Origin: Sulfurospirillum sp.
Lineage (GTDB): Bacteria > Campylobacterota > Campylobacteria > Campylobacterales > Sulfurospirillaceae
DNA: 64,000 nt
Assembly: GCA_016744795.1 (NCBI GenBank)
Contig: JADGDR010000001.1
Location: 1-64,000, forward strand
Direction: 5' to 3'
Below, piece after piece: positions 1 through 64,000 of the stretch (the first letter of the stretch is position 1; every line of letters starts with the position of its first letter). The position numbers were made by a program, and so were the translations under genes. The notes under the pieces are model-generated. The model was not told the origin of the DNA and did no database searches. It was given only the letters and a program-made list of their open reading frames with translations.

Positions 1-192
1 ATTTTAGAGATAGTTAATCTCATTTTTAGTTATCCCGACTTGTAAAGTCGCTTATTTAGATTTCAAAGTTTAATTTAACATTTATATTTTTAATGAACTT
101 TTAAAAGCCCTATTTCTGGGATTCTTAAACACTCGCTTTCTTAAACGAGGACGAAATTATATAGAATCATTGCTTAATAACAGCTTAGGTTT

Positions 193-876
193 TCAATTGT
201 TTTTCAAAATATGTGTATAACCTGTTTCTGGTTCTATTCTTATTGTTTCTGAATCAGCTCCAATTGACAATATAATATCACATTCTTGAGTAAGTAGTCT
301 GTGCCAACCTGGACCTCCTACTTGATATGGTACATTAGCATTTGGAAAAGAATTAAAGGGTCTACCTATATAATCGAAACTAATAAACATTGTATCAGCT
401 CTACATCCTCTAGTGAATGCTATATTGGTTATGCCATAGCTTTCACCTAATTGTAATTCTTTCATTGCTCGAGTATCTTCAGTACTTAAAGTATTATCAT
501 AACCTCCACTTAAAAATTGATTCCCATTTAATGGATTTTTTGCCATACCAACTATATCTGGATTATGTCCATTAAAATTTGGTATATCACTGTAAACTGT
601 ATAGGTCCAAACACCATTATTCGGAATTCCACCAAATGTTACATTTTGTTGAAATCGTATAGTCCATCTTCTCAAAAACCAATTGTTTTCAGTTGTACTA
701 AACTTATTATCCATCATGGCAAGATGCTGAGTGTATCTTATATGACTTACTACTTGGTCTGCAGCTTCTCTAAGATTGTTTCCTTGGAAGTTTGGGGCTA
801 TCATTACTGACAGGATTCCTACTATCACTATAACAAAAACCAGCTCTAACATTGTAAATGCTTTATGCATCTTCAT
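193..876 (-). CDS. Type II secretion/type IV pilin-like (pseudopilin) protein
   Basis: N-terminal prepilin motif KAFTMLELVFVIVIVGILSVMIAPNF. Confidence 0.85.
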   Translation of the reverse strand: MKMHKAFTMLELVFVIVIVGILSVMIAPNFQGNNLREAADQVVSHIRYTQHLAMMDNKFSTTENNWFLRRWTIRFQQNVTFGGIPNNGVWTYTVYSDIPNFNGHNPDIVGMAKNPLNGNQFLSGGYDNTLSTEDTRAMKELQLGESYGITNIAFTRGCRADTMFISFDYIGRPFNSFPNANVPYQVGGPGWHRLLTQECDIILSIGADSETIRIEPETGYTHILKNN

Positions 877-884
877 AATTTCTC

Positions 885-2069
885 CTATTTATATAGATAA
901 AATGACTTTACTATTTTACCAAAGTATTTTATATCTATCTTCTTGTAAATTGTCTTTTTTAAATTTGACTGTGCTAAGTTATATATTCCGCCATTTTTTA
1001 TACCATAAAACTTTAGTCTTAGGGCTAATTTAGGATCTTGTATATTTATATGTATAATATTTTTTTCTTTTAAAATTTTGGCTAAATCTTTTGCTATATG
1101 ATATTTATATGCTAAATGCTTACTTGGTTCTTTTATAAAATAGTAAAGAGGTTTATTAAAATAAGTTACTGCTAAATTTAAAATTAAAAAAGTGAATACT
1201 ACACCAAATGCTATATTATGATACTTTCTATGTTGTGGCAATCTTACTCTGTAGCTATTGAAAAATACTTTTACTACTAAAGGAATTGCTATAACTACAA
1301 ATGAAGCAAAATCTTCTAATAGAAGTTTTTGTCTTAGAGACAAAACTAATGAGAATACTAAGGTTGAAAAAGATATGTACCAAAGTAGATTTTTTTCCTC
1401 TTTTATTAGTATTCTATATAAGGCATATACAAAGTACAAAAATAAAAATAGTGAAAATATAGTTGCGTATACTCCTAATGTATCTAAAAAGTAGCCTTTT
1501 GGTTTTCCACCTGTATCAAATCCATACATGTACATAGATATTCCAAACAATGTAAGAGATATCCAAAGTAACTGCTTCTCTTTGTTGAAAATACTATAGA
1601 AAAAAAGAGATAAATAAAGAATAGCAAATGAGTTATCTGCAAAAAGTGCTACTAACAATATAACAAAAGATAATTTTTTATATTCATACATGTAAAGATA
1701 AACAAAAAGAAGTGTCAAAAATATTGCTATATATGCTCCATTTACTAAAAGTGCAGCACTATTTACACCAGGAAGCATTGCATAAAGAGCAATAGAAACT
1801 ACCCTATCTGTCTTTCTTTTTAAAAAAAGTTTTCCTATCTTGTAAAGTAGAACAATTGAAGCTATATGCAAAAGAATAAAAGGTAATCTTAGTGCTAAAT
1901 CTGTTTGACCAAATAATTTTGTTGAAAAATATACAAGATAATGAACTAAAGATGTTCCATCAAAAAGTATAAGTGCTTCTTCATAACGAATAGAGAGTGA
2001 ACTTACTCCATATAATAAAAACAGTATACTTGTTACAATAACCAGTAAAACTAGGTTTGTCTCTTTCAT
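885..2069 (-). CDS. Multi-pass membrane protein, possible GT39-like glycosyltransferase
   Basis: Many hydrophobic segments; DGTSLVHYLVYFSTKLFG..ALRLPFILLHIASI resembles the ArnT/PMT-type N-terminus. Confidence 0.5.
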   Translation of the reverse strand: MKETNLVLLVIVTSILFLLYGVSSLSIRYEEALILFDGTSLVHYLVYFSTKLFGQTDLALRLPFILLHIASIVLLYKIGKLFLKRKTDRVVSIALYAMLPGVNSAALLVNGAYIAIFLTLLFVYLYMYEYKKLSFVILLVALFADNSFAILYLSLFFYSIFNKEKQLLWISLTLFGISMYMYGFDTGGKPKGYFLDTLGVYATIFSLFLFLYFVYALYRILIKEEKNLLWYISFSTLVFSLVLSLRQKLLLEDFASFVVIAIPLVVKVFFNSYRVRLPQHRKYHNIAFGVVFTFLILNLAVTYFNKPLYYFIKEPSKHLAYKYHIAKDLAKILKEKNIIHINIQDPKLALRLKFYGIKNGGIYNLAQSNLKKTIYKKIDIKYFGKIVKSFYLYK

Positions 2070-2635
2070 ATCTTTAAAAAATTATCCAATATTTCGTAGC
2101 CATATTCACTAAGAATTGACTCTGGATGAAACTGAACTCCGTAAATATTTCTACCCTTTACATGTAAAGACATTATTTCATTGTCGTCTGTACTATATGA
2201 AGTTGGAACTATTACACTTGGAAGATTCTTTTTTTCAACTACTAAAGAGTGATATCGAGTCATTGTAAAACTTTGGGGAAGGCCTTTAAACAAAGTGGTT
2301 GATTGTGCTTGTTTGATTGTTGAGGTTTTTCCATGCATCATGTTTTTAGCTCTTACAACTTTTGCTCCATAGACTTGGGCTATGGCTTGATGTCCTAAAC
2401 AGATACCCAAAATTGGCAATTTATCTTTAAAATGTTTAATTACTTCTAAACTAATCCCTGCTTCATTTGGAGTTGCTGGACCTGGTGATATTATGATTTT
2501 TTCTGGATTTAATTTTTCTATCTCTTGTATGCTTAACTCATCATTTTTAATAATCTTTAAATTGGCACCTAATTCTAAACAATATTGAACTATATTGTAT
2601 GTAAAACTATCGTAATTATCTATCATCAATATCAT
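2066..2635 (-). CDS. trpG/pabA: Anthranilate/aminodeoxychorismate synthase glutamine amidotransferase component
   Basis: MILMIDNYDSFTYNIVQYC, GICLGHQAIAQVYG, GVQFHPESILSEYG motifs. Confidence 0.93.
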   Translation of the reverse strand: MILMIDNYDSFTYNIVQYCLELGANLKIIKNDELSIQEIEKLNPEKIIISPGPATPNEAGISLEVIKHFKDKLPILGICLGHQAIAQVYGAKVVRAKNMMHGKTSTIKQAQSTTLFKGLPQSFTMTRYHSLVVEKKNLPSVIVPTSYSTDDNEIMSLHVKGRNIYGVQFHPESILSEYGYEILDNFLKI

Positions 2636-2688
2636 ATTTAATCATCCTCTTTTAAAGAATTATAACATAAGTTTTGTTAGAGAAAATG

Positions 2689-2708
2689 AGGAGGGATATT
2701 TCCCTCCT
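2689..2708 (-). terminator. Rho-independent-like terminator of the phosphoribosyltransferase gene
   Basis: Perfect 8-bp stem AGGAGGGA-TATT-TCCCTCCT just downstream of the minus-strand stop at 2712, followed by a T-rich stretch on the minus strand. Confidence 0.65.
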
Positions 2709-2711
2709 ATC

Positions 2712-3161
2712 TTATTTGTAGTTGTCTATCTCAAAGTCCCAGAAAAATTCTATCCACTCTGTTGCTTCACGAGCGGAAAAATCTGGTCTAAGAAGTGCCT
2801 TCTCTTTATAATAGATTGATGCTACTTTCAAATCTAAATCTGGATATTTAGCTAATAACACTTTTTTTATCTCTATCATAGTTTCACCACTATCTATAAT
2901 ATCATCAACAATAACAACTTTTTTTACCTTACTTAAGTCTGGCATATTGAAGATATCAATAGTATCAAGCTTTCTTGTCTCCTCGTAGTGAATAGAGTTT
3001 ATAGAATATAAATCTCTCATATTTAATGCTTCTGCAAGAAAATGACCTAGTGTCATTCCTCCACGTGCCACTGCTAAAATAACATCTGGCTCATAACCTT
3101 TTAACTCTTTTGCCAACATATTAACGTCGACTTTAAACTCATCATAACTATAAAAACGCAA
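2712..3161 (-). CDS. Phosphoribosyltransferase (xanthine/hypoxanthine type)
   Basis: PRPP-binding motif KVVIVDDIIDSGETM; next to a purine permease. Confidence 0.88.
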   Translation of the reverse strand: MRFYSYDEFKVDVNMLAKELKGYEPDVILAVARGGMTLGHFLAEALNMRDLYSINSIHYEETRKLDTIDIFNMPDLSKVKKVVIVDDIIDSGETMIEIKKVLLAKYPDLDLKVASIYYKEKALLRPDFSAREATEWIEFFWDFEIDNYK

Positions 3162-3182
3162 ATTATTTCCCTTTACTATAAA

Positions 3183-4463
3183 TTACTGAACAACAAATAC
3201 AATTAAACTAATTGTTGCTAAAAAGATTATACCTAGATTGATGTCTTCAAACTCTCTTTTAAGTAATTTAATCATCAAATATGCAATAAAACCAAATGCC
3301 AACCCATTCGTGATAGAAAAAGTTAATGGCATCATAATAACTATAAAAAATGTAGCAACTGAAATAGCAATATCATCAAAGTTTATATGAGATAACTCAC
3401 TAAACATCAATACACCAACCATCACTAAAATTGGATAAATTGCATTTTCAGGAATAGCTGAAAAAAGAGGCATCATAAAAAGTGTAAGTACAAAAAACAG
3501 TCCCGTAGCAACGGCTGTAAGACCTGTACGACCACCCTCTTCAACTCCACTTGCACTCTCTACAAAACTTGTAGTTGTTGAAAGTCCTAAGAGTGAGCCA
3601 ATAACTGTTGCTCCTGCATCAGCTTCAAGTGTTTTTTGTAAATCTTTTCCTTCTTTTTCAAAAATCCCTGCACGATAACCAACACCAGCAAGAGTTCCAA
3701 GTGAATCAAACATATCTGTAATCAAAAATGTAATAATAACGGGAGCGAGTGCTAAAACAAATGCTGAAGGAATATCTAGTTCTAATGCAATCGGTCCAAT
3801 TGATGAAGGCATAGAGATAAATTCTGTAGGAGTTGGAGCCATTCCACTAATCCAAGCAATCATAGAAGTTAAAACAACTGCAATGATAAATCCACCTTTA
3901 ATTTTCCAAACATAAAGTCCAATAACAAGAGCCAAACCAACAACACCTAAAAGCACTTTTGGATCACTAAAATCACCAAGACCAACAAGTACCGCAGGAT
4001 TTGCCACAATCATACCCATACTTTTTAGTCCAATAAAAGCAATAAATGCACCGATACCAGCACTAATTGCACGTCTTAAATCATGAGGAACACTCTGCAT
4101 AATCCAAACTCTAAACTTGGTAAATGATAGCACCAAAAATAACATACCAGATATAAAAACAATACCGAGTGCACTTTGCCAAGGAATCTTCATACCAAGT
4201 ACTAAACCGAATGTAAAGTATGCATTAAGTCCCATACCAACGCTCATTGCAATTGGAGTATTTGCCCAAAGTCCATTTAATATTGTTGCAAAAATAGTGA
4301 TAAGAGCAGTTGCTGTAACCAAAGCCCCAAAATCCATGCCCGTTTTACTCATGATAATAGCGTTCACCGGAACGATATACATCATTGTCAAAAATGTTGT
4401 AAAACCTGCTCTAAATTCAGTTTTTACATCCGTGTTGTGTTCTTTAAGTTTAAATAAACCCAA
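3183..4463 (-). CDS. NCS2-family purine permease (AzgA-like)
   Basis: FRAGFTTFLTMMYIVPVNAIIMSKTGMDFGALVTATAL and DMFDSLGTLAGVGYRAG motifs. Confidence 0.92.
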   Translation of the reverse strand: MGLFKLKEHNTDVKTEFRAGFTTFLTMMYIVPVNAIIMSKTGMDFGALVTATALITIFATILNGLWANTPIAMSVGMGLNAYFTFGLVLGMKIPWQSALGIVFISGMLFLVLSFTKFRVWIMQSVPHDLRRAISAGIGAFIAFIGLKSMGMIVANPAVLVGLGDFSDPKVLLGVVGLALVIGLYVWKIKGGFIIAVVLTSMIAWISGMAPTPTEFISMPSSIGPIALELDIPSAFVLALAPVIITFLITDMFDSLGTLAGVGYRAGIFEKEGKDLQKTLEADAGATVIGSLLGLSTTTSFVESASGVEEGGRTGLTAVATGLFFVLTLFMMPLFSAIPENAIYPILVMVGVLMFSELSHINFDDIAISVATFFIVIMMPLTFSITNGLAFGFIAYLMIKLLKREFEDINLGIIFLATISLIVFVVQ

Positions 4464-4476
4464 ATCTTCTCCTTAA

Positions 4477-5544
4477 TTAATTGTAAATCTTTAGTTCATT
4501 GTATAGACTATCACGTTCAACAGGCGTAAATCCACTTGTAGTTATCAAGTCTATAAAGTCTTTAATATTCATACCAGTTGCACTAGATGCCCCTGCTGCT
4601 GATTGAATTGCCTCTTTTTCTATAGTTCCATCTAAGTCATCTGCTCCAAATTCTAAAGCTATAAGTGCTAAATTTATCGTTGACGTTGCCCAATACGCTT
4701 TTATATGAGGAATATTATCTAGCATAAGTCTGCTAATGGCATAAGTTTTTAAAATTTCTGTTGAGCTTAAGAAATCTTCTACTTTAAGATAATTATTTTC
4801 TCGTTGATAAACAAGTGGAATAAATGCATTAAATCCTCCTGTTCTGTCTTGAACATCACGAAGCCTAAGCATATGATCAATTCTATCTTTTCGTTTTTCT
4901 ATATGACCAAAAAGCATAGTTGCATTTGACATTTTACCTTTTGAGTGCCAAAGTTCATGAATATCGAGCCACTCCTGAGATGTCACTTTACCTTTACAGA
5001 TATAATCTCTTACTTTTTCATCAAATATTTCTGCTCCACCACCAGGCAGAGAATCTACACCAGATTCAATCATTTTATCAATAATCTGTTCATGTGTTAA
5101 ATTATACTGCGTAGCCAAAAAATGAATTTCAGCAGCGGTCAAAGCCTTTACATGTAAAGAAGGAAAGTTCTCTTTTATCTTTGAAAAAATTTCTAAATAC
5201 CAATTTAAGCCAGTGGCAGGGTTGTGAGCAGATACAATATGAACTTCTTTTATGCCATTTTTATAAGATTTTTTAACTGAGTTTAAAATCTCTTCATGAC
5301 TCATGGTATATGGATTAGGATTTTTTCTGTTTGAACTAAAAGCACAGAACTTACAGATATCTTTACAGATATTGGTTGGATTGATATGTCTATTTACATT
5401 AAAAAATGCCTTTTTCCCGTAAAGAAACTTTCGTTTTTTATCAGCAAAAGAAGCTAATGTAAAGAGGTCAAGCTCATAAAGAGCTAGACCATCTTCATAA
5501 TTTAGGCGTATACCTAATTCTAATTTTTTGATTATACCCATCAA
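4477..5544 (-). CDS. mqnE: Aminofutalosine synthase, radical SAM (menaquinone futalosine pathway)
   Basis: NRHINPTNICKDICKFCAF radical SAM CxxxCxxC; full-length match to the MqnE pattern. Confidence 0.88.
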   Translation of the reverse strand: MMGIIKKLELGIRLNYEDGLALYELDLFTLASFADKKRKFLYGKKAFFNVNRHINPTNICKDICKFCAFSSNRKNPNPYTMSHEEILNSVKKSYKNGIKEVHIVSAHNPATGLNWYLEIFSKIKENFPSLHVKALTAAEIHFLATQYNLTHEQIIDKMIESGVDSLPGGGAEIFDEKVRDYICKGKVTSQEWLDIHELWHSKGKMSNATMLFGHIEKRKDRIDHMLRLRDVQDRTGGFNAFIPLVYQRENNYLKVEDFLSSTEILKTYAISRLMLDNIPHIKAYWATSTINLALIALEFGADDLDGTIEKEAIQSAAGASSATGMNIKDFIDLITTSGFTPVERDSLYNELKIYN

Positions 5545-5601
5545 ATACTTTCAATATTGATTTAAAAAATGTATTTTACCTTTTTTATATTAAAAACACT
5601 C

Positions 5602-6819
5602 TTACATGTACTTTTCAGGGGGAAAATTTTCCACTACAAAATCTATATCTTTATCGCCTCTTCCACTTAAATTAAGCAAAATAGACTCATAAGGTTTCTC
5701 TTTAGCCAATTTCATTGCATATGCTACAGCATGAGCACTCTCTAAAGCAGGAATAATCCCCTCATAACGAGATAAATCATAAAATGCTTGTATAGTCTCA
5801 GCATCATTTGCCGTAGCTACTTTAGTTCTGCTAATAGTGTTTAAATATGCATGTTCTGGTCCAACAGAAGGATAATCTAGTCCACTTGCAACAGAATGAA
5901 CAGCCGCTGGTGTTCCATCTTCATTTTGAAGCATAATAGAATTAAAACCATGAAGAATTCCAGGTTTTCCAAAACTCAAACTTGCAGCATGTTCGCCCAG
6001 TTTTGTACCAGTTCCTGCAGGTTCAACTCCATACATTTCACATGGGTCACTTATGAAAGCTGAAAATAGTCCCATGGCATTACTTCCTCCTCCAACACAC
6101 GCCACTAAGTTGTCTGGTAGGTTTCCTGTCATATCCATAAACTGATCACGCGCTTCAAATCCAATTACACTTTGAAAATCTCTTACCATCTTTGGAAAGG
6201 GATGAGGACCTACAACTGAGCCAATTGCATATAAAGTTGTTATGGGATCTTTCATATACGCTTCAAAAGCACTATCAACTGCTTCTTTCAATGTTCTCCC
6301 ACCAAAACTTACTGGCACAACTTTTGCTCCAAGAACCCTCATACGAGTTACATTTGGATGCTCTTTTTTAATATCAACTTCACCCATATGTATCTCACAT
6401 TCTAGACCAAAATAAGCTGCAGCAGTAGCTAAAGCTACACCATGTTGCCCTGCTCCAGTTTCAGCTACAAGCTTTTTCTTTCCAAGATACTTTGCCAAAA
6501 GTGCTTCGCCCATACAATGGTTAAGTTTATGCGCTCCTGTATGATTCAAATCTTCTCTTTTTAAATATATTCTCGCTCCACCAACATACTCAGTAAGTCT
6601 TTTTGCATAATAAACGGGGGTAGGTCTTCCTTGATAGTGTTTTCTTATATCACGAAGTTCCATTATAAAATTATGTGAGTTTCCTATGGTCAAATATGCT
6701 TCTTCTATCATCTTAAACTGTTCTATCAATGCTGGTGGTAAAAATGCTCCACCAAACTCTCCAAAATATCCTTGGGCATCTGGTTGTGCCTTTAAATATG
6801 GTTTTTCCATCATCTTCAT
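5602..6819 (-). CDS. trpB: Tryptophan synthase beta chain (stand-alone)
   Basis: [43 protein letters not shown] (PLP lysine) and GGGSNAMG motifs. Confidence 0.93.
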
Positions 6820-6872
6820 CCTTTAAAAAATTCTTTAATTATAAGTTAAATAAGTTAAATTTCATATAAAAA

Positions 6873-8330
6873 CTAAAACTCTAATGGCTCTTTACCAAGT
6901 GCCGTTGCTAAAATTTCACAAATCAAATTATACTCATCTTCTATATTCATCTGATCTTTAAAAAGTTCATTTTTCAATATACTCTTCTCTTCTTTCTTAA
7001 TTTCCCATTTTTTTAATTCATTGTGAGAATTTTTTAAGATATTTGTTTGTGTACGTGAACGAACTTCAACTTGTTTAAATGCCTCAAGTAAATCTCTTTT
7101 TGCAAACTCTAGTCTATTTATCTCTAAGTTATTTGAAGATTGCATAGTATCTAAAGAGTTTATTTCGTCATCAACCTTTTCTATTGCAAGAAGAAGTTCT
7201 AATCTTCTTTTTTGAATACGCTCCATCTCATCTTCACTTCTATGAACTATAAAAAGAGATTTTTTAACTCGTACTTGAATATTCTTTAACTCAATTTTTT
7301 TATGTGTTATCTTAGACTCTAAAAGCTCTTTTGATTTTAGAAGTAAAAGTATGTTTTGATAATTGTAAATTTTGCCATTTTTATCCATCAAAGGTGCTTT
7401 ATTTAATCGCATCTTGTTATTTGATATTTTTGTACTCTCTGAATATGTTTTGAGAAATTTTATAGCCCTAAGTTCTCCTTCTATAACTTCGTCAAACACA
7501 AAACAAGCAATCTCTTTTAACATCTTTGACAAATAACTTTTAAAAGCTACATTGGCATAGTCAATCGCATCTTTTTCACTAATCTCTATAAATGATTCTT
7601 TGACTACTGATTTTATAAGAGAAAATAATTTTGGAGGATACTTTTCATAAAATGTTTTTGAATCAAATTTAAGAAAATCAAAGTTTCCTTTAAAAGAAGA
7701 CCTTAAATTTACACTTACTTCTTCCCATAAAGAGTCAATAAATCTTTGATCATAAAGAATCTCAGATTGCTCTTTAGAGTCTACATGTAAATCTTTGCTA
7801 TACATGAATTTTTTTAAAAATATTTTGCCATTGAGAAAAATAACAATATCTCTTTGTCCCAAATCATAAACTAAGCTAATCTGTTCTCTTAAAATATCTT
7901 TTACAGGAATTTCATCTAAGCTTAATAGTGTAAATTCAAATCTATTTCTTGATGGTTTATCAAACATATAAAGTGAATCCGTGGAAAATATAGATTCTAC
8001 TTCTTCTTTACATGTAACCAATTCTTGCCTAAGAGAGTGTATCTGCTTGTCTTGTTCTTCTGTAATTGCACCTTTATCAAAATACTTAACAATCTTAAGT
8101 CTCTCTTCGTCTTCATAAACAAAAACTTTTTGAAAAATTGCATTAAAAAAATCTTGAAGTGCAGTTTTTGTGGCATCCATTCTAGTACCTCCAGCTGGAG
8201 TTGGAACTGAAGCCACTGAACGTTGAAGAGAAAATACATATTGAGCACTAAAGTCCGTAGCATATAAAGAGTAATCATAATTTTCACACATATAATCCAA
8301 GACACTAGAATATATATCTGTATCAGCCAT
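6873..8330 (-). CDS. Uncharacterised protein with a C-terminal coiled coil
   Basis: Long uninterrupted ORF; charged heptad-rich C-terminal half; no family recognised. Confidence 0.7.
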   Translation of the reverse strand: MADTDIYSSVLDYMCENYDYSLYATDFSAQYVFSLQRSVASVPTPAGGTRMDATKTALQDFFNAIFQKVFVYEDEERLKIVKYFDKGAITEEQDKQIHSLRQELVTCKEEVESIFSTDSLYMFDKPSRNRFEFTLLSLDEIPVKDILREQISLVYDLGQRDIVIFLNGKIFLKKFMYSKDLHVDSKEQSEILYDQRFIDSLWEEVSVNLRSSFKGNFDFLKFDSKTFYEKYPPKLFSLIKSVVKESFIEISEKDAIDYANVAFKSYLSKMLKEIACFVFDEVIEGELRAIKFLKTYSESTKISNNKMRLNKAPLMDKNGKIYNYQNILLLLKSKELLESKITHKKIELKNIQVRVKKSLFIVHRSEDEMERIQKRRLELLLAIEKVDDEINSLDTMQSSNNLEINRLEFAKRDLLEAFKQVEVRSRTQTNILKNSHNELKKWEIKKEEKSILKNELFKDQMNIEDEYNLICEILATALGKEPLEF

Positions 8331-8393
8331 AGTTTAACCTCTTTTTGTGTATTATAGCACAATAGACTTGTTCTAGAAAAAAGGGATATTGTA

Positions 8394-10919
8394 ATGGAAT
8401 TAAAATATAAAATAGAAGAGTTAATAAGTGAAAATGCTGATGACTTTAAGATATCAAAACTTATTAAAGAACATATAAAAAACTACCTAAATTCTCTTGA
8501 TGAAATATTTACTCAAAACCAAGGTAAAGATTTTTTAGTAAAACATACTAAAAAAATAGACCAATTTTTAATTCTCATATACAAATATAGTATACGAAAA
8601 TTCTTTGGTGATTATCTTCCTTTTAGAAATCAAATTCCTATCACACTCACGGCCATGGGTAGTTTTGGTCGTGAAGAGCTTTGTGTCTACTCTGATATAG
8701 ACTTGATGATAGTATACAAAAACATAGAGGGTTATAACCTAGAACCAATCATAGAATCTATGCTTTATCTTGCTTGGGATGCTGGTTTAAAATTAGGTCA
8801 TCGTGTACATAAAATAGATGAGCTTTTTAAAGCAAGTAATAGTGATTTGACTATTAAAACTGCAATGCTTGAATCTAGATACCTTTGTGGATCTAATTTT
8901 TTATGGATGGAAATTGGGAAAGAGCTTAATAAAATTGCAAAATATAATCTTCCTGAGTTTGCAAGAGAAGTTATAAAAGTATATAAAAAAAGAAGAGTAG
9001 AAAATCCTATCAAAATGGAACCAGATATAAAAAATGGAGTAGGAGGTCTAAGAGCTTCTCATACTGTTAGGTGGCTCAGTCGTGCTATATTAAATCGAGA
9101 AAAAGTAAAAGACTTAGTTCCTACACATATCAGTGAAAAAGAGTTCAAAGAGTATAGAATTGCGCTAGAGTTTTTATATAGAGTACGCTCCGCTCTTCAT
9201 CTGAGTGCTAAGAAAAAACAAGATACTCTGAATCTAGAATATATTCCAGATATAGCCAAGAAACTTGGTTTTGTCGATAAAAAACTTATAAATGCACAAA
9301 TGCAACTATGTAAAAAAACCTTTTCAGCTATCCATACCATAGACATAACTTGCCAAATATTTTTAAAAAAGCTAGTCACTCCTTACTTTTTTAAACTCTC
9401 TTCCATATCAGAGTTAAGACAACATAGAATTGAAAGTGGAGTTTACCAAACAGGAAATTTAATAGTTGCCAAAAGAGAGAAAAATCCTGACTCTTTATAT
9501 CATGTAGTAACCCAACTCTCAAAAATTGATGAAAAAAATATAGAATTTGATATAAGTTATGTTGATTATATAAGAAAAGCAAGTTTCACCAAATATAACT
9601 CAGATAAACTCTATAAAGAAGTTAAAAAAATGTTTTTCAATAAGTATACCTACCAATCATTTTTAGCTCTATATAATGCGAACTTATTAGAACAACTTGT
9701 TAAACCATTTGCTCATATAAAACACCAAGCACAGTTTGATGGTTACCACCAATACCCAGTAGATAAACACTCTTTACTTAGTCTTTGCCATCTTGAAAAT
9801 ATACAAGAACCTTTTATACAAGCTCTATATGATGATCTTTGTGGAGAAGGTAAAGCACTTATTAAACTTGTTGTTTTTCTTCATGACATAGGAAAAGGTA
9901 GACGAGGTAACCATAATGAAGTTGGAGCAAAGATATTTAGAGCATATGCAACTAAACTTGGATTTAGTAGTGAGGCTATTCATGTAGGTAGTGTTCTTAT
10001 TAAATACCATACTTTAATGAGCAATACAGCAATAAGAGAAGATATATATAGTGAAGATATAGTTCTTGCTTTTACTACAAAACTTGAAGATCCAAAAATC
10101 TTAAAACTTCTGTACATACTAACTTATAGCGATACAAAATCAGTTGGAGAAAATATATATAGTGGATTTACAGCTAAATTGTTAAGAGAGTTGTATAATC
10201 TATCGAATGAAATGTTTGATAAAAAAGAGCTTATAGGAGAGACAAAAAGACGACTTAAAAAAGAGGCTTCACTAAAAAGGAATGAAGAGTTTAAAGCTCT
10301 CTCAAAAATGCTCCAAAAAAAAATCCTATCTATCTCATCGAACTACTTTTTTATAAAACACAAACCGCATGATATAGTCAAAATTGCTACTATCGCAAAA
10401 AAAGCAAATCCTTATGAGTTTAAAATAGAAAATGAATCTCATTTAAGTATCTCTATTATTAAATCAGAAGAATTAAATATAGGTTATCTTTTAGGCAAAC
10501 TTGGCTTTTTAGATTTGCTAAATATGGAAATATTTAAACTATACGATAATAAAAAGTACTTTAAAATAGATTTTCATGAGAGAATTGAATCAGATGACAT
10601 CACTCCAATTAAACTACTTATAAAACAGAGTTTTGATATGAGTAAATCTACAACACTTTGCAAACCTATTATAAAGCCAAATGAGATAGAGATGGATTGT
10701 GAACATGCAAAAACTATTGTGAAACTAAGTGTAAATACCAAAAACCAAAAAGGTTTAATGGCTTATATGATGAGTATCTTTGATGATGAGGGAATAGAAG
10801 TATCAACTGCAAAGATTCAGACTATAAAAAACCGTGCAAGAAATCTATTTTTAATCGAAAAAAAGATAGACTTATGTGATAATAAAGATAAAATTTTAGA
10901 ATTATTTATAACAAGGTAG
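8394..10919 (+). CDS. glnD: [Protein-PII] uridylyltransferase/uridylyl-removing enzyme
   Basis: Nucleotidyltransferase motif GSFGREELCVYSDIDLMIVY, HD motif FLHDIGKGRRGNHNEVG, C-terminal ACT-like region. Confidence 0.9.
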   Translation: MELKYKIEELISENADDFKISKLIKEHIKNYLNSLDEIFTQNQGKDFLVKHTKKIDQFLILIYKYSIRKFFGDYLPFRNQIPITLTAMGSFGREELCVYSDIDLMIVYKNIEGYNLEPIIESMLYLAWDAGLKLGHRVHKIDELFKASNSDLTIKTAMLESRYLCGSNFLWMEIGKELNKIAKYNLPEFAREVIKVYKKRRVENPIKMEPDIKNGVGGLRASHTVRWLSRAILNREKVKDLVPTHISEKEFKEYRIALEFLYRVRSALHLSAKKKQDTLNLEYIPDIAKKLGFVDKKLINAQMQLCKKTFSAIHTIDITCQIFLKKLVTPYFFKLSSISELRQHRIESGVYQTGNLIVAKREKNPDSLYHVVTQLSKIDEKNIEFDISYVDYIRKASFTKYNSDKLYKEVKKMFFNKYTYQSFLALYNANLLEQLVKPFAHIKHQAQFDGYHQYPVDKHSLLSLCHLENIQEPFIQALYDDLCGEGKALIKLVVFLHDIGKGRRGNHNEVGAKIFRAYATKLGFSSEAIHVGSVLIKYHTLMSNTAIREDIYSEDIVLAFTTKLEDPKILKLLYILTYSDTKSVGENIYSGFTAKLLRELYNLSNEMFDKKELIGETKRRLKKEASLKRNEEFKALSKMLQKKILSISSNYFFIKHKPHDIVKIATIAKKANPYEFKIENESHLSISIIKSEELNIGYLLGKLGFLDLLNMEIFKLYDNKKYFKIDFHERIESDDITPIKLLIKQSFDMSKSTTLCKPIIKPNEIEMDCEHAKTIVKLSVNTKNQKGLMAYMMSIFDDEGIEVSTAKIQTIKNRARNLFLIEKKIDLCDNKDKILELFITR

Positions 10920-10925
10920 ATATAT

Positions 10926-12737
10926 ATGTGCGGAATTGTAGGCTATATTGGCGATAATGAAAAAAAAGAGTTCCTTTTAAATGGTTTAAAAGAGTTAGAA
11001 TATAGAGGATATGACAGTGCTGGAATTGCAGTACTTAAAGACGGACATATATCTTCATATAGAGCTTTAGGAAAACTAGAAAACTTAGTACACAAAACAG
11101 CTTCATTTTCAAGCGATGGTTTTGGATTAGGCATGGGGCATACAAGATGGGCGACACATGGAAAACCAACAGAAGTAAATGCTCACCCACATCGTGGTGA
11201 ATTTTCTTATGTAATACACAATGGTATCATTGAAAATTATAAAGAGATTAAAGAGAATCTTCAAGCAGATGGAATTACTTTTTTATCTCAAACAGATTCA
11301 GAAGTGATAGTTCATAAGTTTGAAAAATTTATTCGTGAAGGCTTAAATGCACAAGAGGCTTTTAAAAGCACTATAAATATGCTTCAAGGTGCCTATGCGA
11401 TCTTACTTATTACTAAAGATGAACCAGAAACTATCTTTTTTGCTAAAAATGCAGTTCCACTTATACTTGGTCAAAATGCGAATGGCGAAAAGTTTATGAG
11501 CTCGTCTGACTCTCCTCTTATTGGATATGCAACTGAAGTTGTATATCTTGAAGATGGTGAATATGGATGGATTAAAAAAGATGAAATATCTCTTTTTATA
11601 GATGAATCACCAATCATACCTATTTTTCAAACTCTTGGGCGAGATAAAATATATGCTCAAAAAGATGGATTTCGATTTTTCATGGAAAAAGAAATTTATG
11701 AACAATCAACAGTAGTAAGTGAAACTCTTATGGGCAGAGTAAATGATGAAAATATAGAACTTGATGAATTAAAAGAGATAGATTTCAGTAACATTGATTC
11801 CATTAAAATTTGTGCTTGTGGTACAAGTTACCATTCTGGACTTGCTGCAACCTACCTTTTTGAAAGACTAAGCAAAATAAGATGCTCCATTGAAATAGCA
11901 AGTGAATTTAGATATAAAAAACCACTTTTAGATAAACGCACATTGTTTATTGTAATCAGTCAAAGTGGAGAGACAGCAGATACTCTTGAAGCTCTAAAAA
12001 TGGCAAAAAAAGCAGGTATGCAAACACTTGCAATTTGTAATGTAGACAACTCTTCTATCGTCAGACTCTCTAATGCAACTTTGCTTACTAGAGCTGGTAT
12101 TGAAAAAGGAGTGGCTAGTACAAAAGCATTTGCCACACAAATGGTAACTCTATGGCTTCTAGCACTCTATCTTGGTCAACATAGAAAAACTATAAATAAC
12201 GAAACAATGCAAAATGAAATCAAAGCACTATTGCATACTCCTTCAGTCTTACATGTAAACGACAATACACACGAAAAAATTAGACGACTTTCAAAAAGAT
12301 ATCTCCATGGTCATGGTTTCTTTTTTATAGGGCGAGATATATTCTTTCCTCTTGCACTTGAGGGTGCTTTAAAACTCAAAGAAATAAGCTATCTTCATGC
12401 TGAGGGTTATCCCTCTGGAGAGATGAAACATGGTCCAATTGCCTTAGCTGATAGTGAACTTTTTACAGTTGCACTTATGCCTCAAAATATGCTTTATGAT
12501 AAAACAAAAAGTAATGTAGAAGAGTTAAGTGCAAGAGATGCAACCATATTAGTTATTAGCCCAAAAGAGTTTGACTTGGCTGATGATTTTATAAAAACAT
12601 CAAATCAATCTCATCCTATGAACGAATTTTTTGAAATGATGATAATCACACAAATATTTGCACTTGAAATTGCAGTAAGATTAGGCAATGATGTAGATAT
12701 GCCAAGAAACCTTGCAAAGTCTGTTACTGTTGAGTAA
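10926..12737 (+). CDS. glmS: Glutamine--fructose-6-phosphate aminotransferase (isomerizing)
   Basis: MCGIVGYIGDN N-terminus, ELEYRGYDSAGIAV, SIS domains, C-terminal PRNLAKSVTVE. Confidence 0.97.
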   Translation: MCGIVGYIGDNEKKEFLLNGLKELEYRGYDSAGIAVLKDGHISSYRALGKLENLVHKTASFSSDGFGLGMGHTRWATHGKPTEVNAHPHRGEFSYVIHNGIIENYKEIKENLQADGITFLSQTDSEVIVHKFEKFIREGLNAQEAFKSTINMLQGAYAILLITKDEPETIFFAKNAVPLILGQNANGEKFMSSSDSPLIGYATEVVYLEDGEYGWIKKDEISLFIDESPIIPIFQTLGRDKIYAQKDGFRFFMEKEIYEQSTVVSETLMGRVNDENIELDELKEIDFSNIDSIKICACGTSYHSGLAATYLFERLSKIRCSIEIASEFRYKKPLLDKRTLFIVISQSGETADTLEALKMAKKAGMQTLAICNVDNSSIVRLSNATLLTRAGIEKGVASTKAFATQMVTLWLLALYLGQHRKTINNETMQNEIKALLHTPSVLHVNDNTHEKIRRLSKRYLHGHGFFFIGRDIFFPLALEGALKLKEISYLHAEGYPSGEMKHGPIALADSELFTVALMPQNMLYDKTKSNVEELSARDATILVISPKEFDLADDFIKTSNQSHPMNEFFEMMIITQIFALEIAVRLGNDVDMPRNLAKSVTVE

Positions 12738-13206
12738 ATACTTTTTTTTAGTCCTTATTCTTATTTTTTATGGATGTGAAAAAGAGCAAGTAGAAACTAC
12801 TAAAACTTTACATGTAAAGCCAAAACCAAAAGCTTTACATGTAAAAGATATCAAAGCTGAATTAAGTAAAATTCATACTACAGCTTACTTAGAAAAGTAC
12901 ATAGTAAAAATCATAAACGAAGGCTCAAAGCAAAACCTTGGATTTGCAACTAAAACTATGGATGCAAACATGGCTCATGAAATGGATGCTAAAAATATAG
13001 CTCGTTACATAATAACCCTACGTGGTGAAAAAAGCAGTGATGATGAGTCTGCAAAAAAAGCTCAAATTTTTTACACAAGCAACTGTGGCGGTTGCCATGG
13101 GAATGATGGAAAAGGATTAAATAAAACTTTTCCAGACTTAAGAATAAAAAATCTCCTAGGTATAGAGTTAAGAGAAGAATTTTTAAAAAGTAAACTTAGA
13201 GATTAA
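12712..13206 (+). CDS. Lipoprotein c-type cytochrome
   Basis: Lipobox-like LILIFYGC; haem motif CGGCH (SNCGGCHGNDGKG); overlaps the glmS 3' end. Confidence 0.8.
   Translation: MQSLLLLSKYFFLVLILIFYGCEKEQVETTKTLHVKPKPKALHVKDIKAELSKIHTTAYLEKYIVKIINEGSKQNLGFATKTMDANMAHEMDAKNIARYIITLRGEKSSDDESAKKAQIFYTSNCGGCHGNDGKGLNKTFPDLRIKNLLGIELREEFLKSKLRD
12807..12845. repeat. Two perfect TTTACATGTAAA copies (12807-12818, 12834-12845), representative of a window-wide motif
   Basis: Direct reading; other perfect copies at 2157, 5147, 31184, 32635, 36638, 37388, 48735, 56655, 60129. Confidence 0.9.
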
Positions 13207-14344
13207 CAAAATCTTTTTTATATGTAACTACTTTTTTTAGGTAACGTCTAGTCTCTTTATACGGTAAATTCGAACGCAGATGGCTATAAACCTCTGATGG
13301 TTTTTTAGAATTTATAATGCTCTTCGCTTTAACCCTATTTTTACTAAATGTCTTTAATACATTACCACTTCCTGTGTTATATGCACTTATAACACAATAC
13401 TCTCTTGAAATTGGATTGTTTATCCCTGCTAAATACTTTTTAGCTATTATTCTGATATATGCCGAACCTAATTCAATATTGTTCTTTGCATTAAAAAGAT
13501 ATGATTTTGATGGTGTCCAAGTTCTGCCTTTGGCTTCTTTATATGCATCTCGTCCAGCACTCTTTGGAACTATTTGCATAAGCCCATACGCTCCTGCATT
13601 ACTCACTGCAAACTGATTGAAGTTACTCTCTGTTTTGATTATGGAATAGATTAAATTTTCACTTAATCCAAATTTTTTAGCATATTTTTTAACATAAGGT
13701 TTAAACTTTGCAACTCTTACACTTGTGTGATCTTTTACCATAGGTATAGTTACAAAATAAACTTTTTCTGTTTTATTGCCATTTTTAATAGTTTTTGTTT
13801 TATAGTTTTTTTTCAACAATACATCTGCATATCTATTGGCTCGCCAAGAGTAACGTATGTTTTTGTTTTGATCATCTTTAACTTCACCTAAAAGGTATGG
13901 AGTGCTTCCAAGTTTTATCTCTCCTGCACTAAATAAATCCGCACCTCTAGGATCACTTGGTAAAAGAAGAGTAGTAACAATCGCATTTTTAAGACTTTTT
14001 TTACTGTCTAACGACTCAACTCTAATCATGCCTTTATCAAAATCTACAAGAGCCCTAGACTTAAAGTTTTGCATATACTTTACATACTCTTTTTTATTTG
14101 GCACTTTTACATTCTCATCACCCCATTGTTTTGAGATGTTTTGTGTAAAATGTGACAAAAACTTCAAATCTTTTGAGAGTCTCTTTGGATTTGCTGCATA
14201 TTGTATAGATTTGTTTCGAGCAAATCCCTCAAAAGCCACTGTTGGGTTACGACTAATTGCAGCAGTTGCAAGAGATTGGTAATCACTTACGGTACAACCG
14301 CAAAGTAAAAATAGTGTACATGTAAAAAATATATATTGTTTCAT
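13196..14344 (-). CDS. mltC: Membrane-bound lytic murein transglycosylase C-like lipoprotein
   Basis: Lipobox LLCGC; SLT motif IIKTESNFNQFAVSNAGAYGLMQIVPKSAGRDAY. Confidence 0.85.
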   Translation of the reverse strand: MKQYIFFTCTLFLLCGCTVSDYQSLATAAISRNPTVAFEGFARNKSIQYAANPKRLSKDLKFLSHFTQNISKQWGDENVKVPNKKEYVKYMQNFKSRALVDFDKGMIRVESLDSKKSLKNAIVTTLLLPSDPRGADLFSAGEIKLGSTPYLLGEVKDDQNKNIRYSWRANRYADVLLKKNYKTKTIKNGNKTEKVYFVTIPMVKDHTSVRVAKFKPYVKKYAKKFGLSENLIYSIIKTESNFNQFAVSNAGAYGLMQIVPKSAGRDAYKEAKGRTWTPSKSYLFNAKNNIELGSAYIRIIAKKYLAGINNPISREYCVISAYNTGSGNVLKTFSKNRVKAKSIINSKKPSEVYSHLRSNLPYKETRRYLKKVVTYKKDFVNL

Positions 14345-14435
14345 GATGGCATTGTACTAAAATACTCTTATGTAAAAATTTATATATAGACGATTAACTT
14401 ATTTTTAGTAAAACTGTCCTTTATAAATTTATAAT

Positions 14436-14472
14436 ATTGGTACTTGTATTAAGTACAGTTCAATGCTATACT
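14436..14472 (+). promoter_or_regulatory. Candidate MocR operator overlapping a promoter
   Basis: ATTGGTACTTG...AAG..CA.TTCAATGCTATACT, 28/37 identical to 16450-16486. Confidence 0.6.
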
Positions 14473-14501
14473 TCACAAATCAAAAAAAATAAGGAAATAA
14501 A

Positions 14502-15014
14502 ATGATAGATGAAAAAAAGTCACTTGCAATGTTGGAAGGTTTTGAATCACATTACGATTATGATGCTAGCTATATGAGAGGTATGCTAAAAAATAACCCA
14601 AAAGCATATGCAACGTTTGAAGCATTCTTGCCAATGTCAGTATATATAGATAAATCTCCAAATGATGCAATATTTGTTGCTAGATTAATCGCAATGAAAA
14701 ACGAAGATTGTGGAGCTTGTTTAGAACTTAATATTAAAATGGCAAAAGAAGCTGGAGTAAATACTGATATTATTAAAGATGTTCTTTTTAATGAAGGAAA
14801 AAGTTTAAGTGATGAGCTTAAAACTGTTTATGATTTTAGCTTAAAAGTTAGCAAACAAGAAACAATAGAAAATGAATTATATGAAAAAATAAATTCTTTA
14901 TATACACAAGATATCATAGTTGAACTTGCACTTGCAATTGCTGCTACTAAAGTTTTCCCTAGTGTTAAAAGAGTGCTTAATGTAATTCGTAGTTGTTCAA
15001 ACATAAAAGTTTAG
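14502..15014 (+). CDS. Carboxymuconolactone decarboxylase/AhpD-like family protein
   Basis: All-helical protein with CMD-type KNEDCGACLELNIKMAKEAG. Confidence 0.75.
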   Translation: MIDEKKSLAMLEGFESHYDYDASYMRGMLKNNPKAYATFEAFLPMSVYIDKSPNDAIFVARLIAMKNEDCGACLELNIKMAKEAGVNTDIIKDVLFNEGKSLSDELKTVYDFSLKVSKQETIENELYEKINSLYTQDIIVELALAIAATKVFPSVKRVLNVIRSCSNIKV

Positions 15015-15045
15015 TAAAATACTTAAGAAGTAGAGAATAAATTAT

Positions 15046-16425
15046 CTACTTCTTAATACTTTGCATCCATATCTTCGAAAAAATACTAATAGCTTTGGGT
15101 ATTTCAATTTCTTTTAAACCTCCAAATCCCAATGTTATAGCATTCCACTCATCTCCAACGAATTTTTTTGCAAAATAAAGTTTTATTTTATTTTTTAAGG
15201 CTAACTCTTTTAATAACTTCCAATCAAATGGGACTATTGGGTTTATTAAAATTGCTAAACCCCCTCCTTTACTCTCAATTTTCATAGTATCTCCAAGTTT
15301 TTCAATAAGTAGTTTTTCCATTAAATTATGTTTTTTACGGTTCAAAGTTCTAATCTTACGCAAATGTCTTTCCCAATGTCCTTCTTTCATAAAATATTCT
15401 AAGGTTTTTTGTGTCATTAAAGATACCTTTGGAATATCAAACTCAAAACTCTTTTCATATAGGGGTAAAAGATGCTTTGCTAAAACAATGTAACTTACTC
15501 TAATAGCAGGTGAAAGAGATTTTGAAAAAGTTCCTAAAAATATAACTCTATCATTAGCGTCCAATCCTTGAAGTGAAGGAATTGGTCTACTTGTATATCT
15601 TAATTCACTATCATAATCATCTTCAATAATTAAAGCATTTTCTTCTTTTGCCCAATCTAAAAGTTTTTGACGATTAGCTATTGGCATTGCCACACCTGTT
15701 GGATACTGGTGAGCTGGAGTAATATAGACTATTTTAACATTTGAACTTTTTAAACTTTCTATATTTAGTCCATTTTCATCAACATTAATTTTTTTAATTT
15801 TATAATTATAACTATCAAAAACTTTTAAGGCGTAATGATAACCAGGATGTTCAATAGCAAAAGTTGAATAATCTTGTTTTAAAATATTTGCTAATAAAGC
15901 CATTGAATTTGCAAAACCATCGTAAATGATGATTTGACTTGCTTGACATTTAACTCCACGATAATCGTTAAGGTATTTTGCAATTTCAACTCTTAATTCA
16001 AATTCACCTTGTCCACAAGAGTAACTACCAAAATCTAAAGAAGAATCAATGACCTTATTAAAAATTCTTTTCCATATTTTTAAGGGGAAAGAACCTTTTT
16101 CAAGTCTTACTGGAAAAAAATCATATAAATAATCTTCTTCATCTTTATTATCACCAAGATTTAAACCTTCAATTTTACTATAATCAATATTTAAGGTATC
16201 CATAACCTTATATCCACTTTGAGGATAACTCTCAATGTAACCCTCAACCACTAATTGGCTATAGGCAGATTTTACTGTATTTTTACTCAAATTATATAAA
16301 GATGCTGTTTTCCTTGTTGAAGGAAGTTTATCCCCTAATTTATAATTTTTTATAATATCTTTTTTAATTTCATTATAAAGTTGAATATGTAGGGGAGTTT
16401 TGCTATTTGCATCAATTACAAACAT
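15046..16425 (-). CDS. MocR/PdxR-type regulator (GntR HTH fused to an aminotransferase domain)
   Basis: N-terminal GntR wHTH (PLHIQLYNEIKKDIIKNYKLGDKLPSTRKTASLYNLSKNTVKSAY); PLP fold with FLGTFSKSLSPAIRVSYI. Confidence 0.92.
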   Translation of the reverse strand: MFVIDANSKTPLHIQLYNEIKKDIIKNYKLGDKLPSTRKTASLYNLSKNTVKSAYSQLVVEGYIESYPQSGYKVMDTLNIDYSKIEGLNLGDNKDEEDYLYDFFPVRLEKGSFPLKIWKRIFNKVIDSSLDFGSYSCGQGEFELRVEIAKYLNDYRGVKCQASQIIIYDGFANSMALLANILKQDYSTFAIEHPGYHYALKVFDSYNYKIKKINVDENGLNIESLKSSNVKIVYITPAHQYPTGVAMPIANRQKLLDWAKEENALIIEDDYDSELRYTSRPIPSLQGLDANDRVIFLGTFSKSLSPAIRVSYIVLAKHLLPLYEKSFEFDIPKVSLMTQKTLEYFMKEGHWERHLRKIRTLNRKKHNLMEKLLIEKLGDTMKIESKGGGLAILINPIVPFDWKLLKELALKNKIKLYFAKKFVGDEWNAITLGFGGLKEIEIPKAISIFSKIWMQSIKK

Positions 16426-16449
16426 AACTGTCCTTAATAAATTATTTTT

Positions 16450-16486
16450 ATTGGTGCTTGATGAAAGACCAATTCAATGTTATACT
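16450..16486 (+). promoter_or_regulatory. Candidate MocR operator overlapping a promoter
   Basis: ATTGGTGCTTG...AAG..CA.TTCAATGTTATACT; paralogue of 14436-14472. Confidence 0.6.
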
Positions 16487-16514
16487 AGCGTATTATGTTT
16501 AAATAAGGTAAAAG

Positions 16515-17087
16515 ATGGAAAACACACTTAAAAAAATTGAATTTATATTAGAATTAGAAAAATTAAAAACAGTATTAAGAAGAAACAAGCCAATTGGACT
16601 TGATCGTTTTGAAAATTCAGCTGAACATAGTTGGCATGTTTCTCTTTTAGTTATGATTTTAGCAGAAGATTCTCAAATTAAAATTGATACCCATAAAGTT
16701 ATGAAAATGATGCTTTTACATGATATTGTAGAAATTGACGCTGGTGATGTTCTTGTTTATGATACAAAAGGAAGACAAAAAGCTCAAGAAAAAGAGATAA
16801 AAGCTGCAAAACGAATTTTTGGATTACTTCCAATAAATTTAGAAAAAGAGTTTACAGATATTTGGAAAGAGTTTGAAAGTGAAAAAACTATTGAATCTAA
16901 ATTTGCAAAAGCACTTGATAGAGTGATTCCTGTACTTCAAAATATTAATAATAATGGACAAAGTTGGATTGAAAATAGTGTTAGTTTAGAACAAGTTCTA
17001 AATAAAAGTAAGGTAATACAAAATGCTAGTCCACTACTTTGGAAACACATTAAAGAAAAACTAGAAAACGCCACTTTTTGGAAATAA
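16515..17087 (+). CDS. HD-domain hydrolase (YfbR/5'-deoxynucleotidase-like)
   Basis: RFENSAEHSWHVSLL...LLHDIVEIDAGD metal-binding HD motifs. Confidence 0.88.
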   Translation: MENTLKKIEFILELEKLKTVLRRNKPIGLDRFENSAEHSWHVSLLVMILAEDSQIKIDTHKVMKMMLLHDIVEIDAGDVLVYDTKGRQKAQEKEIKAAKRIFGLLPINLEKEFTDIWKEFESEKTIESKFAKALDRVIPVLQNINNNGQSWIENSVSLEQVLNKSKVIQNASPLLWKHIKEKLENATFWK

Positions 17088-17147
17088 TTTTATTATAAAC
17101 ACACTTTAGTCTACAAAATTACACAAAAATTTGGCTAAAATAGAATC

Positions 17148-17972
17148 ATGAAAAAAATTACATGTAGACTCTGTTCTCACTATTGCCAGATTAATGATGG
17201 CCAAACTGGCATATGTGGAGTCAATTCAAATGAAAATGGAACCCTTACATGTAAGGTTTATGGTTACCCAACTGCTTTACAGGTAGACCCTATTGAGAAA
17301 AAACCACTTTATCACTTTTTGCCTCATACCAATACCCTTTCGCTTGGAACTGTTGGTTGTAATTTTAAATGTCCATTTTGTCAAAACTGGCAACTTTCAC
17401 AAACAAAAAAGTTTGATACAACAAACTATATTAGCCCAGAAGAGATAGTTAAATTAGCACTTCATCATAAGTGTGAATCTATCTCTTATACTTACAATGA
17501 ACCTACTATCTTTTTTCCTTATGCTAAAGATATAGCAATTGAAGCAAAAAAAGTAGGTTTAAAAAACATAATGGTAAGCAATGGTTTTATGTCTTCTGAA
17601 CTTTGCAACGAAATACCTACTTTCATTGATGCTATCAACATAGATATAAAATCATATAATGAAAAACACTACAAAAAAACTTTAAAAGGCTCTTTACATG
17701 TAGTCCTAGAAAATGCAAAAACTCTAAAGAAAAAAGGTTTACATGTAGAGATAACTACTCTTTATATACCAAGTCTGGATAATGAGCAAATAAATCTTAT
17801 AGCAACTTTCATTGCAGAAGAACTAGGAATTGATACTCCTTGGCATATTAGTTCTTATCATCCTGATTATAAGATGATGGAAAGCAAAAAAACACCAATT
17901 GAAAGTCTAAAAACGGCATACTCAATAGCAAAAAAACATAATATAAAAAATGTATACTTAGGAAATATTTAA
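17148..17972 (+). CDS. AmmeMemoRadiSam-type radical SAM protein (PflA-like)
   Basis: GTVGCNFKCPFCQNWQLSQ radical SAM CxxxCxxC. Confidence 0.88.
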   Translation: MKKITCRLCSHYCQINDGQTGICGVNSNENGTLTCKVYGYPTALQVDPIEKKPLYHFLPHTNTLSLGTVGCNFKCPFCQNWQLSQTKKFDTTNYISPEEIVKLALHHKCESISYTYNEPTIFFPYAKDIAIEAKKVGLKNIMVSNGFMSSELCNEIPTFIDAINIDIKSYNEKHYKKTLKGSLHVVLENAKTLKKKGLHVEITTLYIPSLDNEQINLIATFIAEELGIDTPWHISSYHPDYKMMESKKTPIESLKTAYSIAKKHNIKNVYLGNI

Positions 17973-18340
17973 TGAAAATTTACGAAAATGAACTACTTTA
18001 TGTCGAAATTGAAAAATCAGAAATACCATGGCTTAAAATTTTTCCACTTAAGAAATACAAAGAGTTAAGCGAGTGTGATACTGAAACAAAGGTTGCTTTA
18101 CTTGATGCCATGTTACTAATCGAAACGCAGATGATAAAATATTATCATCCCAAAAAAGTAAATATTGCCATGTTTGGTAATTATCTTCCTCATTTACACA
18201 TACATGTAATGGCACGTTTTGAAGAAGACTCATACTTTCCAGAGCCTATGTGGGGGAAGAAACAGAGAGATGCAAACCTTAATTTACCGTCTTTTAAGAC
18301 TTTTGTATATACAATAAAAAAGTTACTTCAAAAAACATAA
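17972..18340 (+). CDS. HIT family protein
   Basis: HIT motif HLHIHVMARFEED. Confidence 0.88.
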   Translation: MKIYENELLYVEIEKSEIPWLKIFPLKKYKELSECDTETKVALLDAMLLIETQMIKYYHPKKVNIAMFGNYLPHLHIHVMARFEEDSYFPEPMWGKKQRDANLNLPSFKTFVYTIKKLLQKT

Positions 18341-18421
18341 AATGTGTTAACCGTATTTTTTTAAGTTTTAAAAGTATAATCTATGATAGAATTAATCCTA
18401 AAAAATTTCTATGGAGGAAAT

Positions 18422-20017
18422 ATGAAAAAGTTACTTTTAGCAACCTTATTGTTAATAACAAGCGTTGCATTTGCTGCACCACAATACGGTGGGACATTAG
18501 TATTTGGCCGTAGTGGCGATTCAACTTCAATGGATCCAAGTCATGTAACAGATGGTGAGAGTTACTATGCTGCTACTCAGATATATGACAACTTGGTGCA
18601 ATTTAAGTATGGCACAACAGAGGTAGAACCAGCTCTTGCTAAGTCTTGGAGTGTTTCAGATGATGGGCTTGAGTATACTTTTAAATTACGTAAAGGTGTA
18701 ATGTTTAGTAAAACAAAATATTTTAAAATAGACTCTGAGTTTACTTCAAAAGATGTTGTTTTTTCTCTAGGAAGACAATTTGATGCATCTCAACCATATA
18801 ATAAAATTGGTGGTGCATTTAAATATTGGTCTGCAATGGATATGACTAATATTGTTAAATCTGTAACTGCTATTGATAAATATACTGTAAAAATTACTCT
18901 AAAGAAAAGAGAAGCTCCTTTTATCGCTAACTTAGCAATGGAATTTTCCATGATTCTATCTTCAGATTATGCTGATCAATTAGCTAAAAAAGGCAAGCAA
19001 GGAGATCTTAGTAAAAAACCTGTTGGAACTGGTCCATTTGTTTTTAAAAAATGGAGAAAAGATGATAAAATCGTATTTACTGCAAACAAAAACTACTGGA
19101 ATGGTCGTCCTTACATAGATAGACTAATCTTTAAAGTAATTACAAACAACGCTGTTAGAGCAGCTGAACTTAAAGCTGGTTCTATTCACATTATGGATTT
19201 TCCAAATCCTGCTGAAGTAGCAGATTTAGGGTCAAATGCAAAAATAAAATTAGTTAAACAAGAGGGACTAAATGTAGGTTACCTTGCATTTAATCAAGAG
19301 AAAAAACTTTTTCAAGACAAAAGAGTAAGACAGGCAATATGTTATGCAATCAATACTAAAGGTATCGTAAAAGCTGTATATGAAGGACTTGGTAAAGTTG
19401 CTACTAGCCCAATACCTCCAACAATGTGGTCTTATAACAAAAATCTTAAAGGTTATGAGTATAATCCAGAAAAAGCTAAAAAATTATTAGCTGAAGCTGG
19501 TTATCCAAATGGATTTAAAACAAATATCTGGGCTATGCCTGTTGCTCGCCCTTACAATCCAAATGGAAGAAAAGTAGCAGAAGCTATGCAAGCTGATCTT
19601 GCAAAAGTAGGCATAAAAGCAAAAATCATATCTTATGACTGGGGTACTTACCTAAAGAAATCTTCAATGGGTGAGCATGACATGGTTCTTTTAGGATGGA
19701 CTGGTGATAATGGTGATCCTGATAACTTCCTAAATGTTCTTCTAAGCGCTCATGCAGCTAAAGAAAAACCGGCTCAAAACAGAGCTTTTTGGAAAAATGC
19801 TGAGTTTACAAAGTTAATTGATGAGGCAAAAGTCATCACAGATGGAGCAAAAAGAACTAAGCTATATGAAAGAGCTCAGGTAATTTTTGAAGAAGAAGCA
19901 CCTTGGAAACCTATCGCTAATTCCATTGTAGTTGAACCAATGTTAAAAAAAGTTCATGGTTTTAAACTAGATCCCGTAGGTAAAAGAAGATTTAAAGAAG
20001 TTTGGTTAGAGAAATAA
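18422..20017 (+). CDS. Dipeptide/oligopeptide ABC transporter substrate-binding protein
   Basis: Signal peptide MKKLLLATLLLITSVAFA; SBP family 5 features. Start moved inward from the ORF-track start at 18383. Confidence 0.9.
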   Translation: MKKLLLATLLLITSVAFAAPQYGGTLVFGRSGDSTSMDPSHVTDGESYYAATQIYDNLVQFKYGTTEVEPALAKSWSVSDDGLEYTFKLRKGVMFSKTKYFKIDSEFTSKDVVFSLGRQFDASQPYNKIGGAFKYWSAMDMTNIVKSVTAIDKYTVKITLKKREAPFIANLAMEFSMILSSDYADQLAKKGKQGDLSKKPVGTGPFVFKKWRKDDKIVFTANKNYWNGRPYIDRLIFKVITNNAVRAAELKAGSIHIMDFPNPAEVADLGSNAKIKLVKQEGLNVGYLAFNQEKKLFQDKRVRQAICYAINTKGIVKAVYEGLGKVATSPIPPTMWSYNKNLKGYEYNPEKAKKLLAEAGYPNGFKTNIWAMPVARPYNPNGRKVAEAMQADLAKVGIKAKIISYDWGTYLKKSSMGEHDMVLLGWTGDNGDPDNFLNVLLSAHAAKEKPAQNRAFWKNAEFTKLIDEAKVITDGAKRTKLYERAQVIFEEEAPWKPIANSIVVEPMLKKVHGFKLDPVGKRRFKEVWLEK

Positions 20018-20028
20018 CCTATGCCATA

Positions 20029-20070
20029 TAAAAAAGGGTGGAGGCAGATTAATTGCCCTGCCCTTTTTTT
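20029..20070 (+). terminator. Intercistronic hairpin with T tract (attenuator) between SBP and permease
   Basis: AAAAAAGGGTGGAGGCA-GATTAAT-TGCCCTGCCCTTTTTTT. Confidence 0.6.
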
Positions 20071-20085
20071 ATTTAAAGGACAATT

Positions 20086-21090
20086 TTGATTAGTTATATT
20101 ATAAAAAGACTTCTATGGGCAATCCCAACTCTACTTGGAGTTTCTGTCTTAGTTTTTTCCATGGTGCACTTGGCACCAGGAGATCCAGCATTAGTCATGC
20201 TTGGAGAACACGCGAATAAAGAAGCAGTTGATGCTTTAAGAGAACAGATGGGTCTTAACAAACCTCTACTTGAACAATACTATTTTTTTATAACTAGTGC
20301 CGTACAAGGTGACTTTGGAACCTCTATCATATCTGGAGAACCTGTCATAAGCGAATTTGCAGACAGATTTCCTGCTACGGTTGAGCTCTCTTTGGTTGCA
20401 CTTACATTTGCAACAATAGCTGGTCTTTTTGCAGGTATCGTTTCTGCTGTTAAAAGATATAGTTGGTTTGATTATATTAGCATGTCAACGGCACTTGCAG
20501 GTGTTTCCATGCCTGTATTTTGGCTTGGTTTAATGCTAATATATTTCTTTTCAGTTAATTTAGGGTGGCTGCCCGTTTCTGGTCGATTGGGTTATGAGTT
20601 TGATATAGACCATGTTACTGGATTTTATCTTATAGACTCACTTTTAATGAAAGATTATGCAGCTTTTTGGGATACATGTAAGCACTTATTACTCCCTGCT
20701 TTTGCACTTGGGACTATTCCAATGGCAATCATTGCTAGAATGACAAGAGCAAGCATGATTGAAGTTATGAAAGAGGACTACGTAAGAACAGCAAAAGCAA
20801 AAGGCTGTACAAAAGCGCAGGTCATTCTTATTCATGCTCTTAAAAATGCTCTTATGCCTGTTATAACAGTAATTGGCTTGATGTTAGGAACATTGTTTGC
20901 AGGGGCTATACTAACTGAAACAACATTTTCATGGCCTGGAATTGGAAAGTGGTTAGTAAATGCTGTAAATCAAAGAGATTTTCCAATCATCCAATCAACA
21001 ACTCTAATAATAGCAACTGTATTTGTCGTTATTAATATCATAGTTGACCTACTTTATGCTGTAGTAAATCCTAAAGTAAGGTTAAGCTAA
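20086..21090 (+). CDS. dppB: Dipeptide ABC transporter permease (DppB-like)
   Basis: MISYIIKRLLWAIPTLLGVSVLVF and EAA loop YVRTAKAKGCTKAQVILIHALKNALMP. Confidence 0.93.
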   Translation: MISYIIKRLLWAIPTLLGVSVLVFSMVHLAPGDPALVMLGEHANKEAVDALREQMGLNKPLLEQYYFFITSAVQGDFGTSIISGEPVISEFADRFPATVELSLVALTFATIAGLFAGIVSAVKRYSWFDYISMSTALAGVSMPVFWLGLMLIYFFSVNLGWLPVSGRLGYEFDIDHVTGFYLIDSLLMKDYAAFWDTCKHLLLPAFALGTIPMAIIARMTRASMIEVMKEDYVRTAKAKGCTKAQVILIHALKNALMPVITVIGLMLGTLFAGAILTETTFSWPGIGKWLVNAVNQRDFPIIQSTTLIIATVFVVINIIVDLLYAVVNPKVRLS

Positions 21091-21962
21091 TGAATAATAA
21101 TGAAAATAAAATATTTGAATTTTATAAACAATTCAAAAAAAACAGAGTAGCATTAGTTGGAGCATATATTGTTGTAGGATTAATTCTTTGTGCTATTTTT
21201 GCACCAATTTTAACCCAATATGACCCACTCATTCAAAACTTAAGCAACCGCCTAGTTCCTCCATGTTGGAGTGATGGTGGTACATTTGCACATATATTAG
21301 GAACTGATGACTTTGGTCGAGATATGCTAACTCGTATACTCTATGGGGCTAGAATTTCCCTTGTTATTGGTATTATATCTGTTAGTATTTCACTATCTTT
21401 TGGGGTTATAATGGGAGCAGTTGCTGGCTTTTTTGGTGGTTTGACTGATCTTATCATTATGCGTATAGTAGACATCATGCTCTCTATTCCTGCTATTTTA
21501 CTTGCTATTGTTATAGTATCAATTTTAGGAGCTGACCTATTTAATGCTATGATTGCTATAGGTATTGTAGGAATTCCAACATTTGCAAGAATTGTAAGAA
21601 GTTCAGTTTTAGCAGAAAAAAACAAAGAATATGTAGTTGCAAGTTGTGTTAATGGCTCTAGTGATTTTAGACTTATTATGAGTGTAGTTCTTCCAAACTG
21701 TACAACGCCTATGATAGTTCAAGCTACTATGTGGTTTGCTTCAGCAGTTCTTGAAGCAGCGGGACTTAGTTTCTTGGGACTTGGGGCTCAACCTCCTACG
21801 CCAGAATGGGGTGCAATGCTTGCTGATTCATTACAATTTATCACTACAGCGTACTGGATGATAGTATTTCCAGGAATTGCAATTTTCTTAACAGTTATAG
21901 GATTTAACCTTGTTGGTGATGGTCTTATGGATGTTTTAGACCCTAAGTTAAAGGAGAAATAA
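21090..21962 (+). CDS. dppC: Dipeptide ABC transporter permease (DppC-like)
   Basis: GTDDFGRDMLTRILYGARISL; EAGLSFLGLGAQPPTPEWGAML. Confidence 0.93.
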   Translation: MNNNENKIFEFYKQFKKNRVALVGAYIVVGLILCAIFAPILTQYDPLIQNLSNRLVPPCWSDGGTFAHILGTDDFGRDMLTRILYGARISLVIGIISVSISLSFGVIMGAVAGFFGGLTDLIIMRIVDIMLSIPAILLAIVIVSILGADLFNAMIAIGIVGIPTFARIVRSSVLAEKNKEYVVASCVNGSSDFRLIMSVVLPNCTTPMIVQATMWFASAVLEAAGLSFLGLGAQPPTPEWGAMLADSLQFITTAYWMIVFPGIAIFLTVIGFNLVGDGLMDVLDPKLKEK

Positions 21963-22822
21963 TGTTATTAGAAATTAAAAACCTACTTACTTGTTTCTAC
22001 TCAGATGATGACGTAAACCGCGCAGTTGATACTGTGTCTTTTAGTATTCCCCAAGGAAAAACTGTCTGTGTTGTCGGAGAGAGTGGAAGTGGAAAGAGTA
22101 TAACATCACTTTCAATTATGGGACTAATTGAAAAACCTGGTAAGATTGTAAGTGGAGAAATTATTTTTGAGGGAATTGATCTTCTAAAACAAAGTAAAAA
22201 ATATCTTCGTTCAATCCGTGGTGATAAAATAGCTATGATTTTTCAAGAGCCTATGACCTCATTAAATCCGTCTTATACTGTTGGTTATCAACTCGATGAA
22301 GTTTTACGTCTTCACCAAAAAGATTTAAATAAAAAAGAACGTTACGAAAGAGTAATAGAGGGTTTAGAACTCGTGGCTATGCCTTATCCCCAAGAAAAAT
22401 ACGGTGAGTATCCTTTTAAACTAAGTGGGGGACAAAGACAACGTGTCATGATAGCTATGGCTATGATGTGTGAACCTAAACTTCTTATTGCTGATGAGCC
22501 AACAACTGCACTTGATGTTACAATTCAAGCACAGGTTTTAGACTTAATGAGAAAACTTCAACGAGAAAAAGGAACTTCTATACTTTTTATTACTCATGAT
22601 TTGGGTGTAGTTGCACAAATGGCTGATGAAGTTGTTGTAATGTATAGAGGTCATGTAGTTGAAAAAGCTACTGCTAAAGAGCTTTTTACAAATCCTAAAC
22701 ACCCATATACTAAAGCCCTTTTAAACTCAATTCCAAGCCCTGGAAAAGTACAAAGAAAATCAAAACTAGATACCGTAGATGAAAACGTAGATTATCTTCA
22801 GTTTTCAAAGGAGATAAGATGA
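21962..22822 (+). CDS. dppD: Dipeptide ABC transporter ATPase (DppD-like)
   Basis: Walker A GESGSGKS, signature LSGGQRQRVMIAMA, Walker B LLIADEPT. Confidence 0.95.
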   Translation: MLLEIKNLLTCFYSDDDVNRAVDTVSFSIPQGKTVCVVGESGSGKSITSLSIMGLIEKPGKIVSGEIIFEGIDLLKQSKKYLRSIRGDKIAMIFQEPMTSLNPSYTVGYQLDEVLRLHQKDLNKKERYERVIEGLELVAMPYPQEKYGEYPFKLSGGQRQRVMIAMAMMCEPKLLIADEPTTALDVTIQAQVLDLMRKLQREKGTSILFITHDLGVVAQMADEVVVMYRGHVVEKATAKELFTNPKHPYTKALLNSIPSPGKVQRKSKLDTVDENVDYLQFSKEIR

Positions 22823-23607
22823 ATACTTTATTTGAAATAAAAAATCTAAAAAAGCATTATGAAGTTAACAAAGGACTTTTTGCTAAACCCACTATTATTA
22901 AAGCTGTTAATGACATAAGTTTTGAGGTAAAAAAAGGTGAAGTGTTTTCTATAGTTGGGGAGAGTGGTTGTGGAAAATCAACAACTGCAAAACTTCTTAT
23001 GACCATTGAAGAACCAACTAGTGGTGAGATTTTCTTTGAAGGTAAAGATATAACTAAGTTCAACAAAGAAGAGCTTAGAGAGTATAGAAAAAAAGTACAA
23101 ATCATCTTCCAAGACCCATACTCTTCACTTAATCCAAGATGGAAAGTGGGTAAAATTATCGCTGAACCACTTAAACTTAATAGTGATTTAAGTGCAAAAG
23201 AGATAAAAACGGAAGTACTTGCAATAATGAAAAAAGTAGGACTTGAGGAAGATTGGTATGATAGATTCCCTCATCAGTTTTCAGGTGGTCAAAGACAACG
23301 TATTGGAATTGCTCGTGCGTTAATCTTAAAACCTGAGGTTATCATTTGTGATGAACCTGTTAGTGCTTTAGATGTTTCTATTCAAGCACAAGTACTAAAT
23401 TTACTCCTTGACCTACAAAAAGAGTTTAATCTAACATATATCTTTATCTCTCATGATTTGGGTGTGGTAGAGCATATAAGTGATCAAATTACAGTTATGT
23501 ACTTTGGTGATATTGTAGAGGCTAATGACGTTGAAGGACTTTTCTCAAATCCTCAGCATGACTATACAAAACAACTTCTAAGTGCAATTCCAACTATAGA
23601 TTTTTAA
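22819..23607 (+). CDS. dppF: Dipeptide ABC transporter ATPase (DppF-like)
   Basis: Walker A GESGCGKS, signature FSGGQRQRIGIARAL, Walker B VIICDEPVSALD. Confidence 0.95.
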   Translation: MNTLFEIKNLKKHYEVNKGLFAKPTIIKAVNDISFEVKKGEVFSIVGESGCGKSTTAKLLMTIEEPTSGEIFFEGKDITKFNKEELREYRKKVQIIFQDPYSSLNPRWKVGKIIAEPLKLNSDLSAKEIKTEVLAIMKKVGLEEDWYDRFPHQFSGGQRQRIGIARALILKPEVIICDEPVSALDVSIQAQVLNLLLDLQKEFNLTYIFISHDLGVVEHISDQITVMYFGDIVEANDVEGLFSNPQHDYTKQLLSAIPTIDF

Positions 23608-23614
23608 CAAATCT

Positions 23615-23652
23615 ATCTTTACATGTAAGGAGTGTTCCTTACATGTAAAGAT
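23615..23652 (+). terminator. Perfect 17-bp-stem hairpin built from two TTACATGTAA motif copies
   Basis: ATCTTTACATGTAAGGA-GTGT-TCCTTACATGTAAAGAT immediately after the dpp operon. Confidence 0.7.
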
Positions 23653-23706
23653 TCTAAAATACAAAAATATGTATTTACATCATTTTCTAGTTAAGCTTTT
23701 TTTTAG

Positions 23707-23740
23707 TAGATTTTATATACTATACCCCCTATACTATATA
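23707..23740 (+). promoter_or_regulatory. Candidate CsoR/FrmR-type operator
   Basis: TATATACTATACCCCCTATACTATATA: C5 tract flanked by TATACTATA repeats upstream of a CsoR-family gene. Confidence 0.6.
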
Positions 23741-23751
23741 AAGGAAAATTT

Positions 23752-24051
23752 ATGGAATATTGCTGTGATGTAGAGAGAAAAAAACTCATAAATAGGATTA
23801 ACAGAATTTCAGGGCAGATAAATAGCATCAAAAACAATATTGAAGATGAATCAAATAGCTTTGAGGAAGACCCATACGAAATAGTCAGACAACTCACTGC
23901 TGTTAAAGGTGCGTTAAATGGAATGATAAGTTCTTACGTAGAACACTTTGCAAAAGGACACTTAATACAAAAGATTAAAAATGGCAATAGTGCAGAAGCA
24001 GAAGCACAAGTCGATAACTTGCTTGAAATAATCAAGGTTTTTGGAAAATGA
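23752..24051 (+). CDS. Metal-sensing transcriptional repressor, CsoR/RcnR/FrmR family
   Basis: CCDVERKKLINRINRISGQINSIKNNIE..., small all-helical protein; next to a CDF exporter. Confidence 0.85.
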   Translation: MEYCCDVERKKLINRINRISGQINSIKNNIEDESNSFEEDPYEIVRQLTAVKGALNGMISSYVEHFAKGHLIQKIKNGNSAEAEAQVDNLLEIIKVFGK

Positions 24052-24989
24052 AAAATTGTTCTTTTGGAACACATGAGCATAAACCACTTATAAAACAACA
24101 TCATTGTCATGACCACGACCATGATCATGGTCATTCTCACGATCATAGAGGACAAGACAAAAAAGTGTTAAAGATAGCTCTTGTAATTACTTTCATTACT
24201 ATGATTTTAGAGTTTGTAGCTGGTTTTATGGGAAATTCTTTAGCTCTTATAAGTGATGCAATTCATATGTTTACTCACTCATTTGCTCTTATTATAAGTC
24301 TAGTTGCTATTATAATAGCTAGTAAATCGGCTCCTCTTGATAAAACTTTTGGTTACTACCGTGTAGAAGTTCTTGCAGCATTTGTAAATGGTATCACCAT
24401 CGTTTTATCTATATTATGGATTCTATACGAAGCAATTGAAAGATTTTTAAATCCCGCAATTATTGATATTAAGATGTCTTTGATAGTTGCTATTATAGGA
24501 CTTGTTGTCAATATCATAACAGGATTTATTTTGATGCAAGGAGACAAAGAGAATATAAATCTAAAATCAGCATTTGTCCATATGCTTGCAGATGCTCTAT
24601 CTTCCGTGGCAATCATTTTAGGTTATATTGTAATTTACTATACTCACTGGTATTTTATAGATATTATATTGGCTTTATTGGTCTCAGCAGTTATAGGCAG
24701 ATGGGCTTATGGTATTTTAAAAGACTCTATCAATACGCTACTTGAGAGTTCTCCTGTTGATATAAAAAAAGTAAAAAAGTTTGTCTTAAATATTGATGAG
24801 AGTATTTTGGATGTACACGACATACATATATGGGAAATTACACAATATATGTTTAATCTCACAGCTCACATAAAAATAGATAATTCTTCTCTTGATAATC
24901 ACCAAGAACTAATTAAAAAGATAAATCACAAATTAGAACATGCTTTTAATATATCGCACTGTACAATTCAATTAGAATGGAAGGTTTAA
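24048..24989 (+). CDS. Cation diffusion facilitator efflux transporter, His-rich N-terminus
   Basis: HHCHDHDHDHGHSHDHRGQDKK; ALISDAIHMFTHSFAL; CDF fold. Confidence 0.93.
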   Translation: MKNCSFGTHEHKPLIKQHHCHDHDHDHGHSHDHRGQDKKVLKIALVITFITMILEFVAGFMGNSLALISDAIHMFTHSFALIISLVAIIIASKSAPLDKTFGYYRVEVLAAFVNGITIVLSILWILYEAIERFLNPAIIDIKMSLIVAIIGLVVNIITGFILMQGDKENINLKSAFVHMLADALSSVAIILGYIVIYYTHWYFIDIILALLVSAVIGRWAYGILKDSINTLLESSPVDIKKVKKFVLNIDESILDVHDIHIWEITQYMFNLTAHIKIDNSSLDNHQELIKKINHKLEHAFNISHCTIQLEWKV

Positions 24990-25061
24990 ATGAAATAATT
25001 TATCTTCTAATTATATAAAAAGAGTAAAATACAGTTCAATAAATTATGAAGGAATAAAATT

Positions 25062-25442
25062 TTGAAAAAAAATTTAACTTATATATTAAAAATATTTTTT
25101 TGCCTTACTCTTATGTATAATTTATCTTATGCCTGTGATGGCGATTGCATAAAGTGCCATCCAAACTTAGTTAAATCCGGTCTTTTAGATAAAGACCATC
25201 AAATTCTTTCAAAATGCATAAACTGCCATAAGATATCTTCAAATGATTTAGATAGAATGGGTTCTTTATGCGGTCAAGATTGTTGGGAATGTCATAATAT
25301 TAAAAAAGTTATGACTATTAAAAACGAAGAACATTTAGCCCTTGATTCCTGTATTGAGTGTCATAAAAAACTAGAAACAAAAGAGTCTTTTATTCAACAA
25401 AACAATTCCCTTAATAATTTATTTCATAAAAAACTATATTGA
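25062..25442 (+). CDS. Small periplasmic tetrahaem-type cytochrome c
   Basis: Four CxxCH motifs: CIKCH, CINCH, CWECH, CIECH; signal peptide. Confidence 0.85.
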   Translation: MKKNLTYILKIFFCLTLMYNLSYACDGDCIKCHPNLVKSGLLDKDHQILSKCINCHKISSNDLDRMGSLCGQDCWECHNIKKVMTIKNEEHLALDSCIECHKKLETKESFIQQNNSLNNLFHKKLY

Positions 25443-25451
25443 CTTAAGAAC

Positions 25452-26825
25452 TTAAATCATATTTATTGGATTTACTATTTCATCAAATTCATCTTCACTA
25501 AGAAGATTAAATTCCATAGCTGACTCTTTTAAACTTATTCCTTTTTCATGAGCATTCTTAGCTATATTGGCTGCATTTTCATATCCTATATGAGGATTGA
25601 GTGCAGTTACTAACATTAAAGAGTTATTTAAATTAAATTCTATCTTCTGCTTAATTGGTTCTAACCCAACTACGCAATTATCATTAAACGATTTCATAAC
25701 ATCACCTAAAAGCTTTACTGATTGAAGATATGCATTAATAAGTACTGGTTTAAAAACATTAAGTTCAAAATTACCTTGACTTGCTGCTAAGGCTATAGTT
25801 GTATCATTCCCAAAAACTTGACAACTTACCATTGTAACTGCCTCAGCTTGAGTGGGATTTACTTTGCCAGGCATAATGGAACTTCCTGGCTCATTTGCAG
25901 GTATTTTATACTCACCTATTCCACATCTTGGTCCTGAACTCAACCACCTAACATCATTGGCAATCTTCATCAAATCTGCAGCTAATGCTTTTAATGCTCC
26001 ATGGGAAAACACAAGTGCATCATGAGAGGTTAAAGCATGAAATTTATTTGGAGCAGTTACAAACTCTTTGCACGTAAAACGACTAATTTCAGAAGCCACC
26101 ATCTCTCCCAGCTTTGGAGGAGCATTAAGTCCTGTGCCAACTGCTGTTCCACCAAGGGCTAACTCTCTTACATGTAAGAGTGAACTTTTTATCATATCTT
26201 CTGATTTTTTTATCATCTCAGCCCAACCACTTATTTCCTGACCTACACTTATGGGTGTTGCATCTTGAAGATGTGTTCTTCCTATTTTTATTACATCTTT
26301 ATAGTCATTTGATTTTTTTTCTAAAGTCTCTTTAAAACATACAAGCTTTGGCAACATCTTCTCTTCAATTGCAAGAACAGCTGCAATGTGCATCGCAGTT
26401 GGAAAAGTGTCGTTTGAGCTTTGAGACATATTTACATCATCATTAGGATGTATAAGTTTATTCTTTTTAAAATCTCCACCGAGTATATTAGTAGCTAAGT
26501 TTGCAACTACTTCATTAACATTCATATTTGTTTGAGTACCGCTTCCTGTCTGCCAAACACTCAAAGGGAACTCTTCATCATGCCTGCTTTCTAGTATTTG
26601 ATCACAAGCTAAAACTATGGCTCTGGTTTTTTCATCACTTAGTTTTTTTAAATTGTTATTTGTTATAGCAACGGAGCGTTTAAGTATAGCAAAAGCGTGA
26701 ATAATATCCTTTGGCATCTTCTCTTTTCCTATGTGAAAATTCATAAGACTTCTGCCCGTTTGTGCTCCCCAAAGAGCCTCTTGTGGAACTTCAACTTCTC
26801 CCATAGTATCTTTTTCTATTCTCAT
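25452..26825 (-). CDS. fumC: Class II fumarate hydratase
   Basis: MRIEKDTMGEVEVPQEALWGAQTGRS; GSSIMPGKVNPTQAEA. Confidence 0.96.
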   Translation of the reverse strand: MRIEKDTMGEVEVPQEALWGAQTGRSLMNFHIGKEKMPKDIIHAFAILKRSVAITNNNLKKLSDEKTRAIVLACDQILESRHDEEFPLSVWQTGSGTQTNMNVNEVVANLATNILGGDFKKNKLIHPNDDVNMSQSSNDTFPTAMHIAAVLAIEEKMLPKLVCFKETLEKKSNDYKDVIKIGRTHLQDATPISVGQEISGWAEMIKKSEDMIKSSLLHVRELALGGTAVGTGLNAPPKLGEMVASEISRFTCKEFVTAPNKFHALTSHDALVFSHGALKALAADLMKIANDVRWLSSGPRCGIGEYKIPANEPGSSIMPGKVNPTQAEAVTMVSCQVFGNDTTIALAASQGNFELNVFKPVLINAYLQSVKLLGDVMKSFNDNCVVGLEPIKQKIEFNLNNSLMLVTALNPHIGYENAANIAKNAHEKGISLKESAMEFNLLSEDEFDEIVNPINMI

Positions 26826-26956
26826 AGCACTCTCCTTGTAAAATTTGAGCTATTTTGATTATAGTACTATATTATTTAAGAAAGTTTTAATTTTATTATC
26901 TTATTATTATATAAAAGTTTTAGGTGTAAATTCAAACTTTAATAGTAGGAGTATAT

Positions 26957-27202
26957 ATGCAAATAAACATAATCTACTGTAATCAGTGATCTTATAGACC
27001 AAAAGCTACCCGTGCGGTAGATGAAATTGCGTCAGTCTATCCAGATGCTAATATAACAGGAGTTGCAAGTTTTGGTGGTGTTTTTGATATCGAAATTAAT
27101 GGAGAAGTTATCTTTTCAAAAGACAAAGAACTTAGGTTCCCTATAGAGGGAGAACTAATAAAGCGTATTAAAGAGTGGAAATTTTCTAAAGAACAGGAAT
27201 AA
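26957..27202 (+). CDS. SelW/Rdx-family selenoprotein (UGA read as Sec at codon 11)
   Basis: Reading through TGA at 26987-26989 gives MQINIIYCNQUSYRPKATRAVDEIASVYPDANITGVASFGGVFDIEINGEVIFSKDKELRFPIEGELIKRIKEWKFSKEQE* with the CxxU motif; hairpin CTACC-CGTGC-GGTAG begins 16 nt after the UGA. Confidence 0.85.
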
Positions 27203-28100
27203 TTAGAAACAAAGTTACCATACATAAAAGAGTTTGCAAGGTGATAATTGAAGCCATTAAGCTAACATCACCTCCAAGCTCACGAGCCAATATGTAACCA
27301 CTCACTGCTGTTGGCATCGCTCCAAATATAACAGCTATGGCTAACATTTCACCATTAAGTCCAAAAAGCATAGCAATCCCATAAATAACAGCAGGAAAAT
27401 AAATAAGCTTAACTAAAACACAAACTAACAACTCTTTTTTTGCTAATTTTAAATACTTAAACTCCAAGCCAACACCAACAGAAAGTAGTCCTACAGGCAG
27501 TGCCGCTCCACTTAAAATAGTAAGAGATTTTAATACAACTATAGGCAAAATTATATCACTAGCATTTATTAAACCACCTACTGCACATGCTAATATAAGG
27601 GGGTTTTTAATTATAGTCTTTAAAAATGTTACAAAAGAAAACTTTCCATCTCTAACATACAAAGCAAAAGTTGATATACAAAGAATATTTATAAAAGGTA
27701 TCACAAAAGACATAACAATAGCAGTTAAAACTAAGCCTTTATCCCCATAAACAGAGTCAACAAAAGCCAAGAGGACATAAGAGTTAAATCTAATTCCTCC
27801 TTGCATGATAGAGGTAAATGCCCTATTATTGAACCTAATAAAATAGTTCAAAATAATCAAAGAAAAGAAGATAACTACTATTGCTAAGAGTGCCGTAGTT
27901 ACTAAATTTAAAGTCTGCTCTAAATTTACATTTGATGTTGAAACTTTATAAACTAAAAGTGAAGGCATCAGAACATAATAAGTAAACTTATCAGCCATTG
28001 GCCAAAAATCAATAGAAGGAAACTTAATTGTTTTAAAAAAATATCCTAACAATATCAAAGCAAAAATTGGTATAAGCGTATTAAGTATATGTTCCAACAA
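27186..28100 (-). CDS. AEC-family (auxin efflux carrier-like) transporter
   Basis: ILLGYFFKTIKFPS N-terminus, 10-TM pattern, C-terminal FGAMPTAVSGYILARELGGD. Confidence 0.85.
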   Translation of the reverse strand: MLEHILNTLIPIFALILLGYFFKTIKFPSIDFWPMADKFTYYVLMPSLLVYKVSTSNVNLEQTLNLVTTALLAIVVIFFSLIILNYFIRFNNRAFTSIMQGGIRFNSYVLLAFVDSVYGDKGLVLTAIVMSFVIPFINILCISTFALYVRDGKFSFVTFLKTIIKNPLILACAVGGLINASDIILPIVVLKSLTILSGAALPVGLLSVGVGLEFKYLKLAKKELLVCVLVKLIYFPAVIYGIAMLFGLNGEMLAIAVIFGAMPTAVSGYILARELGGDVSLMASIITLQTLLCMVTLFLIIPVL

Positions 28101-28106
28101 ATTCCT

Positions 28107-28460
28107 TTAACTTTTTGTTCTAAAACCTTCTTCTTTTATAAACGACTTGAGTCTATCTCTACATTCGCCTTGAAATTCCATCCACTCATCTTTGCAAGTT
28201 CCACCACTACCGAGTTTTTTCTTAATTTTTTTACATAATACTTTCAAATCATTTTGAGCTATAAAAAAGGGACCCATAATACTAACTGGTTTCCCTCTTC
28301 TTTTTTCCATTTTAAAAACTATGGAGTGCTCATTTGGTTGTTTTTTATCTTTAAGAATCTCTTTTATCTTCTTTTTAGTATCACTACTCCAAGCTTTATC
28401 ATTGTCTAAAGATGAACCTATCTTAATGTCCATACTTCTCTTTATATGCTTCATAGTCAC
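28107..28460 (-). CDS. SUI1/YciH-like translation factor
   Basis: KMEKRRGKPVSIMGPF ... KKLGSGGTCKDEWMEFQGE pattern of SUI1; start may be internal. Confidence 0.8.
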   Translation of the reverse strand: MTMKHIKRSMDIKIGSSLDNDKAWSSDTKKKIKEILKDKKQPNEHSIVFKMEKRRGKPVSIMGPFFIAQNDLKVLCKKIKKKLGSGGTCKDEWMEFQGECRDRLKSFIKEEGFRTKS

Positions 28461-30015
28461 CCTTAAAGTCTATAATACTACCATCAGCTTTAAACTCTAC
28501 GATTCTGTTTGCATAAGCATCGATAAGCTCTCTATCGTGAGTGACACAAACAACATTACCTGTAAACTTATAAAGTCCTTCTCCAAGAGAAATAATAGCC
28601 TCTAAATCCAAGTGATTATCTGGTTCGTCAAGAAGTAAAAAGTTACCCTTTTGTAGCATCATTTTTGACAACATCATGCGGTGTTTTTCTCCACCACTAA
28701 TGCTTTTGATAGATTTTTTTTGATCTTCACCAGAAAAAAGCATACGTCCTAGACACTTTCTAATCTCATCTAAGTCTTTGTTTTCATCATAAGTCTGTAA
28801 CCATTCAAAAAGTTGTTCATCACCATCAATTATATCAGTTGTATTTTGAGGAAAATAACTAGGTTCTATGGTTGCTCCCCATTTTACCTCTCCACTATCA
28901 CATTTTATCTCATTCATAATGATATTTAAAAGAGTAGTTTTTCCAGCTCCATTTGGTCCAATAAGCGCTATTTTATCACCTTTTTCTACTTTAAAACTAA
29001 AATCTTTTAAAACTTCTTTATCATAAGATTTATTTATTTTAACAAGTTCTAAAACTTCATTTCCAATATCTCTTTTTGCTTTAAAAATTATGCTTGGATC
29101 TCTTCTTGTTGAACATTGTAAATCTTCAATATCAAGTTTATCAAGTCTTTTTTGACGACTTGTTGCCTGTTTTGCCTTAGAAGCATTTGCACTAAATCTT
29201 CTAACAAAAGCTTCAAGTTCTTCTTTCTCTTTTAGTTTTTTTCCTTGTTCTAACTCTTGCTGTTTTGAAATTAAGTTTGCAGCTATATACCAGTCATCAT
29301 AGTTTCCAGTAAACTCGCGAATCTTTCTAAAATCAACATCAAGTATATTTGTACAAACAGAGTTTAAAAAATGTCTATCATGAGATATAACAACCATCGT
29401 TCCACCATGACGTTTTAACTGATCTTCTAGCCAAGCAATAGCTTCTAAATCAAGGTTATTTGTAGGCTCATCTAAAAACAATATATCAGGTTTTGGATAA
29501 AGAACTTGTGCAAGTAAAATTTTGAACTTATCACCACCTGTAAGCGAACTCATTAGTTCACCATGAACTTCAACAGGGAAATCTAAAGCACAAAGAATTT
29601 TTTCTATATGAACATCAACCTCATAAGTTGGATCTTCTTCTGCACAGGTTATCTCAAGAAGTGCCAGTCTATCGTTAACTTTGTCATCTTCAAAATCGCC
29701 ATTTATGTACAAATCTTCTTTCTCTTTTATAGCATCATAAAGTCTTTTGTTACCGTACATTACAGCATCTTTAAGTGTAAACTCTTCATATGCATACTGA
29801 TTTTGTCCAAGAGTTCCTACTTTTAATCCACTCTGAATTGAGATATTTCCACTAGTTTGCTCTAACTCTCCTGAGAGTATTTTCATAAAAGTACTCTTTC
29901 CCGCTCCATTCGCTCCAATAAGACCATAACGCTTACCAATATCTAACTTCAAACTTATATCTTCAAACAGTAATTGAGATGAAAATCTCATTGTTATATT
30001 ATTTGCTTCTAACAT
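28423..30015 (-). CDS. ABC-F family ATPase (YbiT-like)
   Basis: Two ABC domains (GANGAGKST, GPNGAGKTT; LSGGEKHRMMLSKMM-like), ABC-F linker, no TM segments. Confidence 0.93.
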   Translation of the reverse strand: MLEANNITMRFSSQLLFEDISLKLDIGKRYGLIGANGAGKSTFMKILSGELEQTSGNISIQSGLKVGTLGQNQYAYEEFTLKDAVMYGNKRLYDAIKEKEDLYINGDFEDDKVNDRLALLEITCAEEDPTYEVDVHIEKILCALDFPVEVHGELMSSLTGGDKFKILLAQVLYPKPDILFLDEPTNNLDLEAIAWLEDQLKRHGGTMVVISHDRHFLNSVCTNILDVDFRKIREFTGNYDDWYIAANLISKQQELEQGKKLKEKEELEAFVRRFSANASKAKQATSRQKRLDKLDIEDLQCSTRRDPSIIFKAKRDIGNEVLELVKINKSYDKEVLKDFSFKVEKGDKIALIGPNGAGKTTLLNIIMNEIKCDSGEVKWGATIEPSYFPQNTTDIIDGDEQLFEWLQTYDENKDLDEIRKCLGRMLFSGEDQKKSIKSISGGEKHRMMLSKMMLQKGNFLLLDEPDNHLDLEAIISLGEGLYKFTGNVVCVTHDRELIDAYANRIVEFKADGSIIDFKGDYEAYKEKYGH

Positions 30016-30101
30016 TTAACTTCTTTCTTTATATTTTTCGCGATTATATCATAAATTATAGTATAATAGGAAAGTAAATTTTTTTATAAGGTAAAATTAT
30101 A

Positions 30102-31181
30102 ATGATAACAGAAATAAATAAAATAAAACAAAATCTCATTTTTAAAGCTGAAGCAGACTTTTTCTCTCAACATAAATGCAATTTTACTCAATCTCTTGTG
30201 GCTTATTTAGAATCAGAAAATAGATGTGGATGTTGTCTTTTAGACAATAGTCATATTGCAGAAAATTTTTATGATGCTCTGTTTCTCCCAGAGAATGACT
30301 GTTACGATAAACACCTATGTTGGATGAAACATTCAAATACAACTAACCAAAACATAGGATTTTTCTTCTCTTCATTAATGTATAACCTTTTAGAAGCTTT
30401 TATTGAATACAAAGAGACAAAAGATCTTAAAAAAAGTATTGATTTAATAAAAATTTGTGCGCAACTACAAAAAGAGATACTAAGTACATTACAGAATAAA
30501 CAAACATTTGATGTTTCTCCTTACCTTCCTAAGAAAGATGGCATAACTTATCTTCATAACATGTATAAGCTAGAGCGTGGAGTACGTTTTATCACACATA
30601 CTGAACTAGGAACTTGTCCTCATATATCTTTAGTAAAAAACATAGGTCAATACTCAGCAGTAATACAAGTAAGTGATGAACAGATGACAATGATGATGGG
30701 ACATCACAGCTCTTTCATAATCAAAGACAGTGATGATGAAAAAAACTTTAGTGTTACAACAGAAATACTATGTGCAGAAGAAAATACTGTCATCATAAAA
30801 GAGATAAAAGAACTAGAGAGTGTTCCACTGTTAAGCAGAAAATTTCCTAGAGCAGCAATAATTCATGCAAGTCTTATTCACATAGCAAACGAAAAAGAGT
30901 ATATAACTGGTAATATGCTTGATATCAGTGAAGGTGGTATGGGTATTATGAGTTCTACTAAAAGCCAATTCGAAAAGGGACAAAAAATTGTTGCTTTTAT
31001 ATCTTATGAAGATGAGGAATCAGGATTTAGGTTTAGTCTCGAAGCTAATGGCATCATAACAAGTATCACAGGAGTAGAACAGGTCTTTAGATATGGACTA
31101 CAGCTCTCTTTAAATAATGAAGAAAAAGATATTGTACTTAATCTTGTAAATATTTTGAGTGGTACTCAAGATACGAAATAG
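30102..31181 (+). CDS. PilZ-domain protein
   Basis: RKFPRAAI...GNMLDISEGGMGIMSS PilZ-like RxxxR...D/NxSxxG. Confidence 0.75.
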   Translation: MITEINKIKQNLIFKAEADFFSQHKCNFTQSLVAYLESENRCGCCLLDNSHIAENFYDALFLPENDCYDKHLCWMKHSNTTNQNIGFFFSSLMYNLLEAFIEYKETKDLKKSIDLIKICAQLQKEILSTLQNKQTFDVSPYLPKKDGITYLHNMYKLERGVRFITHTELGTCPHISLVKNIGQYSAVIQVSDEQMTMMMGHHSSFIIKDSDDEKNFSVTTEILCAEENTVIIKEIKELESVPLLSRKFPRAAIIHASLIHIANEKEYITGNMLDISEGGMGIMSSTKSQFEKGQKIVAFISYEDEESGFRFSLEANGIITSITGVEQVFRYGLQLSLNNEEKDIVLNLVNILSGTQDTK

Positions 31182-31252
31182 GCTTTACATGTAAAAATTT
31201 CAATTTGGAATATTTTACACGTAACTAAATATTTTTCGATATAATCTCGTCC

Positions 31253-32458
31253 ATGAACAATATAAATAAATTTCACCTAACATCTTTTAGTTCTATAGTT
31301 TTGCTCTTTATTATTGCCTACTTTGATATTTTTTCACAAAATACTATTCTAGCTTTTAAAGATGTATCTATAGGACTTATCATAATTGCCATGCTTTTCT
31401 CTGTATTTTTTGCAAGAAGTAAAACTCTTGTACTTCTTTTTATACCACTATTTTTCAGTCTTTATATGTTTTATCCAACTATCTTAGGACTCGATGGTGG
31501 TGAATACTCTTTTTGGTATCTATATCCTATTACAACAGCTTTAGGTTTTTTGTTTATTGGAATACTTCAAGAAAGAGGTCTATTTTGTTTTTATGGTGTC
31601 TCAAAAATAGTTATAATGTTTATAATTTTAGGCATTACTTACTACCTTATAGCAACATTTTCTACAGAATTTAAAAATGCACTAGATACCTCAATCATAA
31701 GTTACAATTTATCCATAAAGGTTAATGATTTTACCTTTTTGATAGCTATTTTATCTATCCTATTTGTAACTTCTATCTCAACTCTATTTTTTACAAACAA
31801 TATAGAAAAAGCACCATTTTGGGTTCTTTATACACTACTCCTTCCTTCTGTATTTTTTCAAACTCAAAGTTCTTTTATACTTTTTTGTTCTTTAAGTAGT
31901 GTTATATTTATCATAGCCCTTCTTAAAGATGCTTATAATATGGCCTATATAGATACACTTACGCAAATTCCTGCTCGTCGTGCCCTTGAAGAATCTTTTT
32001 TGAAACTTGGATCTACATACTCATTAGCTATGGTTGATATAGATTTTTTCAAAAAATTTAATGACACTTATGGTCATGATGTTGGAGACGATGTTTTAAA
32101 ACTAGTAGCAGAACAATTAAATGCAGTCAAAGGGGGAGGAAAAGCTTTTAGATATGGTGGTGAAGAATTTACAATCCTCTTTTCTAACAAAAATCATGAT
32201 GAAATTTTAGTTTACCTTGAAGATGTAAGAGAATCTATTGCAAAACGAGCTTTTACTATCAGAAGTAAAGATAGACCAACAGAAGAACCAGAAGAAAAAA
32301 TAAAAAATAAAAATCTTAAAAAAGTAAATTTAACGGTAAGTATTGGAGTTGCACATGCTCCCTATGATGGAAAAACTCCCACCCAAATTATGAAAAAAGC
32401 AGATGAATCCCTATATGAAGCTAAAGAAAATGGACGAAATTGTACTATAACGTCTTAA
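31253..32458 (+). CDS. Membrane-bound diguanylate cyclase
   Basis: GGDEF-domain motif FRYGGEEFTILF, several N-terminal TM segments. Confidence 0.92.
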   Translation: MNNINKFHLTSFSSIVLLFIIAYFDIFSQNTILAFKDVSIGLIIIAMLFSVFFARSKTLVLLFIPLFFSLYMFYPTILGLDGGEYSFWYLYPITTALGFLFIGILQERGLFCFYGVSKIVIMFIILGITYYLIATFSTEFKNALDTSIISYNLSIKVNDFTFLIAILSILFVTSISTLFFTNNIEKAPFWVLYTLLLPSVFFQTQSSFILFCSLSSVIFIIALLKDAYNMAYIDTLTQIPARRALEESFLKLGSTYSLAMVDIDFFKKFNDTYGHDVGDDVLKLVAEQLNAVKGGGKAFRYGGEEFTILFSNKNHDEILVYLEDVRESIAKRAFTIRSKDRPTEEPEEKIKNKNLKKVNLTVSIGVAHAPYDGKTPTQIMKKADESLYEAKENGRNCTITS

Positions 32459-32470
32459 ATTCAATAAGTA

Positions 32471-32488
32471 GAGGGACAAAAGCCCCTC
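32471..32488. terminator. Convergent terminator hairpin
   Basis: GAGGG-ACAAAAGC-CCCTC then AATTTTTA between converging genes. Confidence 0.5.
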
Positions 32489-32493
32489 AATTT

Positions 32494-33702
32494 TTAGTGT
32501 AAATCGCTATTTAATACAACTTCTCTTTGACTTCTCAAAGCTATAATCATACCATTTGTACTGTTTTGTCTAAAATGGATACCATTTAAATTTGCAAAAT
32601 CTAAGCCTTTTAAGAATTGAATCTCATCAGAATCTTTACATGTAAAGTTTGCATTTACCTCTTTAATTTTAGATACTTGTGATGGGCTTACACCTATCTT
32701 AGTACCTTCAAGTATGGCAATTCCAGCATCAACAATACAAGCATCACCTAAAGGAATACCTGTGACAGAATTTGCTCCAAGAAGAGTATTTTCTCCTATT
32801 GTAATTGGATTACCATCAGTTCCACTAAGAACTCCAAGTATACTAGCTCCTCCTCCAACATCACTACCTTTGCCAACTATAGCAGATGAGCTTATACGCC
32901 CTTCAACCATAACAGCACCAGTAGTTCCAGCATTAAAGTTAATATAACTAGCTCCTGGCATAACTGTCGTTCCTGCACTAAGCTGTGCTCCCATACGAAC
33001 TTTACTAGCCTCAAGTATACGAGTATTATCAGCAGGAATTACATGAGATAAAAATCTAGGAAATTTATCTACTGATTCTATAATAGGGTACGTGCCTTGA
33101 AGTTTCATCTCTATCTCATTTTCTCTTAACCAGTCAAGCTCAATTGGAATTCCCATTGACCATGCTACATTTTCAAGTACTCCAAAAGCACCATTTAAAT
33201 TTAGACTTCTTAGAGCTGCTTTACCAGTTGATAAAGCATATAACTTCAAATATACAGCTTCAACACTCTTAAGTGGTTCATCATCAAAAATAAAAACCAA
33301 TTTATAATCATCTCTAAGTTCATCAGATGTTCTAATCCAATTTAATAAACTGATAACTTGCACGTTTTTATGAACATCACCAATAGCTTCGTTTATATAT
33401 GCTGCAAATGCTTTTATTGCATTTTTAACAAATTTTTTCTTCACATCACAAACAAACTCACTAGAACTAAAATCTACTTCGACACCACTTTGCTTAAGTG
33501 CTGCAATAAAAACTGCAGCACTTCCAAAGTTTTCTTCCCAGTTTATCACAGGGAAGTTAGCTTGTAAAATTTTCTCAGGGTTTAACTGACCCCTATCAAC
33601 TCTAGCAATTCCAAAACCTATAGGTTTTCTATAACCTTCTATAGCCTCTGTATTTTTTATTAATTCTTTAAAATCTTCTACAGTTTTTATTTTATTAGCC
33701 AT
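32494..33702 (-). CDS. dapD: Tetrahydrodipicolinate N-succinyltransferase (long form)
   Basis: Left-handed beta-helix repeats; GAQLSAGTTVMPGASYINFNAGTTGAVMVEGRISSSAIVGKGSDVGGGASILG. Confidence 0.92.
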   Translation of the reverse strand: MANKIKTVEDFKELIKNTEAIEGYRKPIGFGIARVDRGQLNPEKILQANFPVINWEENFGSAAVFIAALKQSGVEVDFSSSEFVCDVKKKFVKNAIKAFAAYINEAIGDVHKNVQVISLLNWIRTSDELRDDYKLVFIFDDEPLKSVEAVYLKLYALSTGKAALRSLNLNGAFGVLENVAWSMGIPIELDWLRENEIEMKLQGTYPIIESVDKFPRFLSHVIPADNTRILEASKVRMGAQLSAGTTVMPGASYINFNAGTTGAVMVEGRISSSAIVGKGSDVGGGASILGVLSGTDGNPITIGENTLLGANSVTGIPLGDACIVDAGIAILEGTKIGVSPSQVSKIKEVNANFTCKDSDEIQFLKGLDFANLNGIHFRQNSTNGMIIALRSQREVVLNSDLH

Positions 33703-33734
33703 TTTAATCCTTTTATGTTCTCTAAAACTTAGAG

Positions 33735-34901
33735 CTATTTACAACCACAACCACCACTAGTTGAACCATTACTAGCTTCACTTGCACCAGTTGAACAAGC
33801 ACTTACACCAGGAGGAGTAGTTGGTTGAATTGCTTCATTACTAGCTCCACCCTCTTCGTTTACCTTTTCAATCTCTTCCCAAAGTTTACGAGCTGATTCT
33901 TGATATCTTTTTGCAGTTTCGCTCTCAGGTCTAAAAAGTACAACAGGTTTTCCTTCATCTCCACCTTCTCTAACAGCAGGTTCAATTGGAATCTCACCTA
34001 TAACTTGTGTTTCAAATTTTTCAGCAAGTGGTGCAGTTGTACCCTTACCAAAAATATCATACTCTTTTCCAGTATCTGGACAGATAAATCCACTCATATT
34101 TTCCATAATTCCAGCTATTGGAATATGAAGTTTTTTAAACATATCTAAACTTCTCTGGGTATCATCAAGTGCAACTTGCTGAGGAGTTGTAACACAAATT
34201 CCAGTTGTTACAGGAACACTCTGTGCTAAAGTAAGTTGAGCATCACCAGTTCCAGGAGGCATATCAATAAACAATACATCCAGTTCACTCCAAAGAATAT
34301 CACGAAGCAATTGCTCGATTGCTTTCATAATCATAGACCCTCTCCAAATAAGAGACTGTCCCTCTTCCATAAGACTTCCCATGCTCATCATTTCAACACC
34401 ATGAGCTAAAATTGGCTTAACTTTTTGTCCAACTATTTCAGGACTTTTCCCAACTACACCCAACATTCGAGGTACATTTGGTCCATAAATATCTGCATCA
34501 AGCAGACCTACTTTTTTGCCTTGACTAGCTAGGGCAATTGCTAAGTTTACTGTTGTAGTTGTTTTACCAACTCCGCCTTTACCTGAACTTACCATTACAA
34601 AATTCTTTACATGTGGAGTTATGTTTTTACCACTTTGTGAATTACTTTTTTGTGATGGAGCTTTAGGTTGTTTTATAGATATATCTATACGTTTTGCATC
34701 AAGAGCATGAATTGCTGAGTTTACGTTTGTTTTTAACTCACTAGCTATCTCTTCACTTGCTGAAAGTATTTCTACTTCAACAAAAACATTTTCATCACTT
34801 ACTTCAATCTCTTTTACAAAACCAAAAGTTACAATATCTTTTTCAAAACCAGGATATTTAACACTTTTTAGTGCTTCAAGAATACTATTCTTATCTAACA
34901 T
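33735..34901 (-). CDS. mrp: Mrp/NBP35-type Fe-S carrier P-loop ATPase
   Basis: SSGKGGVGKTTTTVNLA; DVLFIDMPPGTGDAQLTL. Confidence 0.94.
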   Translation of the reverse strand: MLDKNSILEALKSVKYPGFEKDIVTFGFVKEIEVSDENVFVEVEILSASEEIASELKTNVNSAIHALDAKRIDISIKQPKAPSQKSNSQSGKNITPHVKNFVMVSSGKGGVGKTTTTVNLAIALASQGKKVGLLDADIYGPNVPRMLGVVGKSPEIVGQKVKPILAHGVEMMSMGSLMEEGQSLIWRGSMIMKAIEQLLRDILWSELDVLFIDMPPGTGDAQLTLAQSVPVTTGICVTTPQQVALDDTQRSLDMFKKLHIPIAGIMENMSGFICPDTGKEYDIFGKGTTAPLAEKFETQVIGEIPIEPAVREGGDEGKPVVLFRPESETAKRYQESARKLWEEIEKVNEEGGASNEAIQPTTPPGVSACSTGASEASNGSTSGGCGCK

Positions 34902-34935
34902 CTTTTTCCTTTACTTAAATTTATTTACCAGTTAA

Positions 34936-36282
34936 TTATGCATCTGCTAATTCTGGATTGTTTTTTACTATATCACGTGAAATCTTGTATGAACAAAATT
35001 TTGGACCACACATAGAACAAAACTCTGCATCTTTAAATACATCTTGAGGTAGAGTCTCATCATGATATTCTTTTGCACGCTCTGGATCTAAACACAGTTC
35101 AAATTGCTTATTCCAATCAAAATTATATCTTGCGTCACTCATAGCATTATCAGAATCCATCGCACCCTTTCTTCCACGAGCAACATCTGCTGCGTGAGCT
35201 GCTATTTTGTAAGCTATAATGCCTTCTCTTACGTCATCCGCATTTGGAAGCCCTAAATGCTCTTTTTTTGTTACATAACATAACATACTAGCTCCATGCC
35301 ATCCACCAACAGCAGCACCAATAGCACTACTGATATGATCGTATCCAGCAGCAATATCTGTTACAAGTGGTCCAAGTATATAAAAAGGAGCTTCATGACA
35401 ATACTCACGCTCTAATTTCATATTACGTTCTATTTGATTAAGAGGAACATGACCAGGACCTTCAATCATTACTTGAACATCTTTTTCCCAAGCTCTTAGA
35501 GTTAATTCACCTAAAACTTTAAGTTCTCCTAGTTGTGCATCATCACTAGCGTCATATAGACAACCAGGACGAAGAGAGTCACCAAGAGAAAGAGCTACAT
35601 CATACTTACGACATATTTCTAATATTTCATCAAATGCAGTATAAAAAGGATTTTCTTTATGGTAGTGCATCATCCATGCAGCCATAAGTGAACCTCCGCG
35701 GCTCACTATTCCCATTTTTCTTTTTGCTATCAAAGGCATAGTCCGAAGTAAAAATCCGGCATGAATCGTAAAATAACTAACACCCTGTTTTGCTTGACGC
35801 TCAATAACCTCAAGCATTTTTTCAATAGTTAAATCTTCTATTTTATTGTTTATATCATGAAGTATTTGATACATAGGAACAGTTCCAACTGGTATGTTAG
35901 AATTAGCTATAACCTCTTTTCTGATAGCATCCAAATCACCACCAGTAGAAAGGTCCATCACAGTATCAGCTCCATGTTTTTCAGAAACTTTTACTTTTTC
36001 AACTTCTAAAGCAGGATCACTTGCCAATGCAGATGAACCTATATTAGAGTTTACCTTACAAGTTGCAGCAATTCCAATTGCCATTGGTTTTAGTGAAGTA
36101 TGCATAACATTAGCAGGAATTATCATCCTACCTCTTGCTATCTCTTTTCTAACCAACTCAACTGAAAGATTTTCAACTTGGGCAACATATTTCATCTCTT
36201 CAGTAATTATGCCTTGACGAGCATAAAACATCTGAGTTCTTACATTATCATTTTCACGTTTCTTAACCCATTCTTTTCTCAT
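34936..36282 (-). CDS. thiC: Phosphomethylpyrimidine synthase
   Basis: [25 protein letters not shown]-terminal [13 protein letters not shown] Fe-S motif. Confidence 0.97.
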
Positions 36283-36341
36283 AACGCTTCCTTAATTAAA
36301 ATAAGAATCTAACACAAAAAAGATAAAAAAAAGCTTTCATA

Positions 36342-37517
36342 GTGTATAATATCGTAACACTTAAGGAAAAAGGACTAAATTTGCCCGATTTATCTCTAGT
36401 TATGTTGGGAGCAGGAACATCATCTCGATTCAAGATGTCTGCTAAAAAACAGTGGCTAAGAACTGGGCACACTCCATTGTGGCTCTATGCAACTCAAAAC
36501 ATCATTCAAAATCACACTTTTAACAAAGTCATAATAGTCTGCTCGAAAGAAGAAATAGAGTATATGAAACTTTTTAATAGTAGTTTTACTTATGTTATAG
36601 GAGGAAATTCAAGGCAAGAGTCTTTAAAAAATGCCCTTTTACATGTAAAAAGTAAAAATGTACTTGTAAGTGATGTGGCAAGAACTTGCGTTCCTCAAAA
36701 TATGCTTCAAAGGATAATGGACAAGACAGATTGTGCAGATATAATTGTGCCATATTTAAATGTTCATGATACTGTAGTATATAATGGTGAAACAATAAAT
36801 AGGGATGAAGTAAAACTTATACAAACACCTCAACTCTCAAACACTAATTCACTGAATAATTCACTCTTAAATGCTAAGAATTTTACAGATGATAGTAGTG
36901 CTATTAAAGCAAATGGTGGAAATGTTGCGTATGTGCTTGGTGACAAAAAGGCAAATAAAGTAACTGAAGTAGAAGATATCAGAATAATCTCAGACTTAAA
37001 AAAGCCTTCAACAGATATGTTTGTCGGTAATGGTTATGATGTTCATCAATTTGAACTAGGAAAACCAATGTTTCTTGCTGGTGTAAAAATTAAAGACAAA
37101 CGAGGTTTTAAAGCACACTCCGATGGAGATGTTGCCTTACATGCTCTTATAGATGCACTCTTGGGAGCAAGTGGGGCAGGAGATATAGGTGAACTTTTTC
37201 CAGATACTGATATGGCTCATAAAGGTGCTGATTCAAAAGAGTTACTAAAAAAAGTTGTATCATTTTTATATAATGTTGGTTTTAAAATGGTAAACTGTGA
37301 TTTGACTATCATGGCTCAATCTCCAAAATTATTTTCATATAAAAAGAAAATGAGAGAAACAATAGCAGATATCTTACATATAGAATCTTTACATGTAAAC
37401 ATAAAAGCGACTACTACAGAAAAACTTGGATTTATAGGAAGAGAAGAAGGAGTTGCAGTAAGTGCAACAGCAACATTAAAATACTGTAATTGGAAAATTA
37501 ATGAAATACTCTATTAA
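36342..37517 (+). CDS. ispDF: Bifunctional IspD/IspF enzyme
   Basis: IspD LVMLGAGTSSRF and IspF GNGYDVHQFE...HSDGDVALHALIDALLGA in one ORF. Confidence 0.93.
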   Translation: MYNIVTLKEKGLNLPDLSLVMLGAGTSSRFKMSAKKQWLRTGHTPLWLYATQNIIQNHTFNKVIIVCSKEEIEYMKLFNSSFTYVIGGNSRQESLKNALLHVKSKNVLVSDVARTCVPQNMLQRIMDKTDCADIIVPYLNVHDTVVYNGETINRDEVKLIQTPQLSNTNSLNNSLLNAKNFTDDSSAIKANGGNVAYVLGDKKANKVTEVEDIRIISDLKKPSTDMFVGNGYDVHQFELGKPMFLAGVKIKDKRGFKAHSDGDVALHALIDALLGASGAGDIGELFPDTDMAHKGADSKELLKKVVSFLYNVGFKMVNCDLTIMAQSPKLFSYKKKMRETIADILHIESLHVNIKATTTEKLGFIGREEGVAVSATATLKYCNWKINEILY

Positions 37518-37580
37518 TAGTATAAGCTTTAGTACGAGAAATTTTTTCTTGATTTCGCTTAGTAAAAAGGAGATTGTTAA

Positions 37581-38471
37581 ATGAAAATATTAATTGTTGA
37601 AAATGAAATTTACTTAGCGCAAAGTATTGCATCTAAACTGACAGAGATAGGATACCACTGTGATATGGCTGCTTCTATACAAGAGGCTGTAAAAGATGAC
37701 AGATATGATGCTATTTTACTCTCTACTAACATATCTGGACAAAACTTTTATCCTGTAATTGAAAAGCATAAATCTTCTATTATCATTTTAATGATATCTT
37801 ACATAAGTAATGATACAGTTTCAAACCCAATAAAAGCTGGTGCAAACGACTATATTCAAAAACCTTTTATGATAGAAGAACTTATCAGAAAACTTCAACA
37901 TCTAAAAGATTTTAACGCTCTTAGAAAAGAGAATACAACATATAAAGAGTATGTAAATAACCTTTTTGAGAGTTCAGAACTTAAACCAATAAACATAAAA
38001 ACGAAACTTCCTGTGCTTTTAAAAACAAACTTTCAAAAACATGCTGATGCTGTTGTTTTTCACTATAGTGTGGAAAAAAGTGAACCTTTTACATTTATTT
38101 CTCTTACTAGTGATAATGCTATTGAAAAAATAGCAAAAACCCCTTATAATGACCTTTTATATCTTGTAGACCTGCAAAATATAAAAAAGAGTGAAAAAAC
38201 GAAAGTATTAAACCTTATTGAAGATAGACGTGCAATTATATCTACAACGGACATCAATGAAACTCAAGAGTTTGTTACTGAAGTAGAGATAGCAACTGAT
38301 AATAAAGTTTTTGACAGAGGTGATATACTTAGCATTGATGATTATGTGAAATATATTATATTAAATTTCCAAAATAAGTTTCCAGATACTGAGTTATCAA
38401 AAAAACTAGGAATATCTAGAAAAAGTCTTTGGGAGAAAAGAAAGAAATATGGCATCAAAAAGAAAAAATAA
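37581..38471 (+). CDS. Atypical response regulator: pseudo-receiver, degenerate AAA+-like domain, Fis-type HTH
   Basis: Receiver fold MKILIVENEIYLAQSIASKL...YIQKPF with the phospho-Asp position replaced (DAILLSTNIS); C-terminal ELSKKLGISRKSLWEKRKKYGIKKKK. Confidence 0.8.
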   Translation: MKILIVENEIYLAQSIASKLTEIGYHCDMAASIQEAVKDDRYDAILLSTNISGQNFYPVIEKHKSSIIILMISYISNDTVSNPIKAGANDYIQKPFMIEELIRKLQHLKDFNALRKENTTYKEYVNNLFESSELKPINIKTKLPVLLKTNFQKHADAVVFHYSVEKSEPFTFISLTSDNAIEKIAKTPYNDLLYLVDLQNIKKSEKTKVLNLIEDRRAIISTTDINETQEFVTEVEIATDNKVFDRGDILSIDDYVKYIILNFQNKFPDTELSKKLGISRKSLWEKRKKYGIKKKK

Positions 38472-39639
38472 ACAACTATTTATTGATAAGCAGGCACTTG
38501 CTACACTCTCTTTTGCAAAAGAGGGTTTACTAGCCCCTGTAGATAAATTAATGAATAAAAAAGAGGCTCAAGAAGTTGATAGAAGTGGATATTACAAAGG
38601 TATTCCTTTTCCATTTCCATTTATAATCGCCCCTTTTGGTAAAAAAAATGCAAATGTATTAATAAATGCAACTCAAGGTGAAGAATTAGATTTTGTAGTA
38701 AATGGTGAAATTAAAGGTCATATTAAGGTAAATGAAGTTTTTGAAATAGACAAAAGAAGAAGAATAGAGCAAATATTTGGTACGTATGATCCTTCAAATC
38801 CAGAAACAGCACTATTTCTAAAACGCCTAGGTGATTATGCAGTTAGTGGCGATTATGAACTTGATTTTAATGATATAAAAGAGATAAAAAAGACTATTAA
38901 TGAAGCGAAAAAAAGAGTTAAACCTAAAAATGTAACTTCAGTTATGATGAGTGCTAGACCTTTTCATAGGGCTCATGAAAGACTTATAAGAATAACTCTT
39001 GAAAAGACTGATTTGCTCGTAATCTTTTTGCTAAAACCTTACACGGAAGATTTAATATCTTACGACCTAAGATTTAAAACACTTCAGTATTTTGTAGATA
39101 ATTATCTTCCAAAAAGTAGAGTTGTTATAGTTCCATTTGAAAATACATACATTTTTGCTGGTTATAACAATGCTGTTTTAGATAGTATTTGTGCTCATAA
39201 CTTAGGTTGTGACAAACTGGTACTTGGACAAAATCATAGTGGTATAGGTATGTATTACGACAAAAATGAGATGAAATCACTATTAACCAAATATGAATCA
39301 TTAAAAATTAACGTAGAAATAATTACAGAATTTGTATATTGTAATGCATGCAAAACCTTAGTAAGCAAAAACACTTGTCCGCATGGTCAACATCGCCATC
39401 TAAAGTATGATTCAGAAAGTTTAATGGAACTTCTTAAAGTTGGTATCTTGCCACCTGCTGTTTTAATGAGAAAAGATATATCTGCAATTCTTCTTAGTGA
39501 AATGTTCCCTAATAGATTTGAAAATATCCAAAAAATATATGATAATATCTTCCCAACATCTGGACTTTTAGAATCGCACGATGAAAAAGATTTCTATCTT
39601 GAACTAATGACTCTTCATCAAACAGTTTCATTAACTTAG
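38449..39639 (+). CDS. ATP sulfurylase-like (sulfate adenylyltransferase family) protein
   Basis: SARPFHRAHERLIR (HxxH motif) and GQNHSGIGMYYDKNE. Confidence 0.75.
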   Translation: MASKRKNKQLFIDKQALATLSFAKEGLLAPVDKLMNKKEAQEVDRSGYYKGIPFPFPFIIAPFGKKNANVLINATQGEELDFVVNGEIKGHIKVNEVFEIDKRRRIEQIFGTYDPSNPETALFLKRLGDYAVSGDYELDFNDIKEIKKTINEAKKRVKPKNVTSVMMSARPFHRAHERLIRITLEKTDLLVIFLLKPYTEDLISYDLRFKTLQYFVDNYLPKSRVVIVPFENTYIFAGYNNAVLDSICAHNLGCDKLVLGQNHSGIGMYYDKNEMKSLLTKYESLKINVEIITEFVYCNACKTLVSKNTCPHGQHRHLKYDSESLMELLKVGILPPAVLMRKDISAILLSEMFPNRFENIQKIYDNIFPTSGLLESHDEKDFYLELMTLHQTVSLT

Positions 39640-39640
39640 G

Positions 39641-40105
39641 ATGAATATGCGTAAAATATTTTTAACATTTTTTTATAGTGGACTTTTCCCATATGCACCA
39701 GGAACAGCGGGGAGTTTAGCAGCAGCAATAGTAGGGGTTTTACTACTTCAATTTCTACCTGTAAATACTTTACTGTTGCTTACAGTCCTTATAACAATCA
39801 TAGGTATAAAACAGATAAATATTTATGAAAAAGAGACTGGGACACATGATGATAAAAGCATAGTAATAGATGAAGTTGTTGGTCTATGGTTAGCTTTTGT
39901 AATTGCCTCAGATAACTGGACTCAAATTGTTCTTTGTTTTATATTTTTTAGGATATTTGACATATGGAAACCTTCTATAATAGGAAAAATAGACAGAGAT
40001 GTTAAAGGTGGATTAGGTGTCATGGGTGATGATTTACTTGCTGGATTGTTAGCTGGAATATGTAGTTCCGCCACTTGGCAAGTTATTGAGATGTACTTTA
40101 TTTAA
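39641..40105 (+). CDS. pgpA: Phosphatidylglycerophosphatase A
   Basis: FFYSGLFPYAPGTAGSLAAA; DDKSIVIDEVVGLWLA. Confidence 0.92.
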   Translation: MNMRKIFLTFFYSGLFPYAPGTAGSLAAAIVGVLLLQFLPVNTLLLLTVLITIIGIKQINIYEKETGTHDDKSIVIDEVVGLWLAFVIASDNWTQIVLCFIFFRIFDIWKPSIIGKIDRDVKGGLGVMGDDLLAGLLAGICSSATWQVIEMYFI

Positions 40106-40173
40106 AAAATAACTTTTTTTATCACAACTTAATATAAGTTTTTTAGTATTATACTATCCTAAAGGAAATAATC

Positions 40174-40731
40174 ATGAAAAAGCTTTTTATTATACTTATG
40201 ATAACTTCTCAGTTTCTATTTGCTAGTGAGTACGTCTTAGATAATACTCACTCAAATGTTGGTTTTTCTATCAAGCACCTTATGATATCAAATGTAAAAG
40301 GTAACTTTAAAAGTTATGATGCAGATTTAGAATTTGATGAAAAAACAAAACAGATAACCAAACTTATTGCTACTATCGATACTAACTCTATAGATACTGG
40401 TATTCAAAAAAGAGATAATCATTTAAAAAGTCCAGATTTTTTTGATGTACAAAAATTCCCAACTATCAAATTTAAACTAACTGCGACTACAAAACACTAT
40501 ATCTCAGGAAATCTTACTATGCATGGAGTTACTAAAAAGATAAAATTAAAAAATACTATTCATGGTGTCATAAAAGATATGCAAGGTAATCTAAGAGTGG
40601 GATTTACACTTGAGGGTGATATCAACAGAAAAGATTTTGGACTTATTTGGAATAAAGTGCTAGAAAGTGGTGGTTTTGTTGTAGGAGATAATGTGAAAAT
40701 AGTCATTGATATTGAGGCTATAGAACTTTAA
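40174..40731 (+). CDS. YceI-family periplasmic protein
   Basis: Signal peptide; YVLDNTHSNVGFSIKHLMISNVKGNF. Confidence 0.93.
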   Translation: MKKLFIILMITSQFLFASEYVLDNTHSNVGFSIKHLMISNVKGNFKSYDADLEFDEKTKQITKLIATIDTNSIDTGIQKRDNHLKSPDFFDVQKFPTIKFKLTATTKHYISGNLTMHGVTKKIKLKNTIHGVIKDMQGNLRVGFTLEGDINRKDFGLIWNKVLESGGFVVGDNVKIVIDIEAIEL

Positions 40732-41305
40732 ATCCATCTCTTTCAAATCTAGTTGCGAACTCTAAAAATAGATTTCGCTCCTCTTCACTTAAGCTCATAT
40801 GCCAAACTATGCTATGTGATTCATAGGTTCTTGTATCTACATGAAAAGCCCCTTTATTTAAAAAATGTTCAAACCTTGGGACTAAAGAGTATAGAGTTGA
40901 AAAACTAAATGGCTCTTTTTTTATATATGGTATAAGAATTCCCTCAGATATAACTCCCTTTGCTCCTCCTCCATAAGCTCTTACAAGTCCACCAGTTCCT
41001 AGTTTAGTACCACCAAAATAACGTACTATCAATATACCACACTCTATAAGCTCATTCCCTCTCATTACATTAAGAACGGGAGGACCTGATGTACCTTTTG
41101 GTTCACCGTCATCACTACAATTTTCTACTACTTGCTCATACTCATTAAGATATCTTTTTGCCCATACTATATGATTTGCTTTTGGATGTTTATCTTTTAG
41201 ACTTACATGTAAAGAATCAAAATTTTCAATAGGTACTAAAAATGAAAAAAATGTAGACTTTTTAATCTCAAGTTTGTCTAAAAATTCATTTTTCACTGTG
41301 TACAA
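40718..41305 (-). CDS. YigZ/IMPACT family protein
   Basis: DDGEPKGTSGPPVLNVMRGNEL...VVRYFGGTKLGTGGLVRAYG. Confidence 0.93.
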   Translation of the reverse strand: MYTVKNEFLDKLEIKKSTFFSFLVPIENFDSLHVSLKDKHPKANHIVWAKRYLNEYEQVVENCSDDGEPKGTSGPPVLNVMRGNELIECGILIVRYFGGTKLGTGGLVRAYGGGAKGVISEGILIPYIKKEPFSFSTLYSLVPRFEHFLNKGAFHVDTRTYESHSIVWHMSLSEEERNLFLEFATRFERDGFKVL

Positions 41306-41382
41306 TTTGTTTCCTTAAAGAGAATTTAACTTATAAAGTATTATAATTGTAGCTGTATTAGGTCAAATTTATTTAACTTTTC

Positions 41383-42570
41383 TTGGGATATATATTGAAA
41401 CTAGCCAATTTTTACGTCTTTGCCATAATTACTATGCTTATATACGCTATTGTACTCTTTTTTTACTATGATGAATCTCAAAAAAGTACTATAAATCAAG
41501 CACAAATAAAAACACTAGATATTGTGATAACCGAAAAATTTTTCAATAAATCCCTGATAGAAGAAAATAATTTAAAAAAAATAAAAATTCATTTTGAAAG
41601 AAAAAAAATTTTTGAAATAATAGGGATTTTAACTTTTTCTATTTTAATTCTTATTTTTATCTTAGTAAGGTTATTTGTAAATAAAAACAATAAGGAATCA
41701 AAAAAGCTACAAACTGTTATCGATACTTTAGACCAACTTATACTCATTAAATCCAATAATAATATACACTCAATCAATAAATCATTTTCAAATTTCTTTA
41801 ACGTCAACTCTATAACTGAATTTAAAGAAAAATACGTATGCCTTAGCAATCATTTTATGATCTGTAAAGGATACCTAAATATCGACTTGTCAAAAATAGA
41901 TGCTACACTAATAGAAGAATTTAAAAATACTGAAAAAATAAAAAGAGTAGTTAAAATAGCAAATAAAAAAGGTAAAATTCGAACACTAAGTATTAAAATA
42001 GATAAACTAGAAAAACGTGAAGGTCTTTATATCATAGTACTTTCAGATATTACAAAACTACAAAAAAGATCAGAAATGTTTGAAATAAAGGCAAACACAG
42101 ACTCTTTAACAAAACTCTACTCAAGAGCTAAATTTAACACTTTATACCAATTAGAATTTGAGAGAAGTACAAGATGCTTAAACCCTCTTACACTTTTATT
42201 TATAGATATTGACAATTTTAAAATCACCAATGACACCTACGGACATGATGTAGGAGATATTGTACTAAAAAAGTTCTCAAAACTTATTTCAAAAAACATA
42301 AGAAAGTATGATATTTTAGCAAGATGGGGTGGAGAAGAGTTTATACTTATGCTTCCTCAAACTAACATAAATAATGGTTATAAATTAGCAGAAAAAATAA
42401 GAAACGTTATAGCCTCAAATAAATTTGAAAAAATACAAACTCTTACATGTAGTATAGGAATTTCAACCTTAGACAAAGGAGATGAGAAAGAAACTCTTAT
42501 TAAACATGCAGATAATGCACTATACAAAGCAAAATCGTCTGGTAGAAACAAAACTATTATAGAGATTTAA
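41383..42570 (+). CDS. Membrane diguanylate cyclase (degenerate PAS-like region + GGDEF)
   Basis: ARWGGEEFILMLPQT; two TM helices. Confidence 0.9.
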   Translation: MGYILKLANFYVFAIITMLIYAIVLFFYYDESQKSTINQAQIKTLDIVITEKFFNKSLIEENNLKKIKIHFERKKIFEIIGILTFSILILIFILVRLFVNKNNKESKKLQTVIDTLDQLILIKSNNNIHSINKSFSNFFNVNSITEFKEKYVCLSNHFMICKGYLNIDLSKIDATLIEEFKNTEKIKRVVKIANKKGKIRTLSIKIDKLEKREGLYIIVLSDITKLQKRSEMFEIKANTDSLTKLYSRAKFNTLYQLEFERSTRCLNPLTLLFIDIDNFKITNDTYGHDVGDIVLKKFSKLISKNIRKYDILARWGGEEFILMLPQTNINNGYKLAEKIRNVIASNKFEKIQTLTCSIGISTLDKGDEKETLIKHADNALYKAKSSGRNKTIIEI

Positions 42571-42604
42571 TCTCTTTTTTGTTAACCTTAAAAAAAGGTT
42601 TTAT

Positions 42605-42814
42605 ATGGCAAAAAACAATACAACAAAAACAGTTGATACAATCATAGATTTTATAATTATTATAGGTGTTAGTTTAACTATTTTTTATGGCTCAAATATG
42701 TTGGGTGCTCCTACTTGGCTTCAACTACTTTTAGTCGCCTTATGGGGTGGATTTACAGGCTACAAACCCAAAATAATCAGAATTCCTTTTAAGTTTATGT
42801 ATAAAAATGATTAG
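42605..42814 (+). CDS. Small membrane protein
   Basis: Short ORF with two TM stretches, 8-nt overlap with the downstream modE-like gene. Confidence 0.6.
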   Translation: MAKNNTTKTVDTIIDFIIIIGVSLTIFYGSNMLGAPTWLQLLLVALWGGFTGYKPKIIRIPFKFMYKND

Positions 42815-43577
42815 ACTTGATTCAAGCCTATGGCTAGATAAAGATAACAAAGGTTTCTTAGGAAAAGGAAGAATTGAACTTCTCAAAAAGATAGACGAAC
42901 ATGGCTCTCTCTCAGGTGCAGCAAAAGCAATGAAGATGAGCTATAAAGCAGCTTGGGATTCTCTTAATGAGATGAAAGAGCTTTCAGATGAAAAGCTTAT
43001 CGTATCAAAAAGTGGTGGAAAGAGTGGTGGTGGGAGTAAACTTACTGCAAAAGCACTTCAATACATAAAAATTTATGAATTACTTTTTAAAACTCAACAT
43101 GAATTCTTAAAATCCATAGAATCATATACCCAAGATGTTGAAGAACTACAACTATTTTTGCAAAAAAACTCACTAAGAACAAGTGCAAGAAACCAACTTT
43201 TTGGGAGCATAACTAAAATTAAAAAAGGCAAAATCAATTCAATGCTGACTATTTCTTTAAATAATGACTTACATATAGATGCGTCTATTACAAATGAGAG
43301 CATTAAAGAGTTAGGCATAAAAAAAGACAAAGAAGTATATGCTCTAATCAAGGCTTCGTGGCTAAATATAACTACAAAAAAAGAGTATAACTCCATAAAA
43401 GGAACTATCAAAAAGGTACAAAAAGGACAAGATATAATAGAAGTATTTCTACAAATTAATGAAAAACTAACTTTAACAGCAGTCATGGATTTGAAAAAAT
43501 TTGAATCTTTACATGTAGAGAAGAATCAAAGTGCTTATGCAACATTTAGACCAAGTGATACTATCATTGGAATTTAA
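42807..43577 (+). CDS. modE: ModE-like molybdate regulator (HTH + TOBE domains)
   Basis: LLKKIDEHGSLSGAAKAMKMSYKAAWDSLNEM; SGGKSGGGSKLT; TOBE-like C-terminus; next to modA. Confidence 0.88.
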   Translation: MIRLDSSLWLDKDNKGFLGKGRIELLKKIDEHGSLSGAAKAMKMSYKAAWDSLNEMKELSDEKLIVSKSGGKSGGGSKLTAKALQYIKIYELLFKTQHEFLKSIESYTQDVEELQLFLQKNSLRTSARNQLFGSITKIKKGKINSMLTISLNNDLHIDASITNESIKELGIKKDKEVYALIKASWLNITTKKEYNSIKGTIKKVQKGQDIIEVFLQINEKLTLTAVMDLKKFESLHVEKNQSAYATFRPSDTIIGI

Positions 43578-43595
43578 GCAAAATTAAGAATATTT

Positions 43596-43619
43596 CGTTA
43601 TACTTTTAAAAACATAACG
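43596..43619 (+). promoter_or_regulatory. ModE operator upstream of modA
   Basis: CGTTAT-N12-ATAACG perfect inverted repeat 14 bp upstream of the modA ATG. Confidence 0.75.
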
Positions 43620-43632
43620 AAAAGGTTCAAAA

Positions 43633-44376
43633 ATGTTATTCAAATTAATTCTCATAACAATATTAACAACAAGTATATATGCAAACTCTTTAAAAGTAGC
43701 AGTTGCGGCAAACGTTCGTTTTGCATTTGATGAAATTGTAGTAGCTTATGAAAAAGAATCTGGTGTGAAAATTATTCCCATAGTATCTTCTTCAGGAAAA
43801 CTAACTGCACAGATTGAACATGGTGCTCCATTTGATCTATTTTTATCAGCAAATATGAAATATCCAACATATTTGTACTCTAAAAAACTTTGCTCTTCAA
43901 AACCTGAAATTTATGCCTATGGAGGACTAGTTTTATGGTCTCTTAACAAAAAAATTACCTTAAAACTAGAAAATCTCAAAGATAAAAAAGTAAAAAAAAT
44001 TGCAATTCCAAATCCTAAAAATGCTCCTTATGGCATAGAAGCCCTAAGAGTTTTAGAAAATAGAAATTTAAAAGATACTATTTACAAAAAAATAGTTTGG
44101 GGAGAGAGTATTTCACAAACAAACCAATACATTTACTCTCGTTCAGCAGATATCGGCATCACAGCAAAATCAGTCGTTTTATCACCTAAAATGAAAGACG
44201 TAGGAAGATGGATAGAGTTAGATAAAAATGATTATCTTCCCATAAAACAAGGAATAGTTATCTTAAAAAATGGCTTTGAAAAAAACAAAAAACTTAGTCT
44301 AGATTTTTATAAATTTATATTTTCAAAAACTAGCCAAGATATACTAAAAAAATACGGATACATGGTCAATGAATAG
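43633..44376 (+). CDS. modA: Molybdate ABC transporter substrate-binding protein
   Basis: VAVAANVRFAFDEIVVAYEKESG; SSSGKLTAQIEHGAPFDLFLSAN. Confidence 0.95.
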   Translation: MLFKLILITILTTSIYANSLKVAVAANVRFAFDEIVVAYEKESGVKIIPIVSSSGKLTAQIEHGAPFDLFLSANMKYPTYLYSKKLCSSKPEIYAYGGLVLWSLNKKITLKLENLKDKKVKKIAIPNPKNAPYGIEALRVLENRNLKDTIYKKIVWGESISQTNQYIYSRSADIGITAKSVVLSPKMKDVGRWIELDKNDYLPIKQGIVILKNGFEKNKKLSLDFYKFIFSKTSQDILKKYGYMVNE

Positions 44377-44773
44377 ACTAAAAGGTACTATACAAAAAAT
44401 AACTTCACATGAGGGTATCTCTTTGGTAAACATAGAAGTCTTAAATACATTATTTGGAACAGTAGTATTAGATACCCCTCAAACTTGTAATTATCTTGGT
44501 TTAGGTAAAAGTATAACAGTTGCATTTAAAGAGACTGAAGTAGCCATAGCTCTTCCAAATATAGGTGAAATCAGCATGGCAAACCAACTAAAGTGCAAAA
44601 TCAAATCCATACAAAATGGTAAAATTCTTGCCAAAATAGAGCTTACATGTAAAGGTGAAACACTAATATCTATTATAACTTCAAACTCATCAAAACGCCT
44701 AAATTTAAAAGAAAATGATACAGTCATAGCTCTTATAAAAGCAAATGAAATATCTCTTATAGAGGAAGATTAA
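44369..44773 (+). CDS. TOBE/molbindin-domain protein
   Basis: Two TOBE-like repeats between modA and modB. Confidence 0.8.
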   Translation: MNRLKGTIQKITSHEGISLVNIEVLNTLFGTVVLDTPQTCNYLGLGKSITVAFKETEVAIALPNIGEISMANQLKCKIKSIQNGKILAKIELTCKGETLISIITSNSSKRLNLKENDTVIALIKANEISLIEED

Positions 44774-45441
44774 TGTTTTTAGAAACAATGCTTTTAACCT
44801 TCAAAGTAGCATTAATTACTACAATTATACTTTTTTCTATTGGCATTCCAATCGCATTTTGGCTCTCTACTACAAAATCAAAGCTAAAACCCATCTTTGA
44901 GACAATCGTAAGTATGCCCTTGGTCTTACCCCCTTCTGTTATAGGTTTTTACTTACTAGTTTTTTTGGGTCCTAGTAGTCTAACAGGTGGCTTTTTTGAA
45001 GAGTATTTTAACACGAGATTAGTTCTTTCATATGAGGGAATTATAGTAGGTTCAGTTATTTTTAGCTTTCCTTTTATGGTTCATCCTATCCAATCAGGTC
45101 TACAATCCTTACAAAAATCACTTGTTGAAGCTTCATACACCCTTGGTAAATCAAAATTTCAAACACTTTTTTATGTTCAACTTCCAAATATAAGAGCATC
45201 TCTTCTTACAGGAATTGTTCTAACATTCGCTCATACTGTTGGAGAATTTGGAGTAGTTTTGATGATAGGTGGCAATATCCCAGGAGAGACAAGACTAGCT
45301 TCATTAGCCATATATGATGAAGTAGAAGCACTCAATTATGATTTAGCAAACCAGTATGCACTTACACTTTTTGCCATATGCTTTGCAATTTTACTTATAG
45401 TGTATATCATAAACAGAAAATTTAGTGGAGTTTTAAAATGA
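44773..45441 (+). CDS. modB: Molybdate ABC transporter permease
   Basis: PLVLPPSVIGFYLLVFLG; ARTVGEFGVV-like (AHTVGEFGVVLMIGGNIPGETR). Confidence 0.95.
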   Translation: MFLETMLLTFKVALITTIILFSIGIPIAFWLSTTKSKLKPIFETIVSMPLVLPPSVIGFYLLVFLGPSSLTGGFFEEYFNTRLVLSYEGIIVGSVIFSFPFMVHPIQSGLQSLQKSLVEASYTLGKSKFQTLFYVQLPNIRASLLTGIVLTFAHTVGEFGVVLMIGGNIPGETRLASLAIYDEVEALNYDLANQYALTLFAICFAILLIVYIINRKFSGVLK

Positions 45442-46304
45442 TAGAGATTGATATAAAAAAAAGCTTTAAAAATAAAAATGAAAAAATTGATTTTCACTTT
45501 AAAACTACAATAGAAAATAACTCAATAAATGCGATATTTGGGCAATCTGGTTCAGGTAAAACTACTCTTTTAAGACTTTTAAGTGGATTAGAGACTCCTG
45601 ATAGTGGTTTTATCAAAGTCGATAATAAAATTTGGTTTGATTCAAAAAAAAAGATAAATTTAGCACCTCAAAAAAGAGATGTTGGTTTTGTCTTTCAAGA
45701 TTATGCCCTTTTCCCAAATATGAGTGTCATACAAAACCTAAGATTTGCACAACCTGAAAAAAATGAAGATTTTTTACAAGAACTTTTAGAAATAGTAGAA
45801 TTAAAAGAGTTACAAAACAAACTCCCAGATGCTCTCTCCGGAGGACAAAAACAAAGAACCGCCCTTGCAAGAGCAGTTGCTAGAAAACCTAAACTATTTT
45901 TATTAGATGAAGCCCTATCCGCACTTGATAATACAATGAGACAACAACTCCAAGATGATATAGAAAAAATTCATAAAAATTTCAAAATGACAACTCTGCT
46001 TATAAGCCACGATATAGCTGAAGTATACAAACTAGCTTCTCATGTAAAAATAGTTAAAAATGGAAAAATACTCAAAGAAGGATTACCAGATATACTCTTT
46101 GATGAATCAAAGATAAGTGGAAAATTCAAATTCTCGGCTAAAATTTTAAAAATACAAAAAGCTGATACTATTTTTGTAGTCACTCTTCTTATTGGGGGCA
46201 ATTTAACTAAAGTAGTAGCTACAAAAGAAGAAGTTGACAAAATGAGTATTGGTGACAATGTTCTTGTCGCATCAAAAGCATTTAATCCTATTATAATCAC
46301 CTAA
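45438..46304 (+). CDS. modC: Molybdate ABC transporter ATPase
   Basis: GQSGSGKTTLLRLLSGLE; LSGGQKQRTALARAVA. Confidence 0.95.
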   Translation: MIEIDIKKSFKNKNEKIDFHFKTTIENNSINAIFGQSGSGKTTLLRLLSGLETPDSGFIKVDNKIWFDSKKKINLAPQKRDVGFVFQDYALFPNMSVIQNLRFAQPEKNEDFLQELLEIVELKELQNKLPDALSGGQKQRTALARAVARKPKLFLLDEALSALDNTMRQQLQDDIEKIHKNFKMTTLLISHDIAEVYKLASHVKIVKNGKILKEGLPDILFDESKISGKFKFSAKILKIQKADTIFVVTLLIGGNLTKVVATKEEVDKMSIGDNVLVASKAFNPIIIT

Positions 46305-46324
46305 GAAAGGAAGTTTTAAACTTC

Positions 46325-47167
46325 CTATACCATCTGTATATCTGCTTTTATATCTGATGGTTTTCCAAAATACAAAGCTGACGTAGTTATCAAATCAACT
46401 CCTGTAGATGCAATCTCTTTTACATTTTCAAAATTAACGCCACCAGCAGCACCTATTTTAATATCATTTGAAATCGCTTTTACTGCTTGTATAGTTGTTC
46501 TAATATCATCAGGGGAAAATTTATCTAATTGAATAACATCAACTCTGGCTTTTGCCAAGGTAATTGCATTATGGATATTGTGAGCTTCTGCAATAATCTT
46601 CTTTTCACCTGCTCTTCTTTTAATTTCATCAATATTTTTCAAAAACCCTTCTAATCCACCTATAAATCTCATATGCTCTTCAAAAACTAAAACACTTTCA
46701 GAAAGTCCAAGTCTATGAGGTAATGCTCCACCAACTGTAATCGCTTTTATAGCTAGTTTTTTTGTTCCAGGAAAACACTTTCGTGTAGTGATTACTTCAA
46801 CCTCTGGATTTTGAGCTCTTGCAATATCTACAAATTTTTTTGTTCTTGACGCAATTCCTGAAGCATTTTCCAAGATATTTACACAAACTTTCCAAGCCAT
46901 GTGAAGTGCAAAAGCTTTTCCTTTGGCTTTTAAAATAACAGAGCCTTTTTCTAAAAAAGTTCCTGATTTTTCAAAAAACAATACTTCTAAATCTAACTTT
47001 CTTAAAATCCTAGCAACCTCTTCTGTTCCACATACACAAGTCTTTTCTCTTGTTCTATACTCAATTGTACCATCTTGATCAGCTACACCTACAACTTCAC
47101 TTGTAAAATCAATATACGGAACATCTTCTTCTATAAATTGGTCTAAAACACTATCTGATATGTACAT
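46325..47167 (-). CDS. modD: ModD, nicotinate-nucleotide pyrophosphorylase-family protein
   Basis: QPRTase fold (ENASGIASRTKKFVDIAR, TTRKCFPGTKKLAIKA) beside modABC. Confidence 0.88.
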   Translation of the reverse strand: MYISDSVLDQFIEEDVPYIDFTSEVVGVADQDGTIEYRTREKTCVCGTEEVARILRKLDLEVLFFEKSGTFLEKGSVILKAKGKAFALHMAWKVCVNILENASGIASRTKKFVDIARAQNPEVEVITTRKCFPGTKKLAIKAITVGGALPHRLGLSESVLVFEEHMRFIGGLEGFLKNIDEIKRRAGEKKIIAEAHNIHNAITLAKARVDVIQLDKFSPDDIRTTIQAVKAISNDIKIGAAGGVNFENVKEIASTGVDLITTSALYFGKPSDIKADIQMV

Positions 47168-47238
47168 TATTTTCCTTTATTATAAAATTGCCTTTAGATT
47201 ATGAAAATTACTTTTTATCCAAAAAACCCATTTCAATG

Positions 47239-47262
47239 CGTAGTATATAAAATTACATAACG
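47239..47262 (-). promoter_or_regulatory. Candidate ModE operator upstream of modD
   Basis: CGTAGT-N12-ATAACG, same half-site spacing as the modA operator. Confidence 0.5.
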
Positions 47263-47303
47263 CTATGTCAAGATATTTTGTTAGTTGATTTTAAAATGAA
47301 TAA

Positions 47304-47858
47304 TTATCTTAAACTTCTAAGGGAGTATCTATGTTCAAGCAAGCACTGCATTAAATTGTAGTGTTCTTTCCATAAACCAAGTTTTTGTAATTTTGCATCT
47401 TTTGCAATTTTTAATAATAGTTTTGATTTTTCTTTTGAAGAATTGATGATATAAGGTAGAGCATATCCCCTAGAAACCATTATCTCATCAAATATGGGTC
47501 TAAGCTCTACATGTAAACCTTTTGGCAATGCAAGTTTGCATATTGGATTTTTACTTCTTGTTTGACCCAGTATTTCATAACTATAGATTTGTCCAACTTT
47601 TAAAAGTGTTTTAGCATTAGCATAAGATAACTTTCCTAATTGTATAAACTCCTCTTTAGAAAAAGCACACTCTTTCATCTCTACTTTTAATTTAGAGTTT
47701 AGAGCCATCTCGGGGGTGTCAATCTCACCCATATGACACGTAACATTACCGCTTTTATTCTTCAAAATAACTGTGTCGCCATCAACTACATGTACAAGCT
47801 TTCCCATCTCACCATAAAGTAAAAATGGTAAACTAATTAAAATTATAAACTTGTACAT
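47304..47858 (-). CDS. Thermonuclease (SNase-like) family protein
   Basis: Signal peptide; LVHVVDGDTVILKNKSGN..GEIDTPE. Confidence 0.85.
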   Translation of the reverse strand: MYKFIILISLPFLLYGEMGKLVHVVDGDTVILKNKSGNVTCHMGEIDTPEMALNSKLKVEMKECAFSKEEFIQLGKLSYANAKTLLKVGQIYSYEILGQTRSKNPICKLALPKGLHVELRPIFDEIMVSRGYALPYIINSSKEKSKLLLKIAKDAKLQKLGLWKEHYNLMQCLLEHRYSLRSLR

Positions 47859-47868
47859 GTAAATCCTT

Positions 47869-48612
47869 TTATGCTAAGTTTTTAGCTCTTTGGTATGAAG
47901 CTTCCATTGCTTTAATAAAACTATCTCTAACTCCACCCTCTTCTAGTTTTGTAATACCTGCAATAGTAGTTCCATTTGGTGAAGTTACTTTGTCTTTTAA
48001 AATTGCAGGGTGTTCATTTTGAAGAACTTCTCCAACTCCCTCAAAAAGTTGTGCAACGTACTTGTAACTTATATCTCTTTTTAATCCAAGATTCACAGCA
48101 CCATCACTAAGAGCCTCAGCTACTAATGCTATCCAAGCCGGAGCACTTCCTGCAAGTCCTGTTGCAATGTCAAGTTCATTTTCACTATTTAACCAAAAAC
48201 ACTTACCAATAGAGTTTAAAACTTCGATTGAAGTCTCTTTAAGCTCTTCATCCCCACAAAGTGAGGTTGCAGATTTTCTTACAAGTGCAGCCATATTTGG
48301 CATAGCTCTAACATAACTTTCAGAGTCTATTTTCGATTTCAAAGTTTCTAGTGTAACTCCTGCAAGTATAGAAATAACACCTTTGGCTTTACCTTCTACA
48401 TGTAAAGAATTTAAAGACTGCGGTTTTATGGCTAATATAACTATAAAACCATCTAGTTTAGGCATAGTATTTACTACTTTTACATTAGGGAATAGTTCTT
48501 TAAGCTCATCTGCTCTTGGTTTATACATCTCTACTACAGTTACATCGTATACATGTAAACCTTGAAGCATTGCTCCACCCATATTGCCAGCACCAATTAA
48601 TAATAGTTTCAT
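47869..48612 (-). CDS. proC: Pyrroline-5-carboxylate reductase
   Basis: LLIGAGNMGGAMLQG; ATGLAGSAPAWIALVAEALSDGAVNLGL; TSPNGTTIAGI. Confidence 0.93.
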   Translation of the reverse strand: MKLLLIGAGNMGGAMLQGLHVYDVTVVEMYKPRADELKELFPNVKVVNTMPKLDGFIVILAIKPQSLNSLHVEGKAKGVISILAGVTLETLKSKIDSESYVRAMPNMAALVRKSATSLCGDEELKETSIEVLNSIGKCFWLNSENELDIATGLAGSAPAWIALVAEALSDGAVNLGLKRDISYKYVAQLFEGVGEVLQNEHPAILKDKVTSPNGTTIAGITKLEEGGVRDSFIKAMEASYQRAKNLA

Positions 48613-48706
48613 TTTTAATCTTCCTAATTTTTAATATATTATAGCAAAATAAAAAAATCTAAATTCTCTTATCCTAAAAGTAACATTTTAATATTTAAAT
48701 ACCATA

Positions 48707-49678
48707 CTACTCTTGTATACAAATTTCTTCTCTTTTTACATGTAAAACTGTTTGATAAAGAACAATCAAAATAACAACAGAGGTTACAAAAATCATGGTA
48801 TAAGAGAGAATTAACAGTAACAAATCACCTGTTTGATGATACATAAGCATGGCAGCAATACCCATAGCAGCAAGTGGAAAAACAAAAGCCCACCAAGATA
48901 TAAAAAACTTAATTTTGATAAAATTTTTATACATAAAAACAACCAAAAGAGTAAAAAACAGTGCCAAATTAAATAAAATCATTGCAAATAAATCTATAAC
49001 ACCATACATTTTAAAATAAGCTATAAACCCAACGGCAGGAGGAGCTATGAGTATAAACAGTGTAGGCATAAACTTTACTGCTAATTGATGATGAAAAATA
49101 ATTCTGTTTAACAAAATAGAAAAAAGTATAACCCAAAAGAAAATTCCGACACTAAAAAAGTACATCAATAACCCCTGACTTGCAAAACCAATGCCCCCAA
49201 CAGGAACCAAGACATTACCAACAATAGGTATAAACCAAGCTGGATTTGAATGTTCTAACTCTTGGTTATTGTTTATCCAAAAAGACAGAGTATGCATAGT
49301 AAGGTAAAAGTGCAAAAATGTTCCAGGATACCAAAAGAATGCAGCTATAGAAGGATAATGTTCTTTATATATAATAGCTAACATAAGCATAGATATAGAA
49401 ATTGCTGCAAAAAAATTCACTCTAATTGGATGTGAAAATTCTTTTTTAATATCTTTAGCATACTTAAAATACTTTGTTATATATATAAAACTAACCACAA
49501 AAAACAGAGCTGTTGTTATGTACATCAGCACAGCATCAATAATATGAGGAAAATCAAGCCACTGTCCTGCTTTTTGATACATAATAGTAAGTCCACTCAT
49601 TCCCATAACAATGGCATACATCATAATCGGAAAATACTTTAATCTATTTTTTTCACATACTTGGTTTTCAACCATCAA
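48707..49678 (-). CDS. TDT/SLAC1-family transporter
   Basis: 10-TM protein with N-terminal FPIMMYAIVMGMSGLTIMYQ and FLHFYLTMHTLSFW. Confidence 0.8.
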   Translation of the reverse strand: MMVENQVCEKNRLKYFPIMMYAIVMGMSGLTIMYQKAGQWLDFPHIIDAVLMYITTALFFVVSFIYITKYFKYAKDIKKEFSHPIRVNFFAAISISMLMLAIIYKEHYPSIAAFFWYPGTFLHFYLTMHTLSFWINNNQELEHSNPAWFIPIVGNVLVPVGGIGFASQGLLMYFFSVGIFFWVILFSILLNRIIFHHQLAVKFMPTLFILIAPPAVGFIAYFKMYGVIDLFAMILFNLALFFTLLVVFMYKNFIKIKFFISWWAFVFPLAAMGIAAMLMYHQTGDLLLLILSYTMIFVTSVVILIVLYQTVLHVKREEICIQE

Positions 49679-49769
49679 TAACTCCTAAGATAAGTTTATG
49701 TAAATATATTTATAAGAATACATTTATTTTGAACATATGTCAAGAAAAACTTAATCAAATTTTGCTATT

Positions 49770-50381
49770 ATGTCAGAAAGGAAGATTATGGGAAGAAATA
49801 AAATACAAAGAGAATGCTCGTTTAAACCACATTTTAAAAAATTTGTTCCAACTCCTGAGAAACAAACAGGAATGATGGAACTAAATAGTGATGAGATGGA
49901 AGCAATCTTTTTAATGGACTATCAAGGTGAATATCAAGAAGATGCAGCAACTGCTATGAACATCTCAAGACCAACACTCTCACGCATCATAAAAGGGGCA
50001 AGAAAGAAGATAGCAACGGTGCTTATCTTAGGATACGAATTAAACATTGTAGATAACAAAGACAAGTTTATAGTAGCTTTAAGTGTAGACAATGAAGGAG
50101 ATTTTTCATCACTCTCAAATCAAGGTTCGCTCATAGCGCTTATTCACTTGAAAAATAGAAAAATTGTTGATATAAACTATATAAAAAACCCTCTTTCAGA
50201 AAAAACAGTCAAACCATCACAAATACTTCCTGCATTTTTAAAAGAACAAAATGTACATTATTGGATATCAAATCAAATTGGAGATGGCTTAAAAAATTCA
50301 CTTTTAGCAAAAGGAATATTTATAAAAAAATGCTCAAAAATAGACCCAATAGAAAATATAACAAAACTTTTTTGTAAGTAA
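49770..50381 (+). CDS. DUF134 (UPF0251) HTH protein fused to a NifX/dinitrogenase-cofactor-like domain
   Basis: ELNSDEMEAIFLMDYQGEYQEDAATAMNISRPTLSRIIKGARKKIA; C-terminal NifX-like region. Confidence 0.8.
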   Translation: MSERKIMGRNKIQRECSFKPHFKKFVPTPEKQTGMMELNSDEMEAIFLMDYQGEYQEDAATAMNISRPTLSRIIKGARKKIATVLILGYELNIVDNKDKFIVALSVDNEGDFSSLSNQGSLIALIHLKNRKIVDINYIKNPLSEKTVKPSQILPAFLKEQNVHYWISNQIGDGLKNSLLAKGIFIKKCSKIDPIENITKLFCK

Positions 50382-50414
50382 TGACTATAGAAGAAATGTA
50401 GGTAATGAGGGGGT

Positions 50415-50815
50415 TTAAATTACTTAAATTCAGATTCAATAAGAGTTTCTAAATGCAAAAGTATATTAGACATAAAGTGCATCTTTTAAAACCTGAATTT
50501 AGTTTCCATAAAGATGTGTTTCAGAGGCATTAGATTGTGGATTTTATTTCTGTCATCCTTATCGTTCTTGTAAGAGAGGATTAAATGAAAATACTAATGG
50601 TTTACTTAGACAGTATTTTCCTAAAGGAACAGATTTTACTACAATAACGAACCTGCATTCAAGCAAATTGTAGAAGCATAAGAACGGTTAAATCATCGTC
50701 CTAGAAAGGCACTTGGGTATAAAACTCCATTTGAAGTTTTCTTTGGTACAATTGTTGGAAATATGGCATGATAAAAAAGGTGTTTGTTGCACTTGTGATT
50801 TGAATTCAGGTAATT
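50415..50815 (+). pseudogene. Internally deleted, frameshifted IS30-family transposase remnant
   Basis: Fragments FYFCHPYRSCKRGLNENTNGLLRQYFPKGTDF (about 50543-50638) and ERLNHRPRKALGYKTPFEVFFGT (about 50682-50750) in different frames; imperfect terminal inverted repeats AAATTACTTAAATTCAGATTCAAT / AATTACCTGAATTCAAATCACAAG. Confidence 0.85.
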
Positions 50816-50870
50816 AATTACATTGAAATCTTGTGTAAATGCTGTATTGATAGGGATTTGGTGAAAATAA

Positions 50871-50905
50871 TGGCGGACAGGGAGAGATTCGAACCCTTGG
50901 TCTAA
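50871..50905 (-). other. Truncated tRNA 3' end (probably tRNA-Ser), candidate phage attachment site
   Basis: Reverse complement ACCAAGGGTTCGAATCTCTCCCTGTCCGCCA: T-loop GTTCGAATC, G discriminator and CCA; upstream sequence does not form a tRNA. Confidence 0.75.
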
Positions 50906-51082
50906 ATATTGCCATTCCCTACATACGGACTTTATACTATTTAATTGTCAGCCATTGGTATACAAAAAGCAGACAAATATGGCACACCGTGCCAACTAAA
51001 AAAATAAATGTAATAACACACTTAAGAGTATAGAAAAAAAAGGAAATAATTAGTTTATCCTAGAAAAAATTAATGGTTAACT

Positions 51083-52801
51083 ATGAAAAAAACTCTTTTA
51101 TCTGTATGTACTGCAATTGCCTTAGCAACCATTAGTCCTGCTGATATTGTAAGTCCTGCTACTGAACATTTACCAAAAGTAGAAAATCAATACTTTCAAA
51201 AAAGACTACCTACACATCATCAACTAAAATTTGCAAAAGATGTAGAACCAAGTATATTTGAAAATGCTACTCCTCTTTTTCATATAGAGTTATTAAATTT
51301 CATAAATGGTCCTGAACAATTCAAAGCAAGTGCTGTTTTTCGTGGTGCTGCCAAATCCACTCTTTTAAATAAAATTTTAATTATCAATCGTATTCATTTC
51401 GAATATGAACCATTTACAATGATTGTTTCTTCTGATAAAGAAAAAGCTCAAAGCTTTCTCGGAGATATAAAATCGCTTGTAGAAAAAGCTCAAGAAAAAG
51501 GTTATGCACTTTCTAAAGGTGATGTATGGACAAAATCTAAAATTGAAGTAGTAGTAAATGCTGGGCTAGTTGATAAAAATGGTAAATCTATTGAACATCG
51601 ATGTTGTGTAGCAGCTTTCGGTGCTGGACAAGATCCTCGTGGTTACACTTATAAAAATATTCGTCCTACTCTTATAATTGCCGATGACTTAGAATCAAAA
51701 AATGGTCAATATGCAATAGCAAATAAAGATAACCGTCAAAAACTTCGTAGATGGTTTTATGCTGATCTTATGCCCTCACTTCATCCTTTACGTGGACAAA
51801 TGATTATTATTGGAACAATCTTACATGCTGATAGTATTCTCAACAATATCATTATGGAAAAGGAAGAAGAACTTTTAAAAGCAGAAAATGGTGAGGAAGA
51901 AGAAAGTGAGTGGTTAACTCATAAAAGTGAATGGCATACAAAAGTTATTCCTATTATGCAAAATGGTAAAGCGATGTGGAAGTCACGTTTTCCAATTAAA
52001 AAAATTCGTGATTTAAAAGGTAGATTGTCTCGTATAGGATTGGTTAATGAATTTTATCAAGAGTATATGTGTAAAGCAATGGCTCCTGAAAAGCAATTAT
52101 TTAAGCGCGAAAACTTTAATTACTTTTCGCATCTACGATACAAAACAACTCCAGCTCCTAAGATAGTTGTAAAAGATGCTTTATCACAAGGAATTATAGA
52201 AGCAGCACAACCTACTCATATTGTTAAAAAAGATGGTACAGAAGTTCCTCTATCAGAATGTCAAATTTACACTACAATGGATCTTGCTTCTTATGATGGT
52301 GCAGATAGATCAGCAATCTTGACTTTTGCGATTGATAGAAGAAATGATGTATTTCTCATAGATATTTCCGCAGGACACTGGACTCCTTTTGAAAAAGCAT
52401 TACATGCAACAAGAGTTCAAGTCATGTTCAATCCAACTCGCTTTGGTATAGAAAAAGCTTCAGCACAAAATGACTTTTTTTATACTATAGATGTTGTACA
52501 AAAAGATACTGGTGTACATATACCAGTTGAACCATTATCACATCATAGTCGTGCTAAAAATGTACGAATAAGCAATATGCACGGATTATTCATTACAGGA
52601 AGAATATATTTTAACCAAAAACAAGCTGCTACTACAGAACTAGAATCTGAGCTACTTTCTTTTGATCCTGAGGTTGAATCTAAACATGATGACATAATGG
52701 ATGCGATGGCATATATACAAGAATTTATTGCTACTAAAACTTTTGATGATATTGTGGATGAAGAGGATGAAGAAGAATACATTGATGACGAATGGGCATA
52801 A
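51083..52801 (+). CDS. Phage terminase large subunit-like protein
   Basis: Walker A-like FRGAAKSTLL, Walker B LIIADDLES, nuclease domain YTTMDLASYDGADRSAI...DVFLIDISAGHWTP, C-terminal KHDDIMDAMAY. Confidence 0.88.
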   Translation: MKKTLLSVCTAIALATISPADIVSPATEHLPKVENQYFQKRLPTHHQLKFAKDVEPSIFENATPLFHIELLNFINGPEQFKASAVFRGAAKSTLLNKILIINRIHFEYEPFTMIVSSDKEKAQSFLGDIKSLVEKAQEKGYALSKGDVWTKSKIEVVVNAGLVDKNGKSIEHRCCVAAFGAGQDPRGYTYKNIRPTLIIADDLESKNGQYAIANKDNRQKLRRWFYADLMPSLHPLRGQMIIIGTILHADSILNNIIMEKEEELLKAENGEEEESEWLTHKSEWHTKVIPIMQNGKAMWKSRFPIKKIRDLKGRLSRIGLVNEFYQEYMCKAMAPEKQLFKRENFNYFSHLRYKTTPAPKIVVKDALSQGIIEAAQPTHIVKKDGTEVPLSECQIYTTMDLASYDGADRSAILTFAIDRRNDVFLIDISAGHWTPFEKALHATRVQVMFNPTRFGIEKASAQNDFFYTIDVVQKDTGVHIPVEPLSHHSRAKNVRISNMHGLFITGRIYFNQKQAATTELESELLSFDPEVESKHDDIMDAMAYIQEFIATKTFDDIVDEEDEEEYIDDEWA

Positions 52802-52813
52802 GCACGAACACAC
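52797..52813. repeat. Left arm of a perfect 17-bp inverted repeat (CATAAGCACGAACACAC)
   Basis: Reverse complement occurs at 53384-53400; overlaps the terminase stop codon. Confidence 0.9.
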
Positions 52814-53383
52814 TGGAAGATTGGCTTTGACACAGTATTATTTTTTTTTAAATTAAAAAGCAAAAAAATAAATCTATTTAGATAAATGATTTTAAACTTT
52901 ACTCGTGACAAACTAGCTTATTTATAATATTATATTTTTTAAAATTTTTAAATTTACGTGTACAACCTACATATTACCGTCATAACCAAATGGGTACATA
53001 CCCCTCCCTTTTTTCTCTTAAGGTTTAATGCTTTTACTCGTACCAAATACTCCTATTCTTAAGCTATTTAGACCAGTTAGCTTAAAGAGGTAAGAAAACT
53101 TAAATAAAACACCTCGTAACTTAAGCATAAGGTATTAATCTATCTTATTTTAATACGTTATTGTACATTATCAACCAATTTCAAGCAATAATCACTCATT
53201 TAAGCTTTAAGCTCCATTCTAACCTTAAAAATGTGTATGGGTTGGGCTAGCTTTTTTGATAAGCCTCACTGTGTGCCCCACCCCTTCGTTCTTTTTAGCT
53301 TATCTGCTTTGCCTTTTTATGTCTTGGTGCTTAGCGCTTGTATATAGTATTACATGTAAAAAATCGCGCTGGCATTTGGACCC

Positions 53384-53400
53384 GTGTGTTCGTGCTTATG
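53384..53400. repeat. Right arm of a perfect 17-bp inverted repeat (GTGTGTTCGTGCTTATG)
   Basis: Reverse complement of 52797-52813. Confidence 0.9.
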
Positions 53401-53437
53401 ACGTAACTTCGTAGTTGCACAAGGAAAGACTAGAAGG

Positions 53438-53468
53438 AAGTGCAGTGTGGCAACATGCCACTGCACTT
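53438..53468. other. Strong hairpin
   Basis: AAGTGCAG(TG)TGGCA-ACA-TGCCACTGCACTT: 13 bp paired with a 2-nt bulge. Confidence 0.75.
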
Positions 53469-53609
53469 GATCTATTAATGATGTCATAGAAAATAAATAT
53501 AAACTGAAAGTAATATAAATATAATTATTTGGATATAAGCTTTTGGTACTTCTCAAAAAAATCAAAGCAAATTAAAAAGCTTTATTGTAAAATCAAATAA
53601 ATTACAAAA

Positions 53610-53834
53610 GTGACTAAGGATTTAAAAATGAATAATGTATTAGATGATCTCTATGATTTAAAAGATAAACTTCGTTCAAATGAAGCAATTTTATCTTCAC
53701 TTGCTGCTTCTGAAATAGATGACTTAGGAAGAAATCGAATAAGAACCATTGTATTTGACGTTTCACATAGTATTGAAAACACTATTGTAGATATTGAAAA
53801 GATTGAAGATGCTTTAAAAAGGAGTATATTATAG
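53610..53834 (+). CDS. Small uncharacterised prophage protein
   Basis: 74-codon ORF, helical, plausible start at 53610 or 53628. Confidence 0.5.
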   Translation: MTKDLKMNNVLDDLYDLKDKLRSNEAILSSLAASEIDDLGRNRIRTIVFDVSHSIENTIVDIEKIEDALKRSIL

Positions 53835-53876
53835 CGTTTATACTAAAATTTATTATTCTAAACAAAAGGGCCCCAA

Positions 53877-53972
53877 AATGGCTCAATGGATTTATTATGG
53901 CGAATCAAACCAGCCTGTTAATATGAATAATGTTTTAACTTTCCGTCAAGTAGAAGATTTTGGTAAGTGATA
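53877..53972 (+). pseudogene. Possible remnant of a small phage gene
   Basis: ATG frame encodes MAQWIYYGESNQPVNMNNVLTFRQVEDFGK* ; a further fragment AKDFSRIDSVK is readable downstream. Confidence 0.3.
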
Positions 53973-54022
53973 GAGTCTTCATGATTATTAAGCAAAAGAT
54001 TTCAGCAGAATTGATAGTGTAA

Positions 54023-54045
54023 AGAAGGGACTTCAACCCCTTCTC
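54023..54045 (-). terminator. Terminator-like hairpin of the minus-strand phage operon
   Basis: AGAAGGG-ACTTCAAC-CCCTTCT at the 3' end of the 856-aa gene. Confidence 0.5.
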
Positions 54046-56615
54046 TAAAACTTATCCAATCTTAAACCTACAGTTCTGCCTACTGATTTTACTTTGCCAA
54101 TATCTTTATTGTATTTAGTATCAGCTTTACGTCGTTGCATAGTATCATCGCCTGCAGCACCTCGTTCGTATTTTCGTGTGTTTTTTACTGCACGTGCTTT
54201 TGATATAACTTCTTTTTTCTCATTAAATCGTCTTACACCAGCTCCACGAATCAGCATTTCAGAATAACTCATATCTTCATCATAGTAGTTCTTTGGATTA
54301 TTTAACCCAGTAGCTTTTCCTACCACTCTTTGACCATAACGACCAAAAGTTATCGGAGGTAAATAGTTTTTAGCCATTTCTAGTACACGTTTAGATATTT
54401 TCATACTAGTAGAATCATATTTACCATCTATGTTATATCCGAGCGGAGTTTTTCCACCTAGCATATTGATACCACCACCGATAAAACCACCACCAAACTC
54501 TAAAGTATCAAAACCATCAAAACGCATACCTGGAACAAGTCTTCCTGTATTGAGACACCAACCACCGCCAAGCTGTACCCAACTCTTTACGCCAAAGGCA
54601 TTAGGAAACATTTCACTTGCTGCCCATTTAGGTTTATACATGTTTTCTTTTTCATTATCACCAAGCCAAGCACTAGCACCTGCTCCCATCATTGCTCCTT
54701 GCATAAGAGTAAAACGTAAAGGATGTTTTGCTATGGCTTTAACCACCATAGGAGTCGCTTTGTATGAGTAATGAATAAAAGGCATTAACCCTATTTTGTC
54801 CAAAATTCTAACTGCACCAGGAAGAGGTGAAGTATAATCCACATAAGCTTCTTGTGAAATTTTAAAAGCTTGTTTTTCATCCATTCCACTCTCTAAGTGT
54901 TTATAAAATGAAGCTATTTTAAATATTTTATCTTCCCAATCATATAAGTGTCTAGCAGTATCTCCAAGTTTAGATCCTTTTGAAAAATAAGCATTTTTCA
55001 AGATACTCATGACAACTGGTTCTTTTTTAAGATCAAATGGTTCAATTTTTTCCATCTCTCCAAGATACGAATTAAGTCCATATTTGTTTGCTCTTTTTAC
55101 AAGTGCATCAAACTTTCTTCTGTCAGTAGCTGCCATATGTAAAACTTTAGTTAAAGCAGTCATATCTCCATGTAAAAAAGACAACATTACATTTGATCCT
55201 ACATTATAAAGATGAGTAAAAGGATTTTTAACAGTAACATTGACTTTTATATGATCTATCAATGGATACCAAATTTGTTCTAGAGCTCCCATATTTTCTT
55301 TTACAAGCCCTGCACCTTTAACTGCATTAGCTACATCTTCAGGTACATACTTACCGGCAAGTGCACCATATTTCTTTATACCACCACCTGCAGTCTCGTC
55401 ACTCATACGAACATATCCAGCAAGCTCAACATCACTTGCAAACTGATCTGCTACATTTTTAAGAGTATTTGCTTTTAGAAGTTGTACTCTTTGTTCTGCT
55501 AAAGTCTTAGGTATAACAAAGTTTGCATCTTCAATCATACCTAGAGCGATTCTCTCATCATGAGTTAAATTTTTACGTTTTCTAAAGCGTTCGTCAAAGT
55601 ACATCTTCTTTATAACACCACCTTCATTTAAATGATCCTCATAATATCTTTTTAGATAATCTTTGATTTTATGCTTTTCATTTAACGCTCCAGCCTTTAC
55701 AAGAGCATCTGCATTTGTATCGATGATATCTCTCATTCTATTGTATGTTTCTCTTAGATTACCAGGTAATGTAAAAGCATCCATATCACCACTCAAAGCT
55801 TTATGTAGTAGAGTTGATTGTGAAGGAGATAAGTTAGAGTCTAAAAAGCTTTTTATTTGTCCTGCTTGCTCATGTATTTGTGACATACCTATGCGAAAGT
55901 CATGAGTGATTTCACCTATTTGTTTAGTCATATCACTTACAGTCAATAATCTATAACCACTTTTTTTTGATTGAAGTTCATCTACCTTTTTAATAGCATT
56001 ACCAAAATGGTCAACTCCTTTTTCTAAGAAGTTTTGTGGTATACTACTTTTATTGAGCGACGAAACGTTTTGGACGTTTAAGCGGGGGGCAGGTAACCAA
56101 TCGTATCCTGATGCATCTGGCGTCGTCGCCTTTGTCTTATACATTGTGGTTGGTACTAATTCTTTGTGTTTATTTCTAACTTCTTCAATAACATATATAG
56201 TATCCTCATACTTTTTCATATATATTATCGCATCTCTACCTATCTTTGTTTTATGACTTTTTGCAATCTTGTCATAATTGGTTACTATGTCATCATAAAA
56301 TAAAAAATCATCTTCAGTTATATGTATCTGTCCTCTTAACTTCTCTTTTTGAGTAGCATGTTTTTTAAATATATGTTTTACTGCATAATTATCTATTTTT
56401 CTTTTATATCCTGTTAAATCAAACCCCATCTTATCTTTTACAAATGAAATGAAAGTTTTATCAGGAGCCTTTACATATATCTCTTTTTTGTCATTACCCT
56501 TTAATCTTTTAACTTGATTAACAAACTCTTTGATTTTTGCACCACTATCAATAACATTAGATAAAACCTTTTTCTGTTTTCCTAAACCTTTTTTACCATG
56601 ACAATCCATTAACAT
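54045..56615 (-). CDS. Large phage protein: possible PBECR-like nuclease N-terminus plus long helical polyvalent-associated region
   Basis: N-terminal ~170 aa ...NYAVKHIFKKHA...RGQIHITEDDFLFYDDIVTNYDKI...AIIYMKKYEDTIYVIEEVRNKHKELVPTTMYK resembles PBECR-type domains; helical, glycine-rich C-terminus. Confidence 0.6.
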   Translation of the reverse strand: MLMDCHGKKGLGKQKKVLSNVIDSGAKIKEFVNQVKRLKGNDKKEIYVKAPDKTFISFVKDKMGFDLTGYKRKIDNYAVKHIFKKHATQKEKLRGQIHITEDDFLFYDDIVTNYDKIAKSHKTKIGRDAIIYMKKYEDTIYVIEEVRNKHKELVPTTMYKTKATTPDASGYDWLPAPRLNVQNVSSLNKSSIPQNFLEKGVDHFGNAIKKVDELQSKKSGYRLLTVSDMTKQIGEITHDFRIGMSQIHEQAGQIKSFLDSNLSPSQSTLLHKALSGDMDAFTLPGNLRETYNRMRDIIDTNADALVKAGALNEKHKIKDYLKRYYEDHLNEGGVIKKMYFDERFRKRKNLTHDERIALGMIEDANFVIPKTLAEQRVQLLKANTLKNVADQFASDVELAGYVRMSDETAGGGIKKYGALAGKYVPEDVANAVKGAGLVKENMGALEQIWYPLIDHIKVNVTVKNPFTHLYNVGSNVMLSFLHGDMTALTKVLHMAATDRRKFDALVKRANKYGLNSYLGEMEKIEPFDLKKEPVVMSILKNAYFSKGSKLGDTARHLYDWEDKIFKIASFYKHLESGMDEKQAFKISQEAYVDYTSPLPGAVRILDKIGLMPFIHYSYKATPMVVKAIAKHPLRFTLMQGAMMGAGASAWLGDNEKENMYKPKWAASEMFPNAFGVKSWVQLGGGWCLNTGRLVPGMRFDGFDTLEFGGGFIGGGINMLGGKTPLGYNIDGKYDSTSMKISKRVLEMAKNYLPPITFGRYGQRVVGKATGLNNPKNYYDEDMSYSEMLIRGAGVRRFNEKKEVISKARAVKNTRKYERGAAGDDTMQRRKADTKYNKDIGKVKSVGRTVGLRLDKF

Positions 56616-59600
56616 GCCTCCTGTTCAAGTTCTGTTTTTATATGACCTTCATTGTTTACATGTAAAGACTCAAAACTTTCTAAACGACTGTGTGCATCCA
56701 CAATATCTTTACCATTTTCTTCTATGTGTTTTTCAGTTTTTACAATAGCCTCATCGTATGCTTTTAATTTTTTTTGTTTAGCTGAAATCATTTTTTCTAT
56801 ATTTGCTCTAGCGTTTGGTAGCTTAGTATCATAATCCACCTGCAGCTGATTTTGTTTAGCAGTATCTTTTGTTTTAATTATCTTTTCTAAAAGCTCTCCT
56901 AGGTATTTATTTGGTCTATCACTCTTAGCTCTATCTTTTAAGCTATTTATCTCACCATGTGTCAATTCAACTGAGCGTTCTAGTGATTTTTTTCTACTTT
57001 TAAGGAAATGTGATTCTTCTTGAACTGCAGTAAATTCATCTTCTAAACGTCCATACTCAATATTCAATTCCAATTTACGCCTCTGTAAAGGATCCTTTTC
57101 CATTTGAAGCATAAACTCTTCTTCACTTGGCATAGAATTACCCTCATCTGCTATCTCTATACGGTCTTTTACATCTGCATCCCAAAGAGCTTCATTCCAT
57201 CCTCTTTTTTTTGTAACAGTTCTATACATTAGCTCATCAAAAGTACCAGCTTGAAAATAGTAATGCGTATCTACTAAATCATTTTCATTACCATTTCTAA
57301 CACCTCGTCCATTACGTTGATCAATCTCTGCTTGAGTCCAAGGAATATCTGCATGATGTATGTCTCTAGTAAACTTTTGTGTATTCATGGCTTCACCAGC
57401 CCCTTTAGTAGTTCCTATGATAACTTTTACGCTCCCTGCATCATAAGCTTCAACAATAGCATCTTTCATCTCTATACCACGTCTACCACTAGCACTTCTT
57501 ATCTCTTTACCTGTACTAGGATTTGTTATCTCTTTACCCGATATGATAGCTATCTGTTTTGCATCAAAACCATTAGCCATAAGTTTGTCTTTTATCTCTT
57601 GGTGAAGGTTTTTTTCTAAAGTTGCAGGGAAAAACTCATCATCAAGTTCACGTCCTTTTTGTTGCTCATGCCCAGCATTATCTAAAAAGATAATTTGTCC
57701 GGCACGTTTGGTTTCTTTTCTACGATTTAAAACTTTTTCAACTATTGCCTCAACTTTATGATTTTGGGGAGTAGGATTTATAAAGTCATTTACTCCTCCT
57801 CTTTGATATGCTCTTGGATCAGTACTAGCACTTACACCTTCACTATATATCCCCATAGTCTTATTTCTTTTAGTAGCATCACTTTTAGCTTCTAATATTC
57901 TTTTTTTTATATCAGAAAACACTAATACACTCTCATCACTAGCATCTACATAATGAGTATTTACTTTTTCATCAGGGAGTTCTATAATGCCTCTTTTTTT
58001 AAACTCACTCATAGAGATACGCTCTACATATCTATCCATGATGCTGCGAAGTTCATAAGCATTTTTAATATGAGTTAATCCAACTTGCGGTTCACCTCTT
58101 TTATCTATCAATACTCCAAATTCAAAATAACGATTAGCAAAATCCCTATCAGAGTAGATTCCATACTCATCGAAAATCTTATTGTCCAGGTGCTTTAACA
58201 TCGTGTATATTTCCATAGGTTTATTAGGAGTTGGAGTAGCATCTAACATAAAAACATTACGACCATTGTTCTTTTCACTTATATATCTTGTCTTAAAACG
58301 AAAATCATACGCTTTAGCACTATCTAAAGATACAGAGCCTTTCTCCGTGATATTTAACCCAAAAGCTTTACCAAGTTTAAATTGCACTAGTTTTGAGTGT
58401 ACACCTACGTTTTTAAATGCCCTGGCTTCATCAGCAAAAATTGCATCAATCCCTAGCTTATCTATAGTGATACGCTTATCTTTATTATTTCTTCTTAGAA
58501 CTTCTTTGTACTTTTTTATCTTCTCTTGTTGAAGAGCAAGTGCACGTCCTTTTAGATTCTCTGTTTTTAGGTTTTCACTAAAGAGCTCATCAACATATCT
58601 CATTTGATCTTTCCACGGAAGTTGTAACTCTTTAAAACCTTCTTGACTTATCAAAACATAATCAGCTTCAGCATTTCCTAACTCATACAACTTTTTAGAT
58701 CTAGTTTTCTTTTCAAGATTAAAAAGGTTTATGATCTTAGCATCAGGAAAAACACTCTTTATCTCTTTGGACCAATTAATCAATACTTTACTAGGAACTA
58801 CAAAAAGTGGTTTTTGTAAAACACCTCTCTTTTTAAGTGCTCTAGCCAAAATTGCCCCAGCCAATGTTTTTCCACCACCAACATCATGAGCATTGATATT
58901 TTTACCCTCATATAGTGCACGTGTTATCCACTCTATTTGATTTTCACGAAGTTTTATATCATGAGGAAGCTCGTCAAGAACCTCTTGTATCATATAACTT
59001 GCTTTTTTATAATCAGGACTTACATAACCATTAAATTTGCGATTATAGACATCTTCTATACGTAAACGTAATTTATCATTAGTGAGTACTTTTTCTTTTA
59101 TTTGATTAAGTACCTCTTGAACTTCTTCTTGTGCAGTTCTTAATCTTCTTCTGTACGCTGTAAGAGATTCACCTTTTACTGCTTTTATAAGAGTTTTGTT
59201 ATTTAGGTAGTTATCATACACTTCTCCAAATTCACTCTTCCACTCATGTATCTTTCTCTCACCCTTATCTAAGATACGTTCAACTTTTTTTAAAGAATAT
59301 ACATGTAAATCATTTTCAAGTATCCAAGGCTCATCACCACGTAAACTTATCTCTTCTATACTCTTTTTCTCAGGCAATATATCCTCAAGTAAAGCTCTTT
59401 GCTTTTCTAGTTTTGTTGAGGCGATACCATCTTCTTTATATGTATCACTTAGTTTATTAAGATCATCAAGTTTGCCATATAAATTTCCACTATAGTAAAG
59501 TATGTCATTTTGAACTTTTCCTTTACCATGTATGCTATATCCACTTTCTAAAGCATTATAAAAATCTCCTTCTTTTATATATGTACCCTTACTAGCAATA

Positions 59601-62600
59601 TCTATTTCACCTTTATGATTTTCATGATAAAGCATACGGGTTGATATTGGAGCATTGTGAGAAACTGCTACTTTTCCACTTCCCTCAAATTTTGTTTTTT
59701 TATCAAAAATTTGTGCAGGTTTAAAATCCTTATCAAAATAACTACCAAATTCATATAAACTTTCACGCTCTCCTATGTCTTCAAAAAGCCTGCCTAGTTT
59801 TTTATCTTTATAAGGATGTACTCCAAATTCACTTTTGTATCGTTTTATTAAAGATTTACCAACTAGATCTTGTTTTTCTCCAAGTTGCAGTATCTCTGAA
59901 AGTAAAGATATCTTTTTGCCCTCATCTGTGCTGCTTATATCTTTATATACTTTTGCACCACCATCTATGTCTGAAAACTCTACTTCATCTTTTACAACTC
60001 TAACACTTCCATCTTCTATAAGAAGTCCTCTCTCATCTAAACCATGAGTTTCATATCCATGTTCATCTGCCCAGTTCCAAAACTCATGAGAATCTTCTGG
60101 TGCTTTTTGCATATGTTCAATTTTTTCTTTTACATGTAAAGATTCTTTGGGATTACGATAGTCAAGTTTTATTTTAGAGTAGTCAGCTTCACCACTTACC
60201 TGGTATGCTTTGCCTCCAAACTGTTTATTAACGCCCACTTCCATATCACCAAGTATCTTTTGGGGATAAGCTTGATAGTACTCATTTAGATAAATACCAT
60301 CTCTTGTTTTAGTTGAGCGCATAAAAGATTGATTTTTAGTTAGTTGTCCTGGTGTAGCTTCAACACCCTCTTTTCTTTTTTGTAAAAAGATTACATCAAC
60401 TCCAACATCTGTGTGAGCATTTTTACTAAATGTACCTTCAGGTAAACGATATGCCCCTATGATATCTGCTTTGCTCATTAACTCTTTACGTATTTTATTA
60501 CTGGCTTTATCCATAGTTCCACGACTTGTTACAAAAGTAACAACACCATCATCTTTGACCTTATCTACTGCACTTACGAAATAATAATCATGTAAAGCTT
60601 TTATATCAGGACGTACATCCAAGCTACCTTTCCCACGTGTTTCTATAAAAGGCACATTTGAAATTACCAGATCATACCCATCACCTTTAAACTGTTCAAA
60701 ACTTGTATTATAATGTTTCGCATCAGGATAAAGTCTACGGTTTATCTCATAAGCTTTTGGATCAGTATCTATAGTGGTCCATTTTGTTTTTGGACTATGT
60801 CCTACAAAGTTACCACTACCCACTGCTGGCTCTAATGCTTTCTTGAACTTAACTCCAGCACGATTAAGTGCATCATATATGCCTCTTACAGTTTTATATG
60901 GGGTATAGTGTTCACTAAGACTTCCATATGTTCCTTTTTCAATTCCACCTACACCTGTATATTTACGAAGAACTTCTTTATCTTCAGGTGTTACTTTTGA
61001 GATATCTTTTTTTATGATCTCATCTACTTGATTATTTATCTCTTTTCGTTTTGCTTTTGTAAGTTCTATTGGTTCATATTTGTGTAGATCTACATTTTCA
61101 TGTGTATTCTTTTTTTCCTTCTCAAAATCATCCCTATTCGGTCTATCATCCAATTTGGTTTCATCTTCAAAAGTCTCTTTTTCATCGCTTTTTCGCGACG
61201 TGTGAAGTTCATCTTTACCATTTTCTACACCTTTTTCATTCCCAAGATTTGACTCATCTTCTTTGCGTACCACTGTGTCGCTTCTATCTGAGGGAAGCTC
61301 ATCATTATTGCCCCTAGAGGTTTGCTGTCCTCCCAGCTCTCCATCTTTTTTGGATAGTTCGCCCTTTTTGATATCATCAACAAGATTTTGTCCATCATCG
61401 AGTAAGGCTCGTTTAGCATTTGCATCGCTTGAGCCTGGATGCTCTTGATTGGAGACTTCATCGCTTCTTCCCCCTTGTGGACCATCTCCGTTAAGCTCAT
61501 CCTTTCTTGGTGGTTTAGTTTCTCCACTAGGAAGTTCGACATCTCCTGAACTGTCTTGATTTGCATGGAACTCTTCTCCTTTTTTGACAACATAATCAGA
61601 TCCTTTTATAGTTATTTTTTCATTAAAATATTGTTTCGCTATTGAAACATCTTGGTTTGCATACGCTTGAACGAATACTTGACTTTGTTCTTCTCCAAAA
61701 CCAGCTTTTTGCAAACTTTGTAAATATTCATCAGGGGTACGAAGTGGATTTATGATGTCTTGTTCTATGGCATGCATGACATTCCATCCAGCTAATCTGT
61801 TTTCTACTGGTGCTCCATCATTTACCCAGTTAGTTATTAAAACTTCTTCATGACTTGGTTTAAGTTTTGCATTTATCACATTTTTTAACTGTGTTGGTAA
61901 AATACTTGGATTTGTTTTTATCTCTGATTGAGTAGTTTTTAACATTTCGTTATATCTAAGAGCAGAATCATCACCACTTTTTGATATCTGTTCACGAATA
62001 GTGCTTAACTCTGCTTCCATAAAACTAAGACTAGGTTCTCTTTTTTGTATATTTTCAAGAGTATTTATGTAGCGAGTAAACTCATTTAGATCAGCATAAC
62101 GATCTTTATCTATAACACTTTTTGTTTTACCTTCATTTAGGTCACTATATACTTGTTCACGAACTGCTTTAGATTCACCATGCATTACTTCATTAAAAAA
62201 ACTGTTAAAACTGCCATGAGACTCTTTTACATTTATGTTGACATCTTCTCCACCATCAACACGCTGCATTATTTCTAATCCATCGAATAGTTCATTAGAG
62301 TTTATATCTTCTAAGTCTTTTGAGTTTTGGGCTGAGGCTATTCGTCTGTCTTTTTGTTTACCCCAAAGTTTAGCTAAACCTTTCACCCCTTGATGTAATC
62401 CCTCACCTATAACAGGAGTTGCTATAGCACCTATCAAAGCACCCTCTACAACATTTCGCTCACCACCATAAGCTGCAGTTGCACCTGAAGCTGCACCAGT
62501 AACAGCTAAACCAATCACACGTTTTGCAATACTAGCAGCTCCTAACGGAATTATATTGATAGGATCAACAAAACCACCAACCATCTCACCAGAGAAACTT

Positions 62601-62992
62601 GCTACATCCCAAGACTCAGGATTTACTTTTTTATAATTACCCTGGTACTCTTCTAAACGTTTTATCCAAGTACCCATTTTTTGCACTGGAGCAGAGTATT
62701 TTCCATTAGTAGCACTAGCACGGTGAGGATCTAAAAAGTTTGTTACATCTTCAGCTATTTTCATCGTACCGCGTACGCCTTCTAAAGCTCCTTTTGTAAT
62801 ACCTCCACTAAAACGAATCAAATCATTATCCATTTTTTTAGCATCACTTTTAACATTGTTTGTTTGAGTTTGAATTTCTTCTTTTTGAGAGGTATAAAGA
62901 TTTTTTGCCACTGCTCTAATGTGGCTAGAATTATAACCCTTTTGCTTTAAGGCATTAATCGCATCATTACCAAGTAGTTCTCTTGGGGTCAT
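56609..62992 (-). CDS. DarB-like giant phage protein: N6-adenine methyltransferase + SF2/SNF2-type helicase
   Basis: MTase motifs ALEPAVGSGNFVG and VISNVPF; helicase motifs NINAHDVGGGKTLAGAILA, IFADEARAFKN, VFMLDATPTPN, DQRNGRGVRNG; N-terminal glycine-zipper-like segment. Confidence 0.88.
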   Translation of the reverse strand: MTPRELLGNDAINALKQKGYNSSHIRAVAKNLYTSQKEEIQTQTNNVKSDAKKMDNDLIRFSGGITKGALEGVRGTMKIAEDVTNFLDPHRASATNGKYSAPVQKMGTWIKRLEEYQGNYKKVNPESWDVASFSGEMVGGFVDPINIIPLGAASIAKRVIGLAVTGAASGATAAYGGERNVVEGALIGAIATPVIGEGLHQGVKGLAKLWGKQKDRRIASAQNSKDLEDINSNELFDGLEIMQRVDGGEDVNINVKESHGSFNSFFNEVMHGESKAVREQVYSDLNEGKTKSVIDKDRYADLNEFTRYINTLENIQKREPSLSFMEAELSTIREQISKSGDDSALRYNEMLKTTQSEIKTNPSILPTQLKNVINAKLKPSHEEVLITNWVNDGAPVENRLAGWNVMHAIEQDIINPLRTPDEYLQSLQKAGFGEEQSQVFVQAYANQDVSIAKQYFNEKITIKGSDYVVKKGEEFHANQDSSGDVELPSGETKPPRKDELNGDGPQGGRSDEVSNQEHPGSSDANAKRALLDDGQNLVDDIKKGELSKKDGELGGQQTSRGNNDELPSDRSDTVVRKEDESNLGNEKGVENGKDELHTSRKSDEKETFEDETKLDDRPNRDDFEKEKKNTHENVDLHKYEPIELTKAKRKEINNQVDEIIKKDISKVTPEDKEVLRKYTGVGGIEKGTYGSLSEHYTPYKTVRGIYDALNRAGVKFKKALEPAVGSGNFVGHSPKTKWTTIDTDPKAYEINRRLYPDAKHYNTSFEQFKGDGYDLVISNVPFIETRGKGSLDVRPDIKALHDYYFVSAVDKVKDDGVVTFVTSRGTMDKASNKIRKELMSKADIIGAYRLPEGTFSKNAHTDVGVDVIFLQKRKEGVEATPGQLTKNQSFMRSTKTRDGIYLNEYYQAYPQKILGDMEVGVNKQFGGKAYQVSGEADYSKIKLDYRNPKESLHVKEKIEHMQKAPEDSHEFWNWADEHGYETHGLDERGLLIEDGSVRVVKDEVEFSDIDGGAKVYKDISSTDEGKKISLLSEILQLGEKQDLVGKSLIKRYKSEFGVHPYKDKKLGRLFEDIGERESLYEFGSYFDKDFKPAQIFDKKTKFEGSGKVAVSHNAPISTRMLYHENHKGEIDIASKGTYIKEGDFYNALESGYSIHGKGKVQNDILYYSGNLYGKLDDLNKLSDTYKEDGIASTKLEKQRALLEDILPEKKSIEEISLRGDEPWILENDLHVYSLKKVERILDKGERKIHEWKSEFGEVYDNYLNNKTLIKAVKGESLTAYRRRLRTAQEEVQEVLNQIKEKVLTNDKLRLRIEDVYNRKFNGYVSPDYKKASYMIQEVLDELPHDIKLRENQIEWITRALYEGKNINAHDVGGGKTLAGAILARALKKRGVLQKPLFVVPSKVLINWSKEIKSVFPDAKIINLFNLEKKTRSKKLYELGNAEADYVLISQEGFKELQLPWKDQMRYVDELFSENLKTENLKGRALALQQEKIKKYKEVLRRNNKDKRITIDKLGIDAIFADEARAFKNVGVHSKLVQFKLGKAFGLNITEKGSVSLDSAKAYDFRFKTRYISEKNNGRNVFMLDATPTPNKPMEIYTMLKHLDNKIFDEYGIYSDRDFANRYFEFGVLIDKRGEPQVGLTHIKNAYELRSIMDRYVERISMSEFKKRGIIELPDEKVNTHYVDASDESVLVFSDIKKRILEAKSDATKRNKTMGIYSEGVSASTDPRAYQRGGVNDFINPTPQNHKVEAIVEKVLNRRKETKRAGQIIFLDNAGHEQQKGRELDDEFFPATLEKNLHQEIKDKLMANGFDAKQIAIISGKEITNPSTGKEIRSASGRRGIEMKDAIVEAYDAGSVKVIIGTTKGAGEAMNTQKFTRDIHHADIPWTQAEIDQRNGRGVRNGNENDLVDTHYYFQAGTFDELMYRTVTKKRGWNEALWDADVKDRIEIADEGNSMPSEEEFMLQMEKDPLQRRKLELNIEYGRLEDEFTAVQEESHFLKSRKKSLERSVELTHGEINSLKDRAKSDRPNKYLGELLEKIIKTKDTAKQNQLQVDYDTKLPNARANIEKMISAKQKKLKAYDEAIVKTEKHIEENGKDIVDAHSRLESFESLHVNNEGHIKTELEQEAC

Positions 62993-63047
62993 GTCTGCTC
63001 CTTTAGGTAGTTTATATCTATCTTAGAACAGACCTTTCCCTATTTTT

Positions 63048-63737
63048 TTATAATGGAGTATCTAAAGGCTCATCCCCATCACCTATTTGCTCTTTTTGCA
63101 TACTGTTTACATAATCTATAGGGGCATGAAACTTACCATCTTTTGAAATTTTAACCATGCCACTATCTGCATACTCTTCATAAAACTCTTTTCCAACTGA
63201 AACGTGGTTTTCAGGAACTTCACTTTTATCTTTTCCCCATTCAGTTTTGACTGTTCCAAGGTTTTTTTGAACTATTTTTCCATCAACTTCATAAGTAAGT
63301 ATCTTGTTGCCTTCAGGAGTTACTCTCGTATCAAGTTTTTTTATATCCTTGCCTTTTGGTAAAAGTTTATCTATTTGCTGTCCAAATTCATACACCTCAT
63401 TGTCATCTAACTTACTTGTAAACTTAGGATGAAGTTTGCGAAACAAAGAGATGCTAGCTCCTTTTCTCGTTGTTTCATCTGCTTTTTTATCACTAGCAAC
63501 TTCAACCAATCTATCATAATCCTTTTGCTTTAAATCAAAATTATCTTGAGTGAGTTTTAATTGTTTATTTTGTCTATCACTAGTGTTTTTATCTAGCTTT
63601 AATTTATCTTCATATTTGTTTGCCTCATCACCCAGTCTTCCTATATTTGCTACGCTCTTTCCTATTGCAGCGAAACCAAAACCAAGTCCTGCTTTTGGAC
63701 TATTTGCATTTACTGCTGGTAAATATCCTAACTTCAT
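63048..63737 (-). CDS. Putative phage virion/ejection-associated protein
   Basis: Same-strand operon member upstream of the DarB-like gene; glycine-rich N-terminus, coiled middle; no family recognised. Confidence 0.5.
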   Translation of the reverse strand: MKLGYLPAVNANSPKAGLGFGFAAIGKSVANIGRLGDEANKYEDKLKLDKNTSDRQNKQLKLTQDNFDLKQKDYDRLVEVASDKKADETTRKGASISLFRKLHPKFTSKLDDNEVYEFGQQIDKLLPKGKDIKKLDTRVTPEGNKILTYEVDGKIVQKNLGTVKTEWGKDKSEVPENHVSVGKEFYEEYADSGMVKISKDGKFHAPIDYVNSMQKEQIGDGDEPLDTPL

Positions 63738-63748
63738 AATCTTTTCTC

Positions 63749-63991
63749 CTATAAAACCAAATTATCTTTTTTCTTTTTAACAGTTCCAAAAACTGCGGCA
63801 CTTGCTGCATTAAAATTGGCTTGAGTTTTATCATGAGTTGCTCTTTGCTTTTTATAAATATCAATATTTATATCATTTGTTCTCTTAGCCTCTTTACCTT
63901 GCATATATGTACCATATGCCAACCCAGCTCCTGATGCTAAATTACCTACAACACCTATGTTTTTTGAGTTCTTTGTTATCCAATCCCACAT
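63749..63991 (-). CDS. Small putative internal virion protein
   Basis: 80 aa, NIGVVGNLASGAGLAYGTYMQGKEAKRTNDINIDIYKKQ pattern common in small phage structural/ejection proteins. Confidence 0.45.
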   Translation of the reverse strand: MWDWITKNSKNIGVVGNLASGAGLAYGTYMQGKEAKRTNDINIDIYKKQRATHDKTQANFNAASAAVFGTVKKKKDNLVL

Positions 63992-64000
63992 CTTTAACCT

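Follow-up and report, generated by a model that had tools for sequence, protein, structure and literature searches.

Does a giant prophage protein that joins a DNA methyltransferase (MTase) to a helicase act in the cell that makes it, or does it travel in the phage particle and enter the next host with the DNA? The window analyzed here, a stretch of 64,000 nucleotides (positions 1 to 64,000 of contig JADGDR010000001.1 from Sulfurospirillum sp.), raises this question through one ORF at 56609-62992. A first-pass annotation had described it as a DarB-like methyltransferase-helicase gene in a prophage, without giving its strand. The ORF is real and lies on the minus strand. It is open throughout its 2127 codons and starts with an ATG directly preceded by AAAGGAG, a good ribosome-binding site. 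It overlaps the neighboring ORF (54045-56615) by 7 bp. A scan for promoters and terminators stayed at chance level. Sequence comparison suggests that the 2127-aa product (P0001) is probably an ejection protein of the virion that bears a DarB-type payload. The protein is a further member of the known anti-defence family DarB and does not define a new kind of system.

The prophage and its host

The gene is part of a prophage, as the annotation had supposed, and this prophage is a 71.6-kb element at a tRNA-Ser gene. The span follows from two 26-bp repeats: attL (50869-50894), a repeat of the 3' end of tRNA-Ser(gct), recurs exactly at C7:122407-122432, and the tRNA-Ser gene lies at C7:122409-122499. 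The terminase large subunit (51083-52801, plus strand; PHROG 38, 7e-63) is 54% identical to the terminase that neighbors the DarB-like cassette in G181, where a full-length relative of the giant protein lies, and it probably belongs to the same phage as the cassette described here. Terminase, portal/adaptor, and major head proteins are each present twice in the prophage. About 38 kb lie between the two copies of a 1.67-kb repeat (98.8%), found at about 65.6-67.3 and 103.6-105.3 kb. Because the gene order outside this ~38-kb block matches that of the relatives' phages, a second phage seems to interrupt the lysis region of the first, as a result of recombination or misassembly. The host carries a type I restriction-modification locus.

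A DarB-type methyltransferase and translocase

Homology of the protein to P1 DarB (YP_006479.1) is near certain from the alignments. The phmmer match (E 5.7e-55) consists of three colinear stretches that take in all three catalytic modules, namely the MTase (residues 649-874) and the N- and C-terminal halves of the SNF2 part (1356-1719 and 1847-1968). The two proteins are similar in length and share the order LPD36-MTase-SNF2. Matches among the PHROGs point the same way ("DarB-like antirestriction", 2.2e-111; "DNA methyltransferase", 2.6e-146). In Pfam, SNF2-rel_dom (4.7e-11) and ResIII (4.3e-6) are above the cut-off, Helicase_C (1.1e-3) is below it, and no MTase family is matched.

All motifs that the annotation had named were found in the protein. 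The first module is an LPD36-like helix domain (60917-61075; coordinates of all parts of this protein refer to the minus strand) with GVGG at residues 680-683; GxGG is kept in relatives, and LPD36 is described with a GXGU motif (PMC5512222). It is followed by a predicted gamma-class N6-adenine MTase domain (residues 693-940; 60173-60916) with the TP cap motif YTP (696-698), ALEPAVGSGNF (starting at 719), and NVPF (779-782). EPAVGSGNF (721-729) and NVPF were aligned with 13 homologues. Fused C-terminally to the MTase is a SWI2/SNF2-type SF2 translocase (residues 1345-1950; 57143-58960), in which motifs I, Ia, II, III, V, and VI could be aligned and which includes DVGGGKT (1370), DEAR (1521), ATP (1585), and GRGVRNG (1895). 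A model of residues 636-1330 (pLDDT 73) matches the solved structures of HsdM, M.BseCI, M.TaqI, and BsaXI; a PDB profile search with the MTase region returned no sequence match. This architecture is that of the methylase-helicase dyad of Iyer et al. (2017), in which an N-terminal LPD36 with GXGU is followed by a TP motif, an EcoKI/TaqI-like adenine MTase, and an SNF2-class ATPase (PMC5512222). The proposed polyvalent-protein context is borne out, and the published dyad proteins also share the PBECR neighbor and the late-gene context.

NVPF had been taken for a departure from NPPY/F. The same residues stand in P1 DarB and in each of the three close relatives. Because P1 DarB reads GNVPFGG at this position (alignment, 14 homologues), NVPF is the motif of the DarB archetype itself, and we ruled it out as an odd catalytic motif.

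The relatives differ in how much of the protein they share. The relative in G181 is full-length (44% identity), and a protein on the viral contig L063 has the same length and match (41-44% for this G181/L063 relative). The region in common with L065 is residues 525-2123 (47% identity), and with the 5477-aa protein of L066 it is residues 554-2118 (40%). A single-sequence search of viral contigs for relatives found none; L063-L066 came from alignment searches of viral contigs. Identity in the relatives is 53-56% in the MTase and 44-61% in the translocase. The region between them (residues 940-1250; 59243-60175) evolves faster, at 34-37%, and may be the DNA-recognition part. The catalytic motifs are kept in 4/4 close members, with DEAH for DEAR and TD for TP in L066 as the exceptions.

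A constant N-terminal module with exchangeable payloads

The annotation gave the protein a glycine-zipper-like N-terminal region and a ~150-aa charged disordered linker. Residues 130-220 (62333-62605) are indeed Gly-rich and hydrophobic by composition and hydropathy, with Kyte-Doolittle peaks near residues 147 and 181; no Pfam glycine-zipper family matched. The linker (residues 470-640; 61073-61585) is charged and low in hydrophobicity, with 27% D+E and 16% hydrophobic residues, and shows 21-25% identity in relatives.

Residues 1-470 (61583-62992), which we call the N-module, are held in common with proteins at the same locus that carry other effectors. By blastp, six giant Campylobacterota proteins (1203-1787 aa) have homologous N-termini, with 29-31% identity over ~460 aa and E values from 1e-40 to 3e-63. 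These come from genomes in one other Campylobacterota family, and two of the six loci are named Campylobacter concisus. The payloads in the six proteins are PBECR1, PBECR2, ART-PolyVal, and LPD23 domains. All six loci have a homologue of the core of the 856-aa companion described below (42-45%) directly after the giant gene, and one of the 80-aa cassette protein upstream of it. G181 differs in that its companion (52%) lies on the upstream side. Since the six loci keep both the N-module and the companion and carry PBECR, ART, or LPD23 domains, we consider these two parts, as judged from the alignments, to be constant while the payload varies. The dyad is also found with other N-termini: L065 shows weak similarity in this part, and there is essentially none in L066, a viral relative that keeps the dyad behind an unrelated N-terminus.

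The N-module may be related to T7-gp16-type internal virion proteins. The match to PHROG 342 (internal virion protein with endolysin domain) has an E value of 1.1e-4 over residues 129-297 and of 2.2e-9 in the relative L054, and it is seen in 2/8 N-module members. The module belongs to PHROG 13543, an existing phage protein family. Its AlphaFold2 model is poor, with a pLDDT of 46.5.

The cassette neighbors

The overlapping ORF (54045-56615, minus strand) encodes the companion, an 856-aa protein with a PBECR3 predicted RNase (residues 59-164; PF18812, E 4.8e-19) and a conserved core (residues ~222-815; 42-52% in relatives). L070 and L072 show a fusion in which PBECR domains precede the core, as PBECR3 does here. 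The core matches a virion RNA polymerase PHROG in 5/7 members (best 5.1e-12), the matched part being positions 3241-3365 of 3406, the extreme C terminus. The C-terminal region of the N4 virion RNA polymerase (vRNAP) is required for encapsidation (PMC5512222). A PDB profile search with the companion gave marginal matches only, the best being a tail protein at 0.0067.

Two small genes upstream of the giant gene complete the cassette. The 80-aa, Gly-rich, ejection-protein-like protein (63749-63991, minus strand) has homologues in the corresponding place of 6 loci. Its match to PHROG 418 (internal virion protein) is weak (0.029); the G181 protein at this position matches PHROG 8693 (pilot protein for DNA ejection) at 0.0023. 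The 229-aa protein (63048-63737, minus strand) has homologues in G181 (4e-9) and G120 (9e-6), in both cases directly before the giant gene. Some of the virion-protein matches of the cassette, as found by these profile searches, are weak or limited to short segments.

Proposed role and alternatives

Homology, motifs, synteny, and the exchange of payload between modules are the data provided by these comparisons. From them we infer packaging, injection, methylation, and protection by the DarB-like protein. Residues 1-470 and the 80-, 229-, and 856-aa proteins would form the particle-internal or ejection set of a temperate phage, with the C-terminal 1,600 aa as cargo that would enter together with the phage DNA. 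The cargo, a predicted N6-adenine methyltransferase coupled to an SNF2-type double-strand DNA translocase, would track along the incoming genome and shield it from the DNA defence of the host, for which type I restriction is the most plausible candidate. A second effector, the PBECR3 RNase, may come with the companion. An ejected DNA-processing or anti-restriction protein with an exchangeable payload appears to be the most likely reading, and the N-module, the companion, and the payload exchange would favor delivery in the virion.

DarB of P1 resides in the virion head and carries an N-terminal packaging signal (PMC9024508). It has ~46 aa before the homologous region, including this signal, whereas the protein described here has a ~640-aa N-terminal region that is partly common to other effectors. 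P1 also has other Dar proteins. When each P1 Dar protein was compared by phmmer with all prophage ORFs (E<=1), DarB was the sole match, with none for DarA, Hdf, DdrA, DdrB, or Ulx. Packaging therefore cannot go by the P1 route.

The intact catalytic motifs also fit an ordinary phage methyltransferase-helicase that is made in the lysogen or late in infection, modifies the phage DNA before packaging, and is itself undelivered. Similar dyads are also common on plasmids, with matches in 1977 of 72,556 records. We regard this explanation as unlikely. The gene sits in a cassette whose neighbors, like the N-module, appear to resemble particle-internal proteins, and the N-module of relatives bears non-DNA effectors (ART, PBECR RNases), which fits delivery and not DNA modification. 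It is less probable still that the N-module and companion have a structural role alone and that the dyad is a passenger which mainly aids DNA entry by pulling or remodeling the genome. SNF2 translocases do travel along double-strand DNA, and the ejection proteins of T7 can power genome entry. However, the cassette also occurs in relatives that lack the dyad, which is therefore dispensable for entry; in addition, all four close members keep the MTase motifs. Action against competitors (superinfection exclusion or lysogen defence), in the manner of the SNF2/MTase systems DISARM or BREX, is the least probable of all: the translocase does score against the DrmD and BrxHI models, but so do SNF2 enzymes in general, the 2127-aa protein reaches 39.5 bits against a curated cut-off of 610 for DISARM_DrmD and does so in helicase segments only, the BrxHI matches in PADLOC are limited to the helicase segment, no further defence component was recognized beside the gene, and the gene position is that of a late-gene cassette.

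The DarB-like giants of Bcep22-like phages, Lastavirus, and VvAW1 (about 24-25% identity) carry the dyad in a particle-associated-looking protein beside virion or DNA-transfer proteins. They differ in being 3,600-4,900 aa long, some with a transglycosylase, and a tblastn search of 50,697 phage records with the N-module described here gave no match. The Helicobacter jhp1044 polyvalent proteins are likewise mosaic, PBECR-bearing effectors of Campylobacterota prophages; they were described with PBECR, DdrB-like ParB, RelA-SpoT, and LPD3, and without a methylase-helicase (PMC5512222). A constant N-module with a variable payload at one locus sets the present case apart from the dyad proteins of Iyer et al., since polyvalent proteins in general did not follow a toxin-like layout with a constant N-terminus (PMC5512222).

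A broader reading, for which we judge the chances to be even, is that Campylobacterota phages have a fixed delivery locus, with a gp16-like N-module and a companion resembling the vRNAP C terminus, for swappable injected counter-defence effectors. The DarB dyad, PBECR RNases, and ADP-ribosyltransferases would be exchanged on this locus in the manner of polymorphic toxins. If the N-module and companion are such a delivery scaffold, payload exchange reveals the effectors injected by a phage group and offers a route to unknown ones. DarB was described nearly 40 years ago and still lacks a defined mechanism, and the effect of plasmid-borne darB was traced to Chi sites and not to the protein (PMC11109961). 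A self-contained DarB relative without other Dar proteins would help to part catalysis from packaging, as would the relatives with conserved catalytic motifs and a variable middle region.

A host-wide sequence motif

The gene contains perfect copies of TTTACATGTAAA at 56655-56666 and 60129-60140, as the annotation had pointed out in asking whether the phage mirrors a host DNA mark. The motif lies outside the system proposed here. Two copies in 6.4 kb compare with about 0.7 expected at host density, and the prophage as a whole has 6 copies against 8.3 expected. We ruled out TTTACATGTAAA as a target or mirror of the MTase: the loci examined in Campylobacter relatives contain 0 copies, and genomes of the host family with 549-791 copies have no DarB match. 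Genome-wide, there are 310 copies against 4 for the reversed control, and counts across the host family range from 0 to 791. The motif is a feature of the host family that the prophage shares.

Phage arrangement and related proteins

The tRNA-Ser prophage (G000 C7:50869-122432) holds two phages. The inner one is flanked on both sides by a 1.67-kb lysis-cassette repeat, the copies of which are 98.8% identical. The arrangement reflects either a nested insertion or a misassembly.

The inner phage encodes a 1617-aa polyvalent-like protein (L003:7025-11878, minus strand), and its N-terminus is glycine-zipper-like, with a Pfam score below the cut-off. The gene adjoins a 428-aa gene and a portal gene. 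One stretch of a 5477-aa viral-contig protein (L066:3042-19475) resembles the C-terminus of this protein. The 5477-aa protein also has LPD23 and carries, in mid-protein, the same dyad of DarB-type N6-adenine methyltransferase and SNF2 translocase as the 2127-aa protein. Dyad-like coding capacity was found in 213 Campylobacter plasmid records of the plasmids collection.

The inner phage further encodes a cytosine-type DNA methyltransferase of 481 aa (L002:12228-13673, minus strand). Genes for ParA/ParB-like proteins and a small tyrosine recombinase are located nearby (L003), which could suggest a phage-plasmid lifestyle.

The terminase ORF (51083-52801) begins with a signal-peptide-like stretch, MKKTLLSVCTAIALATISPA, at the N-terminus that its relatives do not have. 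Its start is possibly mis-set.

The host-wide motif

The motif TTTACATGTAAA occurs 310 times in the host genome and 0 to 791 times per genome in other family members; its reversed control gives 0-4 copies. A literature search on the string returned nothing relevant among the matches listed. The motif resembles either a HIP1-like, highly iterated palindrome or a signal for uptake or organisation. Copies in the window lie at 2157, 5147, 12807, 12834, 31184, 32635, 36638, 37388, 48735, 56655, and 60129. The majority of copies are within genes, where one reading frame predominates (LHVK/LHVN). In one-mismatch variants, the changes are confined to the outer positions.
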